A stretch of 64,000 nucleotides of DNA from Utricularia gibba (GCA_002189035.1 CM007989.1:5735001-5799000), one strand, 5' to 3'; positions 1 through 64,000 are shown, counted from the first letter of the stretch. Numbers and translations: made by a program. The notes: a model not told the origin generated them from the letters alone.

Positions 1-429
1 AGAACAAATGTCCCGATGAAGGAAAATTTCTATCATTGTATATTTCAATGTGAGTGCATAGAAGTAATTTTACAGGATTTTTTTTATTTAAGTTACAATT
101 AAGTAACTATATATCTACTTTTAAAATACTACTTATAAGTTACAAAAACACTCATTTAATAAGTTTACTATTTACAATTTGATTAAGTTATTTATAAGTT
201 ATACAAAACACCCCCATTGTTTTCTACAATTTTTGAGTGAAAGTACACGAAAAAACAGAAAAAATATATATATACGAATATAATAATAATATTTTTCTAA
301 AAAAATATAATAGTTATTAATATAACTCCTAATTGGATAATATAATCATAATTTAACACTTAATTATATGCAATAAATTTATAGAAAATGACAATATAAT
401 AAAATTTATATATGACAACAACTTTGTAC

Positions 430-1060
430 ATTATGGAACTCCCAAGCTACTAATCCATGATCAAGAAATTCATTTTTACAACCATAGCTTAAGGAGTGTC
501 TTGAAGCAATTCAATAATCGGTACAACCCTTCAACAGCATATCATCCGCAAACCAATAGTAAAATTGATTTTTTGAATGGGGAAGTCAAAAAAATTGTTG
601 AAAAAGTTGTGATTCCAAGAGGAAAGAACTAGAGCCTAAGATCAAGAAATGCAACTTTGGCTATGGAGATAGCATACAAGACCCTAATTGAAAAATCATT
701 ATTTCAATTAGTCTCTAGGAAACATTGTAAACTATCCACAGCACTTGAGCATAAGGCTTGGTGGGCAGTAAAGAGGTTAAATCTAGATAGTAAACTTAGT
801 GCAAGCCATTTTTAAACTAGAGGAATTGTTGAACAATGCATATAAAAGTTCAAAGTTATACATAGCTAAGACTATTATTTGGAATGTTTACACATTACTT
901 GAAGGAACTTCACTATTGACTCTTTATAATATGAATCCTTCTTATGTAGAGTTAGTTCATGAGTTTGTATCCACTTTTATGTATAAAATACTTAATTTTT
1001 TGCTTATACCCAAGATTATTAAATTTAGATTATTGGGAAGTGATTTTGCGTTTAAATTGG
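430..1060 (+). mobile_element. Ty3/gypsy (Athila-type) integrase remnant
   Basis: Conceptual translation gives the order of an Athila-type integrase core and its downstream region. A YGTPKLLIHDQE stretch stands where the family has FGTPRAIISDRG. It is followed by TAYHPQTN, then an AYKT...LIEKS stretch, then ELEHKAWWAVKRLN and a KLEELLNNAY segment (about 800-880) that matches the usual QLNELEELRNEAY. Stop codons and frame changes interrupt the reading, for example near 630 and 810. The last open stretch (799-1077) is only the tail of this remnant and not an independent gene. No LTR or primer binding site is seen nearby, so this is a broken fragment. Confidence 0.75.
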
Positions 1061-1079
1061 TTGTTTTAAATCCTTGAAG

Positions 1080-3859
1080 GCACTTCTCGAGATAAAACTT
1101 ATCATGCACCTATGAGTGATGAAGTACTTTTCATACAAGCACTCTATAGGTTATGTATTCAAAGTCAACATATGGTTATCCTTGCTTCTACTCATGAAAC
1201 TCCTAAACTATTCTATTTTTCTTAATGTTGTTATAGCATAATGTGAATCCAGTGGCTCCAAGAGATGGATGTGGTATTGAAATTGTCCTCCAAGATGCTT
1301 TGATTCATTTTCTTAACATCCATAAAATTTGTGTGTTTTCTAGCTAAATTGCATGTTTTAGTGTTAGTTCTTAACGCTTTAGTAATGTTACTAACAGTTG
1401 TATTTTTATGCACGAAAGGGGATTAAATCATTGATTTAGTCTACCTTAGTTTTTTATATTTTCTAAGTATTAAGAGTAAATATTCACAAATTCTCTCGTC
1501 AATTTCTAAAAATAACCATTGCATGCAACATAAATCGGAAGGAAATGGAACAGAATTGAACAAGGAAAAAGTGTGTTGAGGGGGTGGGGACGAGCTAATT
1601 TCTTTGTGCACAAAAGTCACACAAGAAGTTGAAAAGCTTACCCTTAGTTATTTTGGCACAACCCCCCAACAACGTTCTTTTGGAAAAACTGAAACGATTT
1701 TAGAGGAGATACAAAGAGAAGAATGTAGGAGGAACAATCCAGAAGGAAGAAACTAAAAAAAGCATTTTCATTCAAACCAAAGAATAAGGAAATCGCTTTC
1801 ACATAGATGCTACTCCTAGTTAAGAAAAATATTGTTGGAACATGACTTACCCGTTCACATTTCTCTGCATTTTAACTCATGGTTTATGCTTGTTATGCTG
1901 CTTTGAAATAGTAGCTACTAACTTGTTTCTATTTTCACTCAATGAAGCTACAATTTTTTTATTTTAAAATCAGTGGCTAAGTTTAGAGTGACCAGGGAAA
2001 GGGGATGTGTGTTAGTTTTTCTAAGGATCAAAAGATTGAGGATGGTTCTATAGCCTTACTTCATCAATTGCATGATAGATTCAAGAGGAGGAAAAAAAAA
2101 ATTATCTAACCTGAGATACTTTATTTAGAAGTAAATCAAAGAATCAAGATGCAGGTTCATAGGTAGACTTTCTTGGATAGAGACCGATATGATTAGATAG
2201 AGCTAATCTTATTTTCATTAAGTGATAGACCTATGTATAATGTGATATATGAAAATTAAGATGATTAAACATTGAAGAATCTTAGAGAAGACCCGAGTAG
2301 TCTTAGGGGGTATTAGGTTTGAATGTTGATGATGGAGATGGTTTTCAGCATGCAACGCTAATCAAGTTGGTCATTATGACTGAATTGTGTGAGAACCACA
2401 CGCAAGAAATAAATGAGCAAAGTTGAACAATAGAATGCATTGAATCAAAGACAATGAAGGCACACAAACAAATGTAGAAATTCTACAGAACGACAACGGA
2501 AACTGTAGCAAGCTCGGTTGAATATTGGGACTCAACAACCTAAACAAACTAAACGGGATAGAAGGCCATGTGCGAAAGCCATGTGATCCACACTCCTTAA
2601 CATTAGTGGAATTGGTAACAAAGTTGATACGATATGGGTTATCCTTGCTTTCAATCTACATTGATGGATGTTGCCTTTAGTTTCCAAGATAGAAATCACT
2701 TTAAAACTTTAGGATCAAAAGCTGAGCAAACACTACTTTTGAAATCCATGAGACATCTATGTTTAAAGTTTGGTAAAGTTAAAGTTTAGTATTTACCGTA
2801 TTCTTCCATGTAATTCTCTATATTTCTTGTTATGTTACCACTGGCCTCTACTAGGAACAAAAATTGAATTTGATATCCAAAAATGCATGAACTTTATCAG
2901 CTTTTGTGTTGGACCTGAAGCCACTGTATACTCTCTTCTGATTTATAACTTGTATGGATTAAAATTACAAACTTTGATACCGAAAAAAATTCATTCTTAT
3001 AACAATCTTATCAAAATTTTTGATTATAGATCCGTTAGGCTTAATTAGCCTGTAAATTGCTAAGTATGCGATTGAAGAACTTCAAAGGCCGCTTGTTTTA
3101 ATTTTCGTATTGAGGAGCATCCCTTGATTTTGACGTGTTCTCATTCATCACTTGCTGTCCCATTTACCCTTATAACCCAATGAATCAAACCAGTCACAAC
3201 TTAGCCACTAGCCGACTGCTTGAGTGAAAAAATCGAACAACACAAATTTCAAAGCATAACAATGTTAATACCACTCAAACGAGAAATACATAGCTTTCCG
3301 AGGTTTTCACAAGGCGGGGCAATGTCGAGTCTCCATCTGGCCCTATGCTCATGCTCCAGAGATTAACGGGGGCCCTGACTTTAGTTGGAGGCCACCTACA
3401 GATTGTGAACGGTGGTTTCTGGATGTGTTGGCCTTTGCGTGTCCATGTGGTGGTTTTTCCTTTTTACATAAAGCACGTGACTATTATGTGATAAATCTTT
3501 GGACATTACTCGAAATAATACTATGTAACTCTTTCTATAATTTTTATTTTGACGTTAGCATTTACAAGTTAAATGGCAACCACCACGGCAATGATTCTTA
3601 GACGCGTAAGACACAGATATATACTTACCTAATTGTGATAAGTCATTCCAAAAATCTATCTTATGTATTTTGAGTTGCTGCTAGCTAACAGATTCGTCGT
3701 TGGTCCTAAGAGAAGAAAAGGTACTCCCAATCAGCTTCGTCCCGCTATTCATTTCTTCTATCTATGTTCCTTTACAGGTCGAAACAGGTTTCAGTTATGT
3801 GTAATAGTCTAGCTAATTAAGCAGATCGTTTGAGATATCTGTGTGTATGGACGCTGATC
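1080..3859. other. Unassigned sequence between the integrase remnant and the MADS gene
   Basis: I see no supportable gene here. Open stretches at 1231-1413 and 2770-3048 are short and resemble no family I know. The part at 3300-3480 is more GC-rich than its surroundings but has no recognisable coding content. The last few hundred bases (about 3500-3859) lie downstream of the MADS stop codon and probably include its 3' untranslated region. Confidence 0.5.
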
Positions 3860-5516
3860 TTATGGGCACTGCAGGAAGACATCATCCATTATGTTGTTGC
3901 TTTGGCATCCTTCTCCACTGTGGCCGGCTTGAGTAGCACTTGTTTGAGAGATGACCTCAAATATGTTGGGGGAAGAACGCTCCCTGCAAAATGAACAACC
4001 AAAAACCAGTGACTGGTTGATGCTGCAGCAGAAAACAAGCAAGGACCAGATCATGTACCTCAAAGTTGCAGACGCGGCATCAGATCCAAAATTCACATGA
4101 TCTATGGCGCTTAGCTCGATTCCATGATCATCATGGTTATCGAGGGAAGCGTCCACCCCAAACACTTGAGCATCTGTTATGTACTGGACCACTGTGTTTA
4201 TTTGCTGCCATATGAGGAAAAAAGATCATTCTTTTTAAGCAACGCTGCTAGATTCTCTGTCCATAAGCCCTGTTGAGAGCTTTTTGAAATGGACGAAACA
4301 TAAAAATACGCAAGGCTAAGCAAAGATCGAATATGTCTAAGCGAAAATATCCCTATTGGGAGCAGCTATACCTGTATGGTATCTTGATAACTTGATGGCT
4401 GCTCAACCGCACTCAAGAGAATTTCCTGTAACAATGTTGGTATTAAGATTGGACAATGTGCTGTTGTACCAGGATTAGATCCACAAAGAAAACGAAGACA
4501 CGAGAATATGGTCTGATTATCAATCAACCTTTCTTTGTGCCACGCGACGTAGTGCTTCTGTGAGACGGATTTCGCATGACTGAAATTCTTCCAACGATGT
4601 GAACTTCTCAGATTCAGGTTCGAATACCCTTATGAAAAAATATACAAGCTTTTAACACCAAACACACAGACTGACTCTAATATAAAATGAATGCCATCTC
4701 CCTTTGTTGGAGTTAACCTGACTTGCTTGTCATCTCTCTCAAGCTGATGCTGCAGTTCAATGATCTGTTTCTGGATTTCCTGGAAAAAATATATGCTGCT
4801 AAAGTGAAACGCTTAAAAACAAATGGAACGAAGATTAACTGGTGCTACTTCAACCTCAATATCAGAGCCAGGGGTCGCGGGGCTGCTCCATAGCAATTGC
4901 ACATCGGCCTATTGTGTGAGGAAACTAGAAATACAGGAAAATAGAGAAATTGGAATGTAATGAAAAAAACCTCTGCAATGCAAGATCTTTCTCTGTTTTG
5001 ATTTTCATTATAGTGCTAATGATTTGCTGCAGAAACCATTTGGAAGTCAGCCACGAACATTACATGCTTTTACTGGAGATATAAGTTTAAAATCATCACC
5101 TCCTTGTTGGCAATGATCCTGCATTTATCCATATAACACACACACTGTTGCACGAATACACGAACTGGAATTAATGCAAAATCAGTACAAGAGGCCAATT
5201 ACCCTCCTCTATCGCGATCAGAGAGACTAATGTAGCGAAATATCACATCCTCAACCCTAGAGTCGAAATCCACCAGAAACAGATTCAGCATTCAACACAT
5301 TTATCTCCAAAGGAGTGTATTTTTTCGGCACCTTTTCCTGCCGGAGAAGTGGCTGAGACGGCCGGAGGGAGACAACATGATCAAAGCCAAATCGATATCA
5401 CATAGGACGGCGATTTCGTAGGCTTTTTTTATGAGGCCATATCTTCGTTTGGAGAAGGTAACCTGCCTATTGGTGGTGTTCTCAATTTTCTTAATAGGAA
5501 GCTTACTTCGTCCCAT
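3860..5516 (-). CDS. MIKC*-type MADS-box transcription factor (AGL66/AGL104-like)
   Basis: Predicted nuclear DNA-binding factor of 275 aa. Ten exons fit in frame with GT-AG junctions: 5516-5332, 5256-5203, 5118-5100, 5026-4971, 4882-4855, 4779-4718, 4628-4529, 4425-4372, 4204-4059 and 3983-3860 (stop). Residues 1-62 form the MADS domain ([13 protein letters not shown] start, then [14 protein letters not shown] and [15 protein letters not shown]). Residues 63-86 resemble the I region of AGL66/AGL104 ([16 protein letters not shown]). Residues about 87-170 form a K-like coiled coil, including [19 protein letters not shown] and a [15 protein letters not shown] segment matching YEPDPIRFTTMEEY of that clade. 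The C-terminus is shorter than in Arabidopsis AGL66/104. MIKC* proteins act as heterodimers in the male gametophyte (pollen) of Arabidopsis; that role here is inference. Exon 3 is only 19 nt. The exon 5 acceptor is a tandem GAG/CAG site, so one Ser is optional. Confidence 0.9.
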
Positions 5517-6640
5517 ATGCTCTTCTTCGTGTCCCTGTGCAGATGGATATTTCTGGTGAGTCTTGAAATAGGCAAAGAGGAAGAAAGCTGCGAAAAAGGC
5601 GGATTGGTGTTCATATGTGGAATCTGAGGCAACGATCAGCGCGCTCTGGGGCTATGTGCCGTTAGAATCGGTTGATTCCACTACTTTTTCTTTGTTTTTT
5701 TTTATTTTATTTTATAACTTTTCATTCTTGAACTGGGTTTGGGCGTAAAAAAGAATTTTGTATATATGGGCCAAGAATTATATTGTTGTTAATAATTATA
5801 AAATTATTACTAATCTAATTCAATATACTAAATTCATAAAATTTAGTATATTGTTACTCCAAAATGAGTGAATTTTAAATGAAATTAAGATAAACGGCAT
5901 TCAATGACATGTAAAATATGAAACTTAAGTGTTATGTAATCATAGACAATAATTTCACTATATAAAATATACGGATAGAAACATGAACACTATATACATA
6001 ATATGTTCAATAGTATATTACTATGTGGATGTTAGAGATTATTATAGTAACCTAGAAGATTAGTATGGGGCGATGTGATATTCAATGGACTATAGGAGGA
6101 TCCCAAGTGTGAAGTATTCGAAAAGGGCTAAGCCATGAGGAGGTTGCACTAAGGAAGTTTGTTGAGAGTATGTAGGCATGGTGCGTGGGGGTGAGGAAGT
6201 TGGAAGGGTTTAGGAGCAAAGAACTTCAATGACTATAATGAAACACATATGAGAAAGTTGGAAGGATTTACCCTTGCACAAACAACGTGCATCATTAAAA
6301 GGTCAGAATGGTAATAACACTATTTATCGATGGTATATGAACATAAGATATGAAAAATGGGTCAATGGTTGATGTTGCATCAGATTTCATCATATTTATA
6401 TTAGTTTATGTGTGAGATTATTAGAATTATACGAATTAGAATAGTAAAAATGTCAAAATGTGTATTAATCAAAATATTTTCATAAAAATATAATTTGGGT
6501 CATTTTTATCTTGGGTAAAGTGCTAGGTGATTTTACTGTTTATCCAAACTCATATAGGTCCAATCCATTTAGGTTGGACTGCATAATCCAATCAATTTGT
6601 GAAGTTAATATTAGTCTAGAGGCAAAATTAGAATTATATA
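5517..6640. other. Upstream region of the MADS gene and AT-rich spacer
   Basis: The roughly 150 bases upstream of the MADS start codon are GC-richer and probably hold the 5' leader. Beyond about 5690 the sequence becomes AT-rich with no gene I can support. A T-rich run (about 5690-5720) separates the two parts. Confidence 0.4.
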
Positions 6641-7175
6641 TAGTGGGATATAAATCGGATGAGGATAATCGGTCTATGGAAAGCTGCCAAAAGATGTTCT
6701 GATACCCTAACGCAGGCCGGCAGGCCGATAGGGTATGTCAGAGTATGTCAAAAGCGGCCGTTTCAGACAGATTGAAAAGTAGCCAAATTACAGCAGAGCA
6801 GGCGGCCGACATCTGAAAAGTGAGATCATAATGTAGGCGCAGAGTGTAACCGATATCTGCGAGATGCAGGATTAGGTTAGATTGACCTATTATATAAGTA
6901 GAGGAAATCATGAAGGAGAATGGGTTCGACTCTCAGCCCTTCAACTTGTATTTTTCTACACCATCTCCATCGAGTGAAGATTTTTCCGGCGAGCCCCGAT
7001 AGCTTCTTGGTTTTTCCGTCCCCTGGCAGTTTTCACGTAAAAAGTCTCCCTCCACTTCTATTTTCATAACACGCACAAAACCAAGCACAAAACTCACACC
7101 CAGGTTCGACGCCTCTAACAAACTCTATAACTCGAAAATCGGTATCGACCCCAGTGCCGATTTTCGACCTTAACA
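6641..7175 (+). mobile_element. Solo LTR of a Tat-lineage Ty3/gypsy element
   Basis: About 535 bp matching, along its full length, the LTRs found at 28687, 29112-29642 (reverse) and 36939-37303. Shared landmarks are the start TAGTGGGATATAAATCGG, the block GATAATCGG followed by GAAAGCTGC, the block CATCTGAAAAGTGAGATCA, the promoter-like CTATTATATAAGTAG (TATA at about 6890), the ACGTAAAAAGTC block, and the end CGATTTTCGACCTTAACA. No internal element sequence lies beside it, so it is a solo LTR. The flanks are both AT-rich (ATATA to the left, AATAT to the right) and do not give a clean 5-bp duplication. Confidence 0.85.
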
Positions 7176-7359
7176 AATATATGCATGTAGATGAAAGATA
7201 AGAAAGGCCGGTGGAAAAGAATGGAGAAGGCTTGGAACCACATGCAATAGGTTAGGTCAATTGGAGTGAGTGGAGAGACGAAAAATATCTCTAGTTTGCA
7301 GATATTTTTTTCTTCCAATGATTATTTTTGTGTTTTCTGGTGAATTAGATGGACAAACC

Positions 7360-7600
7360 AGAGTTCTAGTGTGACACTAGAACTATCCTTCTATGTCTAA
7401 AATTACAGCTGAGACCTGAACAGAAGAGGAAGAAAGCTTGTGAACTTGTTTGAAAAAAAAGATGAAGGAAGAGAAGTTTCAACATAACACTAGAACTAAC
7501 CTCCAAAGTCCATAAGTGTAGGTGAGGTACGAATGAAAGACAAGAAAACTTGAGAACCTACAATTGGTGAAGAAGATGAAAAATACTGGAGAATCTTGCC
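7360..7600. repeat. Degenerate tandem duplication, about 120 bp unit
   Basis: The block beginning ACACTAGAACTATCCTTCTA (about 7370) is followed about 120 bp later by ACACTAGAACTAACCTCCAAAG (about 7490). Both continue with a GAGACCTGAACAGAAGAGG-like or GAGGTACGAATGAAAGACAAG-like stretch and then a CTTGTGAAC or CTTGAGAAC motif. The copies are clearly related but diverged. No coding role is evident. Confidence 0.5.
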
Positions 7601-8100
7601 AAATATTTTACTTTTGGATCCTTTATTTCTTACATGTTTCACTTCTTGAACTTGCAAGCGATTTACGTTTCATGTTTGAATGTTTAACTTGCTTGAATGT
7701 CTCACCTATAGTACCTCTTTGTTTCGTTATTTTCATTATTGTTTTCGCATGCATTCTTTGAACTAGAAACCTAAGATGAATTTTAATCCATTCTCATTCA
7801 GTTTGATTTTGGATTAAGTGCATTGACATTGTTTGTTACTTGAAATATCAATTTATGTAATTTGTTTTCTGCTTTTAGTTTAGGAATCAATAAAAGTCTT
7901 TTAATTGTAGTTAGAATAGAAATCCACTATTTGAAAAACCCCCTTGTTTAATTCAACTTATGTATATGACCAATAATTAAAAATCATTTACTCTTTATGG
8001 ATCAATTTAAACTTACTATTGTTACATTGATTTTCTTATTAATTGTATGTGATTTCTATATTTAGAATACAAATGATTTTTTTATGAGAAAAACCTTTAG

Positions 8101-8349
8101 ACTTTGTTTGGTTGATATATTTAGATATTGATAAATTTAAATTATTTGGATTTAAAAAAAAACTCAAATATTTAGGTATAAAAACACTCTTATACTTCCT
8201 TGGGTATACATATATCCATATATTCAGGTAATATATGGGTATAATTATTATTATATCCATATAATTGGTATAATTATAACTACATACTAAACAACATAAT
8301 TTTATTAAATCCATCATAAACCAACCTTATACTTTCATATCAAACAAGG
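8101..8349. mobile_element. MITE with short terminal inverted repeats
   Basis: A 249-bp AT-rich element. The left end CTTTGTTTGGTTGATAT and the right end ATATCAAACAAGG are imperfect inverted repeats. A direct repeat CTTTAG flanks it on both sides (8095-8100 and 8350-8355), which I read as the target-site duplication. It holds no transposase. Ends of the form TTTGTTTGG are common in plant hAT-like and related MITEs, but the family is not certain. Confidence 0.6.
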
Positions 8350-8355
8350 CTTTAG

Positions 8356-9730
8356 GTCATAATTTGACTATCAATGCAGTTCAATCGAAACCCTTATTTT
8401 GAAGTTTTTTTGTTTCATAATTTGTCTATGAAGTAGGACTTACTTTCTTGTAATTTTTATTTTCAAATACCAATAACTATCCTTTGAAAACCCTGAATCA
8501 ACCTTGCTTACACATCAAGCTTACAATTAAAAACCCATTGCCCTCAATGAATCAATTGGAACTTGCCATTATTCCATTTATTTGAGTGTTGAATATTTGT
8601 ATGTTGTTTGACCTGTTTACAAATATTTTCATAATATTAAGCGTTTAGATGGTATATTTGTGGAAAGCAATGAAAAGATAATGAATAGTACTCTGGAAAA
8701 AAACAAGAAAAATCGAGAGTACTCGCACCCTAGGAAAGAAACTTCATTACAACGTGGTAAAGAGGTGAACCAAGTTTACAAAGCACAAAGACGTTCAAAG
8801 ATCTTCACGATTTTCACCTTCTTGGGGAGTGCTCTCCTTTACCAAAAAGCAGGTTCTTATTTTATTCTTCTTTCTTATTTATATTCTTGAAAAAAGTTCT
8901 TTATAAGATAGGGTTTTTTTCCTTTCATCTCTATCTTGACCAAATCTTTTGCAAGTGGTGATATATTCTCTTATTTGGGAAGGAAAAAGTCATTCACCCC
9001 ATCAAACTGCACAAGGAATTACAACTCGATGCTGTCTCGGCCTATCGGGTCTACAGGAGGACATTGGATACCTGTTGTTGTGCTTCTCAAAGAAAGCCCT
9101 TGTTGGCTGACTCGTGGCATGATTTACTTTGCCTCTCCCTTCAAGCTAATCTCTTCGCCCATGTTGAATGAAAGAACATAAGCAAGGGATTGATATTATT
9201 TTCCTTCCTCCCAACAATTTTGATGGAGTGCACTTCGCATCTAGGGATTTCTTACCAGAGCGCTACTCTATCTAAACACTCTTATTCAACAATGAGCACT
9301 TCTTGTCCAGACTTGCCTTGTTCAAACATGCCCCTTTGGGCATTACTCAATTAAATGCATCTCATCTAGGATCTTTACCTTGCATGGCAGCCGGCTCTTT
9401 TATGTCACAAGTAAATAAATACTTTTAACTAATATATTAAACACATATGAAAATAAGGATAGATATGCATTCAAGTAGAGATGGAAAATGAGGTGCTGCT
9501 AAGTTATTTAAGAAGCAAAAAGTGATTCTAAATTTGGAGTCCCCTTTGTAGGGAAAACTTCTAAAAGAAATATTTTTTCTGTATTATCGATATTATTGTT
9601 TAGGACAAAAATATGAAAGGAAGCCCAACAATATACTCTTCTGGGTATAATTCTTCTGTGGCCCAAATTGAAGACAAATACAAGAAAGTATTTGCAACAA
9701 AATGGCAAAGCCTTTTTATCCTCTTGAGGC
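8356..9730. other. No recognised gene
   Basis: Short open stretches at 8660-8890 and 8936-9181 have no similarity I can name and no convincing splice context. I see no structural RNA, LTR or transposase signature here. Confidence 0.4.
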
Positions 9731-10353
9731 GCGTCGAGGGTTTTTCTCCAAGTCGTTCAGGTGTTTCGCCTCGAATTAACGGCTGTCGGCGCGTCTAGAA
9801 AAACTTCGCGCCTTCCTATATTCTTGTTTCTTGAGGTGATTCCCTGCTGCTATTGTTGTGCATTTTTGCAGGTGTTTTCGAGTTGCTGTTATGATCGATT
9901 GTGTCCATGGGTAACTGTTGATGATCAATTGATTCTCTGGTCGCGGACTTGGTTTTTCCCTTGCGTGTTTGCCCTATTTTTCGTTCCTTGAAATCACCGG
10001 TTATGGGTGTAGGGTGTTTCCCTTCTTTGATGCCGCCCGAGTTTATTTCATCTATTTATCAGATAGCTGACATGTAAAGCGATGTATCTAGTGTACTTGG
10101 ATTTACGACTGTTTTCCCAAGATCTTTGTGGCAAGTTAATTGCGTTTGCTAAACGTGATATTCATCAAAGTGCTTGTTGTTTTGCAAGGCTTTGTGGAGT
10201 TGTGTTATCATCTGTTGGTCCGACTGTTTTGAGATTAAAAATTCTTCTGCTATTAGATAATTCAGAAAAGCATAACGTTATCATTTGCCGGCCAGTCTTT
10301 TGTTTCTTCAAATTGAATGTTTATTTGGTGAGGTGTGCAGTGTTTTAAGGAGA
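9731..10353 (+). promoter_or_regulatory. Probable ELOF1 5' leader exon and leader intron
   Basis: A GC-richer stretch with GCGCGTCGAGG and GGCGCGTC motifs (about 9727-9800) looks like promoter and 5' untranslated sequence. A donor-like TTCTTGAG|GTGATT at about 9834 and an acceptor-like GTGTGCAG|TGTTTT at about 10340 would remove a leader intron of about 500 bp ending 13 bases before the ELOF1 start codon. This is inferred from splice-site look and would need transcript data. Confidence 0.45.
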
Positions 10354-11038
10354 ATGGGCAAGAGAAAGTCAAGGGCAAAGCCTCTGCCTAAGAAGAGAAT
10401 GGACAAACTTGATACCGTATTCCGCTGCCCCTTCTGTAGTCACGCTACCAGTGTTGAATGCCGCATGTAAGTTCTCTTTTTTGAAAATTCCCCTTTTGCT
10501 ATATTATTTTTCGTCTGTTACGATGAAAAAAATGTGAATATTTACATTTTGCAAAACTCCGTGTATGGTTAAAATTATTGGAACCTATGATGTTTCCCAC
10601 TGAAACTTATGAAGTCACCCTTCACTTTCAGTGACATGAAGAACCTTATAGGGGAGGCATCATGTCGGATATGCCAAGAAAGCTTTAGCACTACTGTGAA
10701 CTGTATGTGCTCTTGCACCTGTTTCACCAGCTTTTTTAGAAATCGAAGCATTGCTTGAAATATTCATAAGTTATCTTAAAGAAGCGAGTCTTCATAATTT
10801 CCCTTCCAGTAGTATGATAAGGGCTTTCTTGAATAACCATATTTCTTTATTTTTCAACAGCCCTCACAGAGGCTATCGACATGTAAGTGCTATATGAATT
10901 TATCCATGTTTTTTCATTCACGCTAAAGACACATTCCATGGAATATTAAAGAAACTGTCTCTTGATTACAGATACAGCGAATGGATTGATGAGTGTGAAC
11001 GAGTCAACAATGCTGAGGAGGAAGAGGAAGAGGCTTAG
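10354..11038 (+). CDS. ELOF1: Transcription elongation factor 1 homolog (Elf1/ELOF1)
   Basis: A 90-aa zinc-binding transcription elongation factor that associates with elongating RNA polymerase II in the nucleus. Four exons join in frame with GT-AG introns: 10354-10466, 10632-10702, 10861-10882 and 10972-11038 (TAG stop). Residues 1-18 form the basic tail MGKRKSRAKPLPKKRMDK. Cys25/Cys28 (CPFC) and Cys49/Cys52 (CRIC) are the two halves of the zinc site. YSEWIDECERVNN is the conserved end of the fold, followed by an acidic Glu-rich tail. Length and sequence match plant ELOF1 closely. The third exon is only 22 nt. Plant copies commonly have HGTSVEC and ALTEPID where this has HATSVEC and SLTEAID, which are mild changes. 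It looks intact and functional. Confidence 0.95.
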
Positions 11039-13080
11039 ATTCTCAACACTGGGATGCCTGCTAGTCTGGTTCCCACTGGATCTGCATGTGTGTATGTGAA
11101 TCTACTTAGGGTTTTTATCGATTCCATTAGATCTGCATGTGTATTTACTCGTGTCTTGATGGCCCAAAGGGAATGGGGCGAATGAATAATCACGTTAAAG
11201 TATGCATAATATGGCTGTGGGTATTACATCTCTGCAGTGGTGTTAGTTTCTCCTCTCCATTACAAGGTGTGAAAGTATGACATATGCATCCGTTTCTTTG
11301 TTCTGAACCTTACATGTTGCAATCTGTAAATCCTGTATTGAAGAAGTGACCACTTGTTACATTGGAGTCATCCAAATTAATCTTGATGATTAAAATATAA
11401 GAGGCATTTGTTCCTATGTATAGAACTAAAGCATTATGGGAGTTGGGCATTTGTTTTATATCATCTTCTCTTCTCTATTCATGTTAATCCGTAGGTCCTA
11501 AGTGTAGTAGGAAGAGGAAGCCCTGGGTTCCCTAGCTGAGATTGAAGTGTGTTTTGTTAATGGGATTAACAGGATTTAAAATAAGGAATATAAACACTAT
11601 TGCTTTTACTCGGTAAACAATATTATAGTACAAATCTTTATTAAAATTATAAATATATTTGTACTTCATCTTCAATAAATAATATACAATATTTGAGATG
11701 TTAGAAATATATATTATTTAAGTTAATAAAAATAATAATAAATTGTAGATTTCTAAATATATATTTGGGATAAAAAATAATAAAAACTTCGTGTTATTTG
11801 TGTTATAAAAAATAGTAAAATTAGAATCATCGCAAATGCAATAATGTTTGGATAAACTTCTTTTTTATTGTCCCCATCGATAATGAAACTTGCATAAACT
11901 GTAAATCTTAATTTGAAGGTTTCCTTTGTAATTAACAAATTTTAATTTCATTATAAATTAAATAATTCAATGAAGTATAATATAAACTGTCAACTAGTTA
12001 CAAATTGTAAAAAAATTAATTTTACTGTATCACCTTTACTACTATTAAATGAATAAAATTATTTTTTATCTTAATCTCATAATAGGATAGTTTCCAAGAA
12101 TCAAATCTTAAGGGGCAATTTAATTGGGTGTATTACATGGGGTTAGAATTGGGTTTAATTATATAGCTATGTTTGCTTTGTGAATTGTAGGTGAATAAAA
12201 ATTAACTCGTCTATATATTTACAAGAACTCATTGAAATAGATTTATATAAATCATGGTGAGAGAAAGGATGTCATTCATGTAAACACATTTTGCATCTTC
12301 CATGTTTGCCCTTCATTCAATACACAAATTCAGATTCAGTATAGATTTGAACATACATGACATCCCATTGGGTGAATTGTTTGCAATCAAGGTATGCTTT
12401 CAAGAGACTCAATTGTAATGTTGCATTTCATGGGTTTTCTCCTTAACCAACATTATGTTGCTCAATTGTGTGATGTTACTTTTCATGTGTTTTACTCATC
12501 GGTGTCTATTTGATATATTTTCATTAATGATTTCACTTGTTGTGCAAGCAATACAATATTTTTGAGGAAGTGTTATGTTATGTTCAGTGGGATTGTTGTT
12601 GCATTGACGTAATACTTAGGATAAATCATTCACTATACTTGCATTGGAAATGTTCCTACATAGAATAAGAGCATATATAAATATTCTCTCACAAAAATGA
12701 TTCCTGCACAAGTGGCACACCAATATAGAACTTGAAATATTATATATATATATATTGTATTTTAATAAATAGAATTATTTATTAAATAATCACGATAAAA
12801 TTAGAATTTTTTATATAAAAAATAATAAATTTAATATAAATTATAAAATATTTTATGATAATTAGCTATATTGATAGGTATATATATAACTAATTATTTC
12901 AATTTTTCAACATTATAAATCATAATGCTTGTTAAATAAATAATAATATAGCATAATATGAATTACTATTGAACACTATAGCTTGAATTTCAATTCAGTT
13001 CAGTTCAGATTTAGTTACCCAACCTTTGTTGGTAGCTGAGTAACCTGAATTTCAAGATTCTTGATAGTTTGTTGGTTCTC
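11039..13080. other. ELOF1 3' region, then AT-rich spacer
   Basis: The first few hundred bases after the stop at 11038 probably contain the ELOF1 3' untranslated region. From about 11560 to 13000 the DNA is very AT-rich and holds no gene I can support. A (TA)n microsatellite sits at about 12740-12756. Confidence 0.5.
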
Positions 13081-13089
13081 AGCTTGGTT

Positions 13090-14192
13090 TTTGATTGATT
13101 GGGTTATGAAAGTCTTCAAAATATCCTCCAATGAACTTCCAGAATTTCCTCAAGAATTATTCTGGTTTGGAGGCTGAAATTGCTGTTGCATCTGCTGGTT
13201 TGGCTTGCGAAATTGTGGAGCTTGATAAGAACGTTGCTGCTACTCCTGAAAATTTTGCTGAAAACCTTGCTGTCCAGCTGATGAACTCTCACCCTTGTAC
13301 GAATTATCACTATTACTCCATCTGAAATTTGGATGATCCCTCCATCCAGGATTGTAAGTGCTCGAATAGGGATCATATTTCTTCCTTTGTGGCTCCATAT
13401 ATCCCATTGCCTTCACATGTTCTTCCTCCATCAATTCGGGACATTTATCAGCTATGTGTCCCATTCTTAGCTTGGAATAAAAATAGTTCCTTCATCATCT
13501 TAGACATGGTTGCCACATTTTTTGTCAGCTCATTTTCTGATGACTTTGGCTTGCATTCCAGCTCATAAACCCTTTTGTTTGAGGCTTGTTTTCTAATTAT
13601 GTGCCTGGAAGAGCTTCCGTGGGAGTCTTTTTCCTCAAAAAACCACATGATGTAGAATCCACCATGGCTCTATACGTGCATAGAAGACCATCATAAAAAT
13701 ACTTGACCAATGCATTGGTCTTAAATCCGTGGTGTGGACAAGAGCCTAGCAGGTGATTAAAATGCTCTCAATATTCACGTAAAGATTCACCATTTGACTG
13801 CTCAATATCACTAATTTCCTTATTCCTTCAGCTTTTGAACTAGGGAAATATTTACTCAAAAATACCTTCTTCATACCACTCGAATCTATGATGCTCCCAG
13901 GCTTCAAAGAGTTAAACCATGTCTTTGCACTTCCTTCTAGTGTAAATTGGAATACCCTCAAGCAGATGGCATCCTCAGTCATCCCAACACTTTTAATGGA
14001 GGTGCAAACAGCAGTGACATTGTCAAGATGTTCATGTGGGTTTTCACTCACTTTTCTATAATACTTTGACAGAAAATTAATCATAGCTTGCTTCAATTCG
14101 TTGGCTGTGTCATCAGAGAACCTAATACACAGCTCTCTATACGTGTGGTCAGCTGTATCAAGCTCATTCAGGGTCTTCTCCTGTTCTGCCAT
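13090..14192 (-). pseudogene. Athila-like gag polyprotein (degenerate)
   Basis: Minus-strand gag of a Ty3/gypsy element. The start is placed at the Met of MAEQEKTLNEL (14192), because sequence between it and the primer binding site looks like leader. The gag core is clear: ENPHEHLDNVTAVC, then LRVFQFTLEGSAKTWFNSL, then GMKKVFLSKYFPSSK, matching the family pattern DPHKHLKEF...LRAFPFSLKDSAKDWL...FLEKFFPASR. The frame breaks near 13770. Further on a zinc-knuckle half GHIADKCPE (about 13440) and the Athila-typical YNPGWRDHPNFRW follow. No protease, reverse transcriptase or integrase remains downstream, so the element is truncated at about 13090. Confidence 0.8.
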
Positions 14193-14356
14193 ATTGAGAT
14201 TAGTTTGAGTAACAACAGGGAGTCTGCTCAACCTAGCTGCTTCTCTCACTCTTGTGCGATTCTTGCTGATAGTTCTCTCGATTTCTGCATGGAAAACAAG
14301 ATCACCTGCACCAAAAGAACGCAAATGCATCAACCGAATCAAAAAACAATTAAACA

Positions 14357-14378
14357 CCACTCCCCGGCAACGGCGCCA
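14357..14378 (-). promoter_or_regulatory. Retrotransposon primer binding site
   Basis: On the minus strand this reads TGGCGCCGTTGCCGGGGAG and lies 3 bp after the LTR end ...TTTATCA. This form of primer binding site, starting TGGCGCCGTTGCCGGGG, is typical of Athila/Tat Ty3/gypsy elements and is complementary to the 3' end of a host tRNA. It fixes the orientation of the element: LTR at higher coordinates, gag at lower coordinates. Confidence 0.85.
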
Positions 14379-14381
14379 ATT

Positions 14382-15003
14382 TGATAAACGAAAAATTTAC
14401 ACGTCGTAAATGTAAATCTTCCTATCAAATAAATTTATAACCTAATACACATTCTAGCATAAAACAATTATGAGCATAGTGATTAGGGTCGAACACGAAG
14501 AGCAGGTGCTTGCTATGTGAAAGTTGATGCATGAAACTAGTGTCACGTTGGTAAAATTGGTATGAACTCATGCTAAGTGCTTAGCATTCTCATGCTTAAG
14601 ACAAACGAAAACAAAAGAGAAAACATCATCCACAATGCACTCATGCTTGAAATCGTCACTAGCTAATCTTAGCTAGGAGTAATAATCCTTGGAAAACAGA
14701 AAATAATCTTCAAGCATGAACTTAGTTCCTGATTGTCTTCATCCTTCTTCCTCCTCAAAAAACCTTCTCCAGAAAATTATTCATGAGTCTCCAAGGGGAG
14801 ATCTGCCTTCTCTCTCATCTTCCCTCCATTTTTGTCCAAAATCTCACTTTTTCACCTCCTTGGACTTTGTGTGTACTCTTTTTCAGACTTCTGTCACCTT
14901 CTCTGCCACCACACTGTTCATATTCAGCTCCTTGGGATTTGTGTTGCGACCTGTGCTGCATTGCTCGAAGGAAGCTGTTAGAAGTATCTTGCCCTGTTAA
15001 ATG
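14382..15003 (-). mobile_element. 5' LTR (partial) of the Athila-like element, family 'Athila-1'
   Basis: The LTR end TGATAAACG (forward reading) abuts the primer binding site. The sequence is shared with 27481-27828 plus 37578-38331 and with 50461-50930 (opposite strand). Common landmarks include ACGAAGAGCAGGTGCTTGC, AGTGTCACGTTGGTA, and a block with TTTTTGTCCAAAATCTC then CACCTCCTTGGACTTTGTG. The expected LTR start (TGATAACAC type) is missing; similarity fades near 15003, where copia sequence begins. Confidence 0.75.
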
Positions 15004-17470
15004 TCAATGAGCTTGTATGGACCCCTAGATTGTAGTGTAGCAAATAGAGGATGTGAGGTGCACAAGACATACTCAACACAAATGAAAGACTGTGGAACTT
15101 GGAAAATTGACAAATGCCAGAGCCAATACCATTCAACCCACAAAGAAATGGTATATATTTGGATTTTTAGTTAGAAAAATGACTAAGTCTGTAATGCTAT
15201 AAGAGATTAGTATCATTTTGATGTGTGGAATCAACAAGGAAAATTTTCGGGGCAATAGTAGGTTCACTCAATCACTTTTCAGCACCTCTATGTGATGCTG
15301 GAAAATAGAAAACTTAGCAAGAACTACCATAAAAGACTGTTTGTTTAGCACATTAAGGCACCTCTTCAATCTCTGCATAGCCAAAATTTCACCTGTATCC
15401 CAATCCTACAACATACAATACCAATTGAAGAAGGGTACATGAATACCAGCATCATCGATCAACAATTTCACAAGTATAAGGTTATATTTTAAGTGAGGCA
15501 CAAAGCTCGAAGCAGAGTTAGTTTTTCCATTCTTCTTTCATCACCAAGGTCGAAGCTCCTTAACAGTAAATGATAAACGGAAATTTCCTAATATCGTTGA
15601 AAATAAAAATAGAAAATCCGTATCAAATAAATTTATAATCCCTAATTTACACAAAATACAAATTTGGAAAACTTGTATAGTGGATATCGGGGTCGATCAC
15701 GAAGAGTTTGTGGTTGCTAAGTGTTTTAGTACATGCATAATTTCGGATAACAGTAGGTCTTAGTGTAAGCTTGGACTAACAGTGGTAAACAAGTTCAGTA
15801 AACAAGGTAGGTAAGCAATATCAGGTTTCTACGCTAAGGTAACAGGTACTGGTTTTGACTCAAACTAATACTAGGACGCCTTAAGGGTCTGCGGGTGATG
15901 TTATGCTAAGCTTCCTAACTTAATTTATTATCTTCCTACACTCACAACTTCAAATAACCTAAGTCTACCCAGGTCATTCATCATATTTTTGGCTTAAGCT
16001 AGTCCCCAATATCATAACCAACATTGCAATTAGGTCTACCCGCATGCAAGGCATATAGAACTAGGTCTACCCGGTTCTACTGGTTCTACCCTGGACTAAT
16101 ACTGACTGATCCTGTCTTAGTTTGTTGGTCTAACTCTAAACCAAGCATCTAAGTTGTAAAACTACTTGCTCCCCTCCTTAGGTCTACCCACGGTTTGTTA
16201 GGAACAAAAGTTAAGGAAGACAACTAAATTTCATCATCAACCTAAACACATACCACCCACTTCTCCTTAAGGCATCCCTAAGACTCTAGCCACTCATGCT
16301 TTGGAAATAAAACACGATTTCATTCATATAAGTTGGCCAAAATGGCAGAAACATTGTAAACAAGTAAAATGCAGAAAGTCGAAATGTTCAGAAAACTAGA
16401 AAGTAAATAAAGATTGTTCTTCCGCCCGTTAGCTACCATTTTGTCTAACATAAACATAAACCATCACTAAATCATGAAAAATCATATTTATCTAACCTAA
16501 ACCATAATAAAATATAACCATTTTGTATTTTGAAATTTAGGAAAAATGTGTGTCATCAATAAAGCAGTTGTCGGCCATATACTCTGCTTTCTTGCTAATC
16601 ATACAATATCAATTATCCCACTTCTGTCCTTGCCTGAAGTTGGAGGTAGCACTCTAAGATGAAGAAAACCTTGCGAGTATTGCATAATCAATATGAATGT
16701 TGATCCCTTCATACTATCGCTTCTTCATATGCTATTCAATGTGGAGCATGAAAGCATAAGCCTTGAAGACTGACATAATGTCATCCATAGCTAAAATTTG
16801 ATTCCATGTGGCAGCATATTTGACATCAGAAACTGCATCAACTTCATGACAGAGAAGGCCTTATTAGCGCAAACTATTGTATTGCATTGACCACATTTGG
16901 ATTTCTTGAAACATAGCATCCAAATCCTTCCAAAGTGCACTCAATTTGGTAAAATATTGAGTTATGCTCATATCCCTTTGTTTTAGATTTTATAGGTCTT
17001 ATTGCACTTGATACAAAAAGTTATTATTTGTTTGTCTATAGTGAGCTTCTAATGTGTTTCACAAATCATAAGAGCTATGCATCCAATGAAACTGGAAACC
17101 AATTACTTTGAGATGGAATTTAGTATCCCAGACAACACAATAATATTGTTCCACATCCAAAAATTGTGAGTAGGATTGTTAAGTGAAAGTTTGGAGACAT
17201 CTTCATGGAGGATCTCAACCATGCTCATGGCACCTAGCACCAAACACATACCGTGATGCTAATTGAAGTAATCGTGTGTTGTTAAGAGATCATTTACTAG
17301 CGATGCATTGGGATAATCTGTTCCACTCAAATGTAGAGGATCAGCCATGCCCAATTTTACTATGGTGACAATTGAACTGATTGTTGAATCAGTTCTATGA
17401 CTTTCTTTCATCTATAGGACGTCTCACTTGTTGGAGAAAAAAGTGAGCAGTTTCTCCATGCTCAGTGTAC
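15004..17470 (-). mobile_element. Degenerate Ty1/copia element, gag to pre-integrase
   Basis: Minus-strand translation, broken by many stops, gives a copia gag near 17350-16900 (MADPLHLSGTDYPN, then LLTTHDYFN and AMSMVEILHED). A pre-integrase region lies at about 15550-15300, with VPHLKYNLILVKLLIDD-like, MLDWDTGEILAMQRLKRCL-like and CLNVLNKQ wording. That matches the copia pattern VPDLKYNLLSVGQLL...GEILA. The element is split at 15570/16559 by a solo LTR. Protease, integrase core and reverse transcriptase were not found. Confidence is moderate because the reading is pieced together across frames. Confidence 0.6.
15571..16558 (-). mobile_element. Solo LTR, family 'Athila-2', inserted in the copia remnant
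   Basis: It begins TGATAAACGG (forward) and ends TGTGTGTCATCA, the reverse of an LTR start TGATGACAC. It is highly similar to 62235-63592 and to 27829-37577 (opposite strand). Shared landmarks include ATCAAATAAATTTATAATCCC, AACTTCAAATAACCTAAG and ACCAACATTGCAATTAGG. At about 988 bp it is shorter than the 1358-bp copy because of internal loss near 16430. Flanks are GTAAA (15566-15570) and ATAAA (16559-16563), a 5-bp duplication with one difference. No internal element sequence is present, so it is a solo LTR. Confidence 0.75.
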
Positions 17471-20400
17471 CATGAACAAGTTAGAACAGAAATCAAACTA
17501 AATGAAATACACTCTGCAATTAAGATGAACTGATCGATGTTGTGTGGAAAGCGAACGAGAGTTATAATACAAAATTGTGTAAAAAGTCACACAGAAAACA
17601 TCTTGTAATGTGTACTTATAAGCAACGAACTAACTATTAAAAGAGAAGAAATATTTCCTATAATCGACCTGTGCCCATGTGCTAGCACAACATTAAGAAG
17701 TTGCTCAACACTGGATAGCAGGTTCCGCTCTCTGGACATCAAGTTTCGTCTTCAAATCCATATTGAGGCAATCAATGGATTTTCTTGGGGAGTATCGCAC
17801 GTCAACTACATCCATTGTCAATGTAAGACTCTCACATGCCCCTATCCTCATGGAATATTCTGTTGAACTACTCTTTTGATAATTGCAAGCAGTATTTAAT
17901 AAAACAAAGGAGTACCTTGTAGACAAGTTGGTTGTTGCTTATTGGAAAATATGACAGTAAACGAAATTTGCAGAAAAAGGTAACGAGGTCTTTCAAATAG
18001 ACTCTAATAACTTTAGTGGTAAATGAGTTGTAGAATAGCATAGAGTCATGATGATAGTGTCTTTTTTAGATCAATCCTATGCAAAGACTATATTTAGATC
18101 GCATGTTCAACATATAAATATTTTTTATGAAATTTGTTTTAGATTTATGACATCTAAAGAAATTCCGATACATCAACAACTTGAGTACATGAACAAATTG
18201 ATTAGGAGATGCTTCATTACACCATAAAATATTGACCTAAAACCACAACCCAAAATAATCATCACTAGATCAATGGGAGAGGAGGAACTATAGTCTTCCA
18301 AATTTATGGCCACATGTACCAAAACCTCCTTCAATATCAAATACCATAAGTGCATTTATAAAAATTCTAAACATTTATTCTACTATATAATACCAATAAA
18401 ACGATTATCATCACAGGGTGCTCATAACATAATGAATCAAGCCCATTCTCATAAGTCGATATTTGAAATAAGAAGTATATTTAGTAATGTTTTCGAAAAA
18501 TAGATATTAACATTTAAGCTATCATATGTTAAAAAAATTATAAAGTGATTAAAAACTTGAAAATACTATTAATTTTTATTTATTTGTAATGTTTGTAAAC
18601 ATAATACTGTAATATTGAAATATCATTTCTATAATATAACTTAATATACATATATATTTAAATTGGAATAAGTTTAATGAATTAAATAATATATTTATAA
18701 ATAATTATTCATTTTTACAGTATTATTGATGGTAATTCTGCAAATGCAAAGAAACCGTCGAAGTAATAAAATAAGATCATATCCACAGGAAATTATTATT
18801 AGAATTTTCTTTTCAAAACAAAGACTTAAAAAGCTTGAAAACAAACTGAAAACAAAAGGAAGATTTGGTTTTGAAGACAATAAAAAAAGTGACATTAGAT
18901 CTAAGATCCACTTTGATTAAAACTTACCTTTGCGTGTGTGCAAATCTTGAAGACTAACATGCTTGCACAAGTTTTGGGAGTGTTATTCTAAAATAGTGCT
19001 ATTCGGTGACCGTTATAGCACCGTCCCTTGTTTTGTAGGATTATGGAATCAACTATGCCAACAAGCCATTTCACCTCTTGTGATAACCCATGTTTTCCCC
19101 ACACCCATATCTAACCCTTACACCTCACACCTCGCAGACAGGTTAGACAGAATGTGCCTTACCAACGATGTCCGATTGAGCCCTTCTCCTTAGGTGTTTG
19201 AGGCCAACCTTTGATTCTCTCACACTCCCTTCGGGTTATGTGATACTAAAGAGCACGTTGATAAAGAAAACGTTGCAAAAAACAGAATCAAACCTCAATT
19301 TAAATGTCAAAAAACATAGTAAAACAGTTACACGCGTAGGATTTGCGCAAGCAAGGTTTCACCGCAGATCCTTAGCCGCAATCGCCTACATGCGCAGACT
19401 CGACTCTAATATGAAAATAGACACGAAAATAGGAAAAATACAAAGGAAAAGTGGTCAAAGACGTCTCTAATGGTTGAGAGGGTGGGGTATTTATAGGAGA
19501 GTAAATCCAATCTTCGTATTGAGCTTATTCGATGGGCTTAGATAAGATCTTCTATCTAAATCTTTTATCCAAATATTCAAAGATCTTCTTCATATCTCTA
19601 TCTTATCCATGAATCTTGGACCGAATCTTCATCATTTGACCGAGTCTTGGACTGAAATTCGTGGCTCATCAAGTCCATAATTTGATGGGTCTTGAATTCT
19701 CCTCAAATTGATCCAAAAATATCTTAAAAATCCATCAAATACAATTTATCTCCAAAAAAATCAAAGTAGTGTGAAAGATGCAAAATTAATTGAGAATAAT
19801 GAGAAAGTGGAATCTAAGATAAGTAAAAACAACACTTAAGAGTAATGGAAGAACATGTTTTGGAACGACAAAAAATCAATTATCAATTATAAATAATATT
19901 TTTAAACGGATAGTAATAAAATTCTTTATAATGTCAATTAATTATTGTAATTTTTTTAAAAAAATTAAAAATATGCATAATGAAGAATTAGATATAGATG
20001 TGAATTATGAAATAAATCACAGTCGTATGAAATTCTCAAACTCCCTTCCCCTATTTCGTGGGTTATTTCACAAGACATACCCATAGCAAATTCCTTATGC
20101 TGCCCTATCTCACCCTTTGGCATATGCCGATGTAAATTATATGTAATCCATGCTCCTAAAAATTCATCCAATTTCATAGTATATTTTATTACAATTAATA
20201 ATTTTGTATATGCATCGAATTATTTAAGTTAAATATATAAAAATTACGGTATAAATAATATAATTATTTAACTTATATAATTATTTTGTAACCAAAATAA
20301 TCATATCCAAAATATATATAAATAACGTTTATGTATAATTTATATACGGATATCTAAAGAAAAATTCACTTGTAATAAATTATGTTATTCTTTTTTTCAT

Positions 20401-20835
20401 TTTGTATTTGAATTATATATTTCTTGTATTTGTAAATGCATATTAATTATTTTTATTATGTGAAAAATATTATACTGTATAGTATAAAAAAAAATAGAGC
20501 TATTTAACAAATAAATACATAAAATGGTATCATTCTGCAAGTAAAAATTTTACAAACACAAGAGGGTGTAGGCGAGAAGCTTAAGTTTGAGAAGAAAAGC
20601 ACCCTGCGGAAGGAAGGATCCGAGAAGCAGAAAGTAACTTTCTCCGTGGAAAGCGAGCGAATGATGCGATAGATATGAGACCGGGTCACTCTGGCAAAAG
20701 CTTCAAGTGACATGGACTGGCAATAAAAGGGATGGATTCTGCATTGCATTATTATTGGCATCAATTCAATACACGAGTGTGGGGTGTCCCAAATGCTGCC
20801 ATGGAAACCACCTCCATCACAAACTCAAGTGTGAA
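17471..20835. other. No recognised gene; AT-rich
   Basis: No family could be named. The open stretch 17705-17926 on the minus strand has ordinary-looking codons (MRIGACESLTLTMDVVDVRY) but matches nothing I know. The stretch 18963-19470 is slightly GC-richer and unassigned. From about 19740 to 20510 it is low-complexity AT-rich DNA. Confidence 0.4.
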
Positions 20836-22467
20836 TTATCGGATGCTGCTTTTTCGACCCAAAAGCTCACGCCGATGTGAACTGTTCTTCAAAGCTCTCT
20901 TCATCAACGCGTCGACAGCTGCACCAATCAACTGGAACAACAAGGCAGCGTCTTTTAAATAAAGGAAAAAAGGGAAGAAACGTAAAGAGGGGCAAGCAAA
21001 GAATGCTGGTTAGCCGCCACCTTTGGTGCTCTTTGCTGTTTTCGGCGAACATGCAGGTTTGCTACCAGACGGATCAAATGCTCCCGCTGGTTACCAAATA
21101 AAATGGATTACACTCTCTAATTATACAAAATTCACCTCTTCAGGCTTCATTGAAAAGCTCATGAGTTAGAAAAGAAGAGTACCTGAAACCTAAGACAAAG
21201 CTGCACCCAATCAAAAAAATCCATCGGAGGCACTTGTTTTCCAGAAGTCTCTATGACAGGAAGCCCTTGCACATTTTGGACGCCGCCTACGGCAGATTTA
21301 GTTTGTCCAGTCCACTGCAGTTACAAGCCATTTATTTCCTTCAGGAAATCATTTTTTGATGACCCCGTGTTAGAGAAATGACAAACATTCGTAACCTCGG
21401 GAAGTTGCCTTATTGCTGCCATATGAGCACCTTCTTGGCCACTTGGGAGAGTGTTATTTGACACATCCAATCTAGATCTCGAAAGATCGGAGTCTGGCAA
21501 GGTCTGTTGAAGGATAAATGATTAGATTATCAAAATGGTTAATCATAAGGAACAAACGAAATGAGAAAACAGAAACAGGGAACACTAGGAGAAACCTCAG
21601 AACGTGCTGCGCTGGTTAGAGCGTTTAGTACTTCCAGCAAAACTGACGCAATGTCCTGGACTTTGATCAGCTTCTCTCTTTCAGAATACCCAGTAACAGC
21701 TTATAGTCAATTATCATGAAACACACTCCAGGAAACCGTAGACAACATATCAAATATGCTCAAGGAAACCGTAGACTACCTGTTTGCAGGAGTGAGTTCT
21801 CCACCATGTTTGATTATGTAGTCATTGTACTGGCTGTATACTCGTCGTAATTCAGGCAGCAACTCACTTTTTTCACCCTTCATAACCTCCTCATCCTAAA
21901 GACCATGAACTCCCAAATCAGAGGGGCGATTGCTTATACATCCTCTTTTAAGGCATAAGAAAACTTCATTAATTACCTGTTGAAGCCGCTGAAGCAGAGC
22001 AGTCTTAAACTGTCGAACTCCATGACCTCGTGAGTTTCTATCCAAGTTATGTGTAAGTGCAAAAGCGTGCACACGACCTGGCGAAAGGACTCAATAATCA
22101 ACTCCAGCGCCTCCCATTAAGGAAAGAATACAAATCTCCACGCAAGAACTCATCTTTACCAAACCAAGCATCAAGAATCGTGCAACGTGAATCAATCAAA
22201 AAATAAAACAACTTTCCAGAACTCACAGAAATAAGCAGCGCGGGGCTCATCCATCGCAATGTGGTTGGCCACGAGAAGAAACCTGTGGATCTGAGGAGCC
22301 AGAGCAACAGGGACCTTTTCACTGTCAAAGGGCGACGCAACATACTCACGTCCTGAAGTAATAAAACTCGTAAATGGTCTCTCAGTATTGGTGCCCTGAG
22401 CTCTTACACGGGTGCTTGGCCTACTCCCAAGACCATTTTGAGGGCTCGCAAGCACAACTTCCGCCAT
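20836..22467 (-). pseudogene. Callose synthase (GSL family) 5' fragment, truncated
   Basis: N-terminal part of a plasma-membrane 1,3-beta-glucan synthase. Six exons join in frame (22467-22227, 22077-21977, 21895-21780, 21677-21596, 21503-21396, 21314-21183), giving 260 codons. Family signatures are LAPQIHRFLLVANHIAMDEP, AFALTHNLDRNSRGHGVRQF followed by KTALLQRLQQ (Vta1-like N-terminal region), and MDFFDWVQLCLRFQ. Exon 7 carries NQREHLIRLVANLHVR (21092-21021), but no in-frame acceptor exists upstream: the nearest AG gives a shifted frame and a TAA precedes it. Exon 8 (20931-20836) reads GAAVDALMK...LGRKSSIR and then stops. Family members have about 1900 residues with many membrane helices and the catalytic loop, none of which is present. 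A short N-terminal protein from exons 1-6 remains possible. Confidence 0.8.
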
Positions 22468-22925
22468 TTTTCCTCAGCCCAAGAAAGAACTTGGACTTGG
22501 AGTGTTGTTGGGAGAAACAAGGCGTAGAATGCGTGTATATAAATTGATTTTGGTGGGAACTTTTTCATCATGGCTTACATATCTTCTTCGCTTTTTGCTT
22601 TTATCCCATAGATTCAACAACGGCTGGCATGTGTTTGGATTCGCAGATGCAGTAGAAGATGGGCGCAAAAGGTGGCCACTGGTTTCCTTACCACCGAAGC
22701 AGAAAACACAGTTCACATATTTCCTTTCTCGCATTTTTTCTGAAGTTGCTCACTCAGCCATCTCCTTTTATGACCGCGTATCCGTGCCACCACTCACTTC
22801 CCGAAAAAGTGAATTCCTGTTAATGTAATGTTTAATAAAAAAAATATAGATTTTTTTGTGGTTTTCGTAAACGCAGAACAGAGCAATCCCTTCATTCGTA
22901 TGAACGTAAATTGAGTATAGAATGT
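22468..22925. other. Upstream region of the callose synthase fragment
   Basis: This is GC-moderate DNA directly upstream of the start codon at 22467 and probably holds the original promoter and 5' leader. Open stretches on both strands here look like chance readings with no recognisable domain. Confidence 0.4.
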
Positions 22926-22929
22926 TAGC

Positions 22930-25060
22930 TTTTGTATAAATATGGAAGATGTAAAATTAGGCATAAATTAAGCATTACTTACTATAGATTAGAAGACAAT
23001 ATTTGTATAAATACAATAGACTTTTTGTATAATACGATGATAAAGTTTTTCAAATTTATTGCTTCTCAACATGGTATTAGACTTTTCTCAATTTCTTCCT
23101 TTCTTCCTCATCTCCATGTCTTCTCCATCGCCTCACAAGGCTTGCTTGGCACATCTCTGCTAGTTTCGAATCATTTGAAAGCGATTCATCTTACTTTGAT
23201 TCTCTCGACCATACTGATAGATATGAGGAGTTGCCCATTGTTCCAAAGAAAATACATGATAAAGATTTTTTTATACTTACTTCTTGGTCTATGGCTTCCA
23301 AAGCAACACATGAATGGCAAAAAATCGATTTTCTCACTATGACATTGTTCTCAATTTCATGGAGAAAGATCTGGCCAAAACATTTCATTTATGCATCATT
23401 TGCTCATGAATTATGGATTGACGTTGAATGCCAATTAGGTGTTTTTGTGGAACCCCAAGGAGTTACATTAAATCATGTAAGGATCAGGATCAATTGTTGT
23501 CTACGACACCAAACTTAAATGGACTTGGAGTGCATTGGGCACTTTATGCCCACTACCTGCACCAAATAGTAAGGAAAGAATTTTGATGATAGGAGGACGA
23601 TGCTTATGGTTGAACATTTTCAATGATTCACTTTGGCATCATATTATTGGAACTCCCTCACTTATTACCAATGATGCCTATCAGATGATGCTTATGGTTG
23701 AACATTACCATCCTACTAATGTCTATATTGTTGATTTAAATTTGGGTTCCATCATGGTAGTTCAGAATGCTTCTTTGACTACACAAGTATAGAAAGTTGT
23801 CACTCTTCGAAGAAGAAACAAGTGAGCTGTTCCTACTTCATTGGCCTTATCATAATACAAATTGCATGATTCTAACTGAGCATAAGTAGCATGTTGACAA
23901 GAATTCCGCCAATATGGCTGTTGATATTGCATTCATGCCTTTTGATGGGCATTATGGTGATTTGCACCACTCTCAACCTCCTCATTTCATTAACTTTGTG
24001 CAGTTGATACAGTCTTTGTATAAAAAACAGCATGACGCAATGACTAGCATTAATGGTGATTCTTCTACTAAGTGTTTTGAATTTAAATTGTATCTTGACT
24101 CAGGTGCTACTTCTCACATGTGCGGTACTACTACATCCTTATTGAATCTCAAGCATCTGGCATATGATCTTTGAATTTACTTACCTACAATTCAATGCTT
24201 TTTGGTTGATGATGCTGAGGATTATCAATTGAAATCTTATCTCTAACTATTTGATGTTCTCAAAGTTCCCAATTTTTTATTTAATTTGGCTTATGTTTAT
24301 CAAGTTGTGAAGCAAAAAAAAAAAAAAAATGTAAAAGATGTGCTTTATATTAATGGATTTTTTTTATAGGACTGACAACATAATTTTACAATTGCATGAA
24401 GATATGAAAAACATGCCCTTTTATTACTTACCTACTACTTTGCATCAATACATTATGATTGGGGGTTGCGATGTTAATATTGTTCATGCATTTTCTAGCG
24501 ACACTTTAGCAGTTTATTCGCTTGGTTGAAGTGTAGCTTTTAGAAGCTCAAAATTGAGAATGGTTCTAAATTTGTCAATAAAACATGTTGATAGCTTTTC
24601 TTATCTCGAGGGATTGCTCATCTTCATACCTGCACTCATTCTAAACAACTGAATGGACAAGTTTAATGTAAGCACAAGCACTTACTTTAGATAGCTCTTT
24701 TCATACCTTTTCACACTAGGTTATCTAAATCTTTTTGTCAGTAATGCTATTCTCACTACAACCTACCTAATTAATAAGATATCATTTAACTTTATTCACT
24801 AGAAAACACTTTATGAACTTCTCTTTGGTACAGTGGCAAATTATTTTACTCTATATACTTTTGGTCGTTTACTCTTTGTAGTTGATACATCTCCGGCAAG
24901 CTTGCCTGAATTAAATTCCCTTTGCTCCTTGGATACACATAGAACATTGGAGATGCTATTGGATCATTTGGGAAGATGTGCATGATAGCAAAGATCAAGG
25001 AGAAAATCCACTTGATGCTGGTGGATGATAGATTATCTCTTATCACCTGATGGGGAGTCC
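22930..25060 (+). mobile_element. Degenerate Ty1/copia gag-pol remnant
   Basis: Read in pieces across frames. There is a gag-like region (about 23170-23520), an aspartic protease active site LDSGATSHMCG (24094-24126), and integrase-like wording around 24610-24930. The last includes a GIAHLHTCTHSKQLNGQV-like stretch matching the copia pattern of Cys and His before PQQNGVAERKH. Reverse transcriptase was not found. A 16-base A run sits at about 24314. Stops and frame changes are frequent, so no protein can be made. The plus orientation is opposite to the copia remnant at 15-17.5 kb. Confidence 0.7.
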
Positions 25061-26059
25061 TAAAGGTCTTACATTCATTTGACTGCTTGAGATTGTAGCA
25101 GCCTACATGTGGAGACCCAACGAAGTGCATGTCATCCAAATCCTCATGCTAATTTTCTGATCCAAAAGAATGAACCTTTTCCTCAAAAAAAAAAAAAAGA
25201 AAAAAAGGTGGAAGGGAGAGGGGATAAAAGAGTGTTGATAGAAAGGGTGCAAGAAAGTGAAATAGATGAAGTAGTGTATTATGTGAAGGACCTTTAAATA
25301 GGCATAAATATGAGTAGAGGAGAAAAGAGATAATTTTTTACCAATGAAATATGCAGAAAGAAGGCCAAAGACCTCTCTAGTGTTCTTGGATTTCAGGGTT
25401 TATCATGTTTTTGCAACTGTGTTCATAAGAGCATCTTCAACCATAAGTAGATAGCATCATTATTATTAATTGAACGTCATTTCCTATTTTTTTAATCAAT
25501 AATTATAAAATTTTTTATATATCCACACTTTTTAACACTTAAGTTAGATATATGTTGGACAAACACCACTATTTTCTCGTGAACTACTTAATTCTTCCTT
25601 CTTGGTTGCCGTTATTCTTGCTTCTCTACCAAAAAATTGTCTTTTGAGATCTACACCTAGTAACTTTGACACTCTAGCCAAATGAAGACAATGGTGACGA
25701 TGATTTTAACAATTGGACTTCTCTTTGATTTTTATTTTATGACATTTTAATTTGTAATTACATCAATTTTCATGCTTTATTACTTGTACTTACAGATCTA
25801 TGGTTTATTAATTGTAGTTTGTTTGTGTATGCACGAATAGTTTTAGTTTCAAAGGAAATACTTCTCATTGAATGGTTGTATAAAGTTATTAAAATCACTT
25901 CTTTTGGAAGCTAAGTTTCAGGAGGCAGAATTGTTACCGTGATTAACGATTATCATATACTTGCTTATGGTTCTACATCATCAATACTACTTTGTCACTT
26001 GTAGCTTTAAATAGATTGTTGGTTGTTTTGAATTTACATTATGATCTTAATGTTATCAT

Positions 26060-26650
26060 TATTGTAGATGATTGATCAAAATGGATTATAATCGAAAAGA
26101 TGAATTGAAGATGAAGAGCTTCTTCTTATTTCAACTTGGTTGAATGCTAGTATTGTGATATAGGGGTCGGGAGATATCATTATATTGATGCTTTCAAGAA
26201 AAAATGGAGCAACTTGAATCGAGATGTCCAAACATTTACTGGTTGTTATAGTCAAGTCTAACAAGCGGAATGAATGAACATGATTATAAATGAGATGTTG
26301 TAGCCCTCTTCATGCAACAAACATGGAAGGATTTTGTCATTTAAATTGTTAGAAAATTTTGAGAAATGAGCCAAAGTGGAAAACAGGAATATTTTAAGTT
26401 TGTTTATATTAGTTTCCTCATTTACATACAATATGAATTTTTCTTATGACAGTTTGTTAATCTCAGAATTAAGAATTCAGGAAAGAAAAGGTGTATTGAG
26501 AATGACATAGAGAAAGCAATGGAAACTCCACAAACACAACGTGATGTGCATCCTATGAGCCAAAAAGTAGCGAAGTGAATGCATAGTGGTGATAGTAGTC
26601 CCTCAAGATCTACCACAAACTTGGAATTGAGTAAATACACCATACCCTGA
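26060..26650 (+). pseudogene. Harbinger-associated Myb/SANT-like ORF (degenerate)
   Basis: Reading across frames gives LISTWLNASIV (about 26120-26150), KWSNLNRDVQTFTGCYSQ (about 26205-26260), MNEHDY, LFMQQTWKDFV (about 26310) and MSQSGKQEYF. This follows the plant pattern LISAWLN...RWQKIN..VQKFVGCY...LYQKDFGK...EPKW of the Myb-like/NAM-associated proteins carried by PIF/Harbinger elements or derived from them. Stops occur throughout. The open frame 26749-26949 just downstream may belong to the same element, but I do not recognise it. Confidence 0.6.
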
Positions 26651-27475
26651 ACCACTATGAGACGCTATTCAATCTCAAACTGCAGTGTGCAATAGGTACA
26701 AGGAATTTTAAATATCGAAGGAAATTAGAAAACTACATTTTTCTAAAGTTGGATGATTACACCTTTGAAAAAAGGAACTTTTACAATGCAACAATGAATA
26801 CATTGCAAGTTATGATGCAATCTCTACCAAATATGAATTCTGTCACTTTTACAATAACACAAGGTGATCATAGTCAAGTACGTGCTGAATATGTTGTGAA
26901 CTTGGGAGATGGTTTGAACAACATAGATCTTACTATTTCTAGCTTTTAGATCATATTTATGTAGGATAACAATTATATTTCATGTAGAAGATAAACTTCT
27001 TTCATGTACATGTATTAGATTTTGCATCTTTAAAATTGTAATTTTCATGAAAAATATATTTGAATTGCATAATAATATAAAAACAATAGAATATTGTAAA
27101 GTTGCATAATAATATAAAGCAAACGAATATCATAAGCTACAAAATATTTTAAAGAAAAGTAATATTTTCAAATTGCAAAATATTTAAAGTAAAGGAATAT
27201 TTAAAAATTATAGAATAATTTGTAAATCGACCCTATAAAAGACTATGTGATCCTTTTCATATTTATATCTCTACACCCATATCTTCTGTATTCTCATGAA
27301 TCATCCAAACTTCTTCATTCTATTTGCTACAATGGACTTGGAAGGAATAGTTCAAGTAGGATATAGTCATATTTTAAATAATTATGCAATAGTGAAGAAG
27401 GGTCTCGAAAACATCTAGCACCTCATTGTTTCCTTAAGTGTGAATGTGAAGCTGATCATGCTAAATTGTATCAAG

Positions 27476-27480
27476 ATTAT
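27476..27480. repeat. Target-site duplication ATTAT, left copy
   Basis: ATTAT lies immediately left of the LTR boundary TGATAAACG at 27481. The matching copy is at 38332-38336, immediately right of the boundary GTGTTATCA at 38331. The pair shows that everything between entered as one LTR insertion into the Harbinger element. Confidence 0.8.
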
Positions 27481-28686
27481 TGATAAACGAAAAATATTGC
27501 AATGTCATTAATATGCAAATTTTCCAATCAAATAAAATTTATAAACCTAATTCACATCAAGTCATATGAAAAATATGAATATAATAGACTAAGGTCGAAC
27601 ACAAGGAGTTAGGAGCTTGCTATGTAAAAGTCAATACATATAATTAGTGTCACGTTGGTAGATTTGGTCTTAACTAGGATTAAGGCAGAATAATGATGGA
27701 ATGTAAAGAAAAGTAACAAACTTTTGAACGGGTTGTTCTTGAGATGAAATGGATGATACCTTAGGACTCCTATAGGATGTATGTCTATCATTAAAACATT
27801 CTCACACAAACTATGAATCAAACATCCATGAAAGCACATAGATTTTTCTACTTTTATTATACGGAAATCACAAGTTTTTAATTATATTTAGTTATTTATT
27901 TTATAGTTTTAAGTATTTTGATGTAACTTAGGGAGAGAGAGCAGTTTTCAGCATGCACACGAGGGGGTTTCTCCTCCAACTCAAACACGACGAATACTGA
28001 GAGGAGAAGGAAAAAGAAGGGTAATTTTTCTGGAGAAAAACCTCCAACGTGAAGAACAAAGATCAAGACCCAGTCCAGCGCTACTGTTCTGGCCTTTGAA
28101 CAGTAGCAGACAAAAACTAGAACTCTTACTACTTTACTTTCGCTTGTTGATGTTTTTAGTTTCTCCAACCAACTCTTTCACGATATTCTTGACATTTTTT
28201 GCACATTATGTTAATGTTATCATATTTTACATTCCAAGTATGAATAGCTAAACCTTTTGGAATGCCTTAAGGTAAAACATGGTAATGTGGATTTAGGATT
28301 CATAAGAAAATTCATCATTGTTTCTTAGCTCTTGTTTCTATCATTCCATGGGTAGACCTAAAGAGAGGAACAAGTAGCTTCACAACTAAGATGCTTGATT
28401 TAGAGGTAGACCAACAAATCAAGGCGAAAGCAGTGGGTGTTAGTCTGAGGTAGAACGAGTAGAATCGAGTAGACCTAGTTCTATATGCTTTTCATGCGGG
28501 TAGACTAATTGCAATGTTGGTGATGATATAGGGGACTAGCTTAGCTGAAAATATGATGAATGACCTGGGTAGACTTAGGTTATTTGAAGTTGTGAGTGTA
28601 GGAACATAGTAGATTCAGTTAGGCATTTTAGCACCACACCAACTGCAGACCCTTAAGACATTTTAGTATTACTTTGAGGTAGAACC

Positions 28687-29029
28687 TAGTGGGGCATAAA
28701 TTGGATTAAGATAATCGGCCTCTGAAAAGCTGCTGAAAGGTGCTTTGACGGGCTAGCGCTGGCCGACAAAACGATATGTTTCAGAGACCTGACAACGGCG
28801 GTCGTATGGCGCAGTCTAAAAAATGACCGGATCATAGCAAAACAGGCGGCGATCATCTGAAAAGTAAGATCACAGTACAAGCACAAAAAGTAACCGACGC
28901 CTACAGAACTCATATTTTGGTTAGATCGACCTCTCCTATAAGTAGGGGAAATTCTGAAGAGACCTGTGTTCCACTCTAAGCCCTCCAACTTGTACTTCTC
29001 TCCCCACCTCCATCTAGTGAAGACTTTGA
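28687..29029 (+). repeat. 5' LTR (truncated) of Tat element B
   Basis: It starts TAGTGGGGCATAAATTGG and follows the solo LTR at 6641 through the TATA-like CTCCTATAAGTAGGGG (about 28940) to CATCTAGTGAAGACTTTG. The last third of the LTR and the primer binding site are missing. About 80 bp of unassigned sequence (29030-29111) separates it from element A. Confidence 0.75.
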
Positions 29030-29111
29030 AGTTTACACCCCTGATAGGCATCCCAAATCGTAAGCCTTGGCCAAGTCATGTAAGCCTAGGCAAATCTTCT
29101 AAGTCTACGGG

Positions 29112-29642
29112 TGTTATGGGTGAAATCGGTATTCGGTAAGAGGCCGATTTTAGGTGATGGGCGTGGTCAGGAATGCCACACTTAGTCACCTTCTCCACGG
29201 CTAGTACGATTAAAATAAGAGTGAACAGGGATTTTTTACGTGGATACCGCCGGAGAGCGGAAAAACCATGGAGCTGCCGGAGCTCGCCGGAAAAGAGTTT
29301 CACTAGATGGGGGTCGCGAAAAAGGAGAATACAACTTGAAGAAATCTTTTCTGAGTCCAACCCCTTTCTTGTCATAATTCCATCTATTTATAGGAGAGCT
29401 CACTCTGACCGAATTCTGGTGTCTACAAATATCGGTTGCTTTCTGCTCCTGCTATACGATCTCGCTTTTCAGATATCGGCCGCCTGTTATGCCGTAATTC
29501 GGCCGCTTTTTAGAATGTGTCATATGGCCATACCTGTCAGATTTCTGACAGACGTCGATCTGTCGTCTGGCGTTATTCCCTCGGGATCTCTTTTGGTAGC
29601 CTTTTAGGAACCGATTACCCTTGGCCGATTTTTCCCTTATCA
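29112..29642 (-). repeat. 3' LTR of Tat element A (reverse orientation)
   Basis: On the minus strand it starts TGATAAGGGAAAAATCGG directly after a polypurine-like CAGAGGGGCTGAA (29655-29643) and ends ACCCATAACA. At 531 bp it equals the solo LTR at 6641-7175 and shares TCTGAAAAGCGAGATCG, CTCCTATAAATAGATGG and GTGAAACTCTTTTCCGGCG. Plus-strand open frames here (such as 29173-29607) are chance readings of the LTR. Confidence 0.85.
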
Positions 29643-29851
29643 TTCAGCCCCTCTGATTCGCCGATATTAGCCCTTTTCGGGGTAAATCGGGGGATCAGAA
29701 CTACTACAATACCGATTCTTGAGTTGCCGCTTCCCCGAATAGGCCACATGTCGTTCTCTACCACGCGTCGGCTCGTTGGCATGCCACGTTTTTTCCCGCT
29801 CATTCTGGGTACCCCAAACGTCATGACACTTCGTCTCCCTAACCTTTCCCG

Positions 29852-29859
29852 TATAAATA
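29852..29859 (+). promoter_or_regulatory. TATA box of the antisense ORF of element A
   Basis: TATAAATA inside CCCGTATAAATAAGCGCCC, about 260 bp upstream of the antisense-ORF start codon at 30116 and pointing the same way. Its position between the 3' LTR and the ORF suggests that the antisense ORF has its own promoter separate from the LTR. Confidence 0.5.
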
Positions 29860-30115
29860 AGCGCCCTTCGCGTTAGTTCTTTCCTTTGCCTTTTCTATTG
29901 CCTGCAAGAGTTTTGTGCCCTCTGTGCTCCGTCACACTCGTCTGCCGCTCGATCGTCGTGATATCCGTCGGAAAACGTCAATTTTCCAGGTATCATTCGG
30001 TTCTTCGTCTTTTCCATTTGGTCTTCTGGGATTTTTGACGGGTCCCCCTTGTCGTTCTAAGTCCTTCCCCCTTCCTAACTCCTGCCTCGTTCTACAGTTT
30101 TGGGCTTCTTTGAAA

Positions 30116-32364
30116 ATGGGTAGGAGATCTAGTGAACTAAACATCCCCTTCCTTCGCATTCGGTACTCGATCCCTGATGAGTACCAGCTTTCTCATGCTC
30201 GGGATGTTGAAATCCCTTGGGGGTAGGTGAGGACCCCCTGCCTCCGTTCAGTCTCCCAATTCCACTTGCCTATTTCGAAAGCGATTTACGCTTCCCTCTT
30301 CACCCTTTAATAGTCCGTTTTCTCTATACCTTTGCAATTTCGATTTACTGTCTCGCCCCGAATTCCATATTCTGCTTTACCACTTTCCTTTTCTTTTCGG
30401 CCGGTATGGATCCGGCTATGACTCTGGTAGACTTCTGTCATCTCTTCAAGATAGCCGTTCGTAAAGCTAAGTCCCCGATGGATGGCCGATCTCACTTTCA
30501 ATTCCGATGATTCGAAGATAACCCCAACTTTGTTGTTAAAGCCCCTGATACCCACCATGATTGGTGGTCTTCTTTCATTTGGATAGCTCCCCTTTGGGTT
30601 CTCGGTGGAACTTCCCAGTCGATCCCCCAACTCCTTTCAAGATCAAGATCATGGGTCCGTATCGGTCTTCTTCCGAATCTCATGAAGTCGTTTATGAGAG
30701 GCTTAGTCGGGGCTTAGTTCGGTATGAGTCTCGTGCCTTGATGTTCTCGGATGAGTCGTTGAAAAGATTAGGTATTATCGGTCGTTCCCGAGACCTCCAT
30801 TGGCCCGATATCATTCCTTTCGACGGCACCGATTCGAGGAGCCTTCCTCTTAGCCCCTCTTCATCCTTCCCTCTTGTTCCGGCTTCACCTCCAATTCCCC
30901 CACCTGTACAAACTGGGGCCCCCAAGAAAAAGAAGAGGGTTAAGACAGTTGCGCACAAACCCTCAAAGAGGTAGAGAGGTAGTCGGGTTCAGCTTTCCCG
31001 AGTCTCAGAATCGGCACTATGCCTTATTGCTTTTCCTTCTTTCGTTTTCAGCTGAAGAGATGGCTCGGAGAAGCTCTCTGGAAGGTTCGGTGATGGCGCG
31101 GTTCTCCGCCGAGATGCAGAGGGTGCAGGAACCCGAGGATCCCTCCCTACACCAGTCTGTCTCCTATTTAACAGTTACCGCGAATTGCCGATTATAACCC
31201 CCCCCCCTTTTTTTTTGGTTTTTCTTTCAGGCTGATATGATTGGAGCTCAGTTGGACGCCGCTAATCCTTCCTCGGGGGAAGATCAAGTAGTAGAAGTCT
31301 CCGAGACCCGGGAGTTGACTTCCCGTCCTTCAGCCGGGAAAGGGAAAGAGAAACTTCCTCCATCACCCGATCTCAGCGATACTCCTATTCCCGATGCAAG
31401 ATTCTTTTCGGCTGGTGCTTCAATATCGGCTCTTCCAATCGAGTTATAGAGGGATTCTGCCCTCGTAGAAGTAAGGGACAACCCGGTGCTTCCTCTACCC
31501 TCAGTTCCAGCTGAACTAAGGGGAATCCTGGATGGAGCTATGTCTAATACCTCGGGTGTTGAGCCGGAGAAGATACTTGAAGGGATCTGGCAAGTACGTA
31601 TCCCGTTTCCTCTTCTAAGTTCTAAGTAGTCGGTCCTTGACTAGGGATATTCTTTTAGGCTCTGACTCTTGGGTGGGGAATGGTTAGAGAGATTGGCTCT
31701 CAATCAGAGGAAGTTTCTTGGCTTCGGGCCCAGGTTGTGGCTCAGAGCGCCCAGATAAAGTTGTTGGAGGAGGGGAGTTCGCTGAAAACCGTTTTAGGGA
31801 AACGCAGCCGCTAGGAGGAAGAACTGCAAAATGTGATCGAGGAAATGGGAAAGACGGTTGATGACGCTCAATCAGAGAGATAGGGCTTCAAAGTCCGATT
31901 TGAGGAGGCAGAAGCGGAGTTAGAGCATGCCAGGGGCCGCATTTCAGCATTGGAGGCCGAATTACTTGATCAACAAGCATCTCGGCAGGGTCTTCTGGAT
32001 GACTTTGTCAACTCGGCCTGTTTTGCCGAACTCACCGATATCTATGCAGGAGATTTATTCGGCTTACTTCTATACCATCAGAGACGACAGTTCAGCCGGG
32101 AATTTGGGCTTTCAATCATGGATCCGCGCTTCGACAGGATAAACCCCTGACGAAGGATGATAACATGCTTGATGTTATCGCGGATACCTTCCAGGCTCCG
32201 GAGTTCGGGTTAGAAGCTAATCGGGAGCGAATGATTTCGCTAATTCGGGCGAGTATAGGGCGAGAGAATGACGCCAAGTTGAGGGCAAGGATGGAACGGC
32301 ATACCGGTTCCTCTGCCAATCCTCCCGATAATCCCCATCCCCTCTTGTACTTTAGTAGTTTTTG
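30116..32364 (+). pseudogene. Antisense ORF of Tat element A, gypsy-type transposon domain
   Basis: The start codon is that of MGRRSSELNIPFLR. The core domain LRFPLHPLIVRFLYTFAI, then LAPNSIFCFTTFLFF, then LFKIAVRKAKSPM (about 30280-30500) matches the plant 'putative gypsy type transposon' domain (Transposase_28 family). Next come a tryptophan-bearing stretch (DTHHDWWSS), a Pro-rich linker, and a basic PKKKKRVKTVAHKPSKR (30920-30974) that looks like a nuclear localisation signal. The last part is a coiled coil ending RISALEAELLDQQASRQG and LTDIYAGDLFGLLLY (about 31935-32075). In-frame stops (for example near 30510) and frame changes break it, though part may be introns. It runs opposite to pol and converges with it. 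Its function in the Tat lineage is unknown. Confidence 0.7.
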
Positions 32365-33145
32365 ACTTGATGTTTTTCCCCCTGCTGTGGGGCTTTTTTG
32401 ATAATTTTGGTCTCCCGGTTCGGGATTTTCTTCTAATTTACTCTGTTTTTTGCGCATCACTTTTGCCTTTGGTGACGTTCACATTTTGAGGGAAGCCCCG
32501 AGTTGGTTTGCTGTGTCTATTACGTGCTTAGACTTGGAGATTCGCCTATACTTTTATGATTCGGGGGTGGATGCCTCCTCGCCAACCCTTTGATTGGACT
32601 TTTTGATTTTAGTTTGCCTTAGTGTTTCCTCATGCGAGCTGAACTGCTGCTAGGGAAGTAGGTCGGAACCCCTCATGGGTTGAGCGACTTCTCCAATCCG
32701 AAAGGGCCCTCTTTTGGCCATACCCATTGTTTTGAACATTGGTGGATTTGCTTTGGGTGCTCTTGCCGCCTCGAGATTACGACAACAAGGTCAATACTTA
32801 AGGGCTTTTTGGGGTTTACGCGTGCGATTTATATAAACCGGTGCTCGAATCGTACCAGGGCTTATTCTTGCTATTGACACCTGGGTTGGTGTATCGCATA
32901 TATATATCGTGGGAGACCCCGAGTCGATTTGCTGTATCCCATAGGGGACTCCGATTTAGGAGATTCGCCTGGGCTTACGTTACTTGGCCAAAGCTTTAAA
33001 TCTTTGATGGTCTGCCTGGGCTTACGCGATTCGGCCAGGGCTTGTGTTTTGTTTTCCCATCTCCATTTCGGAGGAATTTATAGTTGCATGAGTGCTTTGG
33101 GGAAGAGAATGCCGAATCCTGTGACAGAGATTGATATTGAGTCGG

Positions 33146-33784
33146 TTAGGCGTAGAACTTCCTTAGATGGGATGCGTTCCACGACCTTGGGAGTTCCACG
33201 CCATCTAATTGTTCCAGGCGATATGCTCCTTTTCCAATCACCCTTGAAATCCGATAAGGGCCTTCCCAGTTGCGGTCTAATTTCCCGACGTGTCTTTGCG
33301 GTTGGACGCTTCAAAGCACCAAATCTCCCTCATGGAATTCTCTTGAGGATACCGAGTTGTTGTAACTTTTCTCCGTTCTTCTCTGATAAGCCCCTAGTCA
33401 GCTATAGATGCTTTGTCGCTTCTTTTCCAACAGCTCCAATTCCAGTTTTCGGAGTTCAGTATTCTCTTCTTCATTATAATGCTCTACCTGGTAGCTCTTC
33501 AAGGTCAGTTCGATAGGGCATATGGCTTCTGAACCGTAAACCAATAAGAATGGGGACTCTTCCATGGTGGTTCGAGGGGTAGTGCGGTATGACCACAGTA
33601 CCTCATCTAAGCGATCTGCCCATGACCCCCCAAAATCTTCGAGCTTAGTCTTCATACCTAGTGGGAGTGTTTGGTTCGTTACCTCTGTGAGGCCATTGCT
33701 TTGCGGGTGATATACCGAGGTGAAGTTGTGCTTGACCGAATACTTATCCAGGAATGCATCCATTTGTCCTCCGGCAAAAGACAC
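33146..33784 (-). pseudogene. Ty3/gypsy integrase C-terminal part, Tat element A
   Basis: Minus-strand reading from 33784 gives DKYSVKHNFTSVYHPQSNG, then LWSYRTTPRTTMEESPFLL, YGSEAICPIEL and, in the same region, GDLVL. After a stop it continues VGKLDRNWEGPYRISRVIGK, then GAYRLEQLDG and PRSWNASHLRKFYA, ending at TAA (33148-33146). This is the end of the gypsy integrase with its C-terminal domain. Two in-frame stops are visible (after SIYS and after LVL). The N-terminal zinc finger, first two catalytic acids, reverse transcriptase and protease are absent, because the sequence breaks at 33785. Confidence 0.85.
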
Positions 33785-34444
33785 ACAACCTCCGGGTTAT
33801 ATAGCCCCAGGTAAATCCCCCATGTCTAAGCCCGTTATGGGCACAGTAAACCAACTCAGGGCTCCTCTTGAAATGTGGTATCCTCTAAACCCAGGCTCTA
33901 GTGACTAGGGTAAGCCCTAGTATGATTCAGGCACCGGTTTCCTAAATCATTTGCGTAAGCCCCGAAAAGGCCCCAAAGTAAGGCTCTCGCTACTAGACCT
34001 TGAAATGGTAAACACACTCAAAGCAAAGCTGGCTCTACCCCGAACAGCACGGATTTGGCCCTATTCGAAATGAGGAAGCAACTCAACCTACGAAAGGTTC
34101 TGATTTACATTCGTAGCGAATACTTAGGCACAAAAGCCCAACTAAGTGACTAACAAAACCATGAGACTCACAAATTGGAGTAATCGATAAAAAGGAGAAG
34201 GCAATGTATCAAAACTAGGAAAGTGAAGGAAGGAATCCCAAATCAAGACTCCAAAATATCCAAAAACCCCAAATCGGGGACAAAAAAGTTAGCTCTAGGG
34301 AGTGAAGGAAAGGAAAAAGAAACTAAAGTTCAAGAGGAGGAGGGAGATCAGTGGGAGGACCAACTAAGGGGCCAATGTGCCCCTGTAGCCTCGCTCGCAG
34401 CTTGGCCTCATTCTCCTGCCCGATTCTAGCCCGAATGAGTGCAA
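33785..34444. other. Spacer of Tat element B between pol remnant and antisense ORF
   Basis: Non-coding sequence similar in character to 32380-33145 of element A, the region between the antisense ORF and the end of pol. It contains repeated AAGCCCCGAAAAGG- and CCCCGAG-like motifs. The junction with element A lies at about 33785. Confidence 0.45.
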
Positions 34445-36443
34445 TTAGGCGTTCCCGATCAGCTCCCAGCTGATTTGACACCTTTGCCGATATAGAAGTA
34501 CACCGATTAGATCCCCGGCGTAGATGTCTGATAACTCAGAGAAGCAAGTCGAATTAACCAAATTTTCCAAGAGCTCCCGCTGAGACGTCTCTTGGTAGAG
34601 TAGTCCAGCCTCTAAGGCCGAAACGCGTTCCTTGCTCTGCTTCAACTCCGCTTCAGCTTCCTCAAACAGCACTTTGAAACTTTCCTTCTTGGAGTTGGCA
34701 TCATCAATCGCCTTCCTCATCTCATCCACCAAGCTCTGCAACTCCTCTTCCCGGCGGGTGCGTTTCCTGAGAATACTTCTTAGCGCGTTTCCTTCCTCTC
34801 CCAATGACTTTATCTTGGCATTCTGTGACGCAACCTGGGCTTGAAGCTGAGAAACTTCCTCCGAAGCGGACCCCATTTCCTTGGCCATCCCCACCCAAAG
34901 GTCAAGGCCTTAGAAAAAGATCATCAAATCGGATATCGACTATGTATAATCCCGAGAAAGAAGAAAAGTACTTGCCAAATTCCCTTGAGTATAATTTTGA
35001 GCTGAGCTCCCGAGACATTCAGAGTCGCCTCCTCTAAGGCCCTTCGCAGCTCCGGTGGGAATGAAGACGGTGGTAGGGCGGGATCCTCCCTTATCTCAAT
35101 CGGAGGAATGGAACTTCTTTCTGCATCATTCGAAGGAGTTGATGCGGAGGCGCCGGCCAAAAAGGGCCCCACGCAGAGAGCTAGACTTTCGGTAGATATC
35201 GGCGAGGGAGATAGTCTCTCTTTCCATTTTCTTGACGCCAGGGGAGGAGTCGGCTCCCGATTTTCAGGAACCTCAATCACCCGATCTCCTTCCACACTCA
35301 AATCGGCAGCATCTAGCTGAACTTCTGGGGAACCGGCCTAGAGGAAGAAATAAAAGGGGTTAGATTCGGGAATTGGAAATCGATAAACAGGGGACAAACC
35401 TGTGCAGAAGAGGTCGCCTTAGGCTCTTGCATTCTCTACATCTCAGCTGAGAAACGGGCCATTACCGAGTCCTCCAGGGCACTTCTTCAGGCCATCTCTT
35501 CAGCTGCAAACCAAAACTCGGAAAGTAGTAAGGCACCGTGCTGAGTCTGAAATTCGGAAAAATATAACCTAACTACCTCTCTGCTTCTTAGAGGGTTTAT
35601 AGGCAAGTGCCTTAACACTTTTTTTTTTGGGGGGGGGGGGGAGACGTGGGTTGAGTAGTTGGGGAAGTCGGAGATGAAACAGGAACGAAGGGAAGATTAT
35701 GAGGAGGATTAGGGGGAAGAGTAGGTAAACTGGTACCTTCTGAAGGCACAATATTTGGTCAATGAGAATTGTGAGAATGACTAATGATACCTGATCTCTT
35801 CAGCGATACCCTAAAACATAAGGCACGAGATTCGAAGCAGATAGAACCTCGGCTAAGTTTCTCGTAAAGAACTTCACAGGATTCGGAAAAAGATTGGTAT
35901 GCACCAAAGAGCATTACCCTAAAAGGCATCGGGGGATCATTCTGGAAGTTCCACCGAAAACCCAAAGCAGGTGCCACCCAAACGAAAGAAGACCACCAAT
36001 CATGGTGGGTATCAAGGGCTTTCATGATAAAGTGAGGATTATCCTCCAATCGGCGGAACTGAAAGTGAGATCGGCCATCCATGGGGGACTTTGCTTTACG
36101 AACAGCTATTTTGAAAAGCTAAAGAAAGTCCACCAAAGTCATAGCTGGATTCATACTAGCCGAAGAGAACAGAAAGGTAGTGAAGCAGAAAATGGAATTC
36201 GGCGCAAGGCAATAAAGCGGAATTGCGAAAGTGTGAAGAAAGCGGACTATCAAATGATGGAGAGGGAAGTGTAAACCGCTTTCGAAGTAAGCCAAAGGGA
36301 TCGGCAAACTGCAAGGAGGAAGCGGACTTTCGACTAACCCCAAGGGATTTCGGTATCCGAGCATAGGAGACCATATACACATCAAGAATGGAATACCGGA
36401 TGCAAAGAGAAGGAATCTCTATCTCACTGGACCTTCTACTCAT
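34445..36443 (-). pseudogene. Antisense ORF of Tat element B, gypsy-type transposon domain
   Basis: The minus-strand counterpart of the ORF at 30116-32364. It starts MSRRSSEIEIPSLCIRYS (36443), then has LHFPLHHLIVRFLHTFAI, LAPNSIFCFTTFLFSS and LFKIAVRKAKSPMDGRSHFQ. The segment DDPMP-like DPPMPFRVMLFGAYQSFSES and LYEKLSRGSICFESRAL follow. Then come a Pro/Lys linker PPPPKKKSVKALAYKPSKK (with C/A homopolymer runs at about 35620-35642) and a long coiled coil ending SELSDIYAGDLIGVLLYR near 34480. Frame changes and stops break it. Both copies keep the same order of domains, so the ORF belongs to this element family and is not a captured fragment unique to one copy. Confidence 0.7.
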
Positions 36444-36938
36444 TTTCGGAGAGATGAAGGAAGTGTCTAACCCAGGAACAAAGCGGAAAAAGGAATAAGA
36501 GAGGAGATTAGAAAAAGACAGGGGACTCCGGCAAAATCATAAGGAAGCGAACGGAAAGAGGAAACACAGACTAATACTTGAAAATGTGTGATTACTGGCG
36601 GTTTTCATGACGGCGAAGAAGGCGAATGAGCGCGAAGGAGCACGAACGACGCTAAAATCTTGCGAGTGAACAAAGAAAGCAAAGGGGAGAAGTGACGGGG
36701 GGAGCATGTACTTCTAGGAGAGATACTCGGAAGACGAAACGACGCGTCGTTTGAGATGCCCAAAATGAGTGAGAAAAAATGTGGCGTGCCCAGAAGGCAA
36801 CACGTGGTGAGGAAATCGGACTAAATCGGTTTGAAACCTACTCATGGGAAAGCGGTACACTTGACATTGGTACGGTGACAATTCTGATCCACTGACTTGC
36901 CTTGAAACGGCCAATATCGGTAAATCAGAGGGGCTGAA

Positions 36939-37303
36939 TGGTGTGGCATAAATCAGATTAGGATAATCGGCCTTTGAAAAGCTATCGAAAGGTGCTCTGA
37001 TGGGCTAGCGCCGGCCGATAGACCGATATGTATCAGAGACCTGACAACGGCGGCCATATGGCACAGTTTGAAAAATGGTCGGATCATAGAATAAAAGGCG
37101 GCGATCATCTGAAAAGTAACCGACGCCTACATAACTCATATTTCGGTTAGATCGACCTCTCCACGTAAAAAGTCTTCATCCCTTTCTATTTTCACAAAAC
37201 ACACCCAACGAAGCATGAAACTAACACCCGACTTCGACCCCTCTAACGAACTCCATAACCTGAAAATTGGTTCCGACCCCAACGCCGATTTTCTTCCTTA
37301 ACA
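36939..37303 (+). repeat. 3' LTR of Tat element B (internally deleted)
   Basis: It follows a polypurine-like CAGAGGGGCTGAA (36926-36938), starts TGGTGTGGCATAAATCAG and ends CTTCCTTAACA at 37303. About 170 bp present in the solo LTR at 6641 are missing at the junction CGACCTCTCC|ACGTAAAAAGTC. The GAACC duplication follows at once. Confidence 0.8.
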
Positions 37304-38339
37304 GAACCAATATTTGTTACCTTTAGTGTTGAAACCTGATTTTGTTTACTAAACTTGCTTACCACTATTAATCCATGCTTAAACTAAGAACTACTGTTAT
37401 TCCGAATTCTGCATCTGCTTATAATACATTGCAAGCACCGGCTCTTTGTGATCGACCCCGAATTCCACTGAAGATTTTGTGTTTAATTTGTATTTTATGA
37501 GGATTAGGGCTTATAAATTTATTTGATACGAAAATTTGGTTTTATTGCAACAACATTGCTAAAATTTTTGTTGATCAATCTAACAAACAAAGTTTAGGTC
37601 TACCTGAACTTTTTTTTTCCCCTAATCTTTGGTTTATCTCTATTTAGGGTTCTAAGATGAGTTGCACTATTCCCCCCTTCTGAATCTATCCTGGTTTGTT
37701 AAGGAAGTGGCGTGACTTAGCCACTCATAACAAGGGAAAGGAAAGCATCTTCATAACACATCCTAAGCAACATTTTGTTTTCAAGGTTAAACAACAAGAT
37801 AAGATGCATTATAGAGTATAAACAGTAAATTGTTCATGTGGGGAAATCTAAAACTAGTCTCAGCTAGGAACAATATTCATAAAAAATGAAAGAAAATCTT
37901 CAAGGAAAACTTGTTCTTCTGAATTGCCGTCCCCTCCTTCTTTCCCCAAAAATCTTCTCCAGAGAGAACATCATGTGTCTTAATTAGGGTTTCGTTTCTC
38001 TCTCCATCTTATCTTCTTTTTTGTCCAAAATTCTCCTTTTTCATCTCCTTGGATTTTGTGTACTTCTTTCAGACTTTTTCCTCATCCTCTGTTACTGCAT
38101 TGTTTATTTCCGGCTCCGAGGGATTTATGTTGCCGACATGCGCGATATTGTTCAAAGAAAACTATTATTAGTACGGTTGGTACTAAATTACGATTTAGTC
38201 CCAACTAAGAATAAAAAACACAACTACAATTCTATTCGCAAAAACATAGAAATAAGTAATAAAGCTTCATTTTTATAACACATTATGAATTATTTCCATG
38301 TATTGAATCACTCAAAAAATAAGTGTTATCAATTATTTT

Positions 38340-39142
38340 TTGGATCAATCTACATATAATAAAGACATATTTCTACGGCGATTTCACATGCAACATCTTC
38401 TATTCCTACAGAATGCTAATCCTCTCCAACATTTTGAGCTTTATTTTCAAGATAAAATTGATGCTATTAGTCGGGTAAGTCTTTCATGCCTCCAAAAGTA
38501 CACAATTGCTATTTGTATGTTGTCATATGATTGTAGTGCTGATTGTGTGAATGAATATATATAGAAGAGACCACTACACTTGAGTGTCTTCGTCATTTTT
38601 TTTAGGCATTTGCTTGACTTTTAAAGAGCATTACAGAGAGCTCCATCCATGAGGGACATGCAATGTTTATTAACCTTTGGGAAGACTCATGGATTACCTA
38701 GTATGCTTGGTAGTGTAGAATGCATGCATTGGAAGTGGAAGAATTGTCCTATTGCATGGCAATAGGATAATGTAAGGTGACACACCTGCTGATATTATAA
38801 AGTCAATTCACTATTGTGACAATACTTGCAAGGGTATGGGATCAAGACACACTTGCTGATATTATATATGCATGTCCTAAAACCCTAATTAAATAATTGA
38901 TTAGTCGCACGATTGAGGGAGGTGTTGTGATTGTTGAGGATGAAGGTCATATTATTCCTATTGTTAATGTTGAAGCTCAATATGATCAAATGAGAGTTGA
39001 GAAACCAATATTCCATTCTAGTGTAGAACTCAACATGGATTCATTTCTTCTTCAAGTAGCTCAATCTCAAGAATATGTTATGCATTGTCGACTTAAGAAT
39101 GATTTTGTGAAACATATTTGGACTACATTTGAGAATCAATGA
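38340..39142 (+). pseudogene. PIF/Harbinger transposase (degenerate)
   Basis: Pieces in family order: FLRRFHMQHLLFLQ and FELYFQDKIDAISRVSLSC then QKYTIAICMLSYDCSADCVN (38380-38555); APSMRDMQCLLTFGKTHGLP and MLGSVECMHWKWKNCPIAW (38645-38765); and a C-terminal GGVVIVEDEGHI...VMHCRLKNDFVKHIW (38920-39125). The second piece matches the plant consensus LGSIDCMHWEWKNCP, but the Asp of the first catalytic position reads as Glu. The segment carrying the second Asp and the final Glu is deleted between AWQ and the C-terminus. The gene cannot make an active enzyme. The LTR nest inserted just upstream of FLRRF. Confidence 0.75.
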
Positions 39143-39379
39143 TGAAAATTGTATTTCATTTCTATACTTTTATTAATGTATTTTTTTATGAATTATACTT
39201 ATTTTATTAGTAAATTGATTTATATTATTAATAAATTTAAAACTACAATGGTCAAATATTGTTGTATAAAGTATGGATAGACTATTAAAAAGTAAAAACA
39301 TACTACATGATAAAATAAAATAATGACATGTAAATTGTTTTAGTAATAGTTCATTTATCTATGATTGGAGATGCTCTCA

Positions 39380-40270
39380 TAGAGATTTCTATCCTAGTGT
39401 GCAAGGACCGCTAGATTTTATCTTTTAGGAATCTCTATTTTCTTTTAACTTTTCCCAAAATTTCTAAAAGTTCTATGATATTATGGAAATAACGGAAAAG
39501 TTAAAAATCATAAAACTTCATAATATTTGATGGGGTCTATAAGACTTAAGTAGTGCTCTATTGAGTCATTTTTGATAGGTTAACATTACAAGCTTGGATT
39601 CAATGCCTTGATGAGATGGTTTTTGGAAACTTGATAAGTATGAACCTGATCATCATAGACCTAAGAAGGATCTTTTAGAGCAAGACCGACATTTTTAAGG
39701 GAACCACAATAACAAAATCAATTGAAAGAGTGAGCTTCCATCCCGACCAATGTAAGTTGGGGTTCATTTTAATTGTCTAGAGATAGCTAGAGCAAGAATG
39801 GTATGCAACATGGAGCTCCACTTCCTAGGTAAGTGACATTACAAGGCATTATCAATTCTTGATTTGAGAAGCCAAGAAAGAACAATCCATGCACTAACAG
39901 CTTGGAGCTCCAAAGGTAGAAAATAGGAGAAAGACTTAGGAGAGTCATATGAGACAAGAGAGTCAAATATTTAAAATTAGGTATGGTTTCACAAATTACA
40001 TCATATTCATTATTTATTTAAGTTGGTTAGTTTTTTCTAATCATCAATCGCTTTCCTTGCATTATGCTTAGATAGGAAGGATGCCACAACATACATATCT
40101 CAATTTTTTGGTTTCTTATGAGGGGTGGTGTGACATTCACAGATCCTAGACACTCAACTTGTTTCTTTGAGGTTGCAACCTTGAATGTATGATGTTGTCT
40201 ACATAATGCAATCCAAATATTCCATGGTGCTCTGCACAACAACCCCTCATCAAGTGAAGAAGTCTAGCAT
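39380..40270. other. No recognised gene
   Basis: AT-rich sequence to the right of the Harbinger end. Only chance-length open frames; no domain, LTR or RNA signature seen. Confidence 0.4.
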
Positions 40271-40279
40271 AGCCATCTC

Positions 40280-40715
40280 ACCCTAGTGAATTCTTATTCA
40301 CAAAAACATTATGTACATGTGACTCTACATAGAAATCCTTCCGTAGCGGAAGAGAGCCAACAAAATCATCTTGATGAGGTAGATTCTTATGTGCAAAAAC
40401 ATTATGTATATGGGACTTTGCAATATCAACATCTCATTAAGCAAAGAGGCTCTCTACAATAACCCCTCACTAGGAGAAGAGGCCTAGCATAGCCACCTTG
40501 TTCATGTGGATTCTTATCCACAAACATATTGTGTACAAAGGGCTCTAAGTAGTAATTTCTCATTAGGTGATCATGAGCAAGCATATTCTTATCTACAAAA
40601 TGATTATGTATATGAGGCCTTGCATAGAAATCCCTTATTGAGTGAAGAGGTCCAACATAGGTATTTTTTTCTATGTGGATTCTTATTCATGAAAAAAGTT
40701 GTATTCTTATTGATG
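40280..40715. repeat. Degenerate tandem repeat, about 75-125 bp units
   Basis: A motif of the form ATTCTTATNCACAAAAACATTATGTA recurs at about 40289, 40384, 40510, 40586 and, shortened, 40679. Between copies lie related stretches such as TCTAGCATAGCCA and AGAAATCCTTCC or AGAAATCCCTTATTGAG. Spacing is uneven (95, 126, 76 and 93 bp), so the array has decayed by insertion and deletion. The open frame 40506-40736 is a reading through the repeat, not a gene. Confidence 0.65.
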
Positions 40716-43700
40716 TGGCGCCATATGCTCTTATAAAGTTTCATCTGCAAACCTTACTTCCAAAAAGGCTCTACTTAGACATATGGTCATTCTTGCAGAG
40801 TTGGACTGATAGATGTCACCCCACAAGATCCTAGATACTTTGACTAATCCAAGGATTGTATACCAAGATGCTGAGATCAATTCAACTATGGGAGGAGTTG
40901 TTCTTTAACTTCATTTAGACAAAATCCTAATGTTATGTTTTATTTTCATATTTTTATGTTTAGGTTCAATAAAAATAGTGTGCAAATGCGTGAATTAGAG
41001 GAAGAAACAAACCCAAAGCTTGCGGACTCTAATTTTGTATGAATTAAACTTGAATAGGCCCAATTTCCCTTTTATCGATGCAAATGTGGATCTATAATTA
41101 TGTAGAGTTTATATGAGTCCAGCTCATTTGGGGTTGCTCATGAGAATTAACAATCTACAAGATATTTTTTAAACAGTAGCAAAATCAGAAATACAGGTAT
41201 GTGTGAGAAACTGAATTAAGAAGAGAGATGATAGAAAGAGTTGACAAAAAATAAGAAAAAGAGGCCGGCTAGCAATAGCTAGGGAGGCGTGAAAAGATAT
41301 TTGACCAAGGAGATATTTTCTAGAACTATGTGAGGAAAAAAATAGTATGAGAAGGAAGAGAAGTGCCAGAATGAACTACATCCTTCAGAGTGCGATTTCT
41401 AGATGAGTTAGAGACAAAGATAGAAGGAAGAGAAGAACCAAAAACCTATTGTACAAGAAGACGAAAGACATGAGGAACACCTAGCTGGAGAATTATTCAG
41501 AAACATTTTATTTCCTATACTTTTGCAACATTACCCTTACATATGCTTAATAACTATTTAACTTGCATGTTTTAGTTGTTTGGGTATGTCTTTGCTTTAG
41601 CCATTTGTTTCCTTTATGCAAAGAACAAACAAATATCTATTCATATTGGGCAGAACCTTGAACGTACCGACTCATTGTATTTCCTTAAATGCTGGTTACT
41701 TCTAGTTTAGAGTAATGTTCCTAATAAAAAAAATCTTCAAATACTAAATTTTTTATTTTTTCCACTCTTCCTCTAGATTGTTCTTTTGAAATTTTTTCAT
41801 CTCATGATTTTGTATTTATCCTTCCTTATTTTTTGACTTTTATCCCACCTTTTGTCTTCATCTTTCTACTCTTGTCTTGTGCACTCTCAACTCCTTGGGA
41901 TCTAGAGTAAAACACTTAAACCATATTGCTATTGCAAAAATACCAAAATGTTCAATAAACTCCTAACTTTATGCGATAATGTGACCTTTTCCTGATTTAA
42001 ATACTAAAAATTATGTATTACCACATTATGTTATAATGACACTAAACTTATCTCCAAGTTCAAACTAAGACCAATAGCAGTTAAAGAATTCAAGAATTTC
42101 ACAAACAGTAGTGCAAATGCTTAATATTTTTGCTCATAATGTATGAACTAACTATATGCAAGTGTGGTACATAGGTTACCACTCAAACATCCATAGTAGT
42201 TTCTTCTGAATAAACAAACTTAACATACCTTAATCATCAAGGGATTACTAGCGTCACTAGTTTTCCCTTCTTTTTTTTTTACAAAGATTGAGATCAAGAA
42301 AGGTTATAGGCTCAACTTAGGCAATCATTATTCCCACTCCTCATATATGGAGTGTGAGTCAAGCATCCCTCTCTTTTCCTCCTTGGGGTCCTCCAACTCC
42401 TCTAAGTTGTTTCTGTAATCTCCTTTTTCTCGTTACTTTTCCATCTACACACACTCTTTTATTGTATGTTGCTTTCCAAAATGTAGGATCTCATTCCTTT
42501 TCTTTTGATGATGCTTTTATTGACGCTCATTCTTATTGTCATCAATGTTTTTTAACAATCAATATCCCATCAAAAGATAAGATATGCTAGTTTGTATGAA
42601 AAAAATCTTAAATGCACAAGTCTAATTACATTGCACATGTTCCTATCTCATGAAAATGATCAAGATAAAATTCATGCTCATGGGTGTATAAAGGGTTATA
42701 ACAAAATTCATGCATTCTGTATATCATGGAAAGCATTGCATATATGTTTTGAAATTCCTCAAACAACTTACAAAATCATCTTAATCTCGAACTATCAAAT
42801 CATTCCTAAGTTAGACTAACAGTAAGGGTTACGTAATACTAGTGTTCATTGATCCACAATGACATAAATGAAAAAAATAAAATATAAGCAATAGTAGCAA
42901 TTGGTTACTAAACTAGTGAGGATCCCTTCACTCAATCTTTCAGTTATTTGACTTCTCAAAGCAAATCCTCAAGTCGATCATAAACCATTTCGATCCTCTA
43001 CTTGTAGTAACAATCCTTCTTATTCTTCCATTTTGCTAGTGGTTAATTCAAGGTTCGTCTATTTTACTTTAGTAGAGCTGCATCACTGCGAATTCTTGCA
43101 AGAGATCAAAAAAAAAAATCTCCTCTACAAACCTCAATCGGTCCAACATTTTTAAGAAAATGAGCCCTAAGTTGGGGGCAATCTTTGTTCCCACATAGAA
43201 AAATTCCAGTTGTGAAGTTTCATCGCCACATAGTGTTTGAGCTAAAAGGTTGATTACATTATCGAATCCATGATGATTGATGGTGCTATGTTTGTAATCA
43301 TGATTCATTTGCTTCGCTAAAATAGCCTCTAAGTTCAAAGGTTTTTTGTACAACAGACACCACACAATAAATAATTCATGTTTATACAAAGAATTAAATC
43401 CAAGAATACATTCAAAAGCACAGCATACATCAAGAGGTGTGCATATCTCATAGCAAGATTGGTAAATAAATCAGCCATCTGTTGGTGTATGTGTTCTAGA
43501 AACAATCAATTCATTGGCAAATCTTATCCTTTGATGTTTACCTTGAATTGTGATCAAGTTTACATCATTGATAAAATCCTCTACTTGATTTATGTGCTAT
43601 AGAAATTATGATGAGATCATAATATGAGATTCTTCAAGCATTTATGTTCAAGTTAAAAAACTCTCTGGCTAGAGTGTTTGTGAAATGAGGATATCACAAA

Positions 43701-46700
43701 TACGGATAAGTTGGCATTGAGTTCCCTAAACTGTTTAGGCAATAGTTCTCACAATTGATGTAATGAGATTACTAGAACCTATGTGTAGGCGTCGATTAGA
43801 GAATCGATTCACTGGATGACTCATCTTCAAGATGCTACTGTGGGAAGCTAACCAAGTGTCAGTAGCAAGATCTTGAATATGATAGCCGTGCAAGTAAGCT
43901 TAGACTAGAGGTCAACAAAGTTATCTTGATCTTGAGATCACATTTTCGCTCATTACTAATAGGAGCCTAACCATGGCTTGCCTAGTATGGATGAGTAGGG
44001 ATGTGACTCCTTAAGGTTGGAGATAGTTGATTGATCAATAAAGGATTCATCACTCATGTTAACAATGAGATCATATCTCAAGTAATTGCATCAAAGCCTA
44101 ACAGTAAGTCCTGGGCCCAGGGTAATGACACTCGAATTGTTTGAGTAGGTTATTGAGTGTTAGTGCTTGAATGCAATTATAAGTTCGATACATAAAAAAG
44201 ACACACATCCATGTTCTGGTACCGAATGAGATATAAGTATGATGAAAGCTGTTCATTGCATGGTGGCTGGTCATGGAAAGGCTCAATCAATTCACCTGAT
44301 TATTCTTTAATCTTGGGGATCATGATATGTTGCTAGACATCATTCATGATCGATAATGATGGATTTGATTAATTAAGAGTTAATTAATAAATCCATTATT
44401 ATGGCCTTGATTGAGGAAGCCTATAGGGTCACACACAATAGTGGAGTCACTCATCGATATAAAATAGAATGACACAATTACATGAGATGTAATTGGTAAA
44501 TTGGATAAATTAAATAGAGAATTATTTTGAGATTAATATTGATTAAACTCAAAATAAAAGATCTCATATAGATATGATTTGGAACATATGCATGTCTCCA
44601 CAAGATAAGATCTTTATGGAGATATGATTTGATTTATCAAAAAATATCTATAAAAAAGATTTAGATCTTGAGATCTGCTCCAAAGGTCTTCGTGCTCTCT
44701 GAGACTGATCCACAAGGGCGTTTGTCTCTATTAGCACCTGAGGAATTCGACTAGCATTCAAGATCCTTGAGAAGGTTATTGACAGAGTGCTCCACGGTGG
44801 ATACCATAGAGGCCGTCTGCTATTGGCGGTTCATGAACAACGGAGTCATCTGAAAGATATTTTGAACATCCCTTCGTCTGATGTATATCATATTCCAAGA
44901 TCTGCGTTTGAGGTTTCTCAAAATTTTTAAATTCCGTTGCTTTTGTGACATACAATGTCTACAAGAAACCCAACACCATCGTACCCTTAGGCTTCAATTC
45001 TATTAAAAATAAAGTTGCATATCTAAGGGAGTAGAATGAAGAGCTTTGCTATAAACTAGAGTGGTATGTGAGCTGTTAGGCCCACACCGGACCATCTCTG
45101 AGTGGCTCCAAGTCACAATGGAAGTTGATTATCTTGGACGTAAATGATATGCTCGTAGACATCATATTGAAGGGTGGATCGTCAAGGTCATGAATCTCTC
45201 CAAATGAATTCATATATGACCGATTAGGTACCTCTTTTATTAGTACAACATATGTTTCTATCTTTTATATACATTTGTGTATTAACACTTATTGAGAGAT
45301 CATAAAAACTTTTTGATTTAATGTATGCAGTCTATCTATATCCATATACCCACAACTTTATGGGTAGTGCTTGGATAATTTCGATATAGACATCTAGTCA
45401 TCCTAAAAATCACACACTAATAAAATGATTAATATTTATTGTACCTTTAAGATGTTTTTATTGTACTAGCAAACAATAAAAATTTAGGAGCTATATTATT
45501 CATGCCAACATTATATATTACCTTTTTAATTTATAAATGTAAGTACTATTTTTCTTATTTTCTTTATAATTTGCAACTTCTAATAACATTGTTCTAGACT
45601 GATTCCATGCCATAAAATTTATGAAACATTTTGTTTCAGATCATTCCATCCATGAATTTTCCAAGTTGCTCCAATTGGTTCAAGTGCGATAGGAACTTTT
45701 GTTTTTTTTTTTCTAATGGTAATTGTTTCTAGAGGATTAAGCAAATTGTAATCTCTTATCTCTAATAAGCTAAAAATAAGTATATTCTCTAGTGAAATGA
45801 GGTGTAAATGATTTACTATATCTTATGATAATGTTCCTAAGTCATAGTGGCAAATATTTTCCAAAATTATCAAGGTCATTGAAATGAAAAACACAAATGT
45901 TTTTCTCCCAAATGAATTTTTCTAATGTGATTGAAAAATCCCAGAAAGTTATCAAAGCCAACGGCAATGAGAATAAGGAGTAGGCAAATTAGATACGATA
46001 AATGCCAAGCTATATATCCTTCATGCAAAAATACACCAACAGCCAAAATAAGGTATAGAAGAGGTGTGAAAAGACATGGCAGCCAAAAAGAGGGGATAAG
46101 CGAAAATAATACATCACAATCAAACTAAAAAAATTAATTAACAATGACAATGTTATAAAAAGTAAATCGAATTATAACTTGAACACTATTTCTAGTTATA
46201 AAAAAAATTAATTGAATCAAGACCAATTCAACTTGAGTATAGGTATTAAAGCAATAATGTCATATCAAAAAATTAAAATAATATAATCAAATATATAAAA
46301 AATTAGAGATTATTAATAATTGATTGAATATATTTTTTTCACATATAATTTATATTTTTTTGTGTATTTGAACTTCACATATGTGATGTCAGACCCATTG
46401 CATCCTTAAATTTGAACAAAAACGAGATCGAAAGCATGATTTTAGCTTTTAATGGTGTTGGTTTGAAATTTTACCGAAAACATAGTTTTTCAATTTTGGC
46501 TTCTCTTTATGCGTTTTTCAACATCCTTGTTCTCCAACTTTCTTAGCTTCACACATCCTTGTTCTCCGACAATGCGGTGTTTGAGTTGTCGTCCGTGTGA
46601 GGAGTGCACACTCTTTTCAAAAATTGGCAATTTTGGGGGCCATATCAAATGCATTGCCTCACATGATGCAATTGGAAAAGACTTTGAGAACGCAACCCAA

Positions 46701-46792
46701 AGCTAGGAGCTTTCTGCATATATCTGAATCGGGTGTTCTCGACAAATTTCAAAGTTCAAATTCACGGCACAGCGTACTCATGAGTTCATGCA
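40716..46792. other. Long stretch without a recognised gene
   Basis: About 6 kb in which I can name no gene. The minus-strand open frame 43069-43389 (106 codons) is the longest but resembles no family I know. The part 44100-44960 has the texture of a decayed copia-type LTR or leader (GGTCACACACAATAGTGGAG and an AGATATGATTTG direct repeat near 44570 and 44620), but no coding region supports it. Polypyrimidine and AT-rich tracts are frequent (41700-41900, 46120-46380). Confidence 0.35.
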
Positions 46793-48026
46793 TCAGTCTT
46801 CGGATTCCACTGGAAGCCCTTCCTTGAACCAGGTATAGGTTCCTCCTTCCAGATGGAAGACATTGGAATAGCCATTCAGAACCAGCAGATAAGCTGCTAT
46901 GAGTGACCTGCAATGTACTTGTTATAGGTTGTTGCTTTTGCACTTTATAGAACATGAAGACAGCTACATTACATTCTGCAACACATGAGCTTGATATGGT
47001 ACCTTGACTGCTGGCCCTCGGGGAGATTTTGTGATGGCCTCATTGTCCCTCCCGCTGAACATGCCACAATGATCTTTGCATCCTTGGCTAGTTTGGACTC
47101 AACACCTGCGAGGTATACATAAGCTTTTAATCTCATGTTGTATACCATACACACAGAGTTTGATAGTAGAGGTGAGCTCATGTTACTTTGCAGAAACTCT
47201 GGGTTCTCTTCAGTTCCTGAAAATATGCCGAAGAACGCAAATGCAGCCCTCCTTGCAATGTCCCAAGCTGTCCACTCCTTTATCAGCCTGTAGATTTGCA
47301 CACCGATGGCTCCTGCTGGGTGACCCTAACATTCACACAAAGGAAAAGCACTGATGATATACAAGCATTCGATCCTCCATTCCAAACAAGAGAATTATTT
47401 CTTCTATCCATCGATTGAGCTCTAGGTTTGTGAAATGAAAATGCATTTACCTGTTTGAATTCAGCCTCCGGCCGTACGTCAAGAATCACGAAGTTGTTCT
47501 CGTTTTGAAGCCTCAAAGCCTCCTTGACATCCACACTTCTCACCTATGGAATCTCAATACCACCACCTCCTTTTATTTCTTCAGTTTATAGTCTACTCAA
47601 TGATGCATATAACTCACACCATGCTTCCCATAGACATGATTGGAGCTTGAATTTTTATAAGCATTGTGTTTCAGAGAACTCTAGCGGAACTACTAACCTT
47701 TTTTTCCAGAAGAACCTGCCTCTTGACCTTCCATTCTTCTTCAGCTGGTGAGAACAAATCGTATCAGTTCATTGATTAATAAATCTGGTTCAACATAAAA
47801 ACACCCTGATTCAGCTCGACCCAACAAACAAAACTTATCAGAACATCGACAAACCTGGAGACTTGGGGCGCTTTGTTGCGGTACAGCGGATAGTGAGGCG
47901 TGAATAGTTGAGCGATCTCTTCGTTGTAGCTGCGTCGAGGAAGACTACTTTTGCAGAAGTGGAAGGAGATTCCAGAGACAGAGGAGCATGAAAGTTGTGT
48001 GATCTGATGGGTGTGATGCACGCCAT
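46793..48026 (-). CDS. STR14: Plastid rhodanese-like domain protein, STR14 type (At4g27700-like)
   Basis: A 222-aa predicted chloroplast protein. Six exons join in frame with GT-AG introns: 48026-47855, 47744-47698, 47543-47451, 47325-47187, 47105-47003 and 46907-46793 (TGA). Residues 1-48 are Ser/Thr-rich and basic with a LTIRC|TA end, typical of a transit peptide. Residues 74-215 form one rhodanese domain: VRSVDVKEALRLQNENNF, LDVRPEAEF, GHPAGAIGVQIYRLIKEW, the active-site loop ACSAGGT with Cys166, and YLLVLNGYSNVFHLEGGTY. The segment EWTAWDIARRAAFAFFGIFS is diagnostic for STR14. The likely active-site Cys is kept; the natural substrate is unknown. Wording such as YTWFKEGLP is closer to monocot than to Arabidopsis copies. 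The gene looks intact. Confidence 0.93.
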
Positions 48027-50460
48027 TTCTCTTTTTTGGTTTAGATCCCAGAAGAAGGAGATGATTGATTTTGTGCAGCAGTTTTAGACATTTGGATAGA
48101 GTAGAAATCAGTTGGCGTGCTTTCAGCGTCAGGAAATCTAATCGTGTGGAGCAGAGATGGCGTGCCTTCTTCCGCGTTGGATGGATTTCTTCACATTAAT
48201 TTTTGATATTTTTGTAAAATCGGATTCAAACTGAATCAGGGAATTGCGACTCGCTTCCATGGTTTCGAGTCTAGTTTAAAAAATGATAAATGAGATATAT
48301 AAAATTTAAAAATATTCCAGTCCAAATATAATTAGTTCAATTTTTACAAATTAATATTCAAAATTTAAAAATTACAAGTTTTCAATAATAAACATTTTAG
48401 ACAAAATTTTCTTTCTTTGAAATCAGCATAGTGTGCTTGTGATCTTTCCGTAGCCAATAACTCATCTTGGATAAAAAAATGCATACTTCTAAAGCATTCT
48501 CTCCAAATATTGATCCGCCTTTAATCTGAGTGTCCGACCATCTATATCAAAAGCACTTTACGAGGTGATCACAAACATGGAAGGAGATAAAATATCTTTG
48601 GTTAATTTAGCCAAGATAAGATAATTTGTGGCAATGGGTTTTCACCAACTCAAAATATCAAAATAATCATCTATTGAAACTACACATAGTACTATATTGT
48701 AAAATATAAAATCAGTATGTTAAATAAAAGTGGAAATAAAACTCCCTATCAAGCTTTCCCAAGTAACAAGATCCTCTTTGTTGAGTAAAGCACAAAACAT
48801 TTTACTCTCTAAGGGTCTCTTCATGGTGGTGATGATTAGAAGACTGTTACATGAGTCAATTTACCAATTAACCTCAGTTAGAATTAATGATGTGTACTAT
48901 ATTGTGATATTTGACAAAGGTATGCCTTTGATTACTAACAAACTCCCCAAAGAAGGGGGATTCTAATGCATGGAACTGAAGATAATTAAGTTAGAAGAGC
49001 ATGAACTATTGTTATGAAAAAATGATGCGAAATAATAGAGTATAATGAACCTACAAATGAGAATTGTGGCAATAAGACTATGCATTAACTGGAAAGTGTT
49101 TTTGATAAGTTAAATCTCAACTGATTTGTCTATGACTAGTGTGTTGGCAAGTTAAGCAATCGCAGTAGGTGCTCTTATGGAGAGGCTCACTCCTTGAGCA
49201 CTAGCATTATTGACTCCTCGTCACTCTAATTTGTGTCCCACTTTGGACTATATCCCATCATCTTCATGTTCTTCTAGTGCTAAGGTTGAAAGTTCATCAT
49301 GTTCTTCCATTTCCTTCAAAGAAGCTTGGTGAGCAAGTTCTATCACCGAGGGAAAAACCTAACATATATCTAATTATAGGAACATTAAGGGTTGGAATTA
49401 CTTGATGGAGCCTAAATGCAAATGTTCTCATCTCTCATCATTTAGGTCCAGCTCGAAGAGTGTGATTGCACATTTTGATTTCATAGGAGGAAGCTGAGTT
49501 TGCTTTTTTGGACAATCTAAATCTATTCTCTTTCTTCAAAATAGTGCATGTAGACTTCAGGAAATGCATTTCTTCATCCAACTACTTATTCTCTTGAGCA
49601 CCAACCTCGAACTACTTTTTCTCTTGGATGATGGACTCCAACTTATGTATCACCTTGGCAATGCACTTCTTCAACTAAAAGAGGTTTGTGTCTACCATAT
49701 CGTATTCATCTTTTTCTTTGGCTTCTTCCTTGATAGTCTCTTGATTCCACATTTTCCTCTGCTCGGCTAGAGCCTCCTTTTTGTAGAGGGCACCTAGAAG
49801 CCATCAATGTTTCCTTAACCACAACCTTATTCATTGGTCAAGGATGTCACTTGAAATTATTGATGGAGGGTCTAAGAACATTAAGGAGTGTAAGAATCTA
49901 TTAGATGAAAATTAATCTAATGCGATTACACCTCATTGGTTAAAAAATTACTTGATATAGAGAGTTGTATAACTCTTCAATATCTGAAATGGGATCACCT
50001 ACTTTCTCTAATAAGGGCCTAATGCTTGTGTAAAAAAACTATTATGTGGATGTTCTCCACCCTTGTGAACTTGAAAACATCATCTATTGACACTCAACCA
50101 ACTCTCTTCCCCTTGCAAACTCAACCACTTGAGTGTTTCAGCCAAGAGATCTACCTCATTTCTCAATAAGGAGTAATTACCCTTCTTCAAAGAAGGGTGA
50201 GTGTAGTGGGTCTCCACTTCTCATTCATTGAGAATGCAACTGTTTTGTGACTAGGACAGGTGCATTTATGGTGGCTCAAGTGCCATTGTAGGTATCAAAG
50301 CCAAATCGGGGCTAGTGCCAATGGTGGAATGAGGTAGCACTTTGCAAGGATGTTGAGTGTCTAAGAGGAAGGTGAATGCAAGGCCAAGGGCCTTGTGATA
50401 GTTATGGTATTCCACACTGGTTACATCGGGGGAGAGGGCATGTTTAAATAGAAGGATCTT
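48027..50460. other. STR14 upstream region, then unassigned sequence
   Basis: The first 200 bases upstream of the STR14 start codon are GC-richer and probably hold its promoter and leader. From about 48260 to 50460 I see no gene that I can name. The minus-strand frame 50266-50469 and the plus-strand frame 49564-49770 show no known domain. Confidence 0.4.
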
Positions 50461-50930
50461 TGATAACACATATTTTTGAGTGATTGAGTATAGGGAAATA
50501 ACTCATATTGTGCTACAAAAATTAAGTTTTTCTACCTAATTCTATATTTTTACGCATTGTTTGAAAATTAGTCCTAATCTTCTAATGGTTTTCTTTGAGC
50601 AATGCAGCACATGTCGACAACACAAATCCCAAGGAGCCGAATATGAACAGTGTAGTGGTAGAGAATGAGGCAGAAGTCTAAAAAGGAGTACACACAAAAT
50701 CCAATAAGGAGAAAAAAGGAGGATTTTGGACAAAAAAGGGGACAAGGTGGATAGAGAAAAAAATCTCCCCAATTGGAGACTCATGACATTCTTTCAGGAG
50801 AAGGTTTTCTGGGGGTGGGGGGTGGGGGGGGGGGGGAAGGAGGAAGATGAACAGCAACGAAGCTGATGCTTGAAGATTATTTTCTGTTTTCAAGGAATCT
50901 TACTCTTAGCTAAGAGTAGCTAGTGACATT
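50461..50930 (+). mobile_element. 5' portion of an 'Athila-1' LTR
   Basis: It begins TGATAACACATATTTTTGAG, an LTR start. It follows the family through TTTGAGCAATGCAGCA, CACAAATCCCAAGGAGC and GGACAAAAAAGGGGAC to TGAAGATTATTTTCTGTTTT, then leaves it at about 50930. A run of about 13 G interrupted once lies near 50815-50836. The second half of the LTR is missing. Minus-strand open frames here are chance readings. Confidence 0.7.
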
Positions 50931-50999
50931 TTTTAGTTTTCTGTTGACATTTTAAATTCCTTGCTTGTTTATTTTCTGGTAGTCGACTGTGAGATGAGT

Positions 51000-52342
51000 A
51001 CATTTTAGATGATGTTTTCTTTTCTATTTTCTTCTCTTGCACGCATTCCTTCCTTTTTCAGAACGTTGCGACTCTTCCATGGAAAACTTTCTGCTACTCC
51101 TCCTCCACCGGAGTGCTTTACCCCTGGACCCCCACTCACACCAGACCTCATTTATGCGGATTTCCTTGAGGACCGGGAAATTTCAGAACCCCCGATGAGG
51201 GTAGTCCCAAGAGTGCAGCCCCTACTACTGCTTGAAGGAAATTCGTGAGTTGAGAAGAACTGTAGGAACCCTAAAGATGTATTTGGAGACCCTGCTTCAC
51301 TTTCAGACATGCATAAGTCCTACTGTTCCTCCTAAGCCTTGACTGACCTTTACCCTCTTTGTTTTGTAAATTTTGTTTTGTGTTTTATGAGTCTTTGCAT
51401 GTGTTTTGTAGTTGTTTGTCTGTCTTTTGTTGCCTCGAGTACTGCTGAGCATGTTTAGGAATTTCGGTTCATTCTAGACATGTAGGATACCTACCTCTTC
51501 GCTTCTGTGAGGACTCAACCTTTTTAGTTCTTACCTGCGTAAGACTTATATTAGGGTAACCAGATTTTGTAGAAAAGTGCATGCATGCGACCTGTGTTTT
51601 GCTCTATCTGCACTAGACTTTCTTGTGAATAGCTTGTATGTGGCCTGCTAGTATGTGGATGTTTGAGGAGTGATGAGTTAGACACATAGATTGTGGCTGA
51701 TGTACATAAAAAAACCCTAAAGGCAAGCTCAAATCTAAAAAAAAAAAAAAGCCGAGCTATATGTAAAAAAAAAAAAAAGAGGCAGAGAGGTACAAAAGGC
51801 ATGCACACCAAAAAAGCCGTGCTGTAAAAAAATATATCTTATACAAAATAAGAGTTTGAGGCTTAGACACTATGAACTCATCATTTTCCCTGAACATAAT
51901 CAGTGGTCTGGCCAACCACTCTAGGAGGAATAAGGATGAACACAGGAGGGGAATGTGACTAAGTCGTAGTGGAAGAGTTCTCAAGTCTCTATGTTCTTGT
52001 TTAGTACCTCCATGTGCATCATTTTCATTTTCAGCCATCATTCTTGTTACAAGTCGTATGTGTCTTGCAAGGTAAAACCCATACATGTCACTGTTAGTCT
52101 GTTAGGATCAAGTTCGTGCCCGTGCAGATGTGATTTTTGAACACTTGAAGCATGCGAGTAACTTCTACTATCTGTGCTTGAGTGACACTATTCTTAACCG
52201 CACTTGCTACCTCTTCTCTTCAAACCTTGCATGGATAGCATGAGTCGAAACCTTTTCTTTGCCTCATCAGACTCAATCTTCGATTTTCTATTTTATTTTC
52301 TATTTTAGACTTGAGGACAAGTCTAGAGTCGTTGTAGGATAG
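51000..52342 (+). mobile_element. 3' internal region of an Athila/Tat-like element (non-coding)
   Basis: This lies directly upstream of the LTR at 52345 and ends with TTGAGGACAAGTCTAGAGTC and GTAGGATAG, a wording that commonly precedes 3' LTRs in this group. The stretch 51050-51240 contains a short Pro-rich open frame with no known domain. Two A-runs at about 51737 and 51765 and a reduplicated GCCGAGCTA/GCCGTGCTG segment lie nearby. No pol gene is present. Confidence 0.5.
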
Positions 52343-52344
52343 TG

Positions 52345-53531
52345 TGATAACACCGTTTTTATTGTGTTTTTATATATGTCTTTAAGTGTGTTTTGTAGGG
52401 TTAAATGTTGTTTAGGGTGCTAAAATGTCTTTTTTTGCATATTTAAACTGTTGAAATATGTTTATTGTGAAAACAGGCTCAATTGGAAACAATTGAGCCG
52501 AAAACTCTAATATTTCGTCTAGTCTATATTTTAAGTCTTACCACGGTAAGAGCTAGTATTGTAGTAGCGCACTTTCCGCGTTGACAAGTCAAAGGAGACA
52601 GAAAAGCTGTACAAAAGTCACTTTCCATCAAAAGTAGCCGCCCTTCTGAAAAAATAAGATTTGGAGCAGAGATCTCCCTTCTAGAAGACTGAGGAAAAGA
52701 CAATGCTACCCTTAATTTTGAGCTGCAAAAGGGAAAAGGAAGGGAGAGAAGAAAAAGAGTACATTGTGCACACAGAGGGCACAGACAGCGAACAGGAGCA
52801 AGCGGGAGCGAGGAGAACGTTGTTTCTCCGGCGACCTCCAGATCTGCGTGTCTACACCACCGTTCCGGCCAGAACTTCGATTTCTAGCAGATCTCCAGCC
52901 CACAGAAGCATCCTGCAACTTTTATTTATAGATTTCTGCACTCCCTTTTCTGCGTGAACTTGCTACTGTTATTGTCGTCGTTTTTATGCTTTCTGTTGTG
53001 TTTCGGTACCCTGTTGTGAACGAGAAACTAGTTGTAGACCTTGTTTTAGCTTATGAACATGATGTTGTTTACCCTATTCGTGCTTTGCCTTACGTTTAAC
53101 GCGATTTGCTGTTCCTGCTAACCATGCTCTGTTTCTGCAAACCATTACTCTGTTTTCAAGCATTCCAAAGCTAGGTTTAAGTCTATGGGCTCTCTTGAGT
53201 GATACAAGAGCTAGACCCTGATGTAAAACCCAGCCAAATTACTTTTATTTTATGTTTTCTGCACCTTCACGTTAATTTCAATCCCTTTTCACCCTTGCAA
53301 CTCGTTTATTCCAGTTACTTTTATTTTAGATCTTACCCACGTTAGAACTAAACTCCAGAAAACCCCCCTGTTTCCAGTAAATGTGTTAAACTTCAGGAAA
53401 TTACAACTATTCCCTGTGGATTCGACCCTTGCTTGCCACACTACATTAATTCTTGTGATTTGTGTAGTATATTAGCTTGGTTTATAAATTTCTTTTGATA
53501 CGTTGAATGTGCTAAACCGCGATATTTAGCA
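52345..53531 (+). mobile_element. 3' LTR of an Athila/Tat-like element
   Basis: It starts TGATAACACCG and ends AACCGCGATATTTAGCA, about 1.19 kb. The layout parallels the other Athila-like LTRs of the window: a TGATAACAC start, GC-rich centre (52700-52960), then ATAAATTTCTTTTGATACG shortly before the end. It belongs to a separate family with little identity to Athila-1 or Athila-2. Open frames 52703-52957 and 52712-52918 are readings of the LTR. No second LTR is found on the left. Confidence 0.65.
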
Positions 53532-55765
53532 ACCCATTCCAACGTCAATCAGATGCACACTCCTATCTTTCAAGCATGTTTGAGGCAACTTCTTATAGAG
53601 TTTTTAGCCACTAGATGATACGAGATTGAAGAATTGTAAAGGAAAAAGAGCAAAGGGATTGCAACTATGTGAGTTAGAAAAGGAGGTGGCACCCCTCTAC
53701 TGATTCCATGAAACCAAAGCCAAAAGAACCTCTTGATCTTGGCTTCTAAGGTTGCTAGATTGATGTTACTGAGTTCAAGGGGATGCAACCATGTACGTAA
53801 ATGGTCACATAACTAATAGAATCATAATATGTTAAATATTATTGCTTAATCTTCATGTTACTTAGTAAGCCTTTATTTTGTATGGTTACATACTTTCTCT
53901 ACATGACCTTTTTGATTCTATGTATTGCATTCAATGTCTCGATCACTAATTAATCCAGGAAATGAGCGGTTAAGATAGGATTAAGTATTGTGATCTAGGT
54001 CATAAGGGAAGGAATCTCATTGCTAGCCATTTTGGTGTCTCTTGATTATGGACCTAGGTTGTTGTTCGAAGTGGAGCTCGCCTCCAAACTAGTCGTTATA
54101 TTTCTAGATTGTTTTTGTGAGTTCTTTAAATGTCTTTGTAGGGAGTTGTGTTCACTAAACTAAGTATGTTGTCCATCATACTTTATAGTGGTTATGTGAA
54201 TTACTTTCTTTTTATTTCATCTCTTCCTATGTGATGATCTATAAACTATATCCAATCTTCCTATGAGTTTAAGTTAATAGTATAATAAGGACTTATGTTC
54301 CTTTTTTGAAAATATGACATCAAGGTCTAAATTCATAAGGTGTGAATTTGGGGCTTAATGGTAGGAGACTTCTTAGCTTCAGCTTTGTAAGGCACTTCAT
54401 GATCCTTTCACCACTTGAGGCATATTCTTAAACTGAACTCTTGTTGGTTGCAAGCTTTTTTTTTGTACATCACATTCCCCACCAACATAGGATCATCCCC
54501 TAAAAGACAATAATGATGATTAACATTACCTTGCCTTTGTGAGGTACTACTTGCATCATTTTTGGGATGGAAGAAGTTGTAGGGATGGTCGAAGTCTTTA
54601 AATAAGTGTTTTAGTTATGATAAAGGATCCTACATCGGGTTCCTCAAGTGACCTCTTGTTGATTGTGACTCTTGATCAAGTTGTTCATCTTAGATCTTTC
54701 AAAATAAAAAAGACAATATAGATTCGTTCTTTTATAAATCTAAGGAGGTAATTTGTATCTCCATCGAGCTCTTCATCCTTAGGAGTACCCTTGAGCACTT
54801 GCTTAAAGCTAGAAGAATCAAGAGATCATGGAAAACCAAAAATGTAATATAGACTATATTGATGTAGGATGATATATATATACACAAGAATTAGATAAGA
54901 AACAAGGAATGACATTTTGGGCATAGAAGAACACCTCCGACAAGAAAAAGGCTCTAGCGTTATTGTTTTGGATTGGACCTTATTCTTATGATTTTGTAAT
55001 TTTATAGCATAAATCCCTTCCTCAGTACATGAGTATTCTCGATTTTCTTGTTTCATAGGTTGTATATAAATATTTTTTTATCTCTTTATTTACTTTTCAT
55101 AATCTTACATAGAAAAAAGTTAATGTTATTTTAAATCTAGTAAAAATTACTAAGAATCATTAAAGACAGTAACATTCATGTCATTTCTTGTGTATTTGAT
55201 ATCATCATTAAATTTCATTATTATCCGAAACAAATAATAGCATTTCATCCTCATCAACTTCATCACTAACATTTTTGTATCATTTCTTGATCTAACTCTT
55301 TCTGATTCTCATTATTATCATTAAAACCTTTCTCATCTAAAAGTATGGAATGTGACATACTATGTTTTATTCTCTAACATCATATTAATTATAAACACCT
55401 ATTTCATCAATGTTACTCATTTTCACACCTATTTTTTGGCCTGCATAGAGTAATTTTAGACTTTCCCTTGGAAGTAGTCAACTTTATGATATGACTTAAA
55501 AAGAATAATTCATATTAGATTAAAAGCGTTAATAATATATTTTTTATTCACACGTCACCTCTTAACACCCCTCGCACATTGCTTCTGTGCCTGAGACTCT
55601 CCGATAAAAGAAAAGGGATTCTAAAACGATATATCATCACCGGAGTCACCTCTCGCATGAGGCAGATGTCCGACGGCCCCTTGACAACTATGCACCACAC
55701 CACGAAGACTAGTAGTAGAAATCCTTCTACCAATGCTACAAACATAGAGTGCTACACGCTCAGCA
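53532..55765. other. No recognised gene
   Basis: AT-rich sequence with short open frames on both strands, none with a recognisable domain. The final 200 bases probably include the 3' untranslated region of the SUMO gene on the minus strand. Confidence 0.4.
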
Positions 55766-56816
55766 TTACGTTACAAAAGCATCAATGTTCTGGAACCATG
55801 GAAGACATAGCAAAACCCCCGTTTGATGGAGCATTGCATCAATCTCATCTCCATCTTCCATTTCAAGCTGATATCAGACATTAAACAGTCATCCGAATCG
55901 TGTTATTTTAGTAGAACACAGCATAATGATAAATAAGAAAAGTTGGGGGAAACCTCTTCTGGGGTCTGCTCGGACCGGAGGCGGCGACCATCAAACAGAA
56001 AAGCAATGGAGTTGATGTCCACAGATTGTCGATCGCAATAAGCATTCATCAGCTTCTTCAGCTGGGTGCTTCTTTTAATCCTGAAGAACACTTCATTCCC
56101 ATCCTATAGAGGAAAATCCATACACGTTTACTTCAAACATATAAAACACTTGGGATATTTATATGTGGCCCAGTGAGCAAAAGCCAACATTCATTCACCA
56201 ACGAGCAAAAGACGACTTTTTGAGGCGGATGACGTAAATTATAGTAACTTTTATATCATCAGTCTAAAACAAAACTGTGAAAGGAAACAAAAGTTGAAGC
56301 TGGACGGAATTACTATTTCAAGCACAATGGGTCTTGAAAACAAAGCAGCGAACGATATACAACCATGGGAATACTCATATAAAACGTTTTAGTCTGTTCA
56401 GCCATTTTCGTTAAACGAAATCAAACATCATATGCAGAAACATTCGTTAGTTTTTGTAATCTCATGGTTGGGATTAGGGAACCAGAAGGAGACCATTGCA
56501 ACAAATCAACCTAACAGCTAAAGCCCTCAACTCTGAGCAGATTTCAGATAACTCACACTCAAGAAACCAAATATTCACCGCGCTCCCTACGATTGGCAGC
56601 GCAGACACAAGTTACCTAGAATAGTGAGTAATCTTATATCCAAAACAAAGATTGTACTGATTCAAAACACCAAAATCAATAATAACAACGAAATAAGAAA
56701 ATTCGCCACCCAGATGTGGGAGAAAAGGGTAAGGCGGTGAAGACCTGGCCTTTTACTTTCAGATTGATATGAGCTGATGCATCACCGGGCTTCTTATCTT
56801 CCTCCTGCGCAGACAT
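55766..56816 (-). CDS. SUMO (small ubiquitin-related modifier) lacking the C-terminal Gly-Gly
   Basis: A 107-aa ubiquitin-like protein. Three exons join in phase 0 with GT-AG introns: 56816-56745, 56103-55954 and 55867-55766 (TAA). The body is nearly canonical plant SUMO1/2: [72 protein letters not shown] and [17 protein letters not shown]. Normal SUMO continues with a second Gly, after which a protease cuts to expose Gly-Gly for conjugation. Here residues 91-92 are Gly-Val, followed by [15 protein letters not shown] and stop. A 1-bp change in the G run (ACGGGGGTT) would explain the loss. A donor-like GGGG|GTTTTG at the same point leaves open a further exon. As read, the product could bind SUMO partners non-covalently but not be conjugated. 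Confidence 0.88.
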
Positions 56817-56911
56817 TTCTTTGAAAGAAAATCAGCCGAAAAATGTCTCTTATCGCAGAGACAGACGCGAATTCCTGAGGCCTATTGAGCTTCCCTCATC
56901 ACCCTCGTAGT
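56817..56911 (-). promoter_or_regulatory. SUMO 5' leader and proximal promoter
   Basis: Only 95 bases separate the SUMO start codon from the MITE at 56912. They are GC-richer, with TCTTTGAAAGAAAATCAGCC and AGAGACAGACGCG on the minus strand or its complement, and no clear TATA box. The MITE therefore sits within the leader or core promoter. Confidence 0.45.
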
Positions 56912-57031
56912 CAGTGGCTGACCCAGGATTTTGTGTAAGAGGGGGGCGAAACTAGAAATGAAGGTGAAACTCAATTAAAATTTTCAAAATTTTTAAAAAA
57001 TTTATCTAAAATTTTCCTGGGTCCGCCCCTG
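56912..57031. mobile_element. hAT-like MITE, 120 bp
   Basis: Ends CAGTGGCTGACCCAGGA (left) and, reversed, CAGGGGCGGACCCAGGA (right) are 17-bp inverted repeats with two differences, of the CAGGGGCGGA type seen in plant hAT elements. It is flanked by an 8-bp duplication CTCGTAGT (56904-56911) and CTTGTAGT (57032-57039), one difference, as expected for hAT. A run of seven or so G lies near 56940. No coding capacity. Confidence 0.85.
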
Positions 57032-57039
57032 CTTGTAGT

Positions 57040-58399
57040 AGTCCAGATTCGTTTTCGCTCTCGCGTTATATTTGCTATAAATAATAAATAATTAGAAAAG
57101 AGATGCTGCTGGGTACTGCGTCCGCCGTCACATATTCAAAAAAAACAAAGGAAAAGCGTTGCGTAAAATGTACGCGGAAATATTTATTTCGCGTCCTTTA
57201 CATGATCCAGATGCCACGGGCGGAATTAATTTCTAGAGTGAAAAATTATTGCAACTGTCCGAAATCCATCCGACCATGACAACGTGTTGGTCATCTCATT
57301 CTTCGAGCTGCCAAATAACACCTTAAAAAGGCATTTTATTATTGGTGTAGAAATTGAATGAAATATTTTTTCTGTAATTTTAGAAATACATAATAAAATA
57401 AAAAACAAGAAAAAATCAAAAGTTATACAAACCTTTCCATATTTTACCTCATTTTACACACAAACGTTTGTTAAAAACATTTCAAACATAAAGTTTATAT
57501 TTTTCAAACGGTTTCAATACAAACATTTTAAAACAATTTGTATTAGTACAAATATTTTATTATATATAATATTTTAATCACAAACGTTTAATCAACGAGA
57601 TTTTTGGTACATATGTTGTCTATTATTTTATGAAAATCATACAAACGTTTTTTCACACACTTTTTTCATACAAATGTTTATGAAAAATATATTATGAACA
57701 ATATACATTAAAAAAATTTAAAATTCAAATATGTATATAAAAAAATATAGGAAAAATATTGATTGACATTTCTAATAGTTTTTTCGTTTTTTATCATTCA
57801 CTTTTATTTCGATACATATTATTAATCATTATATATTCTAATAAATTGAACGAATTGATTAATTTTATTTTATGTATATCTAATAAAATAATTTTCATTT
57901 ATAATTTTTAAACTATTAAACTATTCTAAATCATTACCAATAAGTTGTTCTAATCTAACCAACACTTCAAACTCATATAATACAATTATAATCATTCCCC
58001 TTTTTTGATGCCATGATTAAATTTTCGACCTTTGGAACATTTTCTTTTGGTACTTGGAACTTTTGGGTTCTTCCTCCCCTAGAATGAGGAAAAACACTTA
58101 GCTTCCATTTTCGTTTTTGTTTCCATGGTCCTTTGTAGCTAAAACCCTTTAGTGTCTAGGAGAAGATGAAGTTTCCTTCCAAGTCTTGAGCAATACACTC
58201 GGTTCTTCGATGAATTCAATCCGGATTTTGCATACTTCCATGCTTTTTGTTGCAGTCTTTCTGTAACGACTCTTAGTCACGGTCCATGAGTAGTAGGCCA
58301 CTCCTTGTGGGTCTTGATGAAGATCATGTTGAAGAGCACCAACTCCAACCCCACCAGTTCGAGGGAAGTAGCGAATTGTTTGTGGTCGAGGTACCGCGA
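57040..58399. other. AT-rich spacer with ACAAACGTTT-like repeats
   Basis: Between about 57430 and 57680 the motif ACAAACGTTT or ACAAATGTTT or close variants recurs at least seven times at irregular spacing. Around 57730-57960 it is nearly pure A/T. The minus-strand open frame 58149-58409 (86 codons) has a plausible amino-acid mix but no family I recognise. It lies just downstream of the copia reverse-transcriptase remnant and may belong to the same element. Confidence 0.45.
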
Positions 58400-59770
58400 C
58401 AGTGGACAAACATCAACTCCTTGATTTCGATACTCGTACTACGCTCTTTTGTGTTTTACATTTTACATATTTCAAATTTATTGAGGAAACGACACGCAAC
58501 AAATTTGTTCTAGAAAATATGCATCAATTAGGTTGTGCCATTCTCTCAAAACTTGTTTTAGGCCATATAAAACATTCAGTAATAAAAGTACCCCGTTTTT
58601 ATTTCCAAGCTATAGAAATCCTGGTGGTTGTGAGGTATTGATTTCCTCATCCAAATATGCTGACTTGACAGCTAGGTGATAGACTTTATTTTTACAAGCT
58701 ATCAAAGCAATAATCAGTTTTATAGTATCTAATCTAACTATGGGTGCAAATGTTTCAAAGAATTCAATTCCTTCTATTTGAGGGTATCCTTTAGCTACAA
58801 GCCTTTCTTTTAATGTTATTGACTAATTCATCTGAGTTCAATTTGGTTATGAAAATCCATTTGACTCCAATCATCCTTTTGTTCATTGGTTTTCCCACAA
58901 GTTCCATGTATTGTTTTGTTTATCATTGCTAGCTCTATGTCCATCGCTTCTTTCCATATAGGGTGTTTCAGTGCTTAGTTCAAGGTTTCTGGTCCTTTGA
59001 TCAACATGAATAATTGATACATCTTGGATAGCCTCTTTTTATCCCTCATAGGGAAGTCCTCAATGCTATACCTTCACCTAACAATTTTAGTTTCTACAAT
59101 AGAGTTCTTAATTTGCTCTTCCTATTGAGCATCTGATTGCTCTTCCTATTGAGTTTCTACAATAGAGTTATGATCCTATTTGCATCTCTCGATGAATTTC
59201 CGGCATAATTTTGTACACTAGTATTTTTGATTTGTTGTTGCATTGAGACTTCACTATTGTGTTCTTCTACTTCACTACTGCTTACATGATTGTGATTTAA
59301 CACAATGTTTTCTAGAATTGGTTAGTTGTTTATGCATTCTTCAATTGAGATTGGATTAGGAAAAAAATTTAGAATATCGCTTCTTTGTTGTATGTCCGAT
59401 GCATTTTCTTTGATGTTCGAGTTCCATGTTCTAAATTCATTGAATACTATGTCTCTAATAATCTTTATCTTCATATTTGATGAGTCCAACACTTTGTATC
59501 CTTGGTTATATTGTTATAGCCTAGATGTATACCCATTTCAGCCTTCTTGTCCATTACTCCTTTTTTCTTTGGGAATATGTATAAAGCATACAGAATCAAA
59601 TATGTTGTACATTAGGTATTCTACCATCCCAAATTCGAAAAGAAGTTTTATTTTTGATTAATCCTTTTCTAGGCAGTCTATTCAGCAAGCAAACCACAAT
59701 ATGTATCGCCTCTTCCTAGTAGGTTAATGATAAGCTCTTTTCATATAACAAGCATTCTCAAACAAGTGTT
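58400..59770 (-). mobile_element. Degenerate Ty1/copia integrase to reverse transcriptase
   Basis: Minus-strand pieces in copia order: EEAIHIVVCLLNRLPRKG (about 59700), PKEK...KLDKKAEMGIHLGYN (about 59550), RDIVFNEF (about 59440), KHPIWKEAMDIELAM (about 58960), KRMIGVKWIFITKLNSDE (about 58870), EFFETFAPIVRLDTIKLII (about 58770), LAVKSAYLDEEIN (about 58660) and VLYGLKQVLREWHNLIDAYF (about 58570). These match the ETFAPVARL...QLDVKSAFLNG...ALYGLKQAPRAWY series of copia reverse transcriptase. Stops and frame changes are frequent; the YVDD-bearing part is missing. Confidence 0.8.
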
Positions 59771-60209
59771 CTAAGTCGGTTTTTATCTCACTTCCCATGT
59801 GCATTAATTCCTTCTTGTCCCCTTCTCATCATTCCTTCTGTCTTGTATACACCACCAGCTTTCCTTTGCATACAAGTTATCATCCAATCATTGCTGCAGA
59901 CTTTGACATGCTGTAAGTTAAGGGTCTTGACCGGTGTCAGTCTTCCACCCACAATTGTTCCAAGTCGCGTGCAAGGCATAAAAAGTTAGAGTCTAACCAC
60001 CTACAATACTCCTGCAACACTCTACGACTGCCTCCTAACATAACTTGGTCAAAGTGCATGAAAAAGACAAGGAAAATATATACAAAATAGGAAAATAGGA
60101 TTTTTCTAGGAAAATCAATTACTTATCAATATAATTCTTAAATGAGCGACTTAACATTAGATTAACACATAATAATTCCTAATAATAAACTAAAAAATGA
60201 CACTTAACA

Positions 60210-60960
60210 ACATTTGTGTACCTATCCCATCAGATTGAGCCAACTTTAGTTAATGCTATTATAGGGAAAACAATTGTAGATCCTAAGAGCAACATAGGAG
60301 AATCAGCATATAGAAGCATTATTAGAGCGTTAATGTATCTTACGACAACGAGACTAGATATAGTATTTGCAATAAGTTTGCTATCCAGGTTCATGTCTAA
60401 ACTCCACCAAAATCATTTTGAGAGTGCTCTAAAATTTTGAAATATATTAGAAGCACTATAAACTATGGTTTGATATTTCAAAAAAAAAAATACTAACATT
60501 GCATTCAAGTGTTATGTTAATAACGATTTTGCAGGAGATACTAAAGACTTCAAATCCACAAGTGGATGCTTGTTTATGTTAGGTGACACCACAATCGCTT
60601 GGAATAGTAAAAACTAGGATGTCATCACACAATATTCAGCATAGACAAAGTAGATGGCTGTTGCTGCAGCAGCAGCAAATCATGTAATATGGCTACAAAG
60701 GATCCTATCAGACTTAAGAAATGATGTTAATATGCCTACATCATTGATGATTGATAACAAGTTGGAGAACAACCCAATTCAATTTTGAAGAAGGAAGCAT
60801 ATTCATATCAAGTTTCATATCCTTCGAGAATACATCAAGAATTATCAAATTAAGTTTGAGTATATACCTTCTGAGCATCAAATTGAAGATTTTCTAGCCA
60901 AGCTTCTTTATTCAAAGCAATTCTGCCAACTCCAAGTTTTAATGGGTCTAAAGTAAAATT
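60210..60960 (+). mobile_element. Degenerate Ty1/copia RNase H region
   Basis: Plus-strand pieces: ESAYRSIIRALMYLTTTRLD and IVFAISLLSRFMSKLHQNHF (60300-60420), DFAGDTKDFKSTSGCLFMLG then DTTIAWNSKN (60525-60615), MAVAAAAANHVIWLQRIL (60655-60710), KHIHIKFHILREYI (60795-60836) and IKFEYIPSEHQIEDFLAKLL (60848-60907). This is the copia RNase H and C-terminus, with several stops. It faces opposite to the copia piece at 58.4-59.8 kb, so it is a separate element or an inverted segment. Confidence 0.8.
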
Positions 60961-62229
60961 CCAGCCTATAGAAAAGCTTAGAGAAGACAAATTTGCCTCA
61001 TCATGGGGTGTGTTAATTACTGATGAGATGGCTCCAATTAATTTGCTCAAATCTAAAACGAGTGCTGAGATTTTTCTGGATTTACCCATGTGAGAGGAAG
61101 ATTATGAAGAATGAGACCAAAGTACAACAAAACATCTAATGTCATTTATCAGGCCCAAACAACTAGCCACCCATCTAATGTCATGAAGCTCAAATGACGG
61201 AAGTTCAAACTGCAGCCAACACTAACTTGCGCACTAGTAGTCAATTTTGAGTCCAACAACTACTACATCCAAGCACTATAAATACATAAGTGCACACAAA
61301 CATTGTAACGTTTTCAATATACGATTTTCATTTCCAAACTACAAATTCCCAGATAGTGAGCTACAAAGTCTTTCAATCTCATTACATTTTTACCACTCTC
61401 AATGAATTTTGTATAAAGCTAATGCTTATAATATATTACTTCAGATTTAGGCATAGCATGCTTTAGAACCATTTTGTCTCATAAGATAGGATTGAGGTCA
61501 ACCTTATTTAGACCATCCTCGAAATTCAACCTTCTAGAACTCATGAGAGGTGTAGGTCCTAGTGGGATGACATTATGCCTTGAACTAGTTCAATGATTAT
61601 TGCAATTGACAACCTATTGACAATGATTATTTTGCATTATAATCATTGAATATTTCACCAAACACATTGAATCCAAAGTAGTGGCGTCCATCATGGAGAA
61701 GATTGTAAAATTCTTCTTATGGAAGAACCTCATTTATAGGTTTGAAGCATTGAGAACACTGGTTTCAAATAATGGCACTCAAATTATGGGATCACAGATT
61801 GAAAAGGCCTCAATTAGACATTGTACATTTGACATGATCTATTTGTGAGGGTATGGAATTTAGGAATTTGGATCAAATATGAGAAAAACATAAATTATTA
61901 TAAGAGATCAAATGATTCTAATTGCATTGTTAATTTTATAATTCCATATAGTGAGGAACAATGTTTTAAAAGTTAATGAATAAAATTACTTTAAAAAAAT
62001 CCTACAAGAATTTTTCTAATCCAATCAGTTTTCAAAATTTACACACACATATGGATGCATTTTAATATAGGGGGACCTTGATTCAAAACCAATTTTCTAT
62101 ATTGATCTAAAACCTGTCTTTTATGTTTTGATTTTGATTCTTTTCAAAACATCACTTTTTAAAAAAATTCAAATAATCAATTTTTTATGGATACAATCTC
62201 TATATCAATAGTTTATGTACATTTGAAAA
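60961..62229. other. Unassigned sequence
   Basis: The first 300-400 bases may be the 3' end of the copia element above (a TATAAATACATAAG motif near 61276 resembles an LTR promoter), but LTR borders are not clear. The rest is AT-rich with no gene I can support. Confidence 0.35.
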
Positions 62230-62234
62230 ATTAT

Positions 62235-63592
62235 TAATAAACGAAAATTTCTAATGTCGTTGCAAAAATAGAAAATTCGTTATCAAATAAATTTATAATC
62301 CCTAATCTACACAAAATACAAATTTAGAAAACTTGTATAGTGGATATCAGGGTCAATCACAAAGAGCTTGTGCTTGCTAAGTGTTTTAGTAAATGCATAA
62401 TTCGGGATAACAGTTAATTTTAGTCTATGCGCGGACTAACAGTGGTGAACAAGTTCAGTAAACAAGATCAGTAAATAATATCAGGTCTTAACGCTAAGGT
62501 AACAGGTACTAGTTCTAACTCAAAATAACACACGAAGATGCCTTAAGGATCTGTAGGTGGTGTAATGCTAAGGTTCCTAACTTAATTTACAATCTTCCTA
62601 CACTCACAACTTCAAATAACCTAAGTTTACCCAGGTCATTCATCATACTTTTAGCTAAGCTAGTCCCCAATATCATAACCAACATTGCAATTAGGTCTAC
62701 CCGCATGCAAAGCATATATAACTAAGTCTACTCGGTTCTACTTGTTCTACCTTGGACTAACACCGACTGCTCCCGTCTTGGTTTGTTGGTCTACCTCTAA
62801 ACCAAGCATCTAAGTTGTGAAACTACTTGTTTCCCTCCTTAGGTCTACCCATAGTTTGTTAGAAACAAGAGTTAAGGAACACACATAAATTTCATCATCA
62901 ACCCTTAGCACACACCAATCCACTTCACCTTAAGGCATTCCTAAGACTCTAGCCACGCATGCTTTGAATGTAAAACATGATAACATTAACATAAAGCAAC
63001 GAAAATGTCAAGAACATCGTGAAAGAGTTGGTTGCAGAAATTGAAAAACATCATCAAACGAAAATAAAGCAGTAAGAGTTCTGGTTTCCGTCTACTTCTG
63101 CTCCCTAACCGAAACAGTAGCGTTGGACTGGGCTCTTATGCTCCTGGTTCAGTACTCGTCGTGTTGGGGGAGAAGCCCCCTCGTCGGGTCTGCCCGTCTT
63201 CTCTCCCCAAAAAAATATCTTCACATCTTTTTTCCATTTTTCAAAATCAGTCCACTGTTCCTGACATCTGTACTGTTCCTGGCCTGAACCTACAGACTGT
63301 AGGCGGCTGAATAGTGCATTATGTCTCCTCTTTTAATGCTGCCCATTCTTCCAAATCTCTACATGTACGAAATTCATGTATTCTCCCTGATTTTTGAACT
63401 TTGTTGCTGGACTAGAAAAAATGTTAATAACATGGGATGGGTTAAATCAAAGGATTTAACCCATTAACACATAAAATCACATTATGCCCTAAAATTTGGT
63501 AAAAATACTAAAAACTATAAGATAAACACTTAAAACATGATTCAAAAGTATAATTTTCTTATTCTAATAATAGGAAAATTCATGTGTTATCA
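62235..63592 (-). mobile_element. Solo LTR 'Athila-2', full length
   Basis: Minus orientation. The start is TGATAACACATGAATTTTCC (63592 downward) and the end ...TTTCGTTTATTA (62235). At 1358 bp it is the longest copy in the window and served as the reference for the copies at 15571 and 27829. It is flanked by a perfect 5-bp duplication ATTAT (62230-62234 and 63593-63597). The GC-rich centre holds CGACGAGGGGGCTTCTCCC (minus strand). No internal sequence is adjacent. Confidence 0.85.
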
Positions 63593-63597
63593 ATTAT

Positions 63598-64000
63598 TAT
63601 CAAACACATTTTTCCAAAAGCCCTCCCACCCGATGTTATAATGTTTTTCATTATCCCATGCAATATGACATAGTAGGTTAATGACTTTTCCTTAATATAA
63701 AAGAATACATCAACCCAACTAGAAGATATGGTCAGCAAAAACATTAAAAATAGAATGTTCCATCTTGTCATCAACCTTTTGGAACTTGGAAGATACATAA
63801 ATCATCCCAAGAACATTAAAATCTTCCAAACCATGTAACAATGATGAATAAAGTGAATTTAATAAAGATAATGTATACTTAAAGTAAATTATTATAAAAT
63901 ATAATAAACATTAATTACAATGAATATTTCGTGTGACATGTTAATGTTTCACTAATTTGTCAATAAACTAAATAATTAAATTAATTGATAATTAAAAAAC
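63598..64000. other. AT-rich end of window
   Basis: No gene seen. The minus-strand open frame 63580-63798 straddles the LTR border and is a chance reading. Confidence 0.4.

Follow-up and report, generated by a model that had tools for sequence, protein, structure and literature searches.

Evidence for five nested transposon insertions at one locus of Utricularia gibba, with an order supported by empty sites, target duplications and a sequence clock

Positions 25429-39376 of the window, by which we mean the whole 64,000-nucleotide stretch of DNA analysed (G000:C1:5735001-5799000), almost certainly record five successive transposon insertions, Harbinger, Athila-1, Athila-2, Tat B and Tat A, followed by ordinary decay. 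Boundaries were read directly, inserts were cut in silico and the flanks were checked for uninterrupted matches in the searched genome (100 Mb, 516 contigs); joining was limited to the LTR and Harbinger flanks. Empty sites, target duplications and a clock that is independent of nesting agree that the five-layer nest is real. Each boundary given in the original prediction holds to within a base or two, and its sizes of about 1.1 kb per solo LTR and 3.1 kb for Harbinger compare with the 1097 bp, 1127 bp and ~3.09 kb obtained here. Taking out each insert, as that prediction proposed, and with it one target duplication restores a continuous LTR or Harbinger sequence that is unbroken in intact genome copies.

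In the history we propose, a PIF/Harbinger DNA transposon would have arrived first. An Athila-type LTR retrotransposon (Athila-1) would then have entered the start of the Harbinger transposase gene, duplicating ATTAT (5 bp), a second Athila would have entered the Athila-1 LTR, duplicating ATCCA, and Tat B would have entered the Athila-2 LTR, duplicating GAACC. A younger Tat A would have inserted into Tat B in reverse orientation, with ACGGG as the surviving target copy. Each Athila would have collapsed to a solo LTR when its two LTRs recombined with each other, and three microhomology-type deletions would have taken the Tat B gag-pol, the Tat A 5' half with ~350 bp of Tat B, and part of the Tat B 3' LTR. 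The features, in order along the window, are as follows.

25429-27480, plus strand: Harbinger, left part, with 5' TIR GAGCATCTTCAACCATA, decayed ORF1 and the start of the transposase gene; placed by TIR ends and homology to relatives
27476-27480, no strand: Athila-1 target duplication ATTAT, left copy; read directly, single in empty Harbinger copies
27481-27828, minus strand: Athila-1 solo LTR, left piece; runs on into 37583-38331 in 7 genome copies
27824-27828, no strand: Athila-2 target duplication ATCCA, left copy; direct reading and base-level view
27829-28686, plus strand: Athila-2 solo LTR, left piece; internal loss of ~0.26 kb near 27925-27940
28682-28686, no strand: Tat B target duplication GAACC, left copy; read directly, single in most empty Athila-2 copies
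28687-29024, plus strand: Tat B 5' LTR, proximal part; distal part deleted, family LTR homology ending near 29023-29029
29021-29024, no strand: deletion junction 1, microhomology AGAC; 5' LTR fused to the region downstream of pol, private to the locus
29025-29111, plus strand: Tat B internal fragment from immediately downstream of pol; it ends in ACGGG (5 bases), probably the surviving Tat A target copy
29112-29642, minus strand: Tat A 3' LTR, complete; 91% to the LTR of the intact relative L053
29643-33778, minus strand: Tat A 3' region and integrase C-terminal end, truncated 5'; integrase ORF at 33398-33796 (minus)
33773-33778, no strand: deletion junction 2, sharing GGC exactly or GGCAAA if one mismatch is allowed; joins the Tat A integrase to the Tat B 3' region
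33779-36938, plus strand: Tat B 3' region; antisense Transposase_28-like ORF
36939-37303, plus strand: Tat B 3' LTR with internal deletion; junction TCC at 37160-37162
37304-37308, no strand: Tat B target duplication GAACC, right copy; read directly
37309-37577, plus strand: Athila-2 solo LTR, right piece; placed by alignment through the join
37578-37582, no strand: Athila-2 target duplication ATCTA, right copy; one transition from the left copy
37583-38331, minus strand: Athila-1 solo LTR, right piece; ~72 bp shorter than relatives
38332-38336, no strand: Athila-1 target duplication ATTAT, right copy; read directly
38337-39376, plus strand: Harbinger, right part; transposase C-terminus at 38897-39139, 3' TIR GATGCTC

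The outermost layer reads GAGCATC...GATGCTC at its ends, with TAA and TCA on its flanks. Its relatives are 3.8-3.9 kb long with GGGCATC TIRs and perfect TAA or TTA duplications (TAA/TAA, TTA/TTA and TAA/TAA in three with GGGCATC left ends), so the TAA/TCA pair, with its one mismatch, is best read as a degraded form of the expected 3 bp duplication. The outer flanks of the nest have no second match in the searched genome, and hence no paralogous empty site for Harbinger was found there. Membership of both Harbinger and Tat was tested on intact relatives, since Pfam matches of the window's own ORFs mostly fall below threshold. The Harbinger relative L056 matches Plant_tran (PF04827) at 1e-47 and 8e-17, and the C-terminal fragment in the window is identical to its Plant_tran ORF at 49 of 71 residues (69%). 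Roughly 0.33 kb is missing around 38762-38792, and therefore most of the Plant_tran domain, its catalytic core, is gone from the window copy. The element is assigned to Harbinger on the strength of its TIRs, its target duplications and, via the relatives, Plant_tran. Features shared with described PIF/Harbinger elements are the terminal inverted repeats, the 3 bp TAA/TTA duplication in relatives and the two ORFs, Myb/SANT-like and Plant_tran, whereas the window copy differs in being without most of the transposase catalytic domain and in its TAA/TCA flanks (PMC2213677).

Within Harbinger, the original prediction had claimed target duplications at three layers, and direct reading finds all three: ATTAT, ATCCA/ATCTA and GAACC. 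By chance a random pair of 5-mers in the window is identical with p ~0.0014, and agrees with at most one mismatch with p ~0.021. For the empty Harbinger site, at least five genome copies, with identities of up to 82%, run across the join at the centre of a 400-base query, and in base-level view ATTAT occurs once in such copies. The Athila-1 LTR itself runs from TGATAA to TTATCA between its 5 bp ATTAT copies. When its two pieces are joined (27481-27828 with 37583-38331), all seven fetched genome copies align through the join at position 348 in one HSP; some 72 bp found in all four LTRs compared are absent from the window copy. Orientation was taken from the gag and PBS of the relative L054 and from a window copy at 14382. 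L054 carries Retrotrans_gag, RVT_1, RNase H and Integrase_H2C2; no second RNase H was detected in it, and PF03078 gave no match in the ORFs scanned. At window position 14362, adjoining an Athila-1-type LTR, lies an exact Athila-type primer site, CGCCGTTGCCGGGG, identical to the reference Athila PBS motif. Gag-pol content, primer site and LTR features together point to Athila as the probable family.

Two observations concern these copies themselves. Window 13749-15003 holds an Athila-1-type LTR (14382-15003), the exact primer site (14362) and a gag fragment ORF (13749-14396, minus strand). The primer site of L054 (7914-7931) departs from the exact motif by five C-to-T or G-to-A transitions, as expected because methylated DNA decays in this way.

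The Athila-2 LTR reads TGAAAG...TTGATCA within its 5 bp duplication ATCCA/ATCTA, and the joined sequence aligns through the join with window copies at 63137-62237, within the stretch that had been proposed for alignment, and 16360-15571. In the genome, every one of the 40 copies scored spans the join in a 400-base query centred on it, with identities of up to 87%, and GAACC is single in most empty Athila-2 copies in base-level view. As the complete family LTR measures 1.36-1.40 kb, the window copy must be internally deleted (~0.26 kb). Primer sites were sought next to Athila-2 copies as a guide to orientation and none of the eight best copies carries one, because these copies appear to be solo LTRs; orientation was therefore taken from the inverted relation to Athila-1.

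Athila-1 and Athila-2 are each a single LTR with one pair of target duplications and no internal region, that is, solo LTRs. A solo LTR with one such pair is a known outcome of LTR-LTR recombination, and we infer this origin for both. That the two pieces were never full elements, having inserted as LTR-only non-autonomous copies, is very unlikely: it would suit the close Athila-2 copies in the genome, almost all of which consist of an LTR and nothing more, but there are relatives of Athila-1 that carry both LTRs, gag and pol (L054), and a lone LTR has neither the PBS nor the polypurine tract for replication. Other Athila-2 solo LTRs in the genome carry target duplications such as ACCCA and AGTAG. 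Separately, a complete Athila-2-type solo LTR of 1358 bp, with ATTAT duplicated on both sides, lies at window 62235-63592. Nearly all the closest copies of both Athila LTRs (L035-L042, L002-L008) are without an adjoining primer site and are apparently solo, a near-ubiquity which suggests heavy LTR-LTR recombination in this genome.

Tat B spans 28687-37303 and is without gag-pol and parts of both LTRs. The fusion of its 5' LTR to internal sequence is spanned by no other scored genome copy, with many matching one side, and the loss there amounts to 4.6 kb against L033 and up to ~5.8 kb against L053. The 3' LTR deletion at TCC is likewise private to the locus. We considered Tat B as a non-autonomous family that lacks gag-pol by descent, and rejected this for the deletions of the present copy because no other scored copy spans either the LTR-to-internal or the 3' LTR junction. 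Microhomology of 3-4 bp occurs at all three Tat deletion junctions (AGAC, GGC and TCC). By our own calculation at equal base frequencies, at least three bases of chance microhomology are expected in ~5% of joins, and all three junctions have at least three; we infer end joining as the cause of the deletions.

The original prediction of a reversed Tat A inside Tat B, with its LTR at 29112-29642, stands, but Tat A is not a whole insert, for it ends within the integrase gene at 33773-33778. On the left, the LTR terminus is the one that perfect duplications (TACTC and AATAG) adjoin in two intact relatives of Tat A, which makes 29112 a genuine end of the integrated element and the ACGGG just before it presumably one of the two target copies. 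On the right, homology to L053 ends at 33778. Relatives of Tat A continue past 33773-33778 into more pol, and those of the right-hand side are Tat B-like and begin there; the Tat A side reads CCTCCGGCGAA and, past the breakpoint, TTGAG, and the Tat B side GGTT and, past it, GGCAAAAGAC. Both Tat A/Tat B junctions are unique to the locus, with relatives of each side ending at the junction. What remains of Tat A is one LTR, the 3' region and the integrase end; ~5.4 kb (by a complete relative) and the second target duplication are missing. A search near 33.0-33.8 kb for the Tat A 5' LTR or the second target copy found none, the stretch being integrase coding sequence. About 350 bp of Tat B is also absent relative to L033, a figure that is approximate because of a ~185 bp repeat in the Tat 3' region. 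A single deletion of the Tat A 5' half, the second target copy and some Tat B would account for the truncation, the missing copy and the Tat B loss together. With that target copy absent, the case for a Tat A insertion rests on its exact LTR terminus and the private junctions. As an observation on the Tat 3' region, a duplicated block of ~140-185 bp is common to two distant copies (L033:4173-4765 and L034:4161-4712).

Assignment to the Tat clade draws on L053, the intact Tat A relative, which has RT_RNaseH_2/RT_RNaseH at residues 230-355 and RVT_3/RNase_H at 392-502 in one ORF. A second RNase H is the feature that separates Tat from Athila, and an extra Transposase_28 ORF in the 3' region occurs in 23% of Retand elements (PMC6317226). 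Our Transposase_28 matches are below threshold but consistent (26.0, 24.0 and 20.3 bits against a cut-off of 26.2). Tat membership is supported by the second RNase H of the intact relative and by these weak matches. The elements resemble the Retand-like Tat clade of Ty3/gypsy in that second RNase H, in a large 3' non-coding region and in a candidate Transposase_28-like extra ORF antisense to pol; unlike it, both copies in the nest are fragments without reverse transcriptase (PMC6317226).

A clock that makes no use of the nesting gives the same order. Private divergence was taken as the three-point terminal distance to sampled relatives, or for Tat B as half the LTR-LTR distance, and its medians in substitutions per site were 0.130 for Harbinger, 0.099 for Athila-1, 0.078 for Athila-2, 0.070 for Tat B and 0.034 for Tat A. 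The ranking matches the nesting exactly, outermost highest. In bootstraps Harbinger exceeded Athila-1 in 178/200, Athila-1 exceeded Athila-2 in 163/200 (198/200 with longer sequence), Athila-2 exceeded Tat B in 143/200, where the gap is not significant, and Tat B exceeded Tat A in 197/200. These values back the order but give no dates, because the sampling of relatives affects them. In a survey of 4126 nested/original pairs, LTR divergence was discordant in 25% (PMC7251063). Our analysis shares with that survey the use of nesting as an absolute relative clock against sequence divergence and differs in that all four adjacent steps at this locus are rank-concordant.

The same data bear on whether Tat A and Tat B might be one chimeric cDNA, made by template switching during reverse transcription and integrated once, giving four insertions and not five. 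The two belong to the same clade and lie mutually inverted within one LTR pair bounded by a single outer duplication, GAACC, and template switching is reported to build complex LTR elements in Triticeae, although Sabot and Schulman report no such elements in Arabidopsis (PMC1950507). Against it, neither composite junction has a second occurrence in the searched genome, the left one coincides to the base with the end of a complete Tat A LTR, where integration has to place it, and the private divergence of Tat A is roughly half the Tat B value (0.034 against 0.070; 197/200 bootstraps). We therefore rejected the chimera on its private junctions and the age difference, and consider it highly improbable.

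With five separate insertions as the preferred reading, the claim that this one locus records the order of both insertions and deletions is upheld in full for the insertions and in part for the deletions. The fixed sequence is Harbinger, Athila-1, Athila-2, Tat B, Tat A and then the deletion shortening Tat A, which is necessarily later than the Tat A insertion. Each solo-LTR recombination may precede or follow the next insertion, because LTR-LTR recombination of an element can keep an insert inside its LTR; the deletions in the Tat B 5' and 3' LTRs are unordered relative to Tat A.

A repeat-dense region in a genome of 516 contigs invites the thought that the layers were built by segmental rearrangement or misassembly and not by transposition. 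We regard this as extremely improbable, since three to four layers have target duplications and exact termini, with continuous empty sites, which rearrangement would not produce. Nests built by transposition are well described, with clusters in A. thaliana (PMC545599) and across eukaryotes (PMC2672092). The present one is like the nested LTR-retrotransposon clusters of plant heterochromatin, and the nests resolved genome-wide with REANNOTATE (PMC2672092), in having younger elements inside older ones, a time order given by nesting, and an Athila-rich content with many solo LTRs and truncated copies; it differs in being a new locus where nearly every step is checkable, including private deletion junctions. 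It is an unusually clean and well supported nest, yet of an ordinary kind for plant heterochromatin; it involves no new mechanism and raises no new question. Its value is illustrative: the order of nesting agrees with the target duplications, the empty sites and the sequence clock in one clean case, which also shows insertion and microhomology-type deletion at work on a single set of elements. The locus could be used in teaching or calibration, both of annotation tools that resolve nests and of decay rates in heterochromatin.

One further LTR related to Tat B was noted elsewhere in the genome. This 523 bp LTR (G000:C413:1937371-1937893) has distal stretches identical to Tat B along 53 bp (100%) and 88% identical along 144 bp, against only 72% for the entire 5' LTR, which suggests a mosaic LTR.
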